A DNA stretch of 38,306 bases from Bacteroidia bacterium (GCA_009929445.1 SAAL01000029.1:1-38306), one strand, 5' to 3'. Counted from the first letter of the stretch, positions 1-38,306 are shown. The notes: generated by a model not told the origin, from the letters alone. Translations and numbers: made by a program.

Positions 1-759
1 GGTATGACCTTCTCCGAAGTGCGTGAATATCAATATGGCGATGATGTCCGGTCCATCGACTGGAACGTGACTGCCCGTTTTGGTCGTCCGTATATCAAGG
101 TGTTCGAAGAAGAGCGTGAACTCACCGTGATGCTGCTGGTCGATGTTTCGGGAAGTCTCGATTTCGGAACTACGCATCAGTTCAAAAAAGGCATCATCAC
201 CGAAGTTTCGGCTACACTGGCATTTTCAACCATACAGAATAACGATAAAGTAGGAGCCATTTTCTTTTCGGATAAAATCGAAAAATTTATTCCACCGAAA
301 AAAGGGAAAAAACACGTGCTGCACATTATTCGTGAGTTACTGGTTTTCGAACCTGCGAGCAATCAGACCAACATCGGAGAGGCATTGAAATATTTTACCA
401 ACGCCATCAAAAAACGTTCGACGGCATTTATCATTTCTGATTTCATCGATTCGGGATTCGAGCGTACGCTCACCATTGCCAACAACAAGCACGACATAGC
501 AGCCATGCAGGTGTATGATATTCGTGAGGCAGAACTGCCCGACGTAGGCCTCATCAAGGTGAAAGACGCCGAAACCGGCGAACGTATCTGGGTAGATACT
601 TCTGATAAACGTCTCCGTACATCTTATAAACACAAGTGGAACGAACGCCAGCTCGCACTGCAAAAGACTTTCAAGCAATCGGGGGTGGATTCGGTAACCA
701 TGAGCACGAGCGAAGATTATGTACGCGCTTTAATGAAACTTTTCAAGTTGAGAGGGTGA
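1..759 (+). CDS. DUF58 domain protein, 5' end cut by the window edge
   Basis: The reading frame is open from base 1, so only the C-terminal ~252 residues are present. The visible start (FSEVREYQYGDDVRSIDWN) is the hallmark core of DUF58 proteins, which normally has an N-terminal membrane part before it; the Met at base 4 is internal, not a start. A von Willebrand A-like fold follows (LLVDVSGSLDF, then IISDF). In Bacteroidetes this gene usually sits between a MoxR-type AAA+ ATPase and the bat genes, and here the bat genes follow on the same strand. It probably works with a MoxR chaperone lying just outside the window. Its molecular role is not established. Family call is firm; function is inferred from neighbours. 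Confidence 0.93.
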   Translation, partial: GMTFSEVREYQYGDDVRSIDWNVTARFGRPYIKVFEEERELTVMLLVDVSGSLDFGTTHQFKKGIITEVSATLAFSTIQNNDKVGAIFFSDKIEKFIPPKKGKKHVLHIIRELLVFEPASNQTNIGEALKYFTNAIKKRSTAFIISDFIDSGFERTLTIANNKHDIAAMQVYDIREAELPDVGLIKVKDAETGERIWVDTSDKRLRTSYKHKWNERQLALQKTFKQSGVDSVTMSTSEDYVRALMKLFKLRG

Positions 760-1052
760 AATAGTTAGCAGTTTATAGTTTATTATTTACACCAGAACTC
801 TCTGATTACTATCGGGATCAGACTTTTTTTATAAACTTGTCTCGACTTTTTTAAACAATAGAAAACATAGAATAATTTACACTTATTCTCATATTTTCGG
901 AAACATAGAAAAAATATCTTCGATATTTTTAAACTATTGTTTTCGAAGAACATTAAAATAAATATAAAAACTGACAAAATAAGACTATTGTTCTCTATGT
1001 TTTGCAAGTCAAGATGACATCTATAAAAGAAACGAATACATTACTAAATAAA
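760..1052. other. AT-rich gap inside the bat locus with short inverted motifs
   Basis: No gene is visible. A 9-bp hairpin AAAAATATC/GATATTTTT occupies 910-930 with a TTC loop. Short words recur in both orientations: AACAATAG at 854 with its complement CTATTGTT at 934 and 985, and AAACATAG at 863 and 901 with its complement CTATGTTT at 995. A half-copy of the palindrome at 35129 (CTATCGGGA) lies at 809-817. The gap may hold a partial terminator or a second promoter for the downstream bat genes; no consensus promoter was found. Confidence 0.4.
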
Positions 1053-2027
1053 ATGAACAAGTTATTTCGTTTTTGCTTTATTCTCTTCCTGTTTCTTTGT
1101 ACAGAATATACTTCTGCACAGCCTGTTACGGTGAAAGCAAGGATGGATTCCACTCAAATCTGGATAGGCGATCAGACTGCACTTACTTTTGAAGTCGTTC
1201 AGAATAAAGGACAGAAAGTGAAGATGCCTCTTTTTTCGGATACGATAGTAGGCAATCTCGAGATTGTGGAGCAGGCAAAGTCCGATACATTCAACATTGC
1301 CGACGACAAAGTACAGGTGAACGTAAAATACATTGTCACTTCATTCGAAGATTCATTGATTTATGTTCCGCCGTTTCCGTACATCTCCGGGAGCGATACC
1401 TCGTGGTCCAATTCTCTTTCACTCAAGGTAATTCAACCGTTTGTAATCGACTCGACCTCCAACCAACTGGCTGATATCAAGCCCGTTTTCAAGCCGAAAT
1501 TCAACTGGAAGGAATTTGCCAAACAGATGATGCTTGTATTTCTGCTTATTGTGCTGGCGGTGCTGCTTTATTTCCTGGTTAGAAAATATGTAATGCGCAA
1601 GCCCATTCTGAAAACCGAAACCCGCAAAGTGATTATCCCGCCACACGTGGAAGCACTCCAGCGACTGGATAAAATAAGAGAAGAAAAACTCTGGCAAAAA
1701 GGCCGAATGAAGGAATATCATACCGAACTTACTGAAACACTGCGTATTTATATCGAAAGAATGTTCAATATTAACAGCATGGAAATGACTTCTGAAGAAA
1801 TTCTGACTCATACCAGTTTCATGAAAGTCGATAAATCGGGCGCTTACGGAGCATTAAGGCAGATACTTACGCTGGCTGACCTGGTGAAATTCGCTAAATG
1901 GAATCCTTCTCCCAACGACAACGAAATGAGCCTGATGAACGCGTATCTGTTTGTAAATCAAACTAAAGTGGAGGAATTCAGACCATCGGAAAAAATAACC
2001 GATGAAATAAAATTAAATAATGAGTAA
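1053..2027 (+). CDS. bat-operon membrane protein (DUF4381/BatD-like)
   Basis: A 324-residue protein of the bat locus. Visible features: signal peptide (residues 1-22, ending SAQ), a beta-rich extracytoplasmic part to about residue 155, one membrane segment (about 158-176), and a helical cytoplasmic tail. I chose the ATG at 1053 because the signal peptide starts there; an ATG-initiated frame opening at 1002 adds 17 residues that spoil it. The tail (EYHTELTETLRIYIERMF, then MTSEEIL) resembles the C-terminal tail of BatD further down the operon (FYDEVMKAVWTYLSDKL, then LNKENI). A gene at this place is common in Bacteroidetes bat operons and is usually annotated as hypothetical. A scaffold role in the Bat complex is inference. 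Confidence 0.85.
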   Translation: MNKLFRFCFILFLFLCTEYTSAQPVTVKARMDSTQIWIGDQTALTFEVVQNKGQKVKMPLFSDTIVGNLEIVEQAKSDTFNIADDKVQVNVKYIVTSFEDSLIYVPPFPYISGSDTSWSNSLSLKVIQPFVIDSTSNQLADIKPVFKPKFNWKEFAKQMMLVFLLIVLAVLLYFLVRKYVMRKPILKTETRKVIIPPHVEALQRLDKIREEKLWQKGRMKEYHTELTETLRIYIERMFNINSMEMTSEEILTHTSFMKVDKSGAYGALRQILTLADLVKFAKWNPSPNDNEMSLMNAYLFVNQTKVEEFRPSEKITDEIKLNNE

Positions 2028-2042
2028 ATAAATTTCCTAAAA

Positions 2043-2091
2043 ATTGAGTATAGAGTATTGGAAAACAAGTGCTGCTGACTGAAAACTGACA
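2043..2091. repeat. Degenerate 7-bp-period array upstream of batA
   Basis: Seven consecutive heptads can be laid out without a gap: ATTGAGT, ATAGAGT, ATTGGAA, AACAAGT, GCTGCTG, ACTGAAA, ACTGACA. The units are divergent, but their period and sequence style match clearer arrays at 7726-7835 and 33123-33178. Confidence 0.4.
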
Positions 2092-2142
2092 GTGCACCCG
2101 TATGAAACAAACAACTGTTGAACGAAGTATTTTAATAAAAAA

Positions 2143-3126
2143 ATGTCATTTAAGAATCCTGAATATCTGTTTTTACTCCTGCTTTTGCTGCCTATTGTAT
2201 TTTGGTATATCTGGGAGCTGCGAAAGTCCGATGCCAGCATGCAGGTTTCTGCTATCAGCAAGCTGAAAGGATATCCCAAAACGTTGCGGATGAAATTCAG
2301 GCACTTGCCATTCATCCTCAGAACGCTGGCTATCGGTTTGCTTATTGTGGCCATTGCCCGTCCGCAGTCGTCAAGCAACTGGCGTACCGAGAACAAGGAG
2401 GGAATAGACATCATGATGGCGCTGGATATATCCGGAACCATGCAGGCCGAAGACCTCCGGCCGAGCAGACTCGAAGCTGCAAAAAACGTGGCAATCGATT
2501 TTATACAGTCGCGTCCGAATGACAACATCGGTCTGGTGGTTTTTGCTGCCGAAAGTTTTACGCAATGTCCGCTCACCAGCGATCATTCTGTGCTGATTAA
2601 TCTCTTCAATGGTATAAGATACGGACTGATCAATGATGGGACTGCCATCGGACTTGGCCTGGCCAATGCTGTGAGTCGTATTAAGGACAGTAAAGCAAAA
2701 TCAAAAGTGATTATACTGCTTACCGACGGCTCTAATAATCAGGGAGATATTGCACCCATTACTGCAGCCGAAATAGCCAAAACATTCGGTATTCGGGTGT
2801 ATGCCATCGGAGTTGGTTCCCACGGCACAATCAATATGCCCGTACAAACTCCTTTTGGAGTCAGATACCAGCAGGTGGAGTCCGAATTTGACGAAAAAAC
2901 CCTGAAGGATATTGCCGAAATGACTGGCGGACAGTACTTCAGGGCAACTAATAATGCTAAATTAAGAGCTATCTATCAGGAAATTGACCAGCTCGAAAAG
3001 ACAAAGATAAGCGTGAAGGAATTCAGCAATAAAAGCGAATTGTATTTCTTGTTTGCTCTGCTGGCTTTTTTACTATTGTTTGCCGAAAATCTGCTTCGTA
3101 ATACCTGGATGAGAACATTGCCGTAG
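2143..3126 (+). CDS. batA: BatA, von Willebrand A membrane protein
   Basis: A 327-residue protein with the standard BatA layout: N-terminal membrane segment (about 7-25), a second near 57-75, a periplasmic von Willebrand A domain (about 88-290) and a C-terminal membrane anchor (about 303-322). The metal-ion-dependent adhesion site is intact: D95-x-S97-x-T99, the DGT loop near 166-168 and LLTDG with D195. The third MIDAS position is Thr where BatB has Ser. Bat proteins are linked to aerotolerance and envelope stress in Bacteroides, and to virulence in related MoxR-linked loci. The paired vWA proteins BatA and BatB are thought to form a complex with BatC, BatD and BatE. The N-terminal NPEYLFLLLLLLP pattern is shared with BatB. 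Confidence 0.95.
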   Translation: MSFKNPEYLFLLLLLLPIVFWYIWELRKSDASMQVSAISKLKGYPKTLRMKFRHLPFILRTLAIGLLIVAIARPQSSSNWRTENKEGIDIMMALDISGTMQAEDLRPSRLEAAKNVAIDFIQSRPNDNIGLVVFAAESFTQCPLTSDHSVLINLFNGIRYGLINDGTAIGLGLANAVSRIKDSKAKSKVIILLTDGSNNQGDIAPITAAEIAKTFGIRVYAIGVGSHGTINMPVQTPFGVRYQQVESEFDEKTLKDIAEMTGGQYFRATNNAKLRAIYQEIDQLEKTKISVKEFSNKSELYFLFALLAFLLLFAENLLRNTWMRTLP

Positions 3127-3134
3127 ATTTTAGC

Positions 3135-3155
3135 CCCCCTGACTCCCGAAGGGGG
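3135..3155. repeat. C/G-rich hairpin palindrome between batA and batB
   Basis: Perfect arms CCCCCT (3135-3140) and AGGGGG (3150-3155) enclose a 9-base loop (GACTCCCGA), followed by AAAA rather than a T-run. It is thus not a standard plus-strand terminator and looks like a dispersed intergenic palindrome. The rest of the 3127-3305 gap is AT-rich with nothing else recognised. Confidence 0.6.
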
Positions 3156-3305
3156 AAAATTGGGATGGAGATAAAAGTTTTCTTAAAAAAGAAAAGGTGT
3201 AATTTATAATACTTACTGTTGAAAAAATATTAACAAACGCTCATTAATTTCTCCCATCAGTGGTTTGGGTCAAATTTGTTTTCTTCTGATTATTCTAATA
3301 TAAAA

Positions 3306-4331
3306 ATGTTTAGATTTGCACATCCTGAATATCTGTTATTAATCGTACCGGTAGCATTGTTGGTAGGGTTTTTTATTCGTTCCCAGATTTTGAGAATTAA
3401 GAATACCAAACTCTGGGGAAATCCGGATATACTGGATCCGCTCATGCCTAATGTATCCTACGTACGTCCGCAGATAAAATTTTACCTGCAGCTGCTGGTG
3501 TTGATATTGCTGGTGCTGGTACTGGCGCAACCACAGTTTGGTACCAAAGAGGAGAATGTGAAAAAGAAAGGCATAGAAGTAATGATTGCACTCGATGTCT
3601 CCAATTCTATGCTGGCGCAGGATATTCAGCCCAGCCGCCTTCAGAAAGCTCAGCAGATTCTCTCTCAGCTTATCGACCGGATGAAGGATGATAAGGTCGG
3701 GATGATTGTATTTGCCGGAAATGCGTATGTTCAGCTTCCCATTACGACTGATTTTATGGCAGCAAAAATGTTTCTTTCCACTATCAACACCAGCATGGTT
3801 CCGGTGCAGGGAACTTCCATCGGTTCGGCCATCGATTTGGCTATCAAATCATTCGGAGAAAAGAAAACAGATGCCGGAAGAGCAATAATTGTACTCACCG
3901 ATGGCGAAAATCACGAAGACGACGCGGTAGCAGCTGCAAAACTGGCTGCCGACAACGGAATAAAAGTATATGTAGTGGGTATGGGCACGCCCGAAGGTGG
4001 TCCGATTCCCATTGGAGGAACCGTAAGCTTCAAGAAAGACCGCGATGGCAATGTGGTGGTATCCGCACTCAACGAGCAGATGTGCTCAGGTATTGCTCAG
4101 GCAGGCGGCGGACTTTACGTGCGGGCAGATAATTCTGATGCTGCTCTGAAAAGCATCAGCAAACAACTTGATACGCTGGCTACAGCCGACCTCGAGGAAA
4201 AGGTATTCTCGCAGTACAACGAACAATTCCAGTCGTTTGCTATCATTGCACTCATACTTTTGCTTATTGAATTCTTTATTTTCAGCCGAAAAAACAAATG
4301 GCTGAGCCGGATAAGAATATTTGATGTTTAG
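3306..4331 (+). CDS. batB: BatB, von Willebrand A membrane protein
   Basis: A 341-residue paralogue of BatA. It has two N-terminal membrane segments (about 8-25 and 58-75), a vWA domain with intact MIDAS (D97-x-S99-x-S101, the QGTSIG loop, VLTDGENHEDD) and a C-terminal membrane segment before FSRKNKW. The start at 3306 gives MFRFAHPEYLLLI, which aligns with the BatA N-terminus; the frame opens upstream at 3276 but those ten residues look non-coding. Family knowledge places it in the inner membrane with its vWA domain outside the cytoplasm. It follows batA after a 179-nt gap, so a separate promoter is possible. Confidence 0.95.
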   Translation: MFRFAHPEYLLLIVPVALLVGFFIRSQILRIKNTKLWGNPDILDPLMPNVSYVRPQIKFYLQLLVLILLVLVLAQPQFGTKEENVKKKGIEVMIALDVSNSMLAQDIQPSRLQKAQQILSQLIDRMKDDKVGMIVFAGNAYVQLPITTDFMAAKMFLSTINTSMVPVQGTSIGSAIDLAIKSFGEKKTDAGRAIIVLTDGENHEDDAVAAAKLAADNGIKVYVVGMGTPEGGPIPIGGTVSFKKDRDGNVVVSALNEQMCSGIAQAGGGLYVRADNSDAALKSISKQLDTLATADLEEKVFSQYNEQFQSFAIIALILLLIEFFIFSRKNKWLSRIRIFDV

Positions 4332-4333
4332 AA

Positions 4334-4347
4334 CTCAAAACTCAGAA
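4334..4347. repeat. Two heptads between batB and batC
   Basis: CTCAAAA and CTCAGAA lie in tandem in the 23-nt gap; on the minus strand they read TTCTGAG and TTTTGAG, resembling the heptads at 7726-7760. This is short, and is listed only because the same words recur in longer arrays. Confidence 0.3.
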
Positions 4348-4354
4348 CTAAACT

Positions 4355-5041
4355 ATGAAGTTTTTCCAATACATATCTTTTTTGCTGTTGTTATTTCCTT
4401 TGTCAGTGATAGCTCAAAAGGAGAGTGACGATATACGTGCCGGAAACAGGCTATACAAGGAAAAAAAATATACCGAAGCCGAAATTGAATATCGAAAGGC
4501 ACTGCAAAAAAACAACAAATCATTTGAAGCGAACTATAATCTCGGAAATGCACTTTTCAGACAGGGTAAATACGATAAAGCATTCGAGCACTACAAAAAT
4601 GCATTACCACTTGCTTCCGACAAACAAAAAACAGCGTATGATTTTCACAATCTTGGCAATACATTCATGTCGGGTGGAAAAATAGAGGAAGCTATTTCGG
4701 CTTATAAAACGGCGTTGAAAAATAATCCGAAAGACAATGAAACCCGTTACAACTTGGCTTACGCAATGTCGCAACTGAAAAAACAGCAGCAAGATCAAAA
4801 TCAAAATCAAAACGACAACGGCAACGATAAAGATCAGAATCAAAATCAGGATAACGAAAAACAACAACCTAAGAATAATCCGGATAAAAAGGAGGAACAG
4901 CCTCAGCCTCAACAGCCTCAAATGTCGAAAGAAAACGCTCAACAGATACTGGAAGCATTGCAGCAAGACGAACTGGATACACAGGAAAAAGCTAAAAACG
5001 CACAGAAACGTACGGTCAGAAAGACGGATAAAGACTGGTAA
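4355..5041 (+). CDS. batC: BatC, TPR protein with Q/N-rich linker
   Basis: A 228-residue exported protein. Signal peptide 1-20 (ends VIAQ), then about three tetratricopeptide repeats from 25 to 142 (NYNLGNALFRQGKYDKAFEHY is a typical unit), then a strongly Gln/Asn/Lys-rich low-complexity stretch (about 148-200), and a short helix ending in KDW. That C-terminal KDW ending is common in BatC proteins. TPRs usually mediate protein binding, so BatC is taken to bridge BatA/BatB and BatE. It is 23 nt behind batB and 77 nt ahead of batD, consistent with one transcript. Confidence 0.93.
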   Translation: MKFFQYISFLLLLFPLSVIAQKESDDIRAGNRLYKEKKYTEAEIEYRKALQKNNKSFEANYNLGNALFRQGKYDKAFEHYKNALPLASDKQKTAYDFHNLGNTFMSGGKIEEAISAYKTALKNNPKDNETRYNLAYAMSQLKKQQQDQNQNQNDNGNDKDQNQNQDNEKQQPKNNPDKKEEQPQPQQPQMSKENAQQILEALQQDELDTQEKAKNAQKRTVRKTDKDW

Positions 5042-5118
5042 TTTTTCTGAAAACCAGCCAGGAAATATTGGCATCCGCGGATTACAGCGAAGAAAAATAA
5101 ACGAAGAATTCAAAAAAA

Positions 5119-6942
5119 ATGAAAAGAGTATTATTCATACTATCGGTCTTGGCATGGATGGCCGGATGGAACGTAAACGCTCAGGATGAAGTGGAGTTTA
5201 CTGCATCTGCTCCTGATGTTGCCTATATCGACACTCCCTTTCAGCTCATTTACTCTGTAAATTCTTCCGCCAAAGATCTTCAGGCACCTGATTTTCAGTT
5301 TTTTGAAATACTCGCAGGACCTTTTGAGTCCAGGAGTTCATACACTCAAATTGTAAATGGCAAACGATCTGCATCTACCAGTCTTTCCTATACATTCACC
5401 CTGATGCCCTCAAAGGCCGGAACATTCAAAATTCCGGGAGCAAGCATCGTAGTGGACGGGAAAAAGATCCATTCCAATGATCTGACCATCCGGGTAGAAA
5501 ACGCTGAAAAAAACGCCACGCAACAAACTCAGGGCGGCGCTGCTACAGGTGGCACTACGCAGCGTGTGACGGGCGAAAGTATTTTTGTCCGCACCATTGT
5601 TTCAAAAACAAATATCTACGAGCAGGAAGCTATTTCCGTTACCTATAAACTTTATACGCTGCTGGATGTGGCTCAGTTTACCGGAGCTAAACTCCCTGAT
5701 TTTAACGGATTTCTGAAACAGGACATCGAGCAATCGCAAAACAAACAGCTTTCTGCCGAAACTTACAAAGGCCGGAGTTACGGCACTGTAGTGCTTTACC
5801 AGGCTGTTTTATTTCCACAGCATACGGGTGAAATTGAAATCGGAAAAGCCAGTTTCACGGCACTCATCCGACTCCAGAACAAAGCGCAGGTACGCAGCAT
5901 CTTCGACGATTTCTTCGACTCCTATACATACGTGGAAAGGACTCTCACCGCACCGGCTGTAACAGTACGGGTCAACGAATTGCCCCTCGGAGGTAAACCT
6001 GCCACATTTTCGGGAGCCGTTGGCAATTTTAATCTCACTTCTACACTGAGCTCCGGCAATCTGAAAACCAACGAAGCTGCCACCATTAAAGTGGTCATTT
6101 CCGGCAACGGTAACATGAAACTGCTGAAAAATCCTGAAATAAAATTCCCGGATGGATTTGAAGTTTATGATCCGAAAGTGGACAACAGTTTCAGCACCGG
6201 TTCGGGAGGAGTTTCGGGTACCAAAACCATCGAATACATGTTCATTCCCCGTCGATCTGGGAAATATGATATTCCTTCGGCCGAATTATCCTATTTCGAT
6301 TTGAATAACAGAACCTATCGTACATTGCGTACACCGCCTTACAAAATCAATGTGACCAAAGGCGAAGGAGGAGAAACCGTGGTGGAAAACTTCACGGGGA
6401 AGGAAGAAGTCACTCAGATAGCAAAAGATATCCGATACATCTATACAGGCAAAATCGAAATAAAACCCGAATCCCGACCCTGGTTCGGTACAATGCCTTT
6501 TTGGACGGTATTTCTTATCCCGCTCATACTGGCTGGCATTTTGTTTGTTTATTTAAGAAAAATGGCAAAAGAAAATGCAAATCTTGATTTTGTGAAAACC
6601 AAAAAAGCAAATAAAGTGGCTCAGAAGCGACTCAATCTTGCTCACAAATTCCTCTCGGAAGGAAAGAAAAATCAATTCTATGATGAAGTGATGAAAGCCG
6701 TATGGACTTACTTGTCCGATAAGTTGTCGATTCCGGTTGCTGAACTGAACAAGGAAAATATTCGTTTCAAAATGGAAGCGAAAGGTATTGAAACAGATTT
6801 GATTGAGGATTTTACCAACATCCTCCATACGTGTGAGTATGCAAGCTACGCACCCGGGTCAGGTCAGCTGGAGATGGGCAATTTCTACCAGGAAACTGTA
6901 GAAGCCATAAGCAAAGTGGAAGAACATTTTAAGAAAAAATAA
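5119..6942 (+). CDS. batD: BatD, oxygen-tolerance membrane protein
   Basis: A 607-residue protein, typical length for Bacteroidetes BatD. Signal peptide about 1-21 (WMAGWNVNAQ), a long beta-rich periplasmic part with repeated Ig-like segments, a membrane segment (about 453-475, FWTVFLIPLILAGILFVYL) and a cytoplasmic tail of ~130 residues. The tail contains FYDEVMKAVWTYLSDKLSIP and resembles the tail of the protein at 1053-2027. Low-complexity Gly/Thr-rich residues around 132-150 separate the first periplasmic domains. It stops 1 nt before batE, so the two are almost certainly translationally coupled. Biochemical role unknown; aerotolerance is the family assignment. Confidence 0.95.
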   Translation: MKRVLFILSVLAWMAGWNVNAQDEVEFTASAPDVAYIDTPFQLIYSVNSSAKDLQAPDFQFFEILAGPFESRSSYTQIVNGKRSASTSLSYTFTLMPSKAGTFKIPGASIVVDGKKIHSNDLTIRVENAEKNATQQTQGGAATGGTTQRVTGESIFVRTIVSKTNIYEQEAISVTYKLYTLLDVAQFTGAKLPDFNGFLKQDIEQSQNKQLSAETYKGRSYGTVVLYQAVLFPQHTGEIEIGKASFTALIRLQNKAQVRSIFDDFFDSYTYVERTLTAPAVTVRVNELPLGGKPATFSGAVGNFNLTSTLSSGNLKTNEAATIKVVISGNGNMKLLKNPEIKFPDGFEVYDPKVDNSFSTGSGGVSGTKTIEYMFIPRRSGKYDIPSAELSYFDLNNRTYRTLRTPPYKINVTKGEGGETVVENFTGKEEVTQIAKDIRYIYTGKIEIKPESRPWFGTMPFWTVFLIPLILAGILFVYLRKMAKENANLDFVKTKKANKVAQKRLNLAHKFLSEGKKNQFYDEVMKAVWTYLSDKLSIPVAELNKENIRFKMEAKGIETDLIEDFTNILHTCEYASYAPGSGQLEMGNFYQETVEAISKVEEHFKKK

Positions 6943-6943
6943 A

Positions 6944-7711
6944 ATGAAACGTATCTATGTATTTTTCTGTTTTGTTTTGATTATCACTGTTACATTACAG
7001 GCACAAGACAGTATTTCATCTGAAAACAAAAACATACAGATGGCAAATCAACTGTACAAAAAGAGTCAGTACGCTGATGCTGCCAGACTTTATGAAAATG
7101 AACTGAAAAAGGGAGTTGCTGCTGAACTTTACTATAATCTGGGCAATAGTTATTACAAATCCAACGAAATAGGGATGGCAATCCTGAATTACGAAAGAGC
7201 GCTCCGGCTCGATCCGGATTACGAAGATGCCCGCTACAACCTGAAAATTGCAGAAAGTAAAATTGTTGACAACGTAAATTCCACTCCCACTTTCTTTGTA
7301 AAACGTCTCTTTAATGCGCTTATAACTTCAAACACTTCCAATCACTGGACTGTCATCAGTTTTGTCTGTTTTATTGTCGCGTTGGTGCTATTTTTCTTTT
7401 TTGTGTTTTCGCGCAACAGAAGAAACCGTAAGTACGGATTTTTTGGCATGTTTCTTTTTGCCGGATTGTTTGTCACAGCACTTATTTTCTCGGGAATCAG
7501 GAAAGATCAGTTTCTGAATCGCAACGAAGCCATCGTGATGAGTGGAGCCGTTACAGCCAAAAGTTCGCCCGACAAAAGCGGCACTGATATCTTTCAGTTG
7601 CACGAAGGAACCAAAGTGTTGGTTAAAAGCACCTTGTCGGGATGGACTGAGATTACCCTCGAAAACGGAGCCGTAGGATGGGTGGAAGAAAGCGCTATTG
7701 CAAGAATATAG
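6944..7711 (+). CDS. batE: BatE, TPR and SH3-like membrane protein
   Basis: A 255-residue protein. Signal peptide 1-20, two TPR units (about 30-105: YNLGNSYYKSNEIGMAILNYERAL), two membrane segments (about 132-152 and 165-180) and a C-terminal bacterial SH3-like domain (about 195-250, ending GAVGWVEESAIARI). This is the standard BatE layout and closes the bat operon; the start codon is 1 nt after the batD stop. SH3-like domains often bind peptidoglycan or peptides, so a cell-wall contact is plausible but unproven. No terminator hairpin with a T-run follows directly. Confidence 0.93.
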   Translation: MKRIYVFFCFVLIITVTLQAQDSISSENKNIQMANQLYKKSQYADAARLYENELKKGVAAELYYNLGNSYYKSNEIGMAILNYERALRLDPDYEDARYNLKIAESKIVDNVNSTPTFFVKRLFNALITSNTSNHWTVISFVCFIVALVLFFFFVFSRNRRNRKYGFFGMFLFAGLFVTALIFSGIRKDQFLNRNEAIVMSGAVTAKSSPDKSGTDIFQLHEGTKVLVKSTLSGWTEITLENGAVGWVEESAIARI

Positions 7712-7725
7712 ATTTGAGTTTCGAG

Positions 7726-7766
7726 TTCTGTGTTCTGTATTCTGTGTTCTGTGTTCTGTGTTCTAA
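7726..7766. repeat. Heptanucleotide tandem array TTCTGTG
   Basis: Units are TTCTGTG (7726), TTCTGTA (7733), TTCTGTG (7740, 7747, 7754), then degenerate TTCTAAA (7761). Four of six units are identical, with a strict 7-bp period. It lies in the batE to PAP2 gap, 15 nt ahead of a second array with related units. Confidence 0.85.
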
Positions 7767-7780
7767 ATTGAAGGCATGCT

Positions 7781-7835
7781 TTCTAATTTCTAATTTCTAA
7801 TTTCTAATTTCTAATTTTTAATTTTTAATTTCTAA
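7781..7835. repeat. Heptanucleotide tandem array TTCTAAT
   Basis: Five perfect TTCTAAT units, two TTTTAAT, then TTCTAA, all on a 7-bp period. It ends 14 nt before two palindromes. A nearly identical eight-unit array occurs 25 kb away at 33123-33178. Confidence 0.9.
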
Positions 7836-7848
7836 CCGGCCATAGGCC

Positions 7849-7879
7849 CCGACATATCGGCCTGCCTGCCGCAGGCAGG
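7849..7879. repeat. Paired palindromes before the PAP2 gene
   Basis: CCGACATATCGG (7849-7860) is a 4-bp-arm palindrome. It abuts a 9-bp-arm palindrome, CCTGCCTGC-C-GCAGGCAGG (7861-7879). There is no T-run, so a terminator role is unlikely on either strand. It looks like a dispersed intergenic repeat of the kind seen in Bacteroidetes genomes. Confidence 0.7.
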
Positions 7880-7918
7880 GATAAACCAGGCAAGCATTTA
7901 ACTTACAAAAAACGCCTT

Positions 7919-8575
7919 ATGATAGAAATTCTCGATAACCTGGACAAACAATGGCTGCTGGCTTTGAATAACGATTATTCCGTTTTTTGGGACGGAATCA
8001 TGTTCGCTTTCAGCGAAAAAATCACCTGGATACCGCTGTACATTTCTATGATTTACGTCATCTACAGGCGTTGGAAAAAGGAGTCGTGGTGGCTAATCCT
8101 GGCGTTGATACTGAGTGTGGTTTTTGCCGATCAGATTGCTTCAGGCATTCTCAAAGACTGGGTGGCGCGTCTCAGACCGAGCCATGATCCGTCTCTGGCA
8201 GGTCAGGTAGTGCTTGTCAACGGCTATAAAAGTGGGCTTTACGGTTTTGTATCCTCTCATGCTGCCAATTCTTTTGCTTTGGCACTGCTTTCTTCCTTAT
8301 TTTTCCGAAACAGGATTTTCACTGTTTTTATTTTTCTGTGGGCTTTTATCAACGCATATTCGCGCATTTACCTGGGTGTGCATTATCCGGGCGATGTACT
8401 GGGAGGTGCTTTGGTTGGGGTTTTTGTGGCAGTTGTTTTATTCCTGTTACTAAAAAAAATCCGTCCGCCTTTGTTTGCGGAGTACCGCACCGGTGAAATT
8501 AAATACATGATTCCTGTTTGGATTTTTCTTGTTACCTGTGTCGGGTTGATTGGATACAGCGTTTGGTTTTTTTAA
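7919..8575 (+). CDS. PAP2-family membrane phosphatase
   Basis: A 218-residue multi-pass protein with the three phosphatase signature motifs: K79-x6-R86-P87, S113-H114 within VSSHAANSFA (usual form PSGH; the first residues deviate), and SR149-x5-H155-x3-D159 within SRIYLGVHYPGD. H155 is the expected nucleophile, with H114 as acid/base. Five or six hydrophobic segments surround them, as in undecaprenyl-diphosphate or phosphatidylglycerophosphate phosphatases; which lipid it uses cannot be read from sequence. It stands alone, with a terminator hairpin starting 37 nt after its stop, now inside the direct repeat flanking the insertion sequence. Confidence 0.9.
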   Translation: MIEILDNLDKQWLLALNNDYSVFWDGIMFAFSEKITWIPLYISMIYVIYRRWKKESWWLILALILSVVFADQIASGILKDWVARLRPSHDPSLAGQVVLVNGYKSGLYGFVSSHAANSFALALLSSLFFRNRIFTVFIFLWAFINAYSRIYLGVHYPGDVLGGALVGVFVAVVLFLLLKKIRPPLFAEYRTGEIKYMIPVWIFLVTCVGLIGYSVWFF

Positions 8576-8602
8576 AGAAAACTCACTTATTCACCGAGAA
8601 TT

Positions 8603-8655
8603 AAAAAATAATAAATCCCAAAAGTTATCGTAAATTTTTGGGATTTTAATTTTCA
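8603..8655. repeat. Left 53-bp direct repeat (target duplication) of the insertion sequence
   Basis: Identical base for base to 10292-10344 and directly abutting the left end of the element (CCTGTTTTC begins at 8656). The repeat is direct, and its content, a terminator, belongs to the neighbouring genes. It is therefore best read as a target-site duplication. The IS1634/IS1549 group is known for unusually long, variable duplications. Confidence 0.85.
8613..8650. terminator. Terminator of the PAP2 gene, left copy
   Basis: AAATCCCAAAA (8613-8623) pairs with TTTTGGGATTT (8636-8646) across a 12-base loop; T-rich sequence follows on both strands, so it can act in both directions. It probably served the convergent PAP2 and aconitase genes before the insertion duplicated it. 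Confidence 0.8.
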
Positions 8656-8692
8656 CCTGTTTTCCGCACTTTTTTTGCAACACCCGCTAACT

Positions 8693-8707
8693 ATTTGATA
8701 ATCAAAT
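8693..8707. promoter_or_regulatory. Palindrome ATTTGAT-A-ATCAAAT over the -33 box
   Basis: Perfect 7-bp arms with a one-base centre, overlapping the TTTG of the transposase promoter. The position would suit an operator for self-repression or a host factor site; no binding protein can be named. Confidence 0.4.
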
Positions 8708-8724
8708 ATAATATATTATTTTTG
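8694..8724 (+). promoter_or_regulatory. Transposase promoter, Bacteroidetes consensus
   Basis: TTTG (8694-8697), a 19-nt spacer and TATTTTTG (8717-8724) exactly fit the Bacteroidetes -33/-7 consensus TTTG and TAnnTTTG. The expected start of transcription is near 8730, about 15 nt before the ATG. Confidence 0.7.
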
Positions 8725-8744
8725 GGTGTTGCAAAAAAAATAAT

Positions 8745-10268
8745 ATGTATATTAGAAAACTTATAAATCGTTCAGGAAGCATTAGTATTCAGATAATTAG
8801 CAAGTCAAGAGGTCGCTACAAAGTAGTGAAAACTATTGGTTCTGCCACATCGTTGCAGGAAGTGGAACGGTTAAAACAGTTAGCACGGCAGCAGATAGAG
8901 GATATTGAACGTCAGCCATCCTTGTTTTTATCTGATCAAGATGAGCTGATTGAAAAAGCGTTTTCGCTCCTATCCAACAGCTGTATTCGAACGGTAGGCC
9001 CGGAATTAGTTTTTGGAAAGATTTACGATCATATAGGATTTGATGGTATTGCAGATGAGATGTTTCGCCATTTGGTTATATCCCGTTTGGCTTTTCCGCT
9101 GAGCAAGCTCAAAACCGTCGAGTATCTATATCGCTATCAAGGTGTTTCACTTGACATTGATGCCGTTTATCGTTTTTTGGACAAGTTGAACAGTAAGCTC
9201 AAAGCACAGGTAGAACAAATTGCTTATCATCATACACAGCGTATTTCAGGCGGCAGTATCGGTATTGTTTTCTACGATATGACTACGCTCTATTTTGAAG
9301 CATCGGACGAAGACGATTTACGTAAAACAGGTTTTAGTAAAGACGGGAAACACAGCAATCCACAAATATTTATCGGATTGCTTGTGGCAGCAGGCGGCTA
9401 TTTGATAGGTTACGACATTTACGAAGGAAACACCTATGAGGGACATACACTCATTCCTTTTATCGAAAAAACAGCGAAGAAGTTTGATTTACAGAAGCCC
9501 GTTGTAATAGCTGATAGCGGACTTCTGTCCGACCAAAACATTGAAGCATTAGAAGAAAAGCGCTACGAATATATTTTGGGAGCAAGAATAAAAAACGAAC
9601 CGAACGCAATCAAAAAAGCCATTACAGCACAAGCCTATACCAATGGACAGGCAATGGTTCTGGACAAACAGAAAGGCAGACGTCTCATTGTTCAATACTC
9701 GGACAAACGAGCTGCAAAAGACCGTTATAACCGCGAACGAGGACTTAAAAGATTAGAGAAGAAAGTCACTTCAGGCAGACTGACCAAAGCCAATATCAAC
9801 AACCGAGGTTATAACAAATACTTGAAAATGGAAGGCGAGGTAATAATAAGCATTGATACGGAAAAGTTTGAAAAGGACAGTTGCTGGGATGGATTAAAAG
9901 GTTATCTGACAAATACAAAATTAGACAATCAAGCCGTTTTCGACAATTACAAAGAGCTTTGGCAGATTGAAAAGGCGTTCAGAATGTCGAAAACGGACTT
10001 ACGTATCCGACCTGTTTATCATCGCAAGCAACATCGAATTGAAGCCCATATCTGCATTGCATTTACAGCATATTGCGTGTACAAGGAGCTTGAAAGAGTG
10101 CTTTATAACAATAAAAGTTCAATCTCGCTAAAACAAGCTGCCGAACTGACACATAATATGTATCAAATTGAATACACATTGCCGCAAAGCAAACACTCGA
10201 AATCAATGCTGTTGAAAATGGATGAGAAACAGCAAGAATTGATGGAAATAGTTAATGAGAATTTTTAG
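8745..10268 (+). CDS. IS1634-family DDE transposase
   Basis: A 507-residue transposase. The N-terminus (MYIRKLINRSGSISIQII) is typical of the IS1634 group of the IS4 superfamily. The catalytic triad is visible: D178 in FYDMTTLYF, D257 in VIADSGLLS, and E409 in LWQIEKAFRMSKTDL, the E-x6-K-type box near the C-terminus. A long insertion between the second Asp and the Glu (about 260-400) is normal for this superfamily. The frame is uninterrupted, so the enzyme is probably active. The stop codon overlaps the first base of the right inverted repeat. The start has an A-rich leader rather than a Shine-Dalgarno, as usual in this phylum. Confidence 0.95.
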   Translation: MYIRKLINRSGSISIQIISKSRGRYKVVKTIGSATSLQEVERLKQLARQQIEDIERQPSLFLSDQDELIEKAFSLLSNSCIRTVGPELVFGKIYDHIGFDGIADEMFRHLVISRLAFPLSKLKTVEYLYRYQGVSLDIDAVYRFLDKLNSKLKAQVEQIAYHHTQRISGGSIGIVFYDMTTLYFEASDEDDLRKTGFSKDGKHSNPQIFIGLLVAAGGYLIGYDIYEGNTYEGHTLIPFIEKTAKKFDLQKPVVIADSGLLSDQNIEALEEKRYEYILGARIKNEPNAIKKAITAQAYTNGQAMVLDKQKGRRLIVQYSDKRAAKDRYNRERGLKRLEKKVTSGRLTKANINNRGYNKYLKMEGEVIISIDTEKFEKDSCWDGLKGYLTNTKLDNQAVFDNYKELWQIEKAFRMSKTDLRIRPVYHRKQHRIEAHICIAFTAYCVYKELERVLYNNKSSISLKQAAELTHNMYQIEYTLPQSKHSKSMLLKMDEKQQELMEIVNENF

Positions 10269-10291
10269 GGTGTTGCAAAGCTGAAAACAGG
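10268..10291. repeat. Right terminal inverted repeat of the insertion sequence
   Basis: GGGTGTTGCAAA then GC then GAAAACAGG; the complement matches the left end at 8656-8685 apart from a six-base indel and one mismatch. The same GGGTGTTGCAAA word occurs a third time at 8724-8735, inside the left end. Confidence 0.85.
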
Positions 10292-10344
10292 AAAAAATAA
10301 TAAATCCCAAAAGTTATCGTAAATTTTTGGGATTTTAATTTTCA
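10292..10344. repeat. Right 53-bp direct repeat (target duplication) of the insertion sequence
   Basis: Identical to 8603-8655 and abutting the right end of the element (CAGG ends at 10291). The aconitase stop codon follows 18 nt later, on the opposite strand. Confidence 0.85.
10298..10339. terminator. Terminator of the aconitase gene, right copy
   Basis: Arms AAATCCCAAAA (10302-10312) and TTTTGGGATTT (10325-10335), the same hairpin as at 8613-8646. For the minus-strand aconitase it lies about 27 nt past the stop and is followed by T-rich sequence on that strand. The duplication thus left each neighbour with its own copy. Confidence 0.8.
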
Positions 10345-10362
10345 TAATGATTCAATTTGCTT

Positions 10363-12618
10363 TTATTTCTTCATCGAATTCAATGCGCTTCCTGCTTTGA
10401 ACCACCCGATTTGCTGTTCGTTATAAGTATGTGCTGCTTCAAAACTTTCAGTTGTACCGTCCGAATGATGAAGCACTACTTTCAGATTTTTACCCGGAGC
10501 AAATTCCGTCAAGCCGGTAATGCTTATTTTATCATCTTCGCGCACTTTAAGGTAGTCATTTTTATCTACAAAGGTAAGTGCCAGCATTCCCTGTTTCTTC
10601 AGATTCGTTTCGTGAATGCGGGCAAAAGATTTAACCAGAATGGCTTTCACGTTGAGATGGCGAGGCTCCATAGCAGCATGCTCGCGGCTGCTTCCTTCTC
10701 CGTAGTTTTCCTCGGCCACTACCACCGATCCAATGCCTTCTGCTTTGTAAGTGCGAGCCAGAGCAGGTACAGCCATGTATTGTCCGGATGCCGGGTGAAG
10801 TGCCGAATTTGTCTTTTCGTTGAAAGTATTCACTGCACCGATGAGCATATTGTCCGAGATATTATCCAGGTGACCTCGGAATCGAAGCCATGGTCCTGCC
10901 ATGGAAATGTGGTCGGTGGTACATTTCCCCTGCACTTTGATGAGCAATGGAAGTGTTTCATAATCTTTCCCGTTCCAGGCTCCGAAAGGCTCCAGTTTTT
11001 GTAAACGACCGGAAGCAGGATCGATATTCACTTCAATACCACTGCCATCTTCCAACGGTGCCTGATAGCCGGCATCTTCTACGGCATATCCTTTCGGCGG
11101 CATTTCATAACCCTGAGGTTCGGCCAGTTTCACCTGTTTGCCCAGGTTGTTGGTAAGGGTATCTGTGAGTGGGTTAAAAGTCAGATCGCCGGCAATGGTC
11201 AGAGCAGCTACCACTTCGGGCGAAGCAACAAATGCATGGGTGTTCGGATTACCGTCATTTCGTTTGGCAAAGTTTCGGTTGAACGAAGTGATAATGGAAT
11301 TCGGACGGTCTTTCACATCGTCGTCGCGTTTCCACTGGCCGATACAGGGTCCGCAGGCGTTTGCCATGATTACGGCGCCGGCATCTTCAAATTCCGTAAG
11401 AATTCCGTCGCGTTCGGCCGTATAGCGCACCTGCTCCGAACCGGGATTGATAATAAACTGCGCTTTCACTTCCAGTCCGTCCTTGCGGGCATTTTTTACT
11501 ATGTGAGCAGCGCGTGTCAGGTCTTCGTACGATGAGTTGGTGCAGGAACCTATCAAACCTACCTCCATTTGCTGCGGATAACCTTTTTCTTTCACTACTT
11601 TGGCAAAATCAGTGAGAGTATAAGCAGCGTCGGGAGTGAACGGACCGTTGATGTGTGGTTCCAGTTCCGTGAGATTGATTTCAATTACCCGGTCGTAATA
11701 TTTTTCCGGATTTGCTCCGGTTTCAGGGTCGGGCTGCAGGTATTCGATGATTTTTCGGGCTTGCTCTGCCACTTCTTTTCTTCCGGTGCCTTCCAGGTAT
11801 GCGGCCGATTTTTCATCAAACGGGAAAATGGAGGTGGTAGCGCCCACTTCAGCACCCATGTTGCATATTGTACCTTTTCCGGTAGCCGACAGCGTTGCTG
11901 TACCCTCGCCAAAATACTCAATGATAGCATTCGTACCGCCCTTTACGGTAAGGATACCCGCAAGTTTCAGTATCACATCTTTTGGTGATGCCCATCCCGA
12001 GAGTTTTCCGGTGAGTTTCACTCCGATGATTTTAGGCATTTTGAGCTCCCAGGGCAGTGCGGCCATCACGTCAACGGCATCAGCGCCTCCCACGCCGATG
12101 GCAACCATTCCGAGCCCGCCTGCGTTGGGGGTATGAGAATCGGTTCCAACCATCATTCCACCCGGGAATGCATAATTTTCGAGTACTACCTGATGGATGA
12201 TTCCGGCTCCGGGTTTCCAAAATCCGATGCCGAATTTATTGGATACATCTTTCAGAAAATCGTACACTTCCCGATTGCTTATGTTGGCTGTATTCAGATC
12301 GGTTTCGGCGTTTTTATAGGCTTGTATCAGGTGGTCGCAATGTACAGTCGAAGGTACTGCCACGTTTTTTCGTCCGGAGTTCATCAGTTGCAGCAACGCC
12401 ATCTGTGCCGTGGCATCCTGCATGGCTACGCGGTCCGGTGCAAAATCCACGTAGTCTTCAGCGCGTTTGTAGTCATTCACCGGAACACCCGGAGAGAGGT
12501 GTGAGAATAAAATCTTTTCGGTCAGGGTCAGCGGACGACCTAATTTTTCTTTAGCATCATTAATTTTACCGGGAAGTTCCGAGTAAACTTTGCGAATCAT
12601 GTCAATGTCGAAAACCAT
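10363..12618 (-). CDS. acn: Aconitate hydratase, mitochondrial type
   Basis: A 751-residue aconitase, converting citrate to isocitrate in the TCA cycle. The [4Fe-4S] ligands are present: Cys in [14 protein letters not shown] and two Cys in [11 protein letters not shown]. The substrate-binding [12 protein letters not shown] loop is in the C-terminal swivel domain. Length and sequence fit the mitochondrial-type aconitase used by Bacteroidetes rather than the ~890-residue AcnA or AcnB forms. I chose the start [15 protein letters not shown] at 12618; the frame opens 16 residues earlier (12666), but that extension is Lys/Asn-rich and atypical. It is a single-gene unit with a terminator at 10298-10339. 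Confidence 0.97.
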
Positions 12619-12892
12619 AGTATCTGTATTTTTTATAGATTTGTTTATTTCTAAAAAATGTAACAATGATTTGTTAAATATGTTCAGTACACAACAAACA
12701 AAAAGACGTTAGCATTACTCTAACTCCTTGTGATAAAAGAAAAATCCGTTTGTTTATTTTTTACGTTTATTTGAAACACAAACAAGCTTAAAATCTACAG
12801 AAGGAGAATATTGAATATCAGTGCGACGATAATAGTCCGGATGTATTTTGCATGTATTAAAATTTCGCTTTTTTTTTATCTGCTGTCACAAA

Positions 12893-12923
12893 AAAAACCT
12901 CCCGTTTTTATAGAGAGGTTTTT
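12893..12923 (-). terminator. Terminator of the PEGA lipoprotein gene
   Basis: On the minus strand AAAAACCTC pairs with GAGGTTTTT (plus positions 12915-12923 and 12893-12901) and runs straight into T's. It starts 13 nt after the gene stop. Confidence 0.85.
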
Positions 12924-12935
12924 CCTGAAGCAATG

Positions 12936-13466
12936 TTATATATCTTCCAGAATTTTTTGTTTCTGCTTTTCGTAATCTTCTTTAGTTATCAATTGTTCTT
13001 CGTACAGTTTTTTCAATTCTTCCAGCCTTTCAGCTTTTGATTTTACAATTCCTTGTTGCTGAGGTGATTGTGGGCTGATATGTGAAGGTGTCTGATGCGT
13101 TTTTGGTTCAAAATAGAGTGGAGTGAGCTCATAGGTGTGAGCCGGCTTGTATTTCATGGTCCACAGGAAAGGAATCAGTGTAAATACTCCGGCCACAATG
13201 GCTCCGGCATCTGCTTCTTCGTTGCGTTGGAGAGTGGTTCGGAATGATTTGTACCCTTCCATTTCGATACGGACATCGGTTGAAGAGCCAACAATTTTTG
13301 TGTCTCGATGCAGGTATGGAGTTTTGCCCACACTTTCGCCATTCAGGTAGAGCGATGCTCCGTTGGGAATGGTTTCAATCATGGTAGAACTTACACAACT
13401 AGTTAATAACACTGAAAAAGCCGTAATTGCTGCCAGTGATTTGGAAAAGGCTGAAAAATTTTTCAT
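12936..13466 (-). CDS. PEGA-domain lipoprotein with C-terminal SHOCT motif
   Basis: A 176-residue lipoprotein. The signal peptide ends in the lipobox LLTSC with Cys24. A PEGA domain follows (about 28-75: IPNGASLYLNGESVGKTPYLH), then a hydrophobic segment (about 90-104), a Pro/Gln-rich linker (about 125-145) and a C-terminal SHOCT-like helix pair (RLEELKKLYEEQLITKEDY). PEGA domains are common in surface or envelope proteins; SHOCT motifs are short oligomerisation helices. No substrate or partner can be named. It is monocistronic, with its own -7 box and terminator. Confidence 0.88.
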   Translation of the reverse strand: MKNFSAFSKSLAAITAFSVLLTSCVSSTMIETIPNGASLYLNGESVGKTPYLHRDTKIVGSSTDVRIEMEGYKSFRTTLQRNEEADAGAIVAGVFTLIPFLWTMKYKPAHTYELTPLYFEPKTHQTPSHISPQSPQQQGIVKSKAERLEELKKLYEEQLITKEDYEKQKQKILEDI

Positions 13467-13494
13467 TGGAAATCGGTATTATAAATTTTAGATA

Positions 13495-13502
13495 CAAATG
13501 TA
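13495..13502 (-). promoter_or_regulatory. -7 box of the PEGA lipoprotein gene
   Basis: On the minus strand TACATTTG fits TAnnTTTG. It lies 28 nt before the start codon. No TTTG is found at the expected -33 spacing, so this is a half-supported promoter. Confidence 0.45.
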
Positions 13503-13556
13503 CAGCTTTTATGACAAAGAGACGCTGTAAGTGTTTAATTTTTCCTGATTTTTCAA

Positions 13557-14351
13557 TTATTTTAAAATCACACCGGTCATGGATATCGAACCCAGGGTGA
13601 GCTCGTCGTTGAAGAAACTCAACTGATCGTCTTTATGCTGCATAGCCAGAACGTAGAGAAGCGGAAGGTAGTGCTCGGCAGTAGGGATGGCCATGCGGTA
13701 TATTCCTCCGCGTTGTGTGATGTTGATCAGCTCATCGTGATTCCTCTCTGCAATCCACTGCCTGACGTTGCTGTCTACTTCTTCAGCCCAGTCGTATCCA
13801 CTGTTTGGATTGTGCCAGTCCACTGCCCGCAGGTTGTGTACAATATTTCCGCTGCCAATGATCAGTACTCCTTCGCTGCGCAAATAACTCAGCTTTTTGG
13901 CCAGCTCGTAGTGCTCTGCGAATGACAGGTTTCTATTCAGGCTAAGCTGTAACATCGGTATATCGGCGTTGGGATAGATGTGTCTGACGACCGACCAGCT
14001 GCCGTGGTCGAAACCCCAGTTCTCCTTATCAAGGCCAATCTGCAGTTCGGGATACTTCAGGGCTATTTGCTCTGCATAGCCGGGATTACCGGGCGCCGGA
14101 TATTCAACCCTAAACAATTCCTGCGGGAAACCATAGAAGTCATGAATGGTTTTAGGGTGCGGCATGGAGGTGAGAAATGTACCTTTTGTTTCCCAGTGTG
14201 CAGATATACAGAATATTAATTTTGGGCGCGGAATCGTTTCACCGAGTTTCTTCCAGTTTTCTGTAAATTGGTTACTTTCGATGGCATTCATCGGGCTGCC
14301 ATGTCCAGCAAAGACAGCAGGCATAACGGGAGTGTTTTTTGTTTGGCTCAT
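13557..14351 (-). CDS. ygiD: Extradiol dioxygenase of the LigB/DODA family (YgiD-like)
   Basis: A 264-residue protein of the 4,5-DOPA extradiol dioxygenase family. Metal-binding histidines expected for the family are visible: H17 in FAGHGSP, H52 in ISAHWE, and a late His in PTAEHYLPLLY; the conserved DHGSW (H116) and GSGNIVHNL motifs are also present. Family members bind zinc or iron and open catechol rings, but the physiological substrate in Bacteroidetes is not known. The gene starts 20 nt past the ferritin terminator, so it probably has its own promoter. Confidence 0.92.
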   Translation of the reverse strand: MSQTKNTPVMPAVFAGHGSPMNAIESNQFTENWKKLGETIPRPKLIFCISAHWETKGTFLTSMPHPKTIHDFYGFPQELFRVEYPAPGNPGYAEQIALKYPELQIGLDKENWGFDHGSWSVVRHIYPNADIPMLQLSLNRNLSFAEHYELAKKLSYLRSEGVLIIGSGNIVHNLRAVDWHNPNSGYDWAEEVDSNVRQWIAERNHDELINITQRGGIYRMAIPTAEHYLPLLYVLAMQHKDDQLSFFNDELTLGSISMTGVILK

Positions 14352-14365
14352 AAATTTTTTTTCTG

Positions 14366-14397
14366 TAAAAAAAGCCCTGATCAGTTGACCAGGACTT
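14366..14397 (-). terminator. Terminator of the ferritin gene
   Basis: On the minus strand AAGTCCTG (plus 14390-14397) pairs with CAGGGCTT (plus 14372-14379, one G-U pair), followed by seven T's. It lies 32 nt after the ferritin stop. Confidence 0.85.
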
Positions 14398-14429
14398 GAT
14401 GTGATTTTGTTCTTTTTTATAAAGTTCGA

Positions 14430-14942
14430 TTACAGCACCAGTGATGGGGCTGTGAAAGTGCGGCTGGCTAATTCGTTGTCCAGCAGATACAAACCTTTGG
14501 CATCGGTGCCAAATAAATCGAATCGTTTGCACAATTCTTCCGTATTTTGTTCTTCTTCGCCCTGTTCTTTTACAAACCAGTCGAGGAATTGCATGGTGCG
14601 GAAGTCCTTGAGGGCATAAGCTTCGGCATAGATGTCGTTGATGGAGCTTGTAATGTAATATTCATGCTGCAGAGCGGCATCAAGTGGTTCCTTGAAGTTT
14701 TTGAAATCGAATTTTGGTGCATCGATCGCTTCCAGTGTGATTTTTTCACCATTATTTCTCAGATACTGAATGAAAAGCAAACCGTGAGCTTTTTCTTCTT
14801 CAGTTTGTACATCGAACCAGTTTCCAAAACCGTTCAGATTGTTGTCATAGTAATAATTTGCCATGTCGAGATACAGGTATGACGAATGTAACTCTTTGTT
14901 TACCTGTTCGTTGAGCATTTTTGCAATTTTTGGATTAAGCAT
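14430..14942 (-). CDS. ftnA: Non-haem ferritin
   Basis: A 170-residue bacterial ferritin that stores iron as a 24-mer shell. All ferroxidase residues match E. coli FtnA numbering: E17, E50, H53, E94 and Q127, with the third-site acids E49, E126 and E130. The call as ferritin rather than Dps or bacterioferritin rests on this pattern and the absence of a haem-binding Met at the two-fold position. Start ATG at 14942 is preceded by a strong Shine-Dalgarno (AAAGGAG), unlike most genes here. Iron and redox control is likely but no operator was recognised. Confidence 0.97.
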   Translation of the reverse strand: MLNPKIAKMLNEQVNKELHSSYLYLDMANYYYDNNLNGFGNWFDVQTEEEKAHGLLFIQYLRNNGEKITLEAIDAPKFDFKNFKEPLDAALQHEYYITSSINDIYAEAYALKDFRTMQFLDWFVKEQGEEEQNTEELCKRFDLFGTDAKGLYLLDNELASRTFTAPSLVL

Positions 14943-14951
14943 AGTTTTGTT

Positions 14952-14958
14952 CTCCTTT
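14952..14958 (-). promoter_or_regulatory. Strong Shine-Dalgarno of ferritin
   Basis: On the minus strand AAAGGAG lies nine bases before the ATG. Most genes in this window have only A-rich leaders, so this one may be translated unusually well. Confidence 0.6.
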
Positions 14959-15054
14959 TATTTATTATTTGTTTTTTAATTTATTTCTTAAAATGAAAAT
15001 TATTGCCCTTAAAACAACCGTAAGGACTCATTTGTTCAATATTTTTCGAAAATT

Positions 15055-16137
15055 TTATTTTGAAAATGCATCCATAATTTCGGTTGGTCTGCCGTCGTTA
15101 CCCCACGCGCTCAGTGCGTAACGGCTCCAGCTGCGTGCTCCCTGCGGCTCCCAGTAAAATACTCCAAGTCCTTTGTTATCGGGTATTTCACGCACTTTCT
15201 GGATGGTGGCAGCCACCAGATCATGTGTGTTCCGGATTTTTGTTGCGTTTTGCTCTGCCGTGAGCCGGCTGTCCTGCCCGTCTTCGCCACCTACTTCTAC
15301 CACCATCACTTCTTTTCCGTAGCGGCTCACCATGTCATTCAGATTTCTGCCGAGCGAATCGATGGATAGTGTGTAATCCGGGCTTCCTTCGAGCCAGTAG
15401 GGGTAGTACGACATGCCGATGATGTCGTACCGGGCTTTGTGTTTTTCAGCGTTGTCAAACCACCACCGGAATCGTTTGTTATTGTTTCCCTGATCCACAT
15501 GTAGTATCACTTTCGAATTGGGGCTTACGGCTTTTACGGCATCGTAACCCTGATTGAGCAGCTCAACCAACTGCGAAAAGTTGGTGTCAGCATTGCCTTC
15601 GGGCAACAGAAGTCCCGGAGTAATCTCATTTCCAACCTGTACCCATTCCGGCTGTATTCCTGCATTTTTTAGGGCAGTCATCACATCGAAAGTGTAATCG
15701 TAGAGTGCTTTTTTTAGTTCAATAAAACTGAGATTTACCCAGGCTTTGGGTTTCACCTGTTTTGCCGGATCTGCCCAACTGTCGCTGTAATGGAAATTAA
15801 TCATCACCTGCATGCCTTCTTTTTTTGCCCTCACGGCCATCGCCACGGTTTCGTCGCGGCTGCAATGTCCGCTTTGAGGATTGTCCGAAGGGTCAACCCA
15901 CGTGCGGAGGCGTACGGCATTGATTCCGTAGCTTTTCAGGATTTTCAGGCAATCTTCTTCGTTTCCGACCTTGTTATAAAATTTGTATCCTGTGGCTTCC
16001 ATTTGCGGCAGCCAGCCGATATCTGCTCCTTTTATAAATACCGGAGTGACCGGTTCTTCTTTTGCAGAATTGGGTGCTTTTTTGCAGGAAATTCCCATCA
16101 GCATCATTCCTGCTAACAGTAATAAGTTGATTTTCAT
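15055..16137 (-). CDS. GH53 endo-beta-1,4-galactanase lipoprotein
   Basis: A 360-residue glycoside hydrolase family 53 enzyme, which cleaves the beta-1,4-galactan side chains of pectin. Signal peptide with lipobox LMGISC (Cys18), so it is membrane-anchored. Domain features in order: FIKGADIGWLPQMEATG (about 34-50), YGINAVRLRTWVDP (70-83), INFHYSDSWADP (113-124), acid/base E171 in WVQVGNEITPG, and nucleophile E281 in VMVVEVGGE. No SusC/SusD pair, regulator or other glycosidase is adjacent, so this is not a typical polysaccharide utilisation locus. It starts 28 nt after the comB-like gene and may share its transcript. Confidence 0.95.
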   Translation of the reverse strand: MKINLLLLAGMMLMGISCKKAPNSAKEEPVTPVFIKGADIGWLPQMEATGYKFYNKVGNEEDCLKILKSYGINAVRLRTWVDPSDNPQSGHCSRDETVAMAVRAKKEGMQVMINFHYSDSWADPAKQVKPKAWVNLSFIELKKALYDYTFDVMTALKNAGIQPEWVQVGNEITPGLLLPEGNADTNFSQLVELLNQGYDAVKAVSPNSKVILHVDQGNNNKRFRWWFDNAEKHKARYDIIGMSYYPYWLEGSPDYTLSIDSLGRNLNDMVSRYGKEVMVVEVGGEDGQDSRLTAEQNATKIRNTHDLVAATIQKVREIPDNKGLGVFYWEPQGARSWSRYALSAWGNDGRPTEIMDAFSK

Positions 16138-16165
16138 TCTGGTGTTTTTTTTTAGAAAAATGATT

Positions 16166-16879
16166 TTATTCTATTACAAATTTTCTTTCGGATTTGTCGT
16201 AAAAGGGTAAAACAGGTGCTGTATCAGCTGTCAGGCAATATTCAACCGAGTTTTCCAGTCCGTTCATTTTCAGCCTGTCGTAGTGTTCGGTATTGCAAAT
16301 ATACGATTTTATGTCCGTTTTTGCAATTTTCCAAAGTTCGAGAGCGGCAAGTGTTGCATCAGATTTACTATCGGAAGATTTATTCTGGAGTAATTTTTCT
16401 GCAAGTGCTCCGGCAAAAAGGGTGTCTTCCAGGCAAAACCGGTTATTCCATCCGGAGCAAAGTATCAGTAAGTTCTTAACTTTTGATGAACAATATTCTG
16501 ACAGTACCGAAATGTTCGAAAAAGCACCAATCAGTATTTCATCCGCACCGAGAGCCATTTCTACAGCTCTTGTACCATTGGTGGTTGTAAAAACGATATC
16601 TTTTCCGCTGACTTTTTCGGGCGTGAAATCAAAGGGAGAATTTCCGAAGTCAGCAAAATCACATTTCTTTACGTTTCTCTCGGCTGCAACCGGATAACCC
16701 TTTTCTTTCAACTGCATGGCTTCTTCAATGGATGAAACGGTCTTCATGCCTTTTGCTCCGTTGTGGAACGCAGTGCATATACTGGTGGTAGCCCTGAAAA
16801 TATCTGTTATGACTATTATCTGGTCATCGAGGGCATAAAACGGAAAAAGTTTGGGTGAAAAGCAAACATCAATTTTCAT
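16166..16879 (-). CDS. comB: ComB-like 2-phosphosulfolactate phosphatase family protein
   Basis: A 237-residue protein of the ComB family, whose founding member removes phosphate from 2-phosphosulfolactate in coenzyme M synthesis. Family motifs: ITDIFRATTSICTAF (about 24-38), TTTNGTRAVEMA (about 98-109) and LCSGWNNRFCLEDTLFAGAL (about 140-159). Bacteroidetes are not known to make coenzyme M, and no other sulfolactate gene is nearby, so the substrate here may differ (for example a sulfonate precursor). The family call is firm; the reaction is inferred by homology only. Confidence 0.85.
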   Translation of the reverse strand: MKIDVCFSPKLFPFYALDDQIIVITDIFRATTSICTAFHNGAKGMKTVSSIEEAMQLKEKGYPVAAERNVKKCDFADFGNSPFDFTPEKVSGKDIVFTTTNGTRAVEMALGADEILIGAFSNISVLSEYCSSKVKNLLILCSGWNNRFCLEDTLFAGALAEKLLQNKSSDSKSDATLAALELWKIAKTDIKSYICNTEHYDRLKMNGLENSVEYCLTADTAPVLPFYDKSERKFVIE

Positions 16880-16922
16880 GAAAAAGCATTTTTAAAAATC
16901 AACAATAACAACCAGGAACAAA

Positions 16923-16971
16923 TACAGAACATAGTACTTGGAATATGGAGCTTGGAACACAGAACATACGA
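16923..16971. repeat. Degenerate 7-bp-period array upstream of the comB-like gene
   Basis: Seven heptads in register: TACAGAA, CATAGTA, CTTGGAA, TATGGAG, CTTGGAA, CACAGAA, CATACGA. On the minus strand several read TTCTGTG- or TTCCAAG-like, matching the style of the array at 7726. Confidence 0.45.
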
Positions 16972-17024
16972 TGTTGACAAACTTCAAAACGTCGAAGACT
17001 TTTGAATGTTTATTTATCATTGAA

Positions 17025-17059
17025 TACAAAACTCAGAATCCGAAATCCGAAACTCAAAA
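17025..17059. repeat. 7-bp-period array after maf
   Basis: TACAAAA, CTCAGAA, TCCGAAA, TCCGAAA, CTCAAAA in register, immediately after the 3' end of maf. On the minus strand the units read TTTCGGA and TTCTGAG. Confidence 0.5.
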
Positions 17060-17065
17060 TTTTAT

Positions 17066-17638
17066 TTACCAGTTTTTCAGTTCGTAATATAACCGTTGCA
17101 CCGGAAGTCCCATGACGTTAAAGTACGAGCCTTCAATACGCTCAACGCCGATATAACCTATCCACTCCTGCACGCCATAGGAGCCGGCTTTGTCGTAGGG
17201 GGCGTAATGATTCAAATAATACTCAATTTCTTCGTCAGAAAACGGAGCAAAATATACATCTGTCAATGCGTGAAAAACCGTGCTTTTTCCTGCCGTTTTG
17301 ATGCAAACGCCGGTAATGACCTGGTGCATTTTTCCCGAAAGCATTTTCAGCATTTCACGTGCATCATTCCGGTCGGTAGGTTTACCATACACCACACCAT
17401 CGAGCCAAACGATGGTGTCGGCTGTAATCAACAGTGTGTTTTCTTTTAGTGTATAGGTGTCGGCTTTTTTCTGAGCCAGATATTCGGGAATTTGTACTCC
17501 AATCAGGTCGGCCGGGTAATTTTCGTCCACGTCATTGGACATAATCCGGAATTCGATGTCCAGACCTTTTAGCAGTTCTTTACGTCTGGGCGATGCAGAG
17601 CCAAGAATTATGTCGTATTTTTTCAGGTGTGTAAGCAT
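17066..17638 (-). CDS. maf: Maf family nucleotide pyrophosphatase
   Basis: A 190-residue Maf protein, which hydrolyses non-canonical or modified nucleoside triphosphates (dTTP/UTP type by resemblance to YhdE). Motifs: LGSASPRRKELL near the N-terminus, LITADTIVWLDG with the catalytic Asp, YGKPTDRNDAREML, and DKAGSYGVQEWIGYIG. It is the last gene of the operon and starts 2 nt after the prenyltransferase stop, a pairing common in Bacteroidetes genomes. Confidence 0.95.
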   Translation of the reverse strand: MLTHLKKYDIILGSASPRRKELLKGLDIEFRIMSNDVDENYPADLIGVQIPEYLAQKKADTYTLKENTLLITADTIVWLDGVVYGKPTDRNDAREMLKMLSGKMHQVITGVCIKTAGKSTVFHALTDVYFAPFSDEEIEYYLNHYAPYDKAGSYGVQEWIGYIGVERIEGSYFNVMGLPVQRLYYELKNW

Positions 17639-17640
17639 AA

Positions 17641-18630
17641 TTATTTTATAAGAAAAAGTCCGAACAGGCTGATGCCGAATTCTTTAGCCTGAAGATAGTA
17701 GAAAATCAGACTGTAAAAAACACCTGTCAGCATGATGATTTTGGATAGTGTAGAGGCTTGCCTGAAATCTTCTTTTCTCCTGGCTTTGAAAATAAGAAAA
17801 GCAAGGACTGTGAGCGGTATGACGATTCCGAAAATAAGGTAACGCAGGGTGAGGGTGCCTTCAAAATGGATGTAACGAAAGCAAATGAAAAACAGTGAAG
17901 CGATTGTAAACGTGATTAATGCATACAGAAACCGTTTTGTATGGGTTTCGCCCCATTTTATTGGCATGGTTCGGCACTCCATTTCGCGGTCGCCCTCTGC
18001 ATCTTCCAGGTCTTTAATTATTTCTCTGATCCAGGTAAGCAGAAATGCAAAACCTGCGAAACCACCTGTCCAGCCGTAAATTTGTGAAGGTACTGGTGTT
18101 TGACTGAGAAGTTCGCTGCTGTATTGTGTTTTGAGAAGGGCAACCGCAAGAATTCCCACTATCAGAATGGAAAGTGAGGCCGTAAGGCTGACAATCAGAT
18201 TTCCAATCATAAACTGCCGTTTGTAACTTGCGGAATAAAACCAGAGCAGCCCCGGTGTGAGGATAAAAATAAATCCGAGTGTAAAACTTTTGGACAGAAA
18301 AGCCAGTATTATGCCTGTTAGTGTGCCAAGTATGGTAAGAAGTTGATACAGCACCATCGCTGACCGGAGTGAAACGGATTCACCTACAATCACTTTTGCA
18401 GGTTTGTTGATTCGGTCTATTTTTACGTCGAAATAATCGTTGATAACGTAGCCGCCTGCCGAAATCAAAACGGTAGCAGCTATAAGCAGTAAGTAGAAAG
18501 TCTGATGCTGTCCTGTTTCAAAACCGAAGGTCTGAAGCAACGGGTATATTATAGCATGTTGCATCAACCACTGAATCAGGAAGATAAACAGCAGATTTTC
18601 CCATCGTATCAGTTTCAGGTATGAACTCAT
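17641..18630 (-). CDS. UbiA-superfamily prenyltransferase (DGGGP synthase-like)
   Basis: A 329-residue protein with about nine membrane segments. Both Asp-rich motifs are present: N64-D65-Y-F-D68-V-K-I-D72 and REIIKDLEDAEGD (about 207-219). Bacteroidetes homologues next to maf are often annotated as geranylgeranylglycerol-phosphate geranylgeranyltransferase, an archaeal-type ether lipid enzyme. It could instead act on a quinone ring, although a clear menA exists at 24843. It overlaps the flavodoxin gene by 4 nt (ATGA), so the two are coupled. Superfamily is sure; substrate is not. Confidence 0.88.
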   Translation of the reverse strand: MSSYLKLIRWENLLFIFLIQWLMQHAIIYPLLQTFGFETGQHQTFYLLLIAATVLISAGGYVINDYFDVKIDRINKPAKVIVGESVSLRSAMVLYQLLTILGTLTGIILAFLSKSFTLGFIFILTPGLLWFYSASYKRQFMIGNLIVSLTASLSILIVGILAVALLKTQYSSELLSQTPVPSQIYGWTGGFAGFAFLLTWIREIIKDLEDAEGDREMECRTMPIKWGETHTKRFLYALITFTIASLFFICFRYIHFEGTLTLRYLIFGIVIPLTVLAFLIFKARRKEDFRQASTLSKIIMLTGVFYSLIFYYLQAKEFGISLFGLFLIK

Positions 18631-19118
18631 TCACTTGCTATTTGCAGTTGATTAATGAAAATATCAATCAGATCGTATTGGATAAATGAGGCAGATTCCT
18701 TGATTCCGAGCAATGATGTGGTGATGAATTTTTGAGATGCGTTCAATGCTTCCAGGTTAATCTCGCCACCCACGAATGCTGTAGCCAGCGCATAATTGTA
18801 AAGATTTAGCGGAAACGCCATTTCCAGTTCGGTATCCTGCCTCACGAGCTCGGGCTCGATGCCGCAAATGAACAATCCGATTTTTTTGGTTAGCAGTACC
18901 TCCAGGTTCCTTTTGCAAAAATTGCTCATAGTATGCTGAATATCACCCAGATAAACTGAAGCACCTAATATAACAATATCGTAAGGCGATACATCAAAAT
19001 CTGTGTTATGTTTCAGTTCAACGACATCAATGTTCTTGTAATGCAGTTTTTCGGCAATATAATTTGCTACTTTTTCGGTAGTACCGTAAGTGGTTGTGTA
19101 GATTATGGCTGTTTTCAA
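18627..19118 (-). CDS. Flavodoxin-domain protein (HemG-like)
   Basis: About 163 residues of a flavodoxin fold. The FMN phosphate loop TTTYGTTEKVANYIAEKL is at the N-terminus, then VILGASVYLGDI in the second loop. Length and sequence resemble menaquinone-dependent protoporphyrinogen oxidase (HemG) relatives; a general flavodoxin is also possible. No ATG is available: TTG at 19118 gives the family-typical MKTAIIYTTTYGTT, while TTG at 19142 would add eight residues and overlap the upstream gene by 11 nt. I prefer 19118. The stop overlaps the prenyltransferase start, suggesting joint function in quinone, haem or lipid reduction. Confidence 0.82.
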   Translation of the reverse strand: MKTAIIYTTTYGTTEKVANYIAEKLHYKNIDVVELKHNTDFDVSPYDIVILGASVYLGDIQHTMSNFCKRNLEVLLTKKIGLFICGIEPELVRQDTELEMAFPLNLYNYALATAFVGGEINLEALNASQKFITTSLLGIKESASFIQYDLIDIFINQLQIASE

Positions 19119-19131
19119 CGGGCTGTATTTT

Positions 19132-19509
19132 TTAGTTTTCAATATTTTCTGTGTGATTTTCGTCTTTTTTTACAATGTCAGTGGAGTCTTTTTTATTGCC
19201 TTTGGCGCTCACTACGAGTAATGCGCCGGCTGCAATGAGCAATAATAGCCAGATGAAATCGGAAAGATTTCTGGACCACAAGATTAAATCCTTGAGATAA
19301 AATAAAGCCCAGATGGATATCAGCACTATCCCGATAGCTTTATTTCTGTAGGTAATCAAAAAAATGACTCCAACTACAAGCAACACATTTCGCAAATCAA
19401 AAATTAAATCATCTACTTCGGGAGAGAATATGCCGAGTTGCCTGATCAGAAAAAATATTCCAAATACGAGTAATGAAATTCCCCAGGGGAAACGACTGTC
19501 TTTTGACAT
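19132..19509 (-). CDS. Small membrane protein, LiaF-like/DUF5668-type
   Basis: A 125-residue protein with about four hydrophobic segments (about 8-24, 40-56, 58-72 and 84-101) and a charged C-terminal tail (KGNKKDSTDIVKKDENHTENIEN). The N-terminal pattern WGISLLVFGIFFLIRQLGIF resembles the membrane part of LiaF-type proteins (DUF5668). No soluble LiaF domain follows. Function unknown; it sits in the operon between the nitroreductase and flavodoxin genes. Confidence 0.75.
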   Translation of the reverse strand: MSKDSRFPWGISLLVFGIFFLIRQLGIFSPEVDDLIFDLRNVLLVVGVIFLITYRNKAIGIVLISIWALFYLKDLILWSRNLSDFIWLLLLIAAGALLVVSAKGNKKDSTDIVKKDENHTENIEN

Positions 19510-19540
19510 GGCATTTAATGAATTAAAAAGTGAGTATTAG

Positions 19541-20065
19541 TTAAAATATTTCGCGATGAATTTTATCGTTTGCAAGTTTTTCGGGCTCATGAGGTAGCCG
19601 CTCTTCGTTGCTGTATCCGATAGATATAACACATAATACGGCATATTTCTCCGGAATTTCAAGAACTTTACGAATAAAATCTTCACTGCTCTGCGTTTCA
19701 TCTTTCCAGCGTTGGTATATTTGCACCCAGCAGCTTCCCAATCCAAGATCCTGAGCCTGAAGCTGAATCATAAGCGCTGCTATGGAAGCATCTTCCGGCC
19801 ACACATCGCTTTTGGCGGTATCTGCCAAAACTACAATGGCCAGCGGTGCGCGGGCAAGCATCTGTGAACCCTGGTTGCGGCTTTCGGATAGCTTAACGAG
19901 CGTGTCCCGATTCTCAACGATAATAAACTCCCACGGCTTGCTGTTCTTTGACGAAGGCGACATAAGTGCAGCTGCTGTGAGCCGGTTAATCTTCTCCTCT
20001 TCAATCTTCCTGTCAATATACTGACGAATGCTTCTGCGGTTTTTTATCAGTTCATAAAAAGGCAT
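19541..20065 (-). CDS. Nitroreductase family protein
   Basis: A 174-residue flavin-dependent nitroreductase-like protein. Visible: FYELIKNRRSIRQYIDRKI at the N-terminus (FMN-binding RRSIR), SPSSKNSKPWEFIIV, and GLGSCWVQI. It lacks a ferredoxin domain and is at the short end of the family. Substrates of such proteins range from quinones to nitroaromatics. The ATG at 20065 was chosen over TTG at 20071. It lies 8 nt after the DUF3298 lipoprotein. Confidence 0.92.
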   Translation of the reverse strand: MPFYELIKNRRSIRQYIDRKIEEEKINRLTAAALMSPSSKNSKPWEFIIVENRDTLVKLSESRNQGSQMLARAPLAIVVLADTAKSDVWPEDASIAALMIQLQAQDLGLGSCWVQIYQRWKDETQSSEDFIRKVLEIPEKYAVLCVISIGYSNEERLPHEPEKLANDKIHREIF

Positions 20066-20073
20066 AATCAAAC

Positions 20074-20898
20074 TTATTCGTTTTTGTAAAGGTATGCAAT
20101 CGGATTTTCAGGTTTCAGAATAGGCCTGAGCTTTTCAAACGTAAGCAATACCACCGTTTGACCGGTGCTGTAAGGTGCAATGTCATAAGGATTATACACA
20201 TATACAATTCCTTCAGCCGTAATATAAAAATTATTGTTTGGCTTAATCTGATCCTCGAAAAAATGAAAATCGTTCAAATCGGCTACCGATTCCATTTCGG
20301 CGTTATCTTCCACTATCTGCTGCTTGATAAGCCGGGTGAGTGATTCGGTGTAATCGGCGATGAACAGATCGCTTTCTTTGATTAAATGCGAATTTGTGAG
20401 GTCAAAGTTGTAAAGAAGCCGGCTGCTGTTACCGTGAGGGCCTCCCATAAAGGCATAGCGCTCGTAACTGTAAGATAAAATTCTGTCGTCCAGATACATG
20501 GCTACTCCCTGAATCTGAATTTCGTTTTCAAGTATTAAAGGTGATTCCTTTATTTCTGCATTATTGGCCAGATAGGTTTCATTGCTCCTTTTATAATCCA
20601 AAAAAAGATTGTTGGCATATTTGGGGAGAATGGAGTCAGCGGGAAAGTTGTTGAAAACTTCGCCGAAAATATTGGCAATGATTTGTTTTCTTACATTCTC
20701 CAACACTTCCATATTATGAAATTTCACGGGAATTTCAGTTTCAGCCTGGAATGACAAACCACCCAGAGTAGTGTCTTCACTCAGGTAAAATTTTTTGCTA
20801 AAGTCTAAAATTTCAGTTTCCATTTCCTGAGTCTGACAGGATATGAATGCTCCGGCAATGAAAACGGTTGATATTAAGTAAACAACAAACCTTCTCAT
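20074..20898 (-). CDS. DUF4163/DUF3298 (RsiV-like) lipoprotein
   Basis: A 274-residue lipoprotein; signal peptide with lipobox AFISC. The C-terminal half carries the DUF3298 pattern: YAFMGGPHGNSS, then FHFFEDQIKPNNNFYITAEGI and YDIAPYSTGQTVV. The N-terminal half is DUF4163-like. Related domains occur in the RsiV anti-sigma factor, where they bind lysozyme, but no sigma factor is linked here. The start is ATG 20898 (a TTG lies two codons earlier). It is the first gene of a six-gene operon running down to maf. Confidence 0.85.
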   Translation of the reverse strand: MRRFVVYLISTVFIAGAFISCQTQEMETEILDFSKKFYLSEDTTLGGLSFQAETEIPVKFHNMEVLENVRKQIIANIFGEVFNNFPADSILPKYANNLFLDYKRSNETYLANNAEIKESPLILENEIQIQGVAMYLDDRILSYSYERYAFMGGPHGNSSRLLYNFDLTNSHLIKESDLFIADYTESLTRLIKQQIVEDNAEMESVADLNDFHFFEDQIKPNNNFYITAEGIVYVYNPYDIAPYSTGQTVVLLTFEKLRPILKPENPIAYLYKNE

Positions 20899-20929
20899 AA
20901 TCAATTGTACATTTTTTTAAAAATTTCTG

Positions 20930-20937
20930 CAAATTTA
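20930..20937 (-). promoter_or_regulatory. -7 box of the DUF3298 operon
   Basis: On the minus strand TAAATTTG fits TAnnTTTG and lies 31 nt before the ATG. No TTTG stands at the ideal -33 spacing. Confidence 0.45.
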
Positions 20938-21056
20938 CTAATAATTCCTTTCAATTGGTTCAATATTATCTGACAAATTGTGATTTTAGTCCCAATAATT
21001 TATACATCATTTTTTAAAATATTATTTAAAATAATCCTAAATAATTGGAGAATAGG

Positions 21057-21087
21057 TTTGAATTGAATCACGTTTGAATTATATTTG
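21057..21087 (+). promoter_or_regulatory. Promoter of the metal cassette
   Basis: TTTG (21057-21060), 19-nt spacer, TATATTTG (21080-21087): an exact Bacteroidetes promoter. The -7 box ends only nine bases before the ATG at 21097, so the transcript would have almost no leader. Confidence 0.7.
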
Positions 21088-21096
21088 CAGTCGCTT

Positions 21097-21564
21097 ATGA
21101 AAACAAAGGCAATACATATCATTTTAAGTTTGTTTTTTTCTGCAATTTTCATGTTTGCCGGAACAGGCTATAACCTCATTCGTTACTGCTGTGATGATTG
21201 CCGGAATACCGGAATATGGAAGGTTGAAGAAATGTCGTGTGAAATCGTACACGACCAACATCATCACTCCTGCTGTGGTTCGGGCTATAGCCAAACCGTA
21301 CCCGCTCCAAAATCATGTGTGAATGAAATGAACAAGGGATGCGATATTGATCGTCTCACTGTCGATGTTCCTTCAGTGCAATCTTCAGAATCAGAGGCTC
21401 TCAATTATTCTCTTATTTATTCGCAATTAGCTGATTATCAAATAGATGTGACTTCGTATTCCTCTTTCACGTCAGATCCGGTTAGCCATCACACACCACC
21501 CAATATTTCTTTTCCACAGGCGGGAAGATACATTCTTTCCAAAATTTCCGTGCTCATTATTTGA
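21097..21564 (+). CDS. HYC_CC_PP-type exported Cys/His-rich protein
   Basis: A 155-residue protein with a signal peptide (1-22) and eight cysteines. Marks in order: a YCC-x2-C cluster (30-35), HHHSCC (55-60), further Cys at 74 and 82, and HHTPPNI (131-137). These match the family named for its HYC, CC and PP motifs, found beside TonB-dependent receptors in Bacteroidetes. The Cys/His content suggests metal binding in the periplasm. ATG 21097 was chosen; a TTG at 21085 lies inside the -7 box and cannot be the start. It leads a four-gene group with a receptor, an HMA protein and a Cys-repeat peptide. Confidence 0.82.
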   Translation: MKTKAIHIILSLFFSAIFMFAGTGYNLIRYCCDDCRNTGIWKVEEMSCEIVHDQHHHSCCGSGYSQTVPAPKSCVNEMNKGCDIDRLTVDVPSVQSSESEALNYSLIYSQLADYQIDVTSYSSFTSDPVSHHTPPNISFPQAGRYILSKISVLII

Positions 21565-21652
21565 TTATTTTATAAAATAAATCGTTTGATTTTCAGATAC
21601 ATAGATGTCTGAATCACTATTCTTTATTTTTTAAAAATATTCAAATATACAA

Positions 21653-23884
21653 ATGAAAAAACAACTAATATTACTTTTTTTAGTTTCCTTTTCCAGTGTT
21701 TCCTTTGCCCAGGTACATGGTATTATAAAGGACAATGCAGGTCAGGGTATTCCCGGAGCACACATACACTGGCTCGGAACTGACGTGGGCACACTATCCG
21801 ACGAAAGCGGACATTTTATAATTTCACAACCCAATGATGCCAATACGCTGATATTCAGCAGCATTGGCTTTGCTTCCGATACGGTAAATGTGGCTGGTAA
21901 AAACAACATTGATCAGGTAAATGTTATCCTCGACGACCACACAGAACTTGCTGAACTGACTGTAACGCAGCGCAGATCAGGGAAATATGTTAACCGACTG
22001 GCCGTACAAAACATGGAAACTCTCAATACCAACGAACTCAGAAAAGCTGCATGTTGCAACCTTTCGGAGAGTTTCACCACTAATCCTTCGGTAGATGTAT
22101 CCTACAGCGATGCGGCAACGGGTGCCAAACAGATTAAATTGCTCGGGCTGTCGGGCAGCTACGTTCAAATGCTCACCGAGAACATCCCCAACCTTCGCGG
22201 TCTTTCGTCGGCTTACGGTATGGGTTACATTCCCGGTCCGTGGATGGAAAGTATCCAGATTTCCAAGGGAACCGCATCGGTCAAAACCGGATATGAAGCC
22301 ATAGCCGGCCAAATCAACGTAGAATATAAAAAACCTCAGAACAGCGACAGGGTCTCTCTGAACATATTTACGAACAGTGTTGGCAGAACGGAGTTTAACG
22401 CCGATGCGGCTGTCAAACTCAGTGACTCGCTGGCAACATCGGTGATGCTGCATGCTTCTGATGACTACATGACACCCGACGACAACGGAGACGGATACCG
22501 GGATTTACCCCGGATTCGTCAGTACAACCTGGCAAACCGGTGGTTTTACCAGAAAGACAATTACATTCTGCAGGCATTTGTGCGGGGACTTTCTGAAAAC
22601 AGAACCGGAGGGAAAACCGATAACTCATACAAAATAGGAATCAACACCGAGCGATACGAACTGTTTGTGAAAAATGGTTTTCTGTTTGGCGGTGATGAAC
22701 ATGAAGAAGAAGGACATCAGCACGACCAAGAACACGAGCACAATCATGAGCACAACCTATCCAGTCTTGGAATAATTCTTAACGGAACCATTCACAATCA
22801 GGATGCTGTATATGGAGCCAAAAAATACGATGGCCGCCAAAATAACCTTTATCTGAATGTAATTTACGACCGTGAAATGGGTGAGCATCATAAATTTTCT
22901 GCCGGAACGAGTTTCAACATGGATACCTACGATGAAATACTGACGCTGGGGAATACGCAGAATTTCACACGGACGGAATATGTTCCGGGAGCTTTTGCCG
23001 AATACACAGTTACTTACAAAGATCTCACGGCCATGGCCGGATTAAGGGCTGATTACAATACGCTCTACGGTACGTTCGTTACCCCGCGTTTTCATGTGCG
23101 CTACAACATCAAAGACCGCGCTCACCTGAGAGTTTCTGCCGGAAAAGGGTACCGGACACCCAATATACTTGCCGAGAACAACTTTTTGCTGGCAAGTAAC
23201 CGGGTAATCAACATCGGCGAAAACCTGAAACAGGAAGAAGCCTGGAATTTTGGAGCTACAGCCCATGTTTTCATTCCGGTATGGGGCGGAAAAGAACTCG
23301 CACTGATGGGTGAATGGTTTTACACAAACTTTATCAATCAGGTAGTCGTTGATATGGATTCCAATCCGCATGCAGCAGGTTTTTACAATCTCAACGGTAA
23401 ATCCTACTCGAGCAGTCTGCAGTTTGAAGCCAACCTGGAAGTGTTCAGGGGATTTACAGCCACACTGGCTCATCGTATCAACGATGTAAAAGTGACTGTG
23501 ATGGGCCGGCTTCGCGAAAAACCGCTGAATAACCGTTCGAAAAGCCTGATTACATTCACGTACGAAACACCGCTGAAAAAATGGCAGTTTGACTACACGG
23601 CTCAATTCAACGGCGGTGGCCGCATGCCCGATCCGGATGCCTCAAATCCGCTTTGGGAAAATGAATTTAAGCCCTTTAACATTATGAATGCTCAGGTTAC
23701 CCGGAATTTCAGAACATGGTCGGTGTATGCGGGCGCTGAAAATATTACCAATTTTATGCAGCATCATCCGATTATCGACGTTCAAAATCCTTTTGGGGAC
23801 AATTTTGATGCATCCATGGTTTGGGGGCCCATGCACGGCCGGACTTTTTATGCGGGCCTGCGATGGGCTCTGACCAAAAAATAG
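21653..23884 (+). CDS. TonB-dependent receptor with His-rich loop
   Basis: A 743-residue outer-membrane receptor. Signal peptide (1-20, ending SFAQ), a carboxypeptidase-regulatory-like domain (about 21-95), plug domain (about 115-230) and 22-strand-type barrel, ending in an aromatic-rich strand (TFYAGLRWALTKK). Two unusual features point to metal: adjacent C134-C135 at the start of the plug, and a His/Glu run (about 350-368, ten-residue core HQHDQEHEHN) in a predicted outer loop. Neighbouring genes on both sides encode metal-binding proteins. Copper, zinc or nickel uptake is likely, but the metal cannot be chosen from sequence. Confidence 0.93.
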   Translation: MKKQLILLFLVSFSSVSFAQVHGIIKDNAGQGIPGAHIHWLGTDVGTLSDESGHFIISQPNDANTLIFSSIGFASDTVNVAGKNNIDQVNVILDDHTELAELTVTQRRSGKYVNRLAVQNMETLNTNELRKAACCNLSESFTTNPSVDVSYSDAATGAKQIKLLGLSGSYVQMLTENIPNLRGLSSAYGMGYIPGPWMESIQISKGTASVKTGYEAIAGQINVEYKKPQNSDRVSLNIFTNSVGRTEFNADAAVKLSDSLATSVMLHASDDYMTPDDNGDGYRDLPRIRQYNLANRWFYQKDNYILQAFVRGLSENRTGGKTDNSYKIGINTERYELFVKNGFLFGGDEHEEEGHQHDQEHEHNHEHNLSSLGIILNGTIHNQDAVYGAKKYDGRQNNLYLNVIYDREMGEHHKFSAGTSFNMDTYDEILTLGNTQNFTRTEYVPGAFAEYTVTYKDLTAMAGLRADYNTLYGTFVTPRFHVRYNIKDRAHLRVSAGKGYRTPNILAENNFLLASNRVINIGENLKQEEAWNFGATAHVFIPVWGGKELALMGEWFYTNFINQVVVDMDSNPHAAGFYNLNGKSYSSSLQFEANLEVFRGFTATLAHRINDVKVTVMGRLREKPLNNRSKSLITFTYETPLKKWQFDYTAQFNGGGRMPDPDASNPLWENEFKPFNIMNAQVTRNFRTWSVYAGAENITNFMQHHPIIDVQNPFGDNFDASMVWGPMHGRTFYAGLRWALTKK

Positions 23885-23925
23885 TCAATTTGCAACATTC
23901 AAATAAAACAATAAAAATAAATAAT

Positions 23926-24258
23926 ATGAAGACAAAAATATGGATTGTAGCTGTCATTGCGTTGATAATGATATCATTAGCAGCCGAAGCTCAGAGTAAA
24001 AAAAACGAAAACACCAAAACAGTCACTTTTGAAGTCTCCATGACTTGCCAAAACTGCCAACGAACCATCGAAAAAAACATTGCCTGGGAAAAGGGAATGA
24101 AAGATATAAAAGTGGATTTAGAAATGAAACTGGTGACACTCACATTTGATACACGTAAAACCAGCGAAGAAAAACTGATTGAAGCATTTGAAAATCTCGG
24201 CTATACAGCTGAAGCAGTTCAGAATAATCAAAACGAAAAAAATGTAAACAAACAATAA
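23926..24258 (+). CDS. Exported heavy-metal-associated (HMA) domain protein
   Basis: A 110-residue protein: signal peptide 1-22 (AAEAQ), then one HMA domain (about 32-98) with the metal-binding C41-x-x-C44 in SMTCQNCQRTIEK. The C-terminal FENLGYTAEA is typical of the fold. HMA domains carry soft metals such as Cu(I) or Zn(II); here the domain is exported instead of cytoplasmic. I chose ATG 23926, since the frame open from 23821 overlaps the receptor gene and lacks a signal peptide. It likely passes metal taken in by the receptor. Confidence 0.9.
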   Translation: MKTKIWIVAVIALIMISLAAEAQSKKNENTKTVTFEVSMTCQNCQRTIEKNIAWEKGMKDIKVDLEMKLVTLTFDTRKTSEEKLIEAFENLGYTAEAVQNNQNEKNVNKQ

Positions 24259-24316
24259 ATCATCTGTAATTATCAAAATAATTGATATAACAGTTATGAT
24301 TATATGAAAAATAAAA

Positions 24317-24324
24317 TATCTTTG
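24317..24324 (+). promoter_or_regulatory. -7 box ahead of the Cys-repeat gene
   Basis: TATCTTTG fits TAnnTTTG. It lies 43 nt before the ATG at 24367, so the upstream ATG at 24304 would not be in this transcript. The -33 position reads TTAT, a weak match. The gene may be expressed separately from the receptor. Confidence 0.45.
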
Positions 24325-24366
24325 TCGGATAAAATAAATTACAATCACTTAAAAAATAGAATCAAA

Positions 24367-24696
24367 ATGAAAACTAACAACATCATGATGGCAATTGTTG
24401 CCGTATTTCTCTCAGTATCAGTAATGACCGCTGCAGTACCTGCCAAAAAAACCGTAAAATCAGAACCGGTGAAAAAAGAATGCTGTGATCAGGCCAAAAA
24501 AGCCGAATGCAAAGACAAAGCTGCTACCGAATGCAAGGACAAAGCTGCAACCGAATGCAAAGATAAAGTTGCAGGCGAATGCAAAGACAAAGCCGCTACC
24601 GAATGCAAAGACAAAGCCACTACGGAATGCAAAGACAAAACAAATCTGACAGCACAGGAAAAATCTGCTTGCTGCGAAAGCAAAAAAAAGTTGTAG
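24367..24696 (+). CDS. Exported Cys-repeat peptide, six ECKDK units
   Basis: A 109-residue protein with a signal peptide (about 1-23) and ten cysteines. The mature part holds CC at 39-40, then six ECKDK units at an exact 8-residue spacing (Cys at 48, 56, 64, 72, 80 and 88), and CC at 102-103. The linkers are AAT, AAT, VAG, AAT and ATT. It is rich in Lys and Glu/Asp and has no aromatic residues after the signal peptide, so it looks like an extended or helical metallothionein-like binder. I do not recognise a named family. ATG 24367 was chosen for the signal peptide and the -7 box at 24317. Confidence 0.8.
   Translation: MKTNNIMMAIVAVFLSVSVMTAAVPAKKTVKSEPVKKECCDQAKKAECKDKAATECKDKAATECKDKVAGECKDKAATECKDKATTECKDKTNLTAQEKSACCESKKKL
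24505..24639 (+). repeat. 24-bp tandem repeat inside the Cys-repeat gene
   Basis: Five full 24-bp units beginning GAATGCAAAGACAAA and one partial sixth unit. Units differ mostly at synonymous sites (for example AAG/AAA, GAC/GAT, GCT/GCC), so the protein repeat seems maintained while the DNA diverges. Confidence 0.9.
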
Positions 24697-24745
24697 TTAA
24701 GGCTCAATAAGAAATACGGATTAAGTAAGTCCGGATTTACAGGCG

Positions 24746-24783
24746 GAGATGTCATTTTTCAGATGACGTCTCTGTTTTTTTTT
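24746..24783 (+). terminator. Terminator of the metal cassette
   Basis: GAGATGTCAT (24746-24755) pairs with ATGACGTCTC (24763-24772) with one G-U, then TG and nine T's. A clear Rho-independent terminator about 50 nt after the Cys-repeat stop. Confidence 0.9.
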
Positions 24784-24807
24784 AGTGGTTATGTTCCCCG
24801 TTTTTCT

Positions 24808-24815
24808 TAACTTTG
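24808..24815 (+). promoter_or_regulatory. -7 box of menA
   Basis: TAACTTTG fits TAnnTTTG. Transcription would begin near 24822, which excludes the TTG at 24813 and supports the GTG start at 24843. Confidence 0.5.
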
Positions 24816-24842
24816 CAATTCGAAAAAACAGTATTTTTACAG

Positions 24843-25757
24843 GTGAAAAAATTACAATATTATGTCCAAAGTGCCAGGTTGCGAACGTTGCCACTTTCTG
24901 TTGCCGGTATCATCATGGGAGCAATGATAGCTGCCTCAGATAGCCACTGGAGTACCGCAACATTTGTTTGGGGTTTGCTTACCGCACTTTCGCTCCAGAT
25001 TATATCAAATGTTGCCAACGAACTCGGCGATTTGCAGAAAGGAACCGATAACGAAAACCGGCTGGGACCCATCCGGAGTGTACAAAGCGGCAAACTGACT
25101 CCGCAAAACCTAAAAGGGATGCTTGCAGTGTTTGTAGCCATAGCCATGTTTTCCGGCTTGATGCTCGTAGTAGTTTCATTCCATTCACTTACTTCATTTT
25201 ACAGTCTTTTGATGCTATTCACCGGTGCTTTGGCCATCGTTGCAGCCGTCAAATACACGTTCGGTGTCAAAGCCTACGGCTATGTTGGGTTGGGCGATGT
25301 ATTCGTTTTTATTTTCTTCGGATTGGTGAGTGTTTTGGGAATGTATTTTCTGCTGGCCGGAACTTTTTCGCCCGAAGTATTACTGCCGGCTTCATCCATC
25401 GGATTTCTTTCCACCGCCATGCTCAACCAAAACAACATGCGCGATATTGATAACGATAAAAATTTTCAGAAAAAAACCCTCGCTGTACGCATGGGTTTGA
25501 ATGCTGCGAAAACTTATCATCTTATAATCATCGTACTGGCTTTCATTCTGATGACATCTTATTGCTTTATTGAAAAAAAGGGAATATTTGGTTATTTGTA
25601 TCTGATTTCATTACCGGTATTTGTCCACCATTTAAATTATGTGCTGAAAAACGATGGCAAAAGCCTGGACAAACACATGAAAGTGATTGCAGCAGGTACC
25701 ATGTTGTTTGCCGTATCAGGTGGAGTGGGTATGATTTTAGAACAACACATGGGATGA
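24843..25757 (+). CDS. menA: 1,4-dihydroxy-2-naphthoate polyprenyltransferase
   Basis: A 304-residue UbiA-superfamily membrane enzyme that joins a polyprenyl chain to DHNA in menaquinone synthesis. Family marks: SARLRTLPLSVAGIIMG at the N-terminus, the first Asp-rich region NVANELGDLQKGTDNENR, and the second NNMRDIDNDKNF. About eight membrane segments. I chose the GTG at 24843 (VKKLQYYVQSARLRTLPL); the open frame starts at a TTG at 24813 that falls in the -7 box. Menaquinone is the main quinone of Bacteroidetes. Confidence 0.95.
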   Translation: MKKLQYYVQSARLRTLPLSVAGIIMGAMIAASDSHWSTATFVWGLLTALSLQIISNVANELGDLQKGTDNENRLGPIRSVQSGKLTPQNLKGMLAVFVAIAMFSGLMLVVVSFHSLTSFYSLLMLFTGALAIVAAVKYTFGVKAYGYVGLGDVFVFIFFGLVSVLGMYFLLAGTFSPEVLLPASSIGFLSTAMLNQNNMRDIDNDKNFQKKTLAVRMGLNAAKTYHLIIIVLAFILMTSYCFIEKKGIFGYLYLISLPVFVHHLNYVLKNDGKSLDKHMKVIAAGTMLFAVSGGVGMILEQHMG

Positions 25758-25818
25758 ACCGGTATTTTTAAACGCGGACTTATAAAAAACGGATAGTAAT
25801 TTGTCGATACGAAAAAAT

Positions 25819-26814
25819 ATGAATCAATCATCCATATCACCCGCAAATGGCGGATACGGCGCGTTTTCCACTCCCGTCGGTATTCCGCTTCCTGCTTTTG
25901 AAATCACGTATCACGACCGGATTTTTACGCTTGGATCGTGTTTTGCCGAAAATATTGGCAAAAAACTGCAGGATGATTATTTTTTGTCGTTTATCAATCC
26001 GTTTGGTGTGTTGTACAATCCATTTTCGGTGAGCAACTCAATACGTTATTTGGTGAGCGATAAGCTGTTTGGTGACGATGATTTATTTCACCTGGGCTCT
26101 TTGTGGAACAGTTTTGCTCACAGCAGTATTTTCTCGGCCACTTCGTCTGAAGAAACTTTGCAGAAAATCAACAGCCGCCTGATTGCCGCCCGCGATTTCC
26201 TGAGTCAAACAAAGGTAATGATGATAACACTCGGAACAGCCTGGATTTACGAGGATTCGGAAACCGGAAAGGTGGTTGCAAACTGTCATAAACTACCATC
26301 TGCCCGGTTCAACCGCCGCAGGCTGAACGTGGAAGAGATTGTAGGTGAACTATCGGAAGTTATGCTGCAGCTGCGTGAGCAGATCCCTGATTTGCAGGTA
26401 ATTTTCACGGTAAGCCCCGTTCGTCACTGGAAAGACGGCGCCCATGTGAATACCGTAAGCAAAAGTACGCTTCATCTGGCTATAGATGAACTGGTGAAAA
26501 AGTTTTCGTTTACCGGTTATTTTCCTGCTTTCGAAATTGTGATGGACGAGCTGCGCGATTACCGGTTTTATGACACCGATATGCTTCATCCATCGGCTCA
26601 GGCGGTGGATTATATCTGGCAGCGGTTTTCGGATCTTTATTTTTCGGAGAACACCCGGAAACTGAAGAAAGAACTGGAACAGCTCAGGGCAGACCTCAAT
26701 CATCGCCCCCTTCATGCGGATACAATTGAATATCAGCAGTTTATTTTATCAGTGGAAAAGAAAAAAAACGGACTAATTGAAAATTATCCGTTTCTGAAAG
26801 ATAGATTTGAGTAG
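25819..26814 (+). CDS. GSCFA-domain protein
   Basis: A 331-residue protein with the defining motif ITLGSCFAENIGKKL written here as FTLGSCFAENIG near residue 36. The rest fits a lipase/SGNH-like fold: MITLGTAWIYED, VIFTVSPVRHWKDG and YDTDMLHPSAQAVDYIW, the last carrying the Asp-x-x-His expected of such hydrolases. GSCFA proteins are common in Bacteroidetes and often lie by sugar or envelope genes; their substrate is unknown. The start is ATG 25819; a TTG at 25801 is upstream. It is 61 nt after menA. Confidence 0.9.
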   Translation: MNQSSISPANGGYGAFSTPVGIPLPAFEITYHDRIFTLGSCFAENIGKKLQDDYFLSFINPFGVLYNPFSVSNSIRYLVSDKLFGDDDLFHLGSLWNSFAHSSIFSATSSEETLQKINSRLIAARDFLSQTKVMMITLGTAWIYEDSETGKVVANCHKLPSARFNRRRLNVEEIVGELSEVMLQLREQIPDLQVIFTVSPVRHWKDGAHVNTVSKSTLHLAIDELVKKFSFTGYFPAFEIVMDELRDYRFYDTDMLHPSAQAVDYIWQRFSDLYFSENTRKLKKELEQLRADLNHRPLHADTIEYQQFILSVEKKKNGLIENYPFLKDRFE

Positions 26815-26864
26815 TTAATACCAAAATAATCCAACTGTAAATTCTTAATTTTTTTTAAAAAAAG

Positions 26865-27254
26865 CTATTCAACCATATATATTTTGGCGTTTATTTTCAG
26901 CCAGCTGTTTATCAATCTGGTTTTGGTAATGCGGCAGAAAAAAGCTTTTCCGGCATCCATCAATCGCGAAATCACTTCGTTCAGTTCCCTTGGCACCCAT
27001 CCAATTCGGATATCTTTGAAATAAATACCGATAGCCAGTTCGTCGTGCAGGTTTTCGGGATCGCGAATCATTTTAAGCACTGTTTCAGGAGGCAGTTCAT
27101 CTTTAAGCTCATCTATTTTTTTACAATACGAAGTTCCTGCCACCACTATATCCAGCAGGAAGATTTCGCGCGTGAAAGGTGCCAGCGCATTTACTCCGCC
27201 GGTGCCAATCAAAGCCAGTAGTTCGGGTGAAAGTTTGGTTATGCCGGTTTCCAT
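26865..27254 (-). CDS. Stand-alone HIRAN-domain protein
   Basis: A 129-residue protein that is mostly a HIRAN domain (about 30-125): VVAGTSYCKK, PENLHDELAIGIYFKDIRIGWVPRELNEV, then GKAFFCRI. In eukaryotic HLTF the domain binds single-stranded 3' DNA ends; bacterial stand-alone versions are uncharacterised. Its start lies inside the 3' end of the J-domain gene (16-nt overlap on the same strand), so translation is coupled. Confidence 0.88.
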   Translation of the reverse strand: METGITKLSPELLALIGTGGVNALAPFTREIFLLDIVVAGTSYCKKIDELKDELPPETVLKMIRDPENLHDELAIGIYFKDIRIGWVPRELNEVISRLMDAGKAFFCRITKTRLINSWLKINAKIYMVE

Positions 27255-28051
27255 TCTTCGAGCAGGATTACGTATTGTTTGTACTTTTCTATTTCAGTTT
27301 TATATGTTTCCAGTTGTTTGTCGGCATCTTCCTGTTCTGCTTTTATCCATGCCTCGTCACTTAGTTTTTCGCGCAGCACGTACGGGAATTCGCGGTTTAG
27401 CGCATCGATTTGATTCGTCAGAACAGATACATTTTCAGCCAGTTTTTTCACTTTTTCGGCCAGATTGTACTCTTCGGAATCTTCCTTTTTCCCGATGTCG
27501 AGTGATATCAATATGATCTGTAACGTATTAATGTCGAGCAAGTCGTATGCTGCCTGAGCTTTTACGAACAGTTCTTTCTGATCTTCTGTCAGGTCGGGAT
27601 TGATGTCGGGATGCAGTCTTTTTACGATGGTGTAATAAATACCTTTCAGTTCCTTCGTTTCTTCAGCACTCAGGAATGAACCTTTGAGATATTCCTTAGC
27701 TGCTGCCAGTCTTTGAGCCTCATCCTCAATTTTTTTCTGATATTCGGCAAACTGAGTTTCAATTTTTTTGTCAACTACAGTAATTTCGGGTATTTGGTTC
27801 CTGTTGACATAAGCCTGCAGCAGAGTCATGCGCTGCTTGAGTTTCGATAGTTCCACGCTCAGGCAATACACCTCGTACAGTTTTCTTCCAATCAGTTCAA
27901 GGTACAACGATGTGAGTAACGGTGCTTCGTGTGACAGCATTTCGTTCTTCAACGCAAATAGTTCTGAAAACTCAATTTTCAGTCTTTCGTATTGCAGCCG
28001 GAGTTCTTTTTGTTCGTTTGTAAGGTCAATTGAAGTGGAGCCGGTTGTCAT
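27239..28051 (-). CDS. J-domain-like protein with coiled coils
   Basis: A 270-residue protein: an N-terminal coiled-coil region (about 10-125), then a J-domain-like segment (about 130-185) with the HPD motif at H147-P148-D149 in VKRLHPDINPDL, and a second coiled coil (about 195-265). HPD is the residue triplet that stimulates Hsp70 ATPase, so it may recruit DnaK to a target. The centrally placed J domain and lack of zinc fingers set it apart from DnaJ. It overlaps the HIRAN gene by 16 nt. The target is unknown. Confidence 0.82.
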   Translation of the reverse strand: MTTGSTSIDLTNEQKELRLQYERLKIEFSELFALKNEMLSHEAPLLTSLYLELIGRKLYEVYCLSVELSKLKQRMTLLQAYVNRNQIPEITVVDKKIETQFAEYQKKIEDEAQRLAAAKEYLKGSFLSAEETKELKGIYYTIVKRLHPDINPDLTEDQKELFVKAQAAYDLLDINTLQIILISLDIGKKEDSEEYNLAEKVKKLAENVSVLTNQIDALNREFPYVLREKLSDEAWIKAEQEDADKQLETYKTEIEKYKQYVILLEEWKPA

Positions 28052-28077
28052 TATTTGGAGTTTTTTTTTGAAAAAAA

Positions 28078-28890
28078 TTACATGGCAAACGTATTGAATC
28101 CGCCATCGACCACTGCCACCGTTCCGGTAACGAACGATGAAGCGTCGCTGATTAAATACTGTGCAGTTCCGCAGAGTTCTTCAGGTTTACCGAATCGTCT
28201 GAAGGGAGTTTGTCTGATTACGTCGTTGCCTCTTTCGGTGTAGGTGCCATCGGGATTTGTGAGGAGATTGCGGTTTTGCTCGGTAATGAAAAATCCGGGA
28301 GCAATGGCATTTACCCGAATTCCTTCACCAAACTTCAGTGCCACTTCGTGAGCCATGTATTGGGTGAAGTTTGAGATTCCGGCTTTGGCTGCAGCATATC
28401 CGGCTACGCGGGTCATGGGTCTGAAAGCAGCCATGGATGAGAAATTCACAATGCTTCCTTTCATCTGTGCTACCATCGGCTCCAGAAAAACCTGAGTTGG
28501 TAATACCGTTCCGGTCAGATTCAGACGAAGCACTTTTTCAAAATCGTCGATGTTCAAATCGAAAAAAGTTCCCGTCGGAGGTATGGTTGCACCCGGCATA
28601 TTGCCTCCTGCAGCGTTGAGCAATGCATCCACGCGCCCGTAGCGTTTCAGAATTTCGGTTCGGTTATCTATCAGTGCATTTTTGTTCATCACATCTGTTT
28701 CAAGGAAAATGGCTTCGAATCCCTTTTGCCCGATTTCACTCACCAGTTTGTCGCCGGCTTCTTTCCGCCTGCCCAGAATCACTACGTGAGCGCCTTCTTC
28801 GGCCAGATAGGCAGCTATGGTTCCGCCCAGAATGCCTGTTCCTCCGGTAATAACCACTACTTTTTCTTCAATGCTGAATAATTTATTCAT
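28078..28890 (-). CDS. SDR oxidoreductase, probable D-mannonate oxidoreductase
   Basis: A 270-residue short-chain dehydrogenase. Cofactor loop TGGTGILGG (about 15-23), NAAGGNMPG, catalytic Ser in VNFSSMAAF and Tyr-x3-Lys in AGYAAAKAG. It lies 19 nt after uxuA, so it most likely converts between fructuronate and mannonate, replacing classical UxuB; this use of an SDR is known in Bacteroidetes and Bacillus-type loci. The ATG at 28890 was chosen over a TTG two codons earlier. The family call is sure; the substrate is inferred from the neighbour. Confidence 0.88.
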   Translation of the reverse strand: MNKLFSIEEKVVVITGGTGILGGTIAAYLAEEGAHVVILGRRKEAGDKLVSEIGQKGFEAIFLETDVMNKNALIDNRTEILKRYGRVDALLNAAGGNMPGATIPPTGTFFDLNIDDFEKVLRLNLTGTVLPTQVFLEPMVAQMKGSIVNFSSMAAFRPMTRVAGYAAAKAGISNFTQYMAHEVALKFGEGIRVNAIAPGFFITEQNRNLLTNPDGTYTERGNDVIRQTPFRRFGKPEELCGTAQYLISDASSFVTGTVAVVDGGFNTFAM

Positions 28891-28909
28891 TATCAAATGC
28901 GTTTTTTGT

Positions 28910-30091
28910 TTAATAAATTCCTGCGTTTAATTCGTTTCTTACTACGGCCATCATGCCTTCAACCTGTGCCAGGGCAAACATTCTTCCATGAAATGAATAG
29001 CCGGGATTGTAATTTTTATCTCCGTCGTCCAGCATCAGTTTTCCATGGTCCACCCGCATGGGCAATGCCGGATTTTCTTTTTCAAAGATACGAATTATTT
29101 CGATTAGATTTCCCCGTCCTTCCAGGTGCGATGCTTCCAGAAAATCGCCGTTATCGAGCACTTCGGTGCTTCGCAAATGAGCAAAGTGAACTCGTTTCAC
29201 GAATCTGGAAGCCAGCCGCGCAACATCGTTGTGGATGCCGGCGCTCAGCGATCCGGCACAAAAAGTCAGACCATTGACAGGGCTGTTCACTGCCGAAAGA
29301 ATCCACTCAATGTCATCTTCATTGCTCACTATGCGGGGCAGACCGAATGCTCCGAAAGGTGGATCGTCAGGATGAATACACAACTTTACGCCATACTCCT
29401 CTGCTGTAGGAATCACTTTTTTCAGAAAATAGAGCAGATTTTCGCGAAGCTGGTTTTTGTCGATTCCCTGATATAAATTCAGAAGGGAATTAAAGGCATC
29501 TACCGGATTTTGATTTTCACCGACTATATTCCGGTTGATAAATCCCTGAGTCTTAATTATAATGGTGTAAATCAGCTGGTCTTTTTCTTCTTGCGTGATG
29601 GTTCTGTCCAGTTCTTCAATTTTTTGAAGTTCTTCGGCTGTAAAATCCTTTTCGCCATTTTTTCGTTTCAGGATTTTCAAATCGAAATAGCCGAACCGGA
29701 TTTTATCAAAAAACAGTGTTGATGTGCCGTCGGGAAGCGTTCGGTTCAAATCGGTACGTATCCAGTCTATTACCGGCATGAAGTTGTAGCATACAGTATT
29801 GATGCCGAGTTTGCCCAGATTAATCAGCGTTAGCCGGAAATTTTCAATCAGTTCGTCTCTGTCATTTCCTCCGTATTTAATGGATTCGGCTACAGGAACA
29901 CTTTCGACCACGCTCCACGTAAGTTGTTGATTTTTAATAAAATTATTCAGATTGTGAATTTCTTCTTCCGGCCAGACTTTTCCGGGTGCAATATGATACA
30001 GTGAAGTTACAATTCCTTCCACACCGATTTGTCTGAGCATCGGAAGCGTTATCGGGTCGTTTTTACCGAACCATCTCCAGGTTTTTTGCAT
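28910..30091 (-). CDS. uxuA: Mannonate dehydratase
   Basis: A 393-residue UxuA, which dehydrates D-mannonate to 2-keto-3-deoxygluconate in glucuronate breakdown. The N-terminus WRWFGKNDPITLPMLRQIGVEG is typical. Metal-site regions visible: KLCIHPDDPPFGAFGLPR, LTFCAGSLSAG, VHFAHLRST and RVDHGKLM. It is the first gene of a uxuA-SDR pair. No exo-uronidase or uronate isomerase gene lies in the window, so the rest of the pathway is elsewhere. A palindrome upstream (30177-30194) may control it. Confidence 0.97.
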   Translation of the reverse strand: MQKTWRWFGKNDPITLPMLRQIGVEGIVTSLYHIAPGKVWPEEEIHNLNNFIKNQQLTWSVVESVPVAESIKYGGNDRDELIENFRLTLINLGKLGINTVCYNFMPVIDWIRTDLNRTLPDGTSTLFFDKIRFGYFDLKILKRKNGEKDFTAEELQKIEELDRTITQEEKDQLIYTIIIKTQGFINRNIVGENQNPVDAFNSLLNLYQGIDKNQLRENLLYFLKKVIPTAEEYGVKLCIHPDDPPFGAFGLPRIVSNEDDIEWILSAVNSPVNGLTFCAGSLSAGIHNDVARLASRFVKRVHFAHLRSTEVLDNGDFLEASHLEGRGNLIEIIRIFEKENPALPMRVDHGKLMLDDGDKNYNPGYSFHGRMFALAQVEGMMAVVRNELNAGIY

Positions 30092-30176
30092 AATAAGATT
30101 TGTCCCTGAACGGGGAATTATCAGAGAGTTTGTTTTAAGTCTTAAACTATTTTTAAAATAACAATTAATATCTTGT

Positions 30177-30194
30177 ATGTCAGGTGATTGACAT
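30177..30194. promoter_or_regulatory. Inverted repeat ATGTCA-N6-TGACAT upstream of uxuA
   Basis: Perfect 6-bp arms with a 6-base spacer, 86-103 nt before the uxuA start. A T-run follows on the plus strand only, where no gene ends nearby. On the uxuA strand there is no T-run, so an operator is more likely than a terminator. Which regulator uses it is unknown. Confidence 0.4.
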
Positions 30195-30213
30195 TTTTTT
30201 TATCTCATCGTAG

Positions 30214-31239
30214 TCATGTGGCAGCTATCAACTCCTTCAGTTTCTTAACAAATTCATACACATCTTCTTCGGTAGTGTCAAATGAGCACATCCAGCGCAG
30301 TTCACCGGTTGCAGCGTTCCAGTCGTAAAAGCGGAAAGCACTTCGGAGAGGTTCTACCGCATGTTTCGGAATAATCGCAAAAACGGCATTTGCCTGTACT
30401 TTTTGGGTAATGGTTACACCTTCCAGGTTGCCTGTTTCATTGGCGAGGAGTTGAGCCATCCGGTTGGAATGTGCAGCCATCCTTTTCCATAAATCGTTGG
30501 ATAGCAGTGCTTTGAACTGTGCGGCTATAAACCGGTTTTTGGAGAATAGTTGTGCCGTTTGTTTGTGATAAAAAGGTGCATGTTTCCGGAGTTCTTTATT
30601 GAAAATTAGTATTGCTTCGCCAATCATCAGTCCGTTTTTGGTACCGCCGAAACTCATGATATCCACTCCGCAGTCTGCTGTAGCTTCTTTCAGCGTACAT
30701 CCCAGAGCTGCTACGGCATTGGAGATGCGTGCTCCGTCCACATGGAGATACATGTCGTTTGTATGTGCAAAATCGGCCAGGGCTTTGAGCTCTTTCCGAC
30801 TGTATATGGTGCCGAGTTCTGTGCTTTGACTTACAGAAATCACCCTGGGCTGCGTGTGGTGTACATTGCCGATGAAAGTAAGCTGATGCTCTATGATTGC
30901 GGGAGTAAGTTTTCCATCGGGTGAAGGCAGCGGCACCAGTGTACAGCCGATGTTTTGGGTAGGTCCTCCGCATTCATCTACCTGAATGTGAGCCGATTCA
31001 GTACAAATCACTGATTGAAAAGGCAATACAGCGCATTTCAAACTTACAATGTTGGCACCGGTACCGTTGAATGCATAAAGCACATCCACATCACCGAATT
31101 GTTCTCTGAAAATATTATTCATTTCAGCCGTTATTTCATCGTCGCCGTATGATATCTGGTGGTCAGAGTTGGCTTGGATGATGGCTTGCATGATTTCGGG
31201 ATGAACACCCGAATAATTGTCACTGGCAAATGTTTTCAA
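30214..31239 (-). CDS. ltaE: Low-specificity L-threonine aldolase
   Basis: A 341-residue PLP enzyme cleaving L-threonine to glycine and acetaldehyde. N-terminus FASDNYSGVHPEI is typical; the PLP lysine is K201 in SFGGTKNGL, with D168 in LHVDGARISNA binding the pyridine ring. The only start giving a full-length protein is TTG at 31239 (no in-frame ATG lies upstream nearby). Three to four 9-bp repeats lie directly before it. Monocistronic. Confidence 0.95.
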   Translation of the reverse strand: MKTFASDNYSGVHPEIMQAIIQANSDHQISYGDDEITAEMNNIFREQFGDVDVLYAFNGTGANIVSLKCAVLPFQSVICTESAHIQVDECGGPTQNIGCTLVPLPSPDGKLTPAIIEHQLTFIGNVHHTQPRVISVSQSTELGTIYSRKELKALADFAHTNDMYLHVDGARISNAVAALGCTLKEATADCGVDIMSFGGTKNGLMIGEAILIFNKELRKHAPFYHKQTAQLFSKNRFIAAQFKALLSNDLWKRMAAHSNRMAQLLANETGNLEGVTITQKVQANAVFAIIPKHAVEPLRSAFRFYDWNAATGELRWMCSFDTTEEDVYEFVKKLKELIAAT

Positions 31240-31250
31240 TGTCAGAATTA

Positions 31251-31283
31251 TGATTAATTTGATTAGTTTGATTAGTTTGATAT
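31251..31283. repeat. 9-bp direct repeats before ltaE
   Basis: TGATTAATT, TGATTAGTT, TGATTAGTT, then a partial TGATA, in the ltaE leader. The unit length could change by slippage and alter leader or promoter spacing. Confidence 0.6.
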
Positions 31284-31312
31284 AAATACAAATAGATTCA
31301 TCTGAATGAAAA

Positions 31313-31338
31313 AACGTCCATAGATTTCCACGGACGTT
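31313..31338 (-). terminator. Terminator of the DUF3276 gene
   Basis: On the minus strand AACGTCC and GGACGTT (plus 31332-31338 and 31313-31319) form a 7-bp stem, 12-base loop, followed by T's. It begins 24 nt after the stop codon. Confidence 0.85.
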
Positions 31339-31361
31339 ATTCTATTGTTTTAAAAAATTGT

Positions 31362-31793
31362 TTAGAATTTGAATTTGTCAAAAAAACTGCGTTTTGTTTC
31401 TCCTGTAGTTGTTGGTTCGGTTATTTCCTTTACTTCCGGTGCAATTTCTTCAGCCAATACGTTGGAGTCATTTTGTGAATGATTATATTCGGGTCTGGGA
31501 ATCGGTTCTCCCTGTTCTTGTTTGATAAATCCGATAACATCATCGAGTCCTTCTACAAATTTTTCGAAATCTTCTTTGTACAAGAATATTTTGTGTTTCT
31601 CATACGTTACCTGTGCATCTTCATCGTATCCTGTTACTTTTTTCTTACTTTCGGTGATTGCAAGATACAAATCATCATTTCTGCTTTTCTTTACATCGAG
31701 ATAATAAATTCTTTTTCCTGCTTTGATGGCTTTGGAGTAAATAATTTCACTATCCTTTTTTTCCAACTCAATTTTTCTTTTTTCAACTTCCAT
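31362..31793 (-). CDS. DUF3276 (PUR-alpha-like) nucleic-acid-binding protein
   Basis: A 143-residue protein. The N-terminal ~95 residues fit the DUF3276/PUR repeat (IYSKAIKAGKRIYYLDVKKSRNDDLYLAI, then KHKIFLYKEDFEKFVEGL). The Borrelia relative folds like PUR-alpha and binds RNA and DNA. The C-terminal tail (about 97-143) is acidic and ends with the basic RSFFDKFKF. It is divergent from nusB across a 316-nt gap. Probably a small nucleic-acid-binding housekeeping regulator; targets unknown. Confidence 0.9.
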   Translation of the reverse strand: MEVEKRKIELEKKDSEIIYSKAIKAGKRIYYLDVKKSRNDDLYLAITESKKKVTGYDEDAQVTYEKHKIFLYKEDFEKFVEGLDDVIGFIKQEQGEPIPRPEYNHSQNDSNVLAEEIAPEVKEITEPTTTGETKRSFFDKFKF

Positions 31794-32109
31794 AAATCAA
31801 ATAATTTTTTTTAACAGCTGTCAATGTAATTTTCACATCCGTAAAATATCCTGGCTTAGCTGCGTTAGTATTAATTTTTATTCAAAAAAACCGATAGAAT
31901 TATTGTTTGTTCTTTCGATTGCCAAATTTCAGAATATTTTTTCGATTATTCAAACAAAGAGAAGATTAATTGTGTTTTTTTTGAAATTAAACTATTTTGA
32001 AAGTACCGAAAATGCATCATATTTCAGATATTTAGAAGTGAAATGACAGAATGAACAGAAAAGTTTTGTACCTTTGCATCATATTTAAGATTGACGAATC
32101 AGAGAATTT
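31794..32109. other. Divergent promoter region between DUF3276 and nusB
   Basis: A 316-nt AT-rich stretch with no gene. It contains the nusB -7 box (32069-32076). No clear consensus promoter was found for the leftward gene, and no hairpin, repeat or small RNA signature was recognised. Confidence 0.6.
32069..32076 (+). promoter_or_regulatory. -7 box of nusB
   Basis: TACCTTTG fits TAnnTTTG, 33 nt before the nusB ATG. No TTTG stands at the ideal -33 spacing. Confidence 0.5.
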
Positions 32110-33045
32110 ATGATTAACCGAGTTTTACTTCGTATTAAGATCCTTCAAATTGTTTATGCTTATTACAAGGGGCACAGCGCTTCTGTGGCTTTAGCAGAAA
32201 AGGAATTGTTTTATAGTGTTGAAAAGACTTACGAGCTTTATTTTCAATTATTGCAGCTGGCTGTGGAAGTTACCAATTACGCTGCCCTCAAAATTGATGC
32301 ACGTAAAAACAAACTTCGTCCGAGTGCGGAAGATTTGAATCCCAACACCCGTTTTGTCGATAATAAATTTATCCATCAGTTGTCCCGGAATGTGCAGCTG
32401 CAAAGTTTCATTGATGAACATAAAATATCCTGGGCAAATAATCTGGATACCGTGAAAATGGTATATGAACTAACCATGGAATCTGACATGTATGCTGAAT
32501 ATATGTCGGCCGAAACATCAGATTATGCCGCCGATAAGGATATCTGGAGAAAAATATTTAAAAAATTAATTCTGCAAAGCGAAGAATTTGCAGATTCCAT
32601 TGAAGATCAGAGCATTTACTGGAACGATAATCTCGAAATAGTTATCAGTTTCATTATAAAAACCATCAAAAGATTTGACCTGACAAGTGGAGTGGAACAG
32701 GAGTTGTTGCCGATGTTCAAAGATGACGAAGATTCTGAATTCGCCGGCAAACTTTTGAAAAATACACTCGAAAAAGAGAAAGAATACCGTGAAATGATTG
32801 ATATTCATACCCAAAACTGGGAACTGGACCGGATTGCTTTCATGGATATCATCATTATGCAAACTGCACTGGCCGAAATCATGTCATTCCCAACAATTCC
32901 GGTGAATGTAACGTTAAATGAATACATTGAGATTTCAAAAAATTACAGTACCGATAAAAGTGCCATTTTCATCAACGGAGTACTCGATAACATAGTGAAA
33001 GAACTGAAAGCCGAAAATAAACTAATCAAAGTAGTGAAGATTTGA
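32110..33045 (+). CDS. nusB: Transcription antitermination factor NusB, long form
   Basis: A 311-residue NusB. The conserved NusB core is at the C-terminus (about 200-300: NWELDRIAFMDIIIMQTALAEIMSFPTIPVNVTLNEYIEISKNYSTDKSAIFINGVLDNI); the N-terminal ~190 residues form an extension usual in Bacteroidetes but absent from the ~140-residue E. coli protein. NusB with NusE binds boxA RNA and supports rRNA transcription. It heads the nusB-yajC-ybbR group. Confidence 0.96.
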   Translation: MINRVLLRIKILQIVYAYYKGHSASVALAEKELFYSVEKTYELYFQLLQLAVEVTNYAALKIDARKNKLRPSAEDLNPNTRFVDNKFIHQLSRNVQLQSFIDEHKISWANNLDTVKMVYELTMESDMYAEYMSAETSDYAADKDIWRKIFKKLILQSEEFADSIEDQSIYWNDNLEIVISFIIKTIKRFDLTSGVEQELLPMFKDDEDSEFAGKLLKNTLEKEKEYREMIDIHTQNWELDRIAFMDIIIMQTALAEIMSFPTIPVNVTLNEYIEISKNYSTDKSAIFINGVLDNIVKELKAENKLIKVVKI

Positions 33046-33122
33046 AAGCAGTAAGCAGAATGTTTAAGAGAATGATTGCTTCAAACTTCTTCTTTTCTTC
33101 TGATTTCTAATCTGCCAAAGGT

Positions 33123-33178
33123 TTCTAACTTCTGACTTCTGACTTCTGACTTCTAATTTCTAATTTTTAATTTCTAAC
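33123..33178. repeat. Heptanucleotide tandem array before yajC
   Basis: Eight units on a strict 7-bp period: TTCTAAC, TTCTGAC (three times), TTCTAAT (twice), TTTTAAT, TTCTAAC. It ends 9 nt before the yajC start codon. The same unit style, also eight units long, occurs at 7781-7835. Confidence 0.9.
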
Positions 33179-33187
33179 TTTATAAAA

Positions 33188-33529
33188 ATGAACTTATTAA
33201 ACATGCTATTACAGACACAAGCCCCTGCTGCCCCGGGACAACAAGGCGGAATGGGAGCTTATTCAGGTATCCTGATGATGGTGCTTATTTTCGTTGTGTT
33301 TTATTTCTTTATGATACGTCCGCAGACTAAACGTCAGAAAGAAATAAAAGCCCAACGCGAAGCTATGAAACAAGGCGACCGCGTAGTGACTTCAGGTGGT
33401 ATTTACGGCAAAATCCGCGATATCAAAGAAACTACTGTAACTGTAGAAATAGCTGATAATGTGCGTATTACTGTAGATAAAAATTCTGTTTTTGCTACTG
33501 CTGCCGATATACCTGCAGAAACGAAATAA
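33188..33529 (+). CDS. yajC: Preprotein translocase subunit YajC
   Basis: A 113-residue YajC, an accessory of the SecDF complex in the inner membrane. Single membrane segment (about 24-44), then FMIRPQTKRQKEIKAQREAM, the family signature, and a small C-terminal domain (GDRVVTSGGIYGKI). It begins only 9 nt after a heptanucleotide array, so repeat changes might affect its translation. It is followed 18 nt later by the YbbR gene. Confidence 0.96.
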   Translation: MNLLNMLLQTQAPAAPGQQGGMGAYSGILMMVLIFVVFYFFMIRPQTKRQKEIKAQREAMKQGDRVVTSGGIYGKIRDIKETTVTVEIADNVRITVDKNSVFATAADIPAETK

Positions 33530-33547
33530 CCTACCTTCTGATGAATT

Positions 33548-34537
33548 ATGTCCGAAGAGTCAGAAATAAAACGCAAAAATGACTTTTTCAGGAAAATCAA
33601 AAATCTTTTAATTTCAAAAGATGCATTGGTTTTCCTGTTGTTTCTTGTCCTCTCCGGAACATTCTGGTTCGTACAATCGCTTGACAAACAGCGTGAAACC
33701 ACGCTGAAAATTCCTGTGGACTACATGGGAATACCTGAAGACGTGGAACTGGAAAACAAACTCCCGCAACGAATAGAGATTAAAGTGCGTGACGAAGGGC
33801 TCACGTTGATGAAGTACAACAGCAGAAACACGGTGCCGCTTGCACTCGACCTCGAAAGGGTTTATTTTGCAAAAGGAAAAATCGTTATTACTGCCGACCA
33901 GCTGAAAAACAGAATATCGCGATACGTACTCCCTACGACTGCCGTTCTGGAAATTAAACCCGATTCAATTGTGGTATTGTATCACAAACTTGCGTCTGTA
34001 ACTTTGCCCGTCAGACTGAGTGGCGAAGTAAAACTTTCGTCGCAATACGTACTGAGTGACAGCATACAGATAGAACCCTCAACAGTCAAAATCTTCGGTC
34101 CGAAAAATATTGTAGATACAATGAGAGCTGTATATACCGAAAAACTGGACACTAAATCGCTGACTGACACTACTTTCACCAAAGTGAGACTTGAAAAACC
34201 AAAAGAAGGCATCAGGTATGCTTTCAGTGATGTAAACGTCGGAATCTTTGTCGAAATGTTTACCGAGAATAAACTGGAAATGCCGGTGACGGTTATCAAT
34301 GCTCCCGAAAATATTAATGTGCGGATTTTTCCACCCACTGTGTATGTTACCTACAACGTCGGTCTGAGCAATTTTAACAAAGTTAGAGAAAATGACATTA
34401 AAGTGATTTTTGATTATAAAGAAGCCAAAGATCTCGATAAACGAAGGTATAAACTGCAGATTATTCAGGATTCACACTATATCTCGAATCTTAGAGTTAC
34501 ACCCGCGCAGGTAGAGTTTTTGTTCGAAGAAAAATAA
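33548..34537 (+). CDS. YbbR-like (CdaR-type) protein
   Basis: A 329-residue protein with one N-terminal membrane segment (about 26-43) and a beta-rich exterior of about two to three YbbR-like repeats (for example LPQRIEIKVRDEGLTLM, VTLPVRLSGEVKLSSQYVLS). In Firmicutes YbbR/CdaR partners the diadenylate cyclase CdaA; no cyclase gene is adjacent here. It follows yajC directly, a conserved order in Bacteroidetes, where coaE usually comes next; here a DUF4293 gene takes that place. Confidence 0.9.
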   Translation: MSEESEIKRKNDFFRKIKNLLISKDALVFLLFLVLSGTFWFVQSLDKQRETTLKIPVDYMGIPEDVELENKLPQRIEIKVRDEGLTLMKYNSRNTVPLALDLERVYFAKGKIVITADQLKNRISRYVLPTTAVLEIKPDSIVVLYHKLASVTLPVRLSGEVKLSSQYVLSDSIQIEPSTVKIFGPKNIVDTMRAVYTEKLDTKSLTDTTFTKVRLEKPKEGIRYAFSDVNVGIFVEMFTENKLEMPVTVINAPENINVRIFPPTVYVTYNVGLSNFNKVRENDIKVIFDYKEAKDLDKRRYKLQIIQDSHYISNLRVTPAQVEFLFEEK

Positions 34538-34633
34538 CTTACTCCAAATCAGATTCGCAAATCAAATAAAACCATTTCATACTATACCACTTTCCGGAAA
34601 AAAAGTAATTTCAACTATCAACTTTTAAAATTT

Positions 34634-35104
34634 ATGTGGCAGAGAACTCAAACGATTTATTTTGTACTGGTAATCCTTCTGATGATTGCTGCTGTGCTTA
34701 TACCCAATGCAGATTTCTTTAATCAGGCTAACAACATTACATACAGGCTGGATGCTCGCGGAATAGTAGAACTGACTCAACAGGGAACTACAAAAGGAGT
34801 AGTTGGTACAAATCCCTGTACCTATCTTTTCGGAATTATTCTTTTTCTGACAACTTATTGCATCGCTTCTTATAAAAACAGAAAACGTCAGCTCAGAATG
34901 GCTACCATCAATCTGTTTCTGATTGTAATTTACATCGCTATTCTTGCAGTATATATCTTTTTTGCCAAAAACAAACTTGAAGCTGATATAACCTGGAAAT
35001 ATCCGGTCATATTTCCGGTCATTGCGCTGATATTCAACTACCTGGCAATGCGTGGAATTGCAAAAGACGAAAACCTGGTAAAATCATTAGACAGGTTGAG
35101 ATAA
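34634..35104 (+). CDS. DUF4293 membrane protein
   Basis: A 156-residue protein with four membrane segments (about 7-24, 61-78, 88-108 and 121-138) and a short charged tail. The opening MWQRTQTIYFVLVILLM is characteristic of DUF4293, a Bacteroidetes-limited family of unknown function. It begins 96 nt after the YbbR gene. Confidence 0.85.
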   Translation: MWQRTQTIYFVLVILLMIAAVLIPNADFFNQANNITYRLDARGIVELTQQGTTKGVVGTNPCTYLFGIILFLTTYCIASYKNRKRQLRMATINLFLIVIYIAILAVYIFFAKNKLEADITWKYPVIFPVIALIFNYLAMRGIAKDENLVKSLDRLR

Positions 35105-35128
35105 AATGTTCGAAAGTTAGGATGTTCG

Positions 35129-35146
35129 TCCCGATAGCTATCGGGA
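35129..35146. repeat. Perfect 18-bp palindrome TCCCGATAGCTATCGGGA
   Basis: A fully symmetrical site in the gap between the DUF4293 and msrBA genes, flanked by weak 7-bp-period sequence (for example GTTTGGA, TGTTTAA). A half copy (CTATCGGGA) lies at 809-817. No T-run follows. It looks like a dispersed repeat or protein-binding site. Confidence 0.6.
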
Positions 35147-35314
35147 GTTTGGATGTTTAAATGTCTGTTTGCAGTCTGTAGAATTGAATTTTAGAGAGAT
35201 TGAATTTAAATAATATCCCGGAACGTCAAAACAATTGAATACCCGAATAATCGAATTTCCTGAATCAAACAATTCGCCGCTTTCTTTGTTTTTAAAACTA
35301 ATAAATTAAGAAAT

Positions 35315-36277
35315 ATGAAAGCAACGAAAACATACTTTACACGGGGAGGGCAGGTGGTAATCCTGATGCTCCTCGTTGTTTTTACTGCTTGTGGACAAAC
35401 CAATAAAACCAACAACAACGCAATGAAATTCAATGAATTAACTCAGGAAGAAAAACAGGTAATACTTTACAAGGCCACTGAAAGACCTTTCACCGGCGAA
35501 CTTCTGGACAACAAAGAAAAGGGAACCTATGTATGCAAACAGTGCGATGCACCGCTCTACAAGTCGGAGGCCAAATTCGAAAGTCACTGCGGATGGCCGT
35601 CGTTCGATGATGAGATAAAGGGTGCTGTGAAACGAATTCCCGATGCTGATGGCCGACGTACGGAAATTGTTTGCGCCAATTGCGGCGGACACCTTGGACA
35701 TGTGTTTGAAGGTGAGGGATTTACAGCTAAGAATACCCGTCATTGCGTTAATTCCATATCCATGAACTTTGTCCCCGAAAAAACATCCACCACCGAAACT
35801 GCCTACTTTGCATCGGGGTGTTTTTGGGGAACAGAATATCACTTTATGAAAGCACCGGGTGTACGTGCCACTACTGTCGGTTACATGGGCGGGCGTACGC
35901 AGAATCCTACGTACAAGGAGGTTTGTACCGGTACTACCGGGCACGTGGAAACAACCGAAGTGCTCTTTGATACCTCCAAAACCAGCTACGAAGACCTGAT
36001 AAAGCTTTATTTCGAAACGCACGATTTCACACAGGTAGGCGGTCAGGGTCCTGATATCGGCGACCAGTACCGCTCGGTGATTTTTTACGTAAATGAAGAA
36101 CAGAAGAAGATGGCCGAAAAGTATATCCAAATTCTGACGGACAGAGGTTATAAGGTGGCAACCGAATTGAAACCGGCTGAAAATAACGAATTCTGGGATG
36201 CGGAGGATTATCATCAGGAGTATTATGATAAGAAAAACGGCACTCCCTATTGTCATATTTACAGAAAAATTTTTTAG
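35315..36277 (+). CDS. msrBA: Lipoprotein MsrB-MsrA fusion methionine sulfoxide reductase
   Basis: A 320-residue protein repairing oxidised methionine outside the cytoplasm. Lipobox FTAC with Cys26. MsrB domain first (about 38-155) with zinc ligands C74-x2-C77 and C120-x2-C123 and catalytic C144 in TRHCVNS; then MsrA (about 160-320) with catalytic C169 in SGCFWGTEY, plus DYHQEYY. The order B-A is the less common arrangement compared with A-B fusions such as PilB-type. It stands 35 nt upstream of the alkaline phosphatase gene. Confidence 0.96.
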   Translation: MKATKTYFTRGGQVVILMLLVVFTACGQTNKTNNNAMKFNELTQEEKQVILYKATERPFTGELLDNKEKGTYVCKQCDAPLYKSEAKFESHCGWPSFDDEIKGAVKRIPDADGRRTEIVCANCGGHLGHVFEGEGFTAKNTRHCVNSISMNFVPEKTSTTETAYFASGCFWGTEYHFMKAPGVRATTVGYMGGRTQNPTYKEVCTGTTGHVETTEVLFDTSKTSYEDLIKLYFETHDFTQVGGQGPDIGDQYRSVIFYVNEEQKKMAEKYIQILTDRGYKVATELKPAENNEFWDAEDYHQEYYDKKNGTPYCHIYRKIF

Positions 36278-36312
36278 AAGAAACTTAATTCAAAAACGAT
36301 ATTTTAATAATT

Positions 36313-37947
36313 ATGAAAAAAAAAGTCAGCCTGTTATTTGTATTTTTATTAATTGTAAATATTGGCTTTTCACAGACCGTCAGACCAACTAAAAACGTGA
36401 TTGTCATGATTCCCGACGGAACTTCACTGTCTGTGGTTTCGGCATCGCGTTGGGTTAAAGCGTACCGCAACGAAGGAAATCACCTGAATATCGACCCGTA
36501 TCTGAGCGGCACGGTTACCACTTTTTCGTCGAATGCACCGATTGGTGACTCGGCACCAACCACATCCACGTACATGACGGGAGTTCCGCAGCAAGCCGGC
36601 AACGTTTCCATGTATCCGGTGGCTGACCCGGCCAACGATATCGTGAAACTGAATCCGGACAGTGCCTATCAGCCGCTCGCCACCATTCTGGAAGCAATGA
36701 AGATGGAACAGAAAAAAGCGGCCGGACTGGTTGTTACCTGTGAATTTCCTCATGCTACTCCGGCAGATTGTGCTTCGCACTATTACAGCCGAAGTAAATA
36801 TCCGGTTTTGGCGCCGCAGATGGCAGCCAACAATCTGAATGTGATGTTCGGTGGCGGAAACGACTTTATTACCGATGAAATGAAAGCTTTTCTGAAATCC
36901 ACAGGAACATCGCTTTTTCAGGACGATAAAAAGGGTATGATGAATTTCACGGGCGATAAAGTTTGGGCATTGTTTGATAAGCAGGCGATGCCGTATGACC
37001 TGGACCGGAACCCCGATCTGATGCCTTCCATAGCAGAAATGACCACCAAAGCGCTGGAAATTTTGAATAAAAACCCGAACGGATTCTTCCTGATGGTGGA
37101 AGGCAGCAAAGTGGACTGGGCTGCACATGCCAACGACCCGGCCGGAATGATTGGCGAATTTCTGGCATTTGACAAAGCCGTGGGTGCTGCTATTGAATTT
37201 GCTAAAAAGGACGGAAGTACTACGATTGTCGTTCTTCCCGACCATGGAAACAGTGGTTTTTCCATTGGCAGAAACGGTTTGAAGAAAAGCTACACTTCTC
37301 TGACCAAAGATGATTTGTTTGGCACGGTTTCGAAAATCAAACGCACGGCCGAAGGGCTTGAAAAAATCCTGCTGAACACCAAACCGGAAAATATAAAAGA
37401 GGTTTTCATGCAATACACAGGCATTGAAATTACAAACGACGAACTGAAAACACTGGCAGGTTCTAAAAATTACAAAGCAGAGGACTACACGCAGGTTTCC
37501 AACAGTAATAATATGACTCACAACATCACGGTCATGCTCAACGAGCGAATGCCGTTCGGGTTTACCACCGGCGGACATACGGGTGAAGAGGTTTTTTTAG
37601 CAGTATATCATCCGCAGGGCGATGTACTGAAAGGAAATGTACGGAATACCGACGTTCATCAATATCTATACAAAGTTGCAGGGCTCGAAAAACCGATGAA
37701 TCAACTGACTTCAGAGATTTTCGCAAAACATACGGATGTATTTAATGGATTGAAATATACCATTATACAGGGAAAAGATTTCCCGAAACTGGTGGTGAAA
37801 TACAAACGTAAAACCCTCGAAATTCCGGCTTACAGTTCGGTAGCCTCATTGAACGGCGTCCCATTTTCGCTCGGTTCGGTGGTGGTGTATGTGGACAAGA
37901 ACAACACATTTTATCTGCCGAAAAATTTGTTGGAGAAGGTGAAATAG
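36313..37947 (+). CDS. Exported alkaline phosphatase
   Basis: A 544-residue PhoA-superfamily enzyme. Signal peptide 1-20 (IGFSQ), metal-binding D35 in MIPDGTS, nucleophile region D79-S80 in GDSAPTTSTYMTG, zinc-site motifs EGSKVDWAAHANDP, LPDHGNSGFS and TTGGHTGEEVFL. The family removes phosphate from many esters in the periplasm. No PhoB-type box was recognised. It may be co-transcribed with msrBA; no terminator was found after it. Confidence 0.94.
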   Translation: MKKKVSLLFVFLLIVNIGFSQTVRPTKNVIVMIPDGTSLSVVSASRWVKAYRNEGNHLNIDPYLSGTVTTFSSNAPIGDSAPTTSTYMTGVPQQAGNVSMYPVADPANDIVKLNPDSAYQPLATILEAMKMEQKKAAGLVVTCEFPHATPADCASHYYSRSKYPVLAPQMAANNLNVMFGGGNDFITDEMKAFLKSTGTSLFQDDKKGMMNFTGDKVWALFDKQAMPYDLDRNPDLMPSIAEMTTKALEILNKNPNGFFLMVEGSKVDWAAHANDPAGMIGEFLAFDKAVGAAIEFAKKDGSTTIVVLPDHGNSGFSIGRNGLKKSYTSLTKDDLFGTVSKIKRTAEGLEKILLNTKPENIKEVFMQYTGIEITNDELKTLAGSKNYKAEDYTQVSNSNNMTHNITVMLNERMPFGFTTGGHTGEEVFLAVYHPQGDVLKGNVRNTDVHQYLYKVAGLEKPMNQLTSEIFAKHTDVFNGLKYTIIQGKDFPKLVVKYKRKTLEIPAYSSVASLNGVPFSLGSVVVYVDKNNTFYLPKNLLEKVK

Positions 37948-38210
37948 AAAGGAGATTTTATCAGGATAAAAAAATGGCTTCACTTCTAAGCTCTGTTATT
38001 AATTGGGATATGCTTGCATAAATAAGATATCATTTATAATTTTTATTAACTAAATGATTCACCTCATTAGAAAAATCGTTTGAATAAATGGTATTTCATT
38101 TTAAATTAAAATATTATTTTAATTTTTTTAATTTCATTTAACTTGTTTGTTTTTGGAAGTTAAATTAAATTTGTTGTAGTATATTTTTGAAAATTATTTA
38201 ATAAAAAGGT
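37948..38210. other. AT-rich gap before the edge transposase fragment
   Basis: About 260 nt of mostly A/T sequence, very rich in AAATT and TTTAA words from 38040 on. No gene, hairpin or promoter is supported. It may hold the right end of an insertion sequence lying across the window edge. Confidence 0.5.
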
Positions 38211-38306
38211 TTAATCGTTAATCGTGTGAAACAAAGATAGTCCACCATTGAAAAATAGTATAGCCGCTCTAAGATTTTCAAAGTTATGGTATCCTTGAGC
38301 AACACG
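38211..38306 (-). CDS. C-terminal fragment of a probable transposase, cut by the window edge
   Basis: The minus strand is open from the window edge for 31 codons and stops at TAA (38211-38213). The peptide contains GYHNFENLRAAILFF, which resembles the C-terminal A-x-G-[YF]-x-N-F-x-N-[FL]-R signature of ISL3-type transposases. Only the last part is visible, so the family call is tentative. If right, a second insertion sequence lies at the window edge. Confidence 0.55.
   Translation of the reverse strand, partial: RVAQGYHNFENLRAAILFFNGGLSLFHTIND

Follow-up and report, generated by a model that had tools for sequence, protein, structure and literature searches.

Three of the four genes lying between a DUF3298 lipoprotein gene and menA in a Paludibacter draft genome form a cassette that, by comparison of gene neighbourhoods, is widely conserved in Bacteroidota and probably handles copper in the cell envelope; the fourth encodes an exported Lys/Cys-rich repeat peptide. 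The combined reading, in which genes 1-3 would be a Cu(I)-type envelope cassette and gene 4 an exported metallothionein-like buffer, is given about an even chance of being right. The window, i.e. the whole stretch of DNA that was analysed, comprises 38,306 nt and is contig C248 of the draft genome; the genus group to which it belongs was treated as Paludibacter (Bacteroidales).

The DUF3298 lipoprotein gene lies on the minus strand and menA on the plus strand. Within this interval all four genes are on the plus strand, preceded by a promoter and followed by an intrinsic terminator (24741..24783, plus strand) that consists of a 17-pair hairpin (24741-24777) and a T-run. A preliminary description drawn from the DNA alone had listed these genes, the promoter and the terminator, and each was found where it had been placed. 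Export of the cassette proteins was judged from their N-termini alone.

The first three gene types are already known by family name, and their co-occurrence, which the preliminary description had taken as given, is borne out by 103 unique receptor loci. A detectable relative of gene 1 lies just upstream of the receptor in 51 of them, a lower bound because the gene-1 HMM is narrow, and a gene for an exported HMA protein lies just downstream in 86. The order HYC-receptor-HMA is conserved across the loci. Searches of the open-access literature on HYC_CC_PP, and on copper and TonB receptors in Bacteroides and Bacteroidetes, turned up no functional study of the cassette, and a paper on the Bacteroides iron stimulon (PMC10434189) yielded no tie to it.

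Gene 2 (21653..23884, plus strand) encodes the TonB-dependent receptor, a protein of 743 aa with an N-terminal carboxypeptidase-like domain (PF13715), a plug (PF07715, 35.9 bits) and a beta-barrel (PF00593, 90.3 bits), the latter two scoring over the Pfam cut-offs. The AlphaFold model of the receptor has a mean pLDDT of 84 and contains the barrel; the plug segment 133-140 is modelled with a pLDDT below 50. Relatives were detected in 40 of 61 genomes by a whole-protein search that made no use of motifs. Among 30 receptors found in this motif-free way the plug Cys-Cys pair (C134-C135, codons at 22052..22057 on the plus strand) is invariant, and H267 and H381 are each kept in 29. The pair is likewise invariant in a wider alignment of 63 receptors, the loci of which had been found partly via the Cys-Cys motif itself, and it is also present in three loci that the motif filter had initially missed. 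By these alignments the plug Cys-Cys, together with H267 and H381, is the mark of the receptor family.

The metal signature originally proposed for the receptor was a His-rich loop. This loop is present (approximately residues 349-371, 22697..22765, plus strand), but among 30 loci read it is confined to the nearest relatives, and it was set aside as a functional metal site because it is unconserved beyond them; the conserved signature is the plug Cys-Cys instead. Membership in the OprC family was also considered and rejected, as the receptor gives no match to TIGR01778, the cut-off of which is passed in no Paludibacter genome. With the OprC/NosA copper receptors (TIGR01778; PMC8610252) gene 2 shares the TonB-dependent fold and a plug cysteine as hallmark. 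It differs from them in its additional N-terminal carboxypeptidase-like domain and in the site itself: the metal site of OprC is given as CxxxM-HxM (PMC8610252), whereas the plug of the present family reads ACCNLSESF and has Cys-Cys in place of that pattern. A Foldseek search against the PDB returned generic receptor matches (BtuB, FepA, OprC and many others), which give no pointer to the ligand.

Gene 1 (21097..21564, plus strand) encodes a Cys/His-rich protein of 155 aa that is predicted to be exported or membrane-anchored. The product has no NCBIfam or Pfam match and none to the HYC_CC_PP model NF047658 at E<=1; its earlier assignment to the HYC_CC_PP type thus fails on the protein's own family matches and is retained because gene 1 aligns with homologues from the same slot, 13 of the 38 aligned slot homologues matching NF047658. 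When gene 1 is aligned with 37 such homologues, C32 is invariant and G24, C48 and P135 are nearly so. The motifs that give the family its name are found in order as RYCC, SCC and TPP, the first beginning with R where the family name has H. The gene 1 group resembles HYC_CC_PP in its slot, the Tyr/Phe-Cys and Cys-Cys motifs, the C-terminal PP and a GRxxL motif, but the protein of the window fails the curated model.

Gene 3 (23926..24258, plus strand) encodes a protein of 110 aa with a single HMA domain and a CxxC motif (PF00403, E=1.4e-14, 54.6 bits against a cut-off of 24.8), which agrees with its earlier description as an exported HMA protein. Among single NCBIfam models MerP scores best, at 49.2 of the 92.55 bits demanded by its equivalog cut-off, and the CopZ models are also below cut-off. 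The protein resembles the CopZ/MerP metallochaperones (PF00403) in having one HMA domain with CxxC; unlike them it is predicted to be exported, is coupled to a receptor, and has relatives that often carry Cys- or His-rich tails. Gene 3 itself has no Cys tail. Outside Paludibacter the HMA protein bears a tail with at least three cysteines in 20 of 81 loci, with a maximum of 14 in a Prevotella locus (L104), and the five Paludibacter HMA proteins encoded beside gene 4 all lack tail cysteines. Two further loci (L065 and L056) have exported proteins with two HMA domains just after the receptor, connected in L065 by a Cys-rich linker, and in an Ignavibacterium (L112) the protein in the HMA slot, 25 nt after the receptor, has instead a YHS-like segment and is exported and Cys-rich.

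The best guess for the metal of the cassette is Cu(I), because copper-type ATPases and HMA-like regulators lie beside the cassette in other genomes and CopA is encoded in the genome of the window. In five Bacteroides species (L042-L045, L050) the gene directly after the HMA gene encodes a CPx-type P-type ATPase of approximately 736 aa, and the three of these ATPases that were scanned score 574-595 bits to the copper-translocating model TIGR01511, which has a cut-off of 397. This adjacency of CopA (P1B-1 ATPase, TIGR01511) is restricted to Bacteroides, at 5 of the 103 loci. Short regulators with an N-terminal HMA-like CxxC segment are encoded just upstream of the receptor in L057, L058 and L093, and both regulators scanned (L057 and L093) have an AraC-type DNA-binding part. 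The preliminary description had noted the lack of an efflux pump or P-type ATPase, which holds within the window; CopA (581 bits) is found elsewhere in the same genome, on contig C231, where a small HMA protein accompanies it.

The same neighbours lend some weight to a reading in which the cassette serves not uptake but detoxification of excess copper or silver, by sensing, sequestering and the CopA pump. The directly downstream CopA genes of the five Bacteroides species, the fit of the Cys-rich tails and the peptide to sequestration, and the CopZ/MerP-like character of the gene 3 HMA domain make this a serious alternative, to which we give rather less than an even chance: TonB-dependent receptors import as a rule, and RND efflux parts are not a consistent neighbour of the cassette. 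A ligand other than copper, be it a soft or borderline metal (Zn, Ni, Hg) or a metal-chelate, is compatible with Cys/His motifs, which do not fix the metal, and with the rank of MerP among the models for gene 3; the clearly copper-type scores of the neighbouring ATPases speak against it, and we regard it as improbable. In the preferred reading, that of copper uptake and handling in the envelope, the TonB-driven receptor would bind the metal at the plug Cys-Cys and carry it into the periplasm, where the exported HMA protein, judged by its family, would pick it up via CxxC and pass it on. The HYC_CC_PP-type protein would be an additional putative Cys/His metal binder of the envelope, and the peptide encoded by gene 4 may bind several soft-metal ions and so buffer them in the periplasm. 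Of this chain we infer that the ligand is copper, that the receptor imports it, that the HMA protein receives it next and that the peptide acts as a buffer.

Genes 1-3 appear, from the sequence upstream, to be driven by a near-leaderless promoter that is controlled through a dedicated site. The promoter (21057..21087, plus strand) is of the Bacteroidota type, TTTG-N19-TATATTTG, with its -7 box at 21080-21087. Approximately 1.8 chance matches to the pattern are expected per window. The promoter of gene 1 is nevertheless real by the evidence of comparison, because 31 of 51 loci have a TAnnTTTG box placed 12-24 nt ahead of the start codon of gene 1; a box at that distance precedes 31 of 484 other genes in these loci and 3 of 101 receptor starts, and shuffled sequences give 0.6 of 51. 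A box at this distance implies a leader of merely a few bases; gene 1 thus appears to be near-leaderless, with the placement of the -7 box kept across genera.

Further upstream, 75 nt before gene 1, lies a conserved 23-bp element, TTATTTAAAATAATCCTAAATAA (21022..21044, plus strand), a candidate regulator site that may be dedicated to the cassette. It contains a perfect inverted repeat, TTATTT-A-AAATAA, with a third half-site 10 bp further, and is situated 71-75 nt before gene 1 in Paludibacter. The consensus has one exact match per genome in G000, G001, G002, G005 and G007, each at gene 1. Genome G001 serves as an independent test because it had been left out when the pattern was derived, and its copy precedes the gene-1 relative. 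The element is degenerate in G003 and absent from G004 and G006, both of which are without the receptor. A few matches with two mismatches occur elsewhere. For the element itself, 0 matches are expected in the shuffled window. A search of the regions ahead of the cassette in other genera gave no conserved counterpart.

Gene 4 (24367..24696, plus strand) encodes a Lys/Cys-rich peptide of 109 aa with a signal-like N-terminus. Its ten cysteines and its repeat structure are as first described: a 24-nt tandem repeat of 5.7 copies (24503..24639, plus strand) encodes ECKDKAAT units. The first in-frame ATG, at 24304, was rejected as the start since it lies too far upstream, and 24367 is common to the relatives, which are present in G001, G002, G003, G004 and G007. 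Gene 4 is a real gene under purifying selection, because dN is well below dS (0.33 against 1.00 between G000 and G001), and its relatives keep the signal peptide and a Cys pattern with ECK/ECC spacing. The product matches no Pfam, NCBIfam or PHROGs family, including the family models for metallothioneins. It is small and Cys-rich like the SmtA-type bacterial metallothioneins, and in its predicted role it resembles the exported copper store Csp1 (PMC7558416); Csp1 has a Tat signal and forms a four-helix bundle (PMC7558416). The gene 4 product differs from both in its Lys-rich tandem repeat and Sec-like signal, and has no sequence match to either family.

Gene 4 is probably transcribed on its own. 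A -7 box, TATCTTTG (24317..24324, plus strand), marks a candidate separate promoter, and a TAnnTTTG box recurs 50-62 nt ahead of gene 4 in four of six genomes (G000, G003, G004 and G007), so that a single four-gene transcript is not established. The Cys-repeat gene adjoins the receptor cassette in five of the six receptor-bearing Paludibacter genomes, and the sixth (G005) has genes 1 and 2 but neither the HMA gene nor gene 4. Across eight genomes, five have both gene 4 and the cassette, one has each alone and one has neither, a co-occurrence that is not significant by itself. In G004 gene 4 lies between the DUF3298 gene and menA with genes 1-3 missing. The downstream sequence available for 97 loci outside Paludibacter contains no separate Cys-repeat gene after the cassette. 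The proposed neighbourhood of Cys-repeat gene and receptor is thus a feature of the genus and was not seen beyond it in these loci; as a general member of the cassette, the status suggested at first, gene 4 has to be given up in view of these loci, its own -7 box and G004.

What gene 4 does in this position can be read in several ways. The peptide might be an independent neighbour of the metal cassette, a generic exported Lys/Cys-rich peptide with another job such as thiol redox buffering, zinc or general stress, its place beside the cassette being due to nothing more than shared synteny. Such independence would suit its own -7 box, its persistence in G004, a 23-bp site that serves gene 1 only, and the similar exported KKECC peptides that stand alone, unlinked to the cassette, in 5 of 295 Bacteroidales genomes (G135, G178, G216, G229 and G313). 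It would leave unexplained that, in each of the five Paludibacter genomes with both genes, gene 4 adjoins the HMA gene, and that the same HMA protein carries fused Cys-rich tails in other genera; we consider it possible but somewhat unlikely. A plain low-complexity repeat ORF without metal function is brought to mind by the 24-nt repeat and by the differences among species in length and Cys number (4-15). It is very improbable in the face of purifying selection and of the retained signal peptide and ECK/ECC spacing. As to the KKECC peptides, those of L157, L158 and L161 (G216, G135 and G229) are exported, Lys/Cys-rich and encoded away from any receptor gene, and low-complexity matches of this kind may be convergent.

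The reading of gene 4 as a metal buffer draws on the tails of gene 3 relatives. Because the HMA protein is often Cys-tailed in other genera, gene 4 may be the tail as a separate gene, its product being the separate-molecule counterpart of the Cys-rich tails; this suggests fused and separate forms of one function, linked by composition and position without demonstrable homology. In its most specific form, gene 4 would be a periplasmic metallothionein-like copper buffer, and a metal-sponge module would have shifted between fused HMA-tail and free forms beside the Cys-Cys-plug receptor. This form is held only tentatively and is on balance unlikely.

The cassette bears on how Bacteroidota carry copper across the outer membrane and within the periplasm, and an exported metallothionein-like peptide, if true, would be an unusual type of periplasmic copper store. 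The Cys-Cys-plug receptor is directly testable because common gut Bacteroides, for which routine genetic methods exist, carry the family beside CopA. Elsewhere in the window, heptamer tandem repeats (GTTCTGT, TTTCTAA, TTCTAAC) lie between genes at 7725-7764, 7780-7835 and 33123-33180, and a DDE transposase gene at 8745-10268 has a palindromic, promoter-like sequence (8694-8735) ahead of it.
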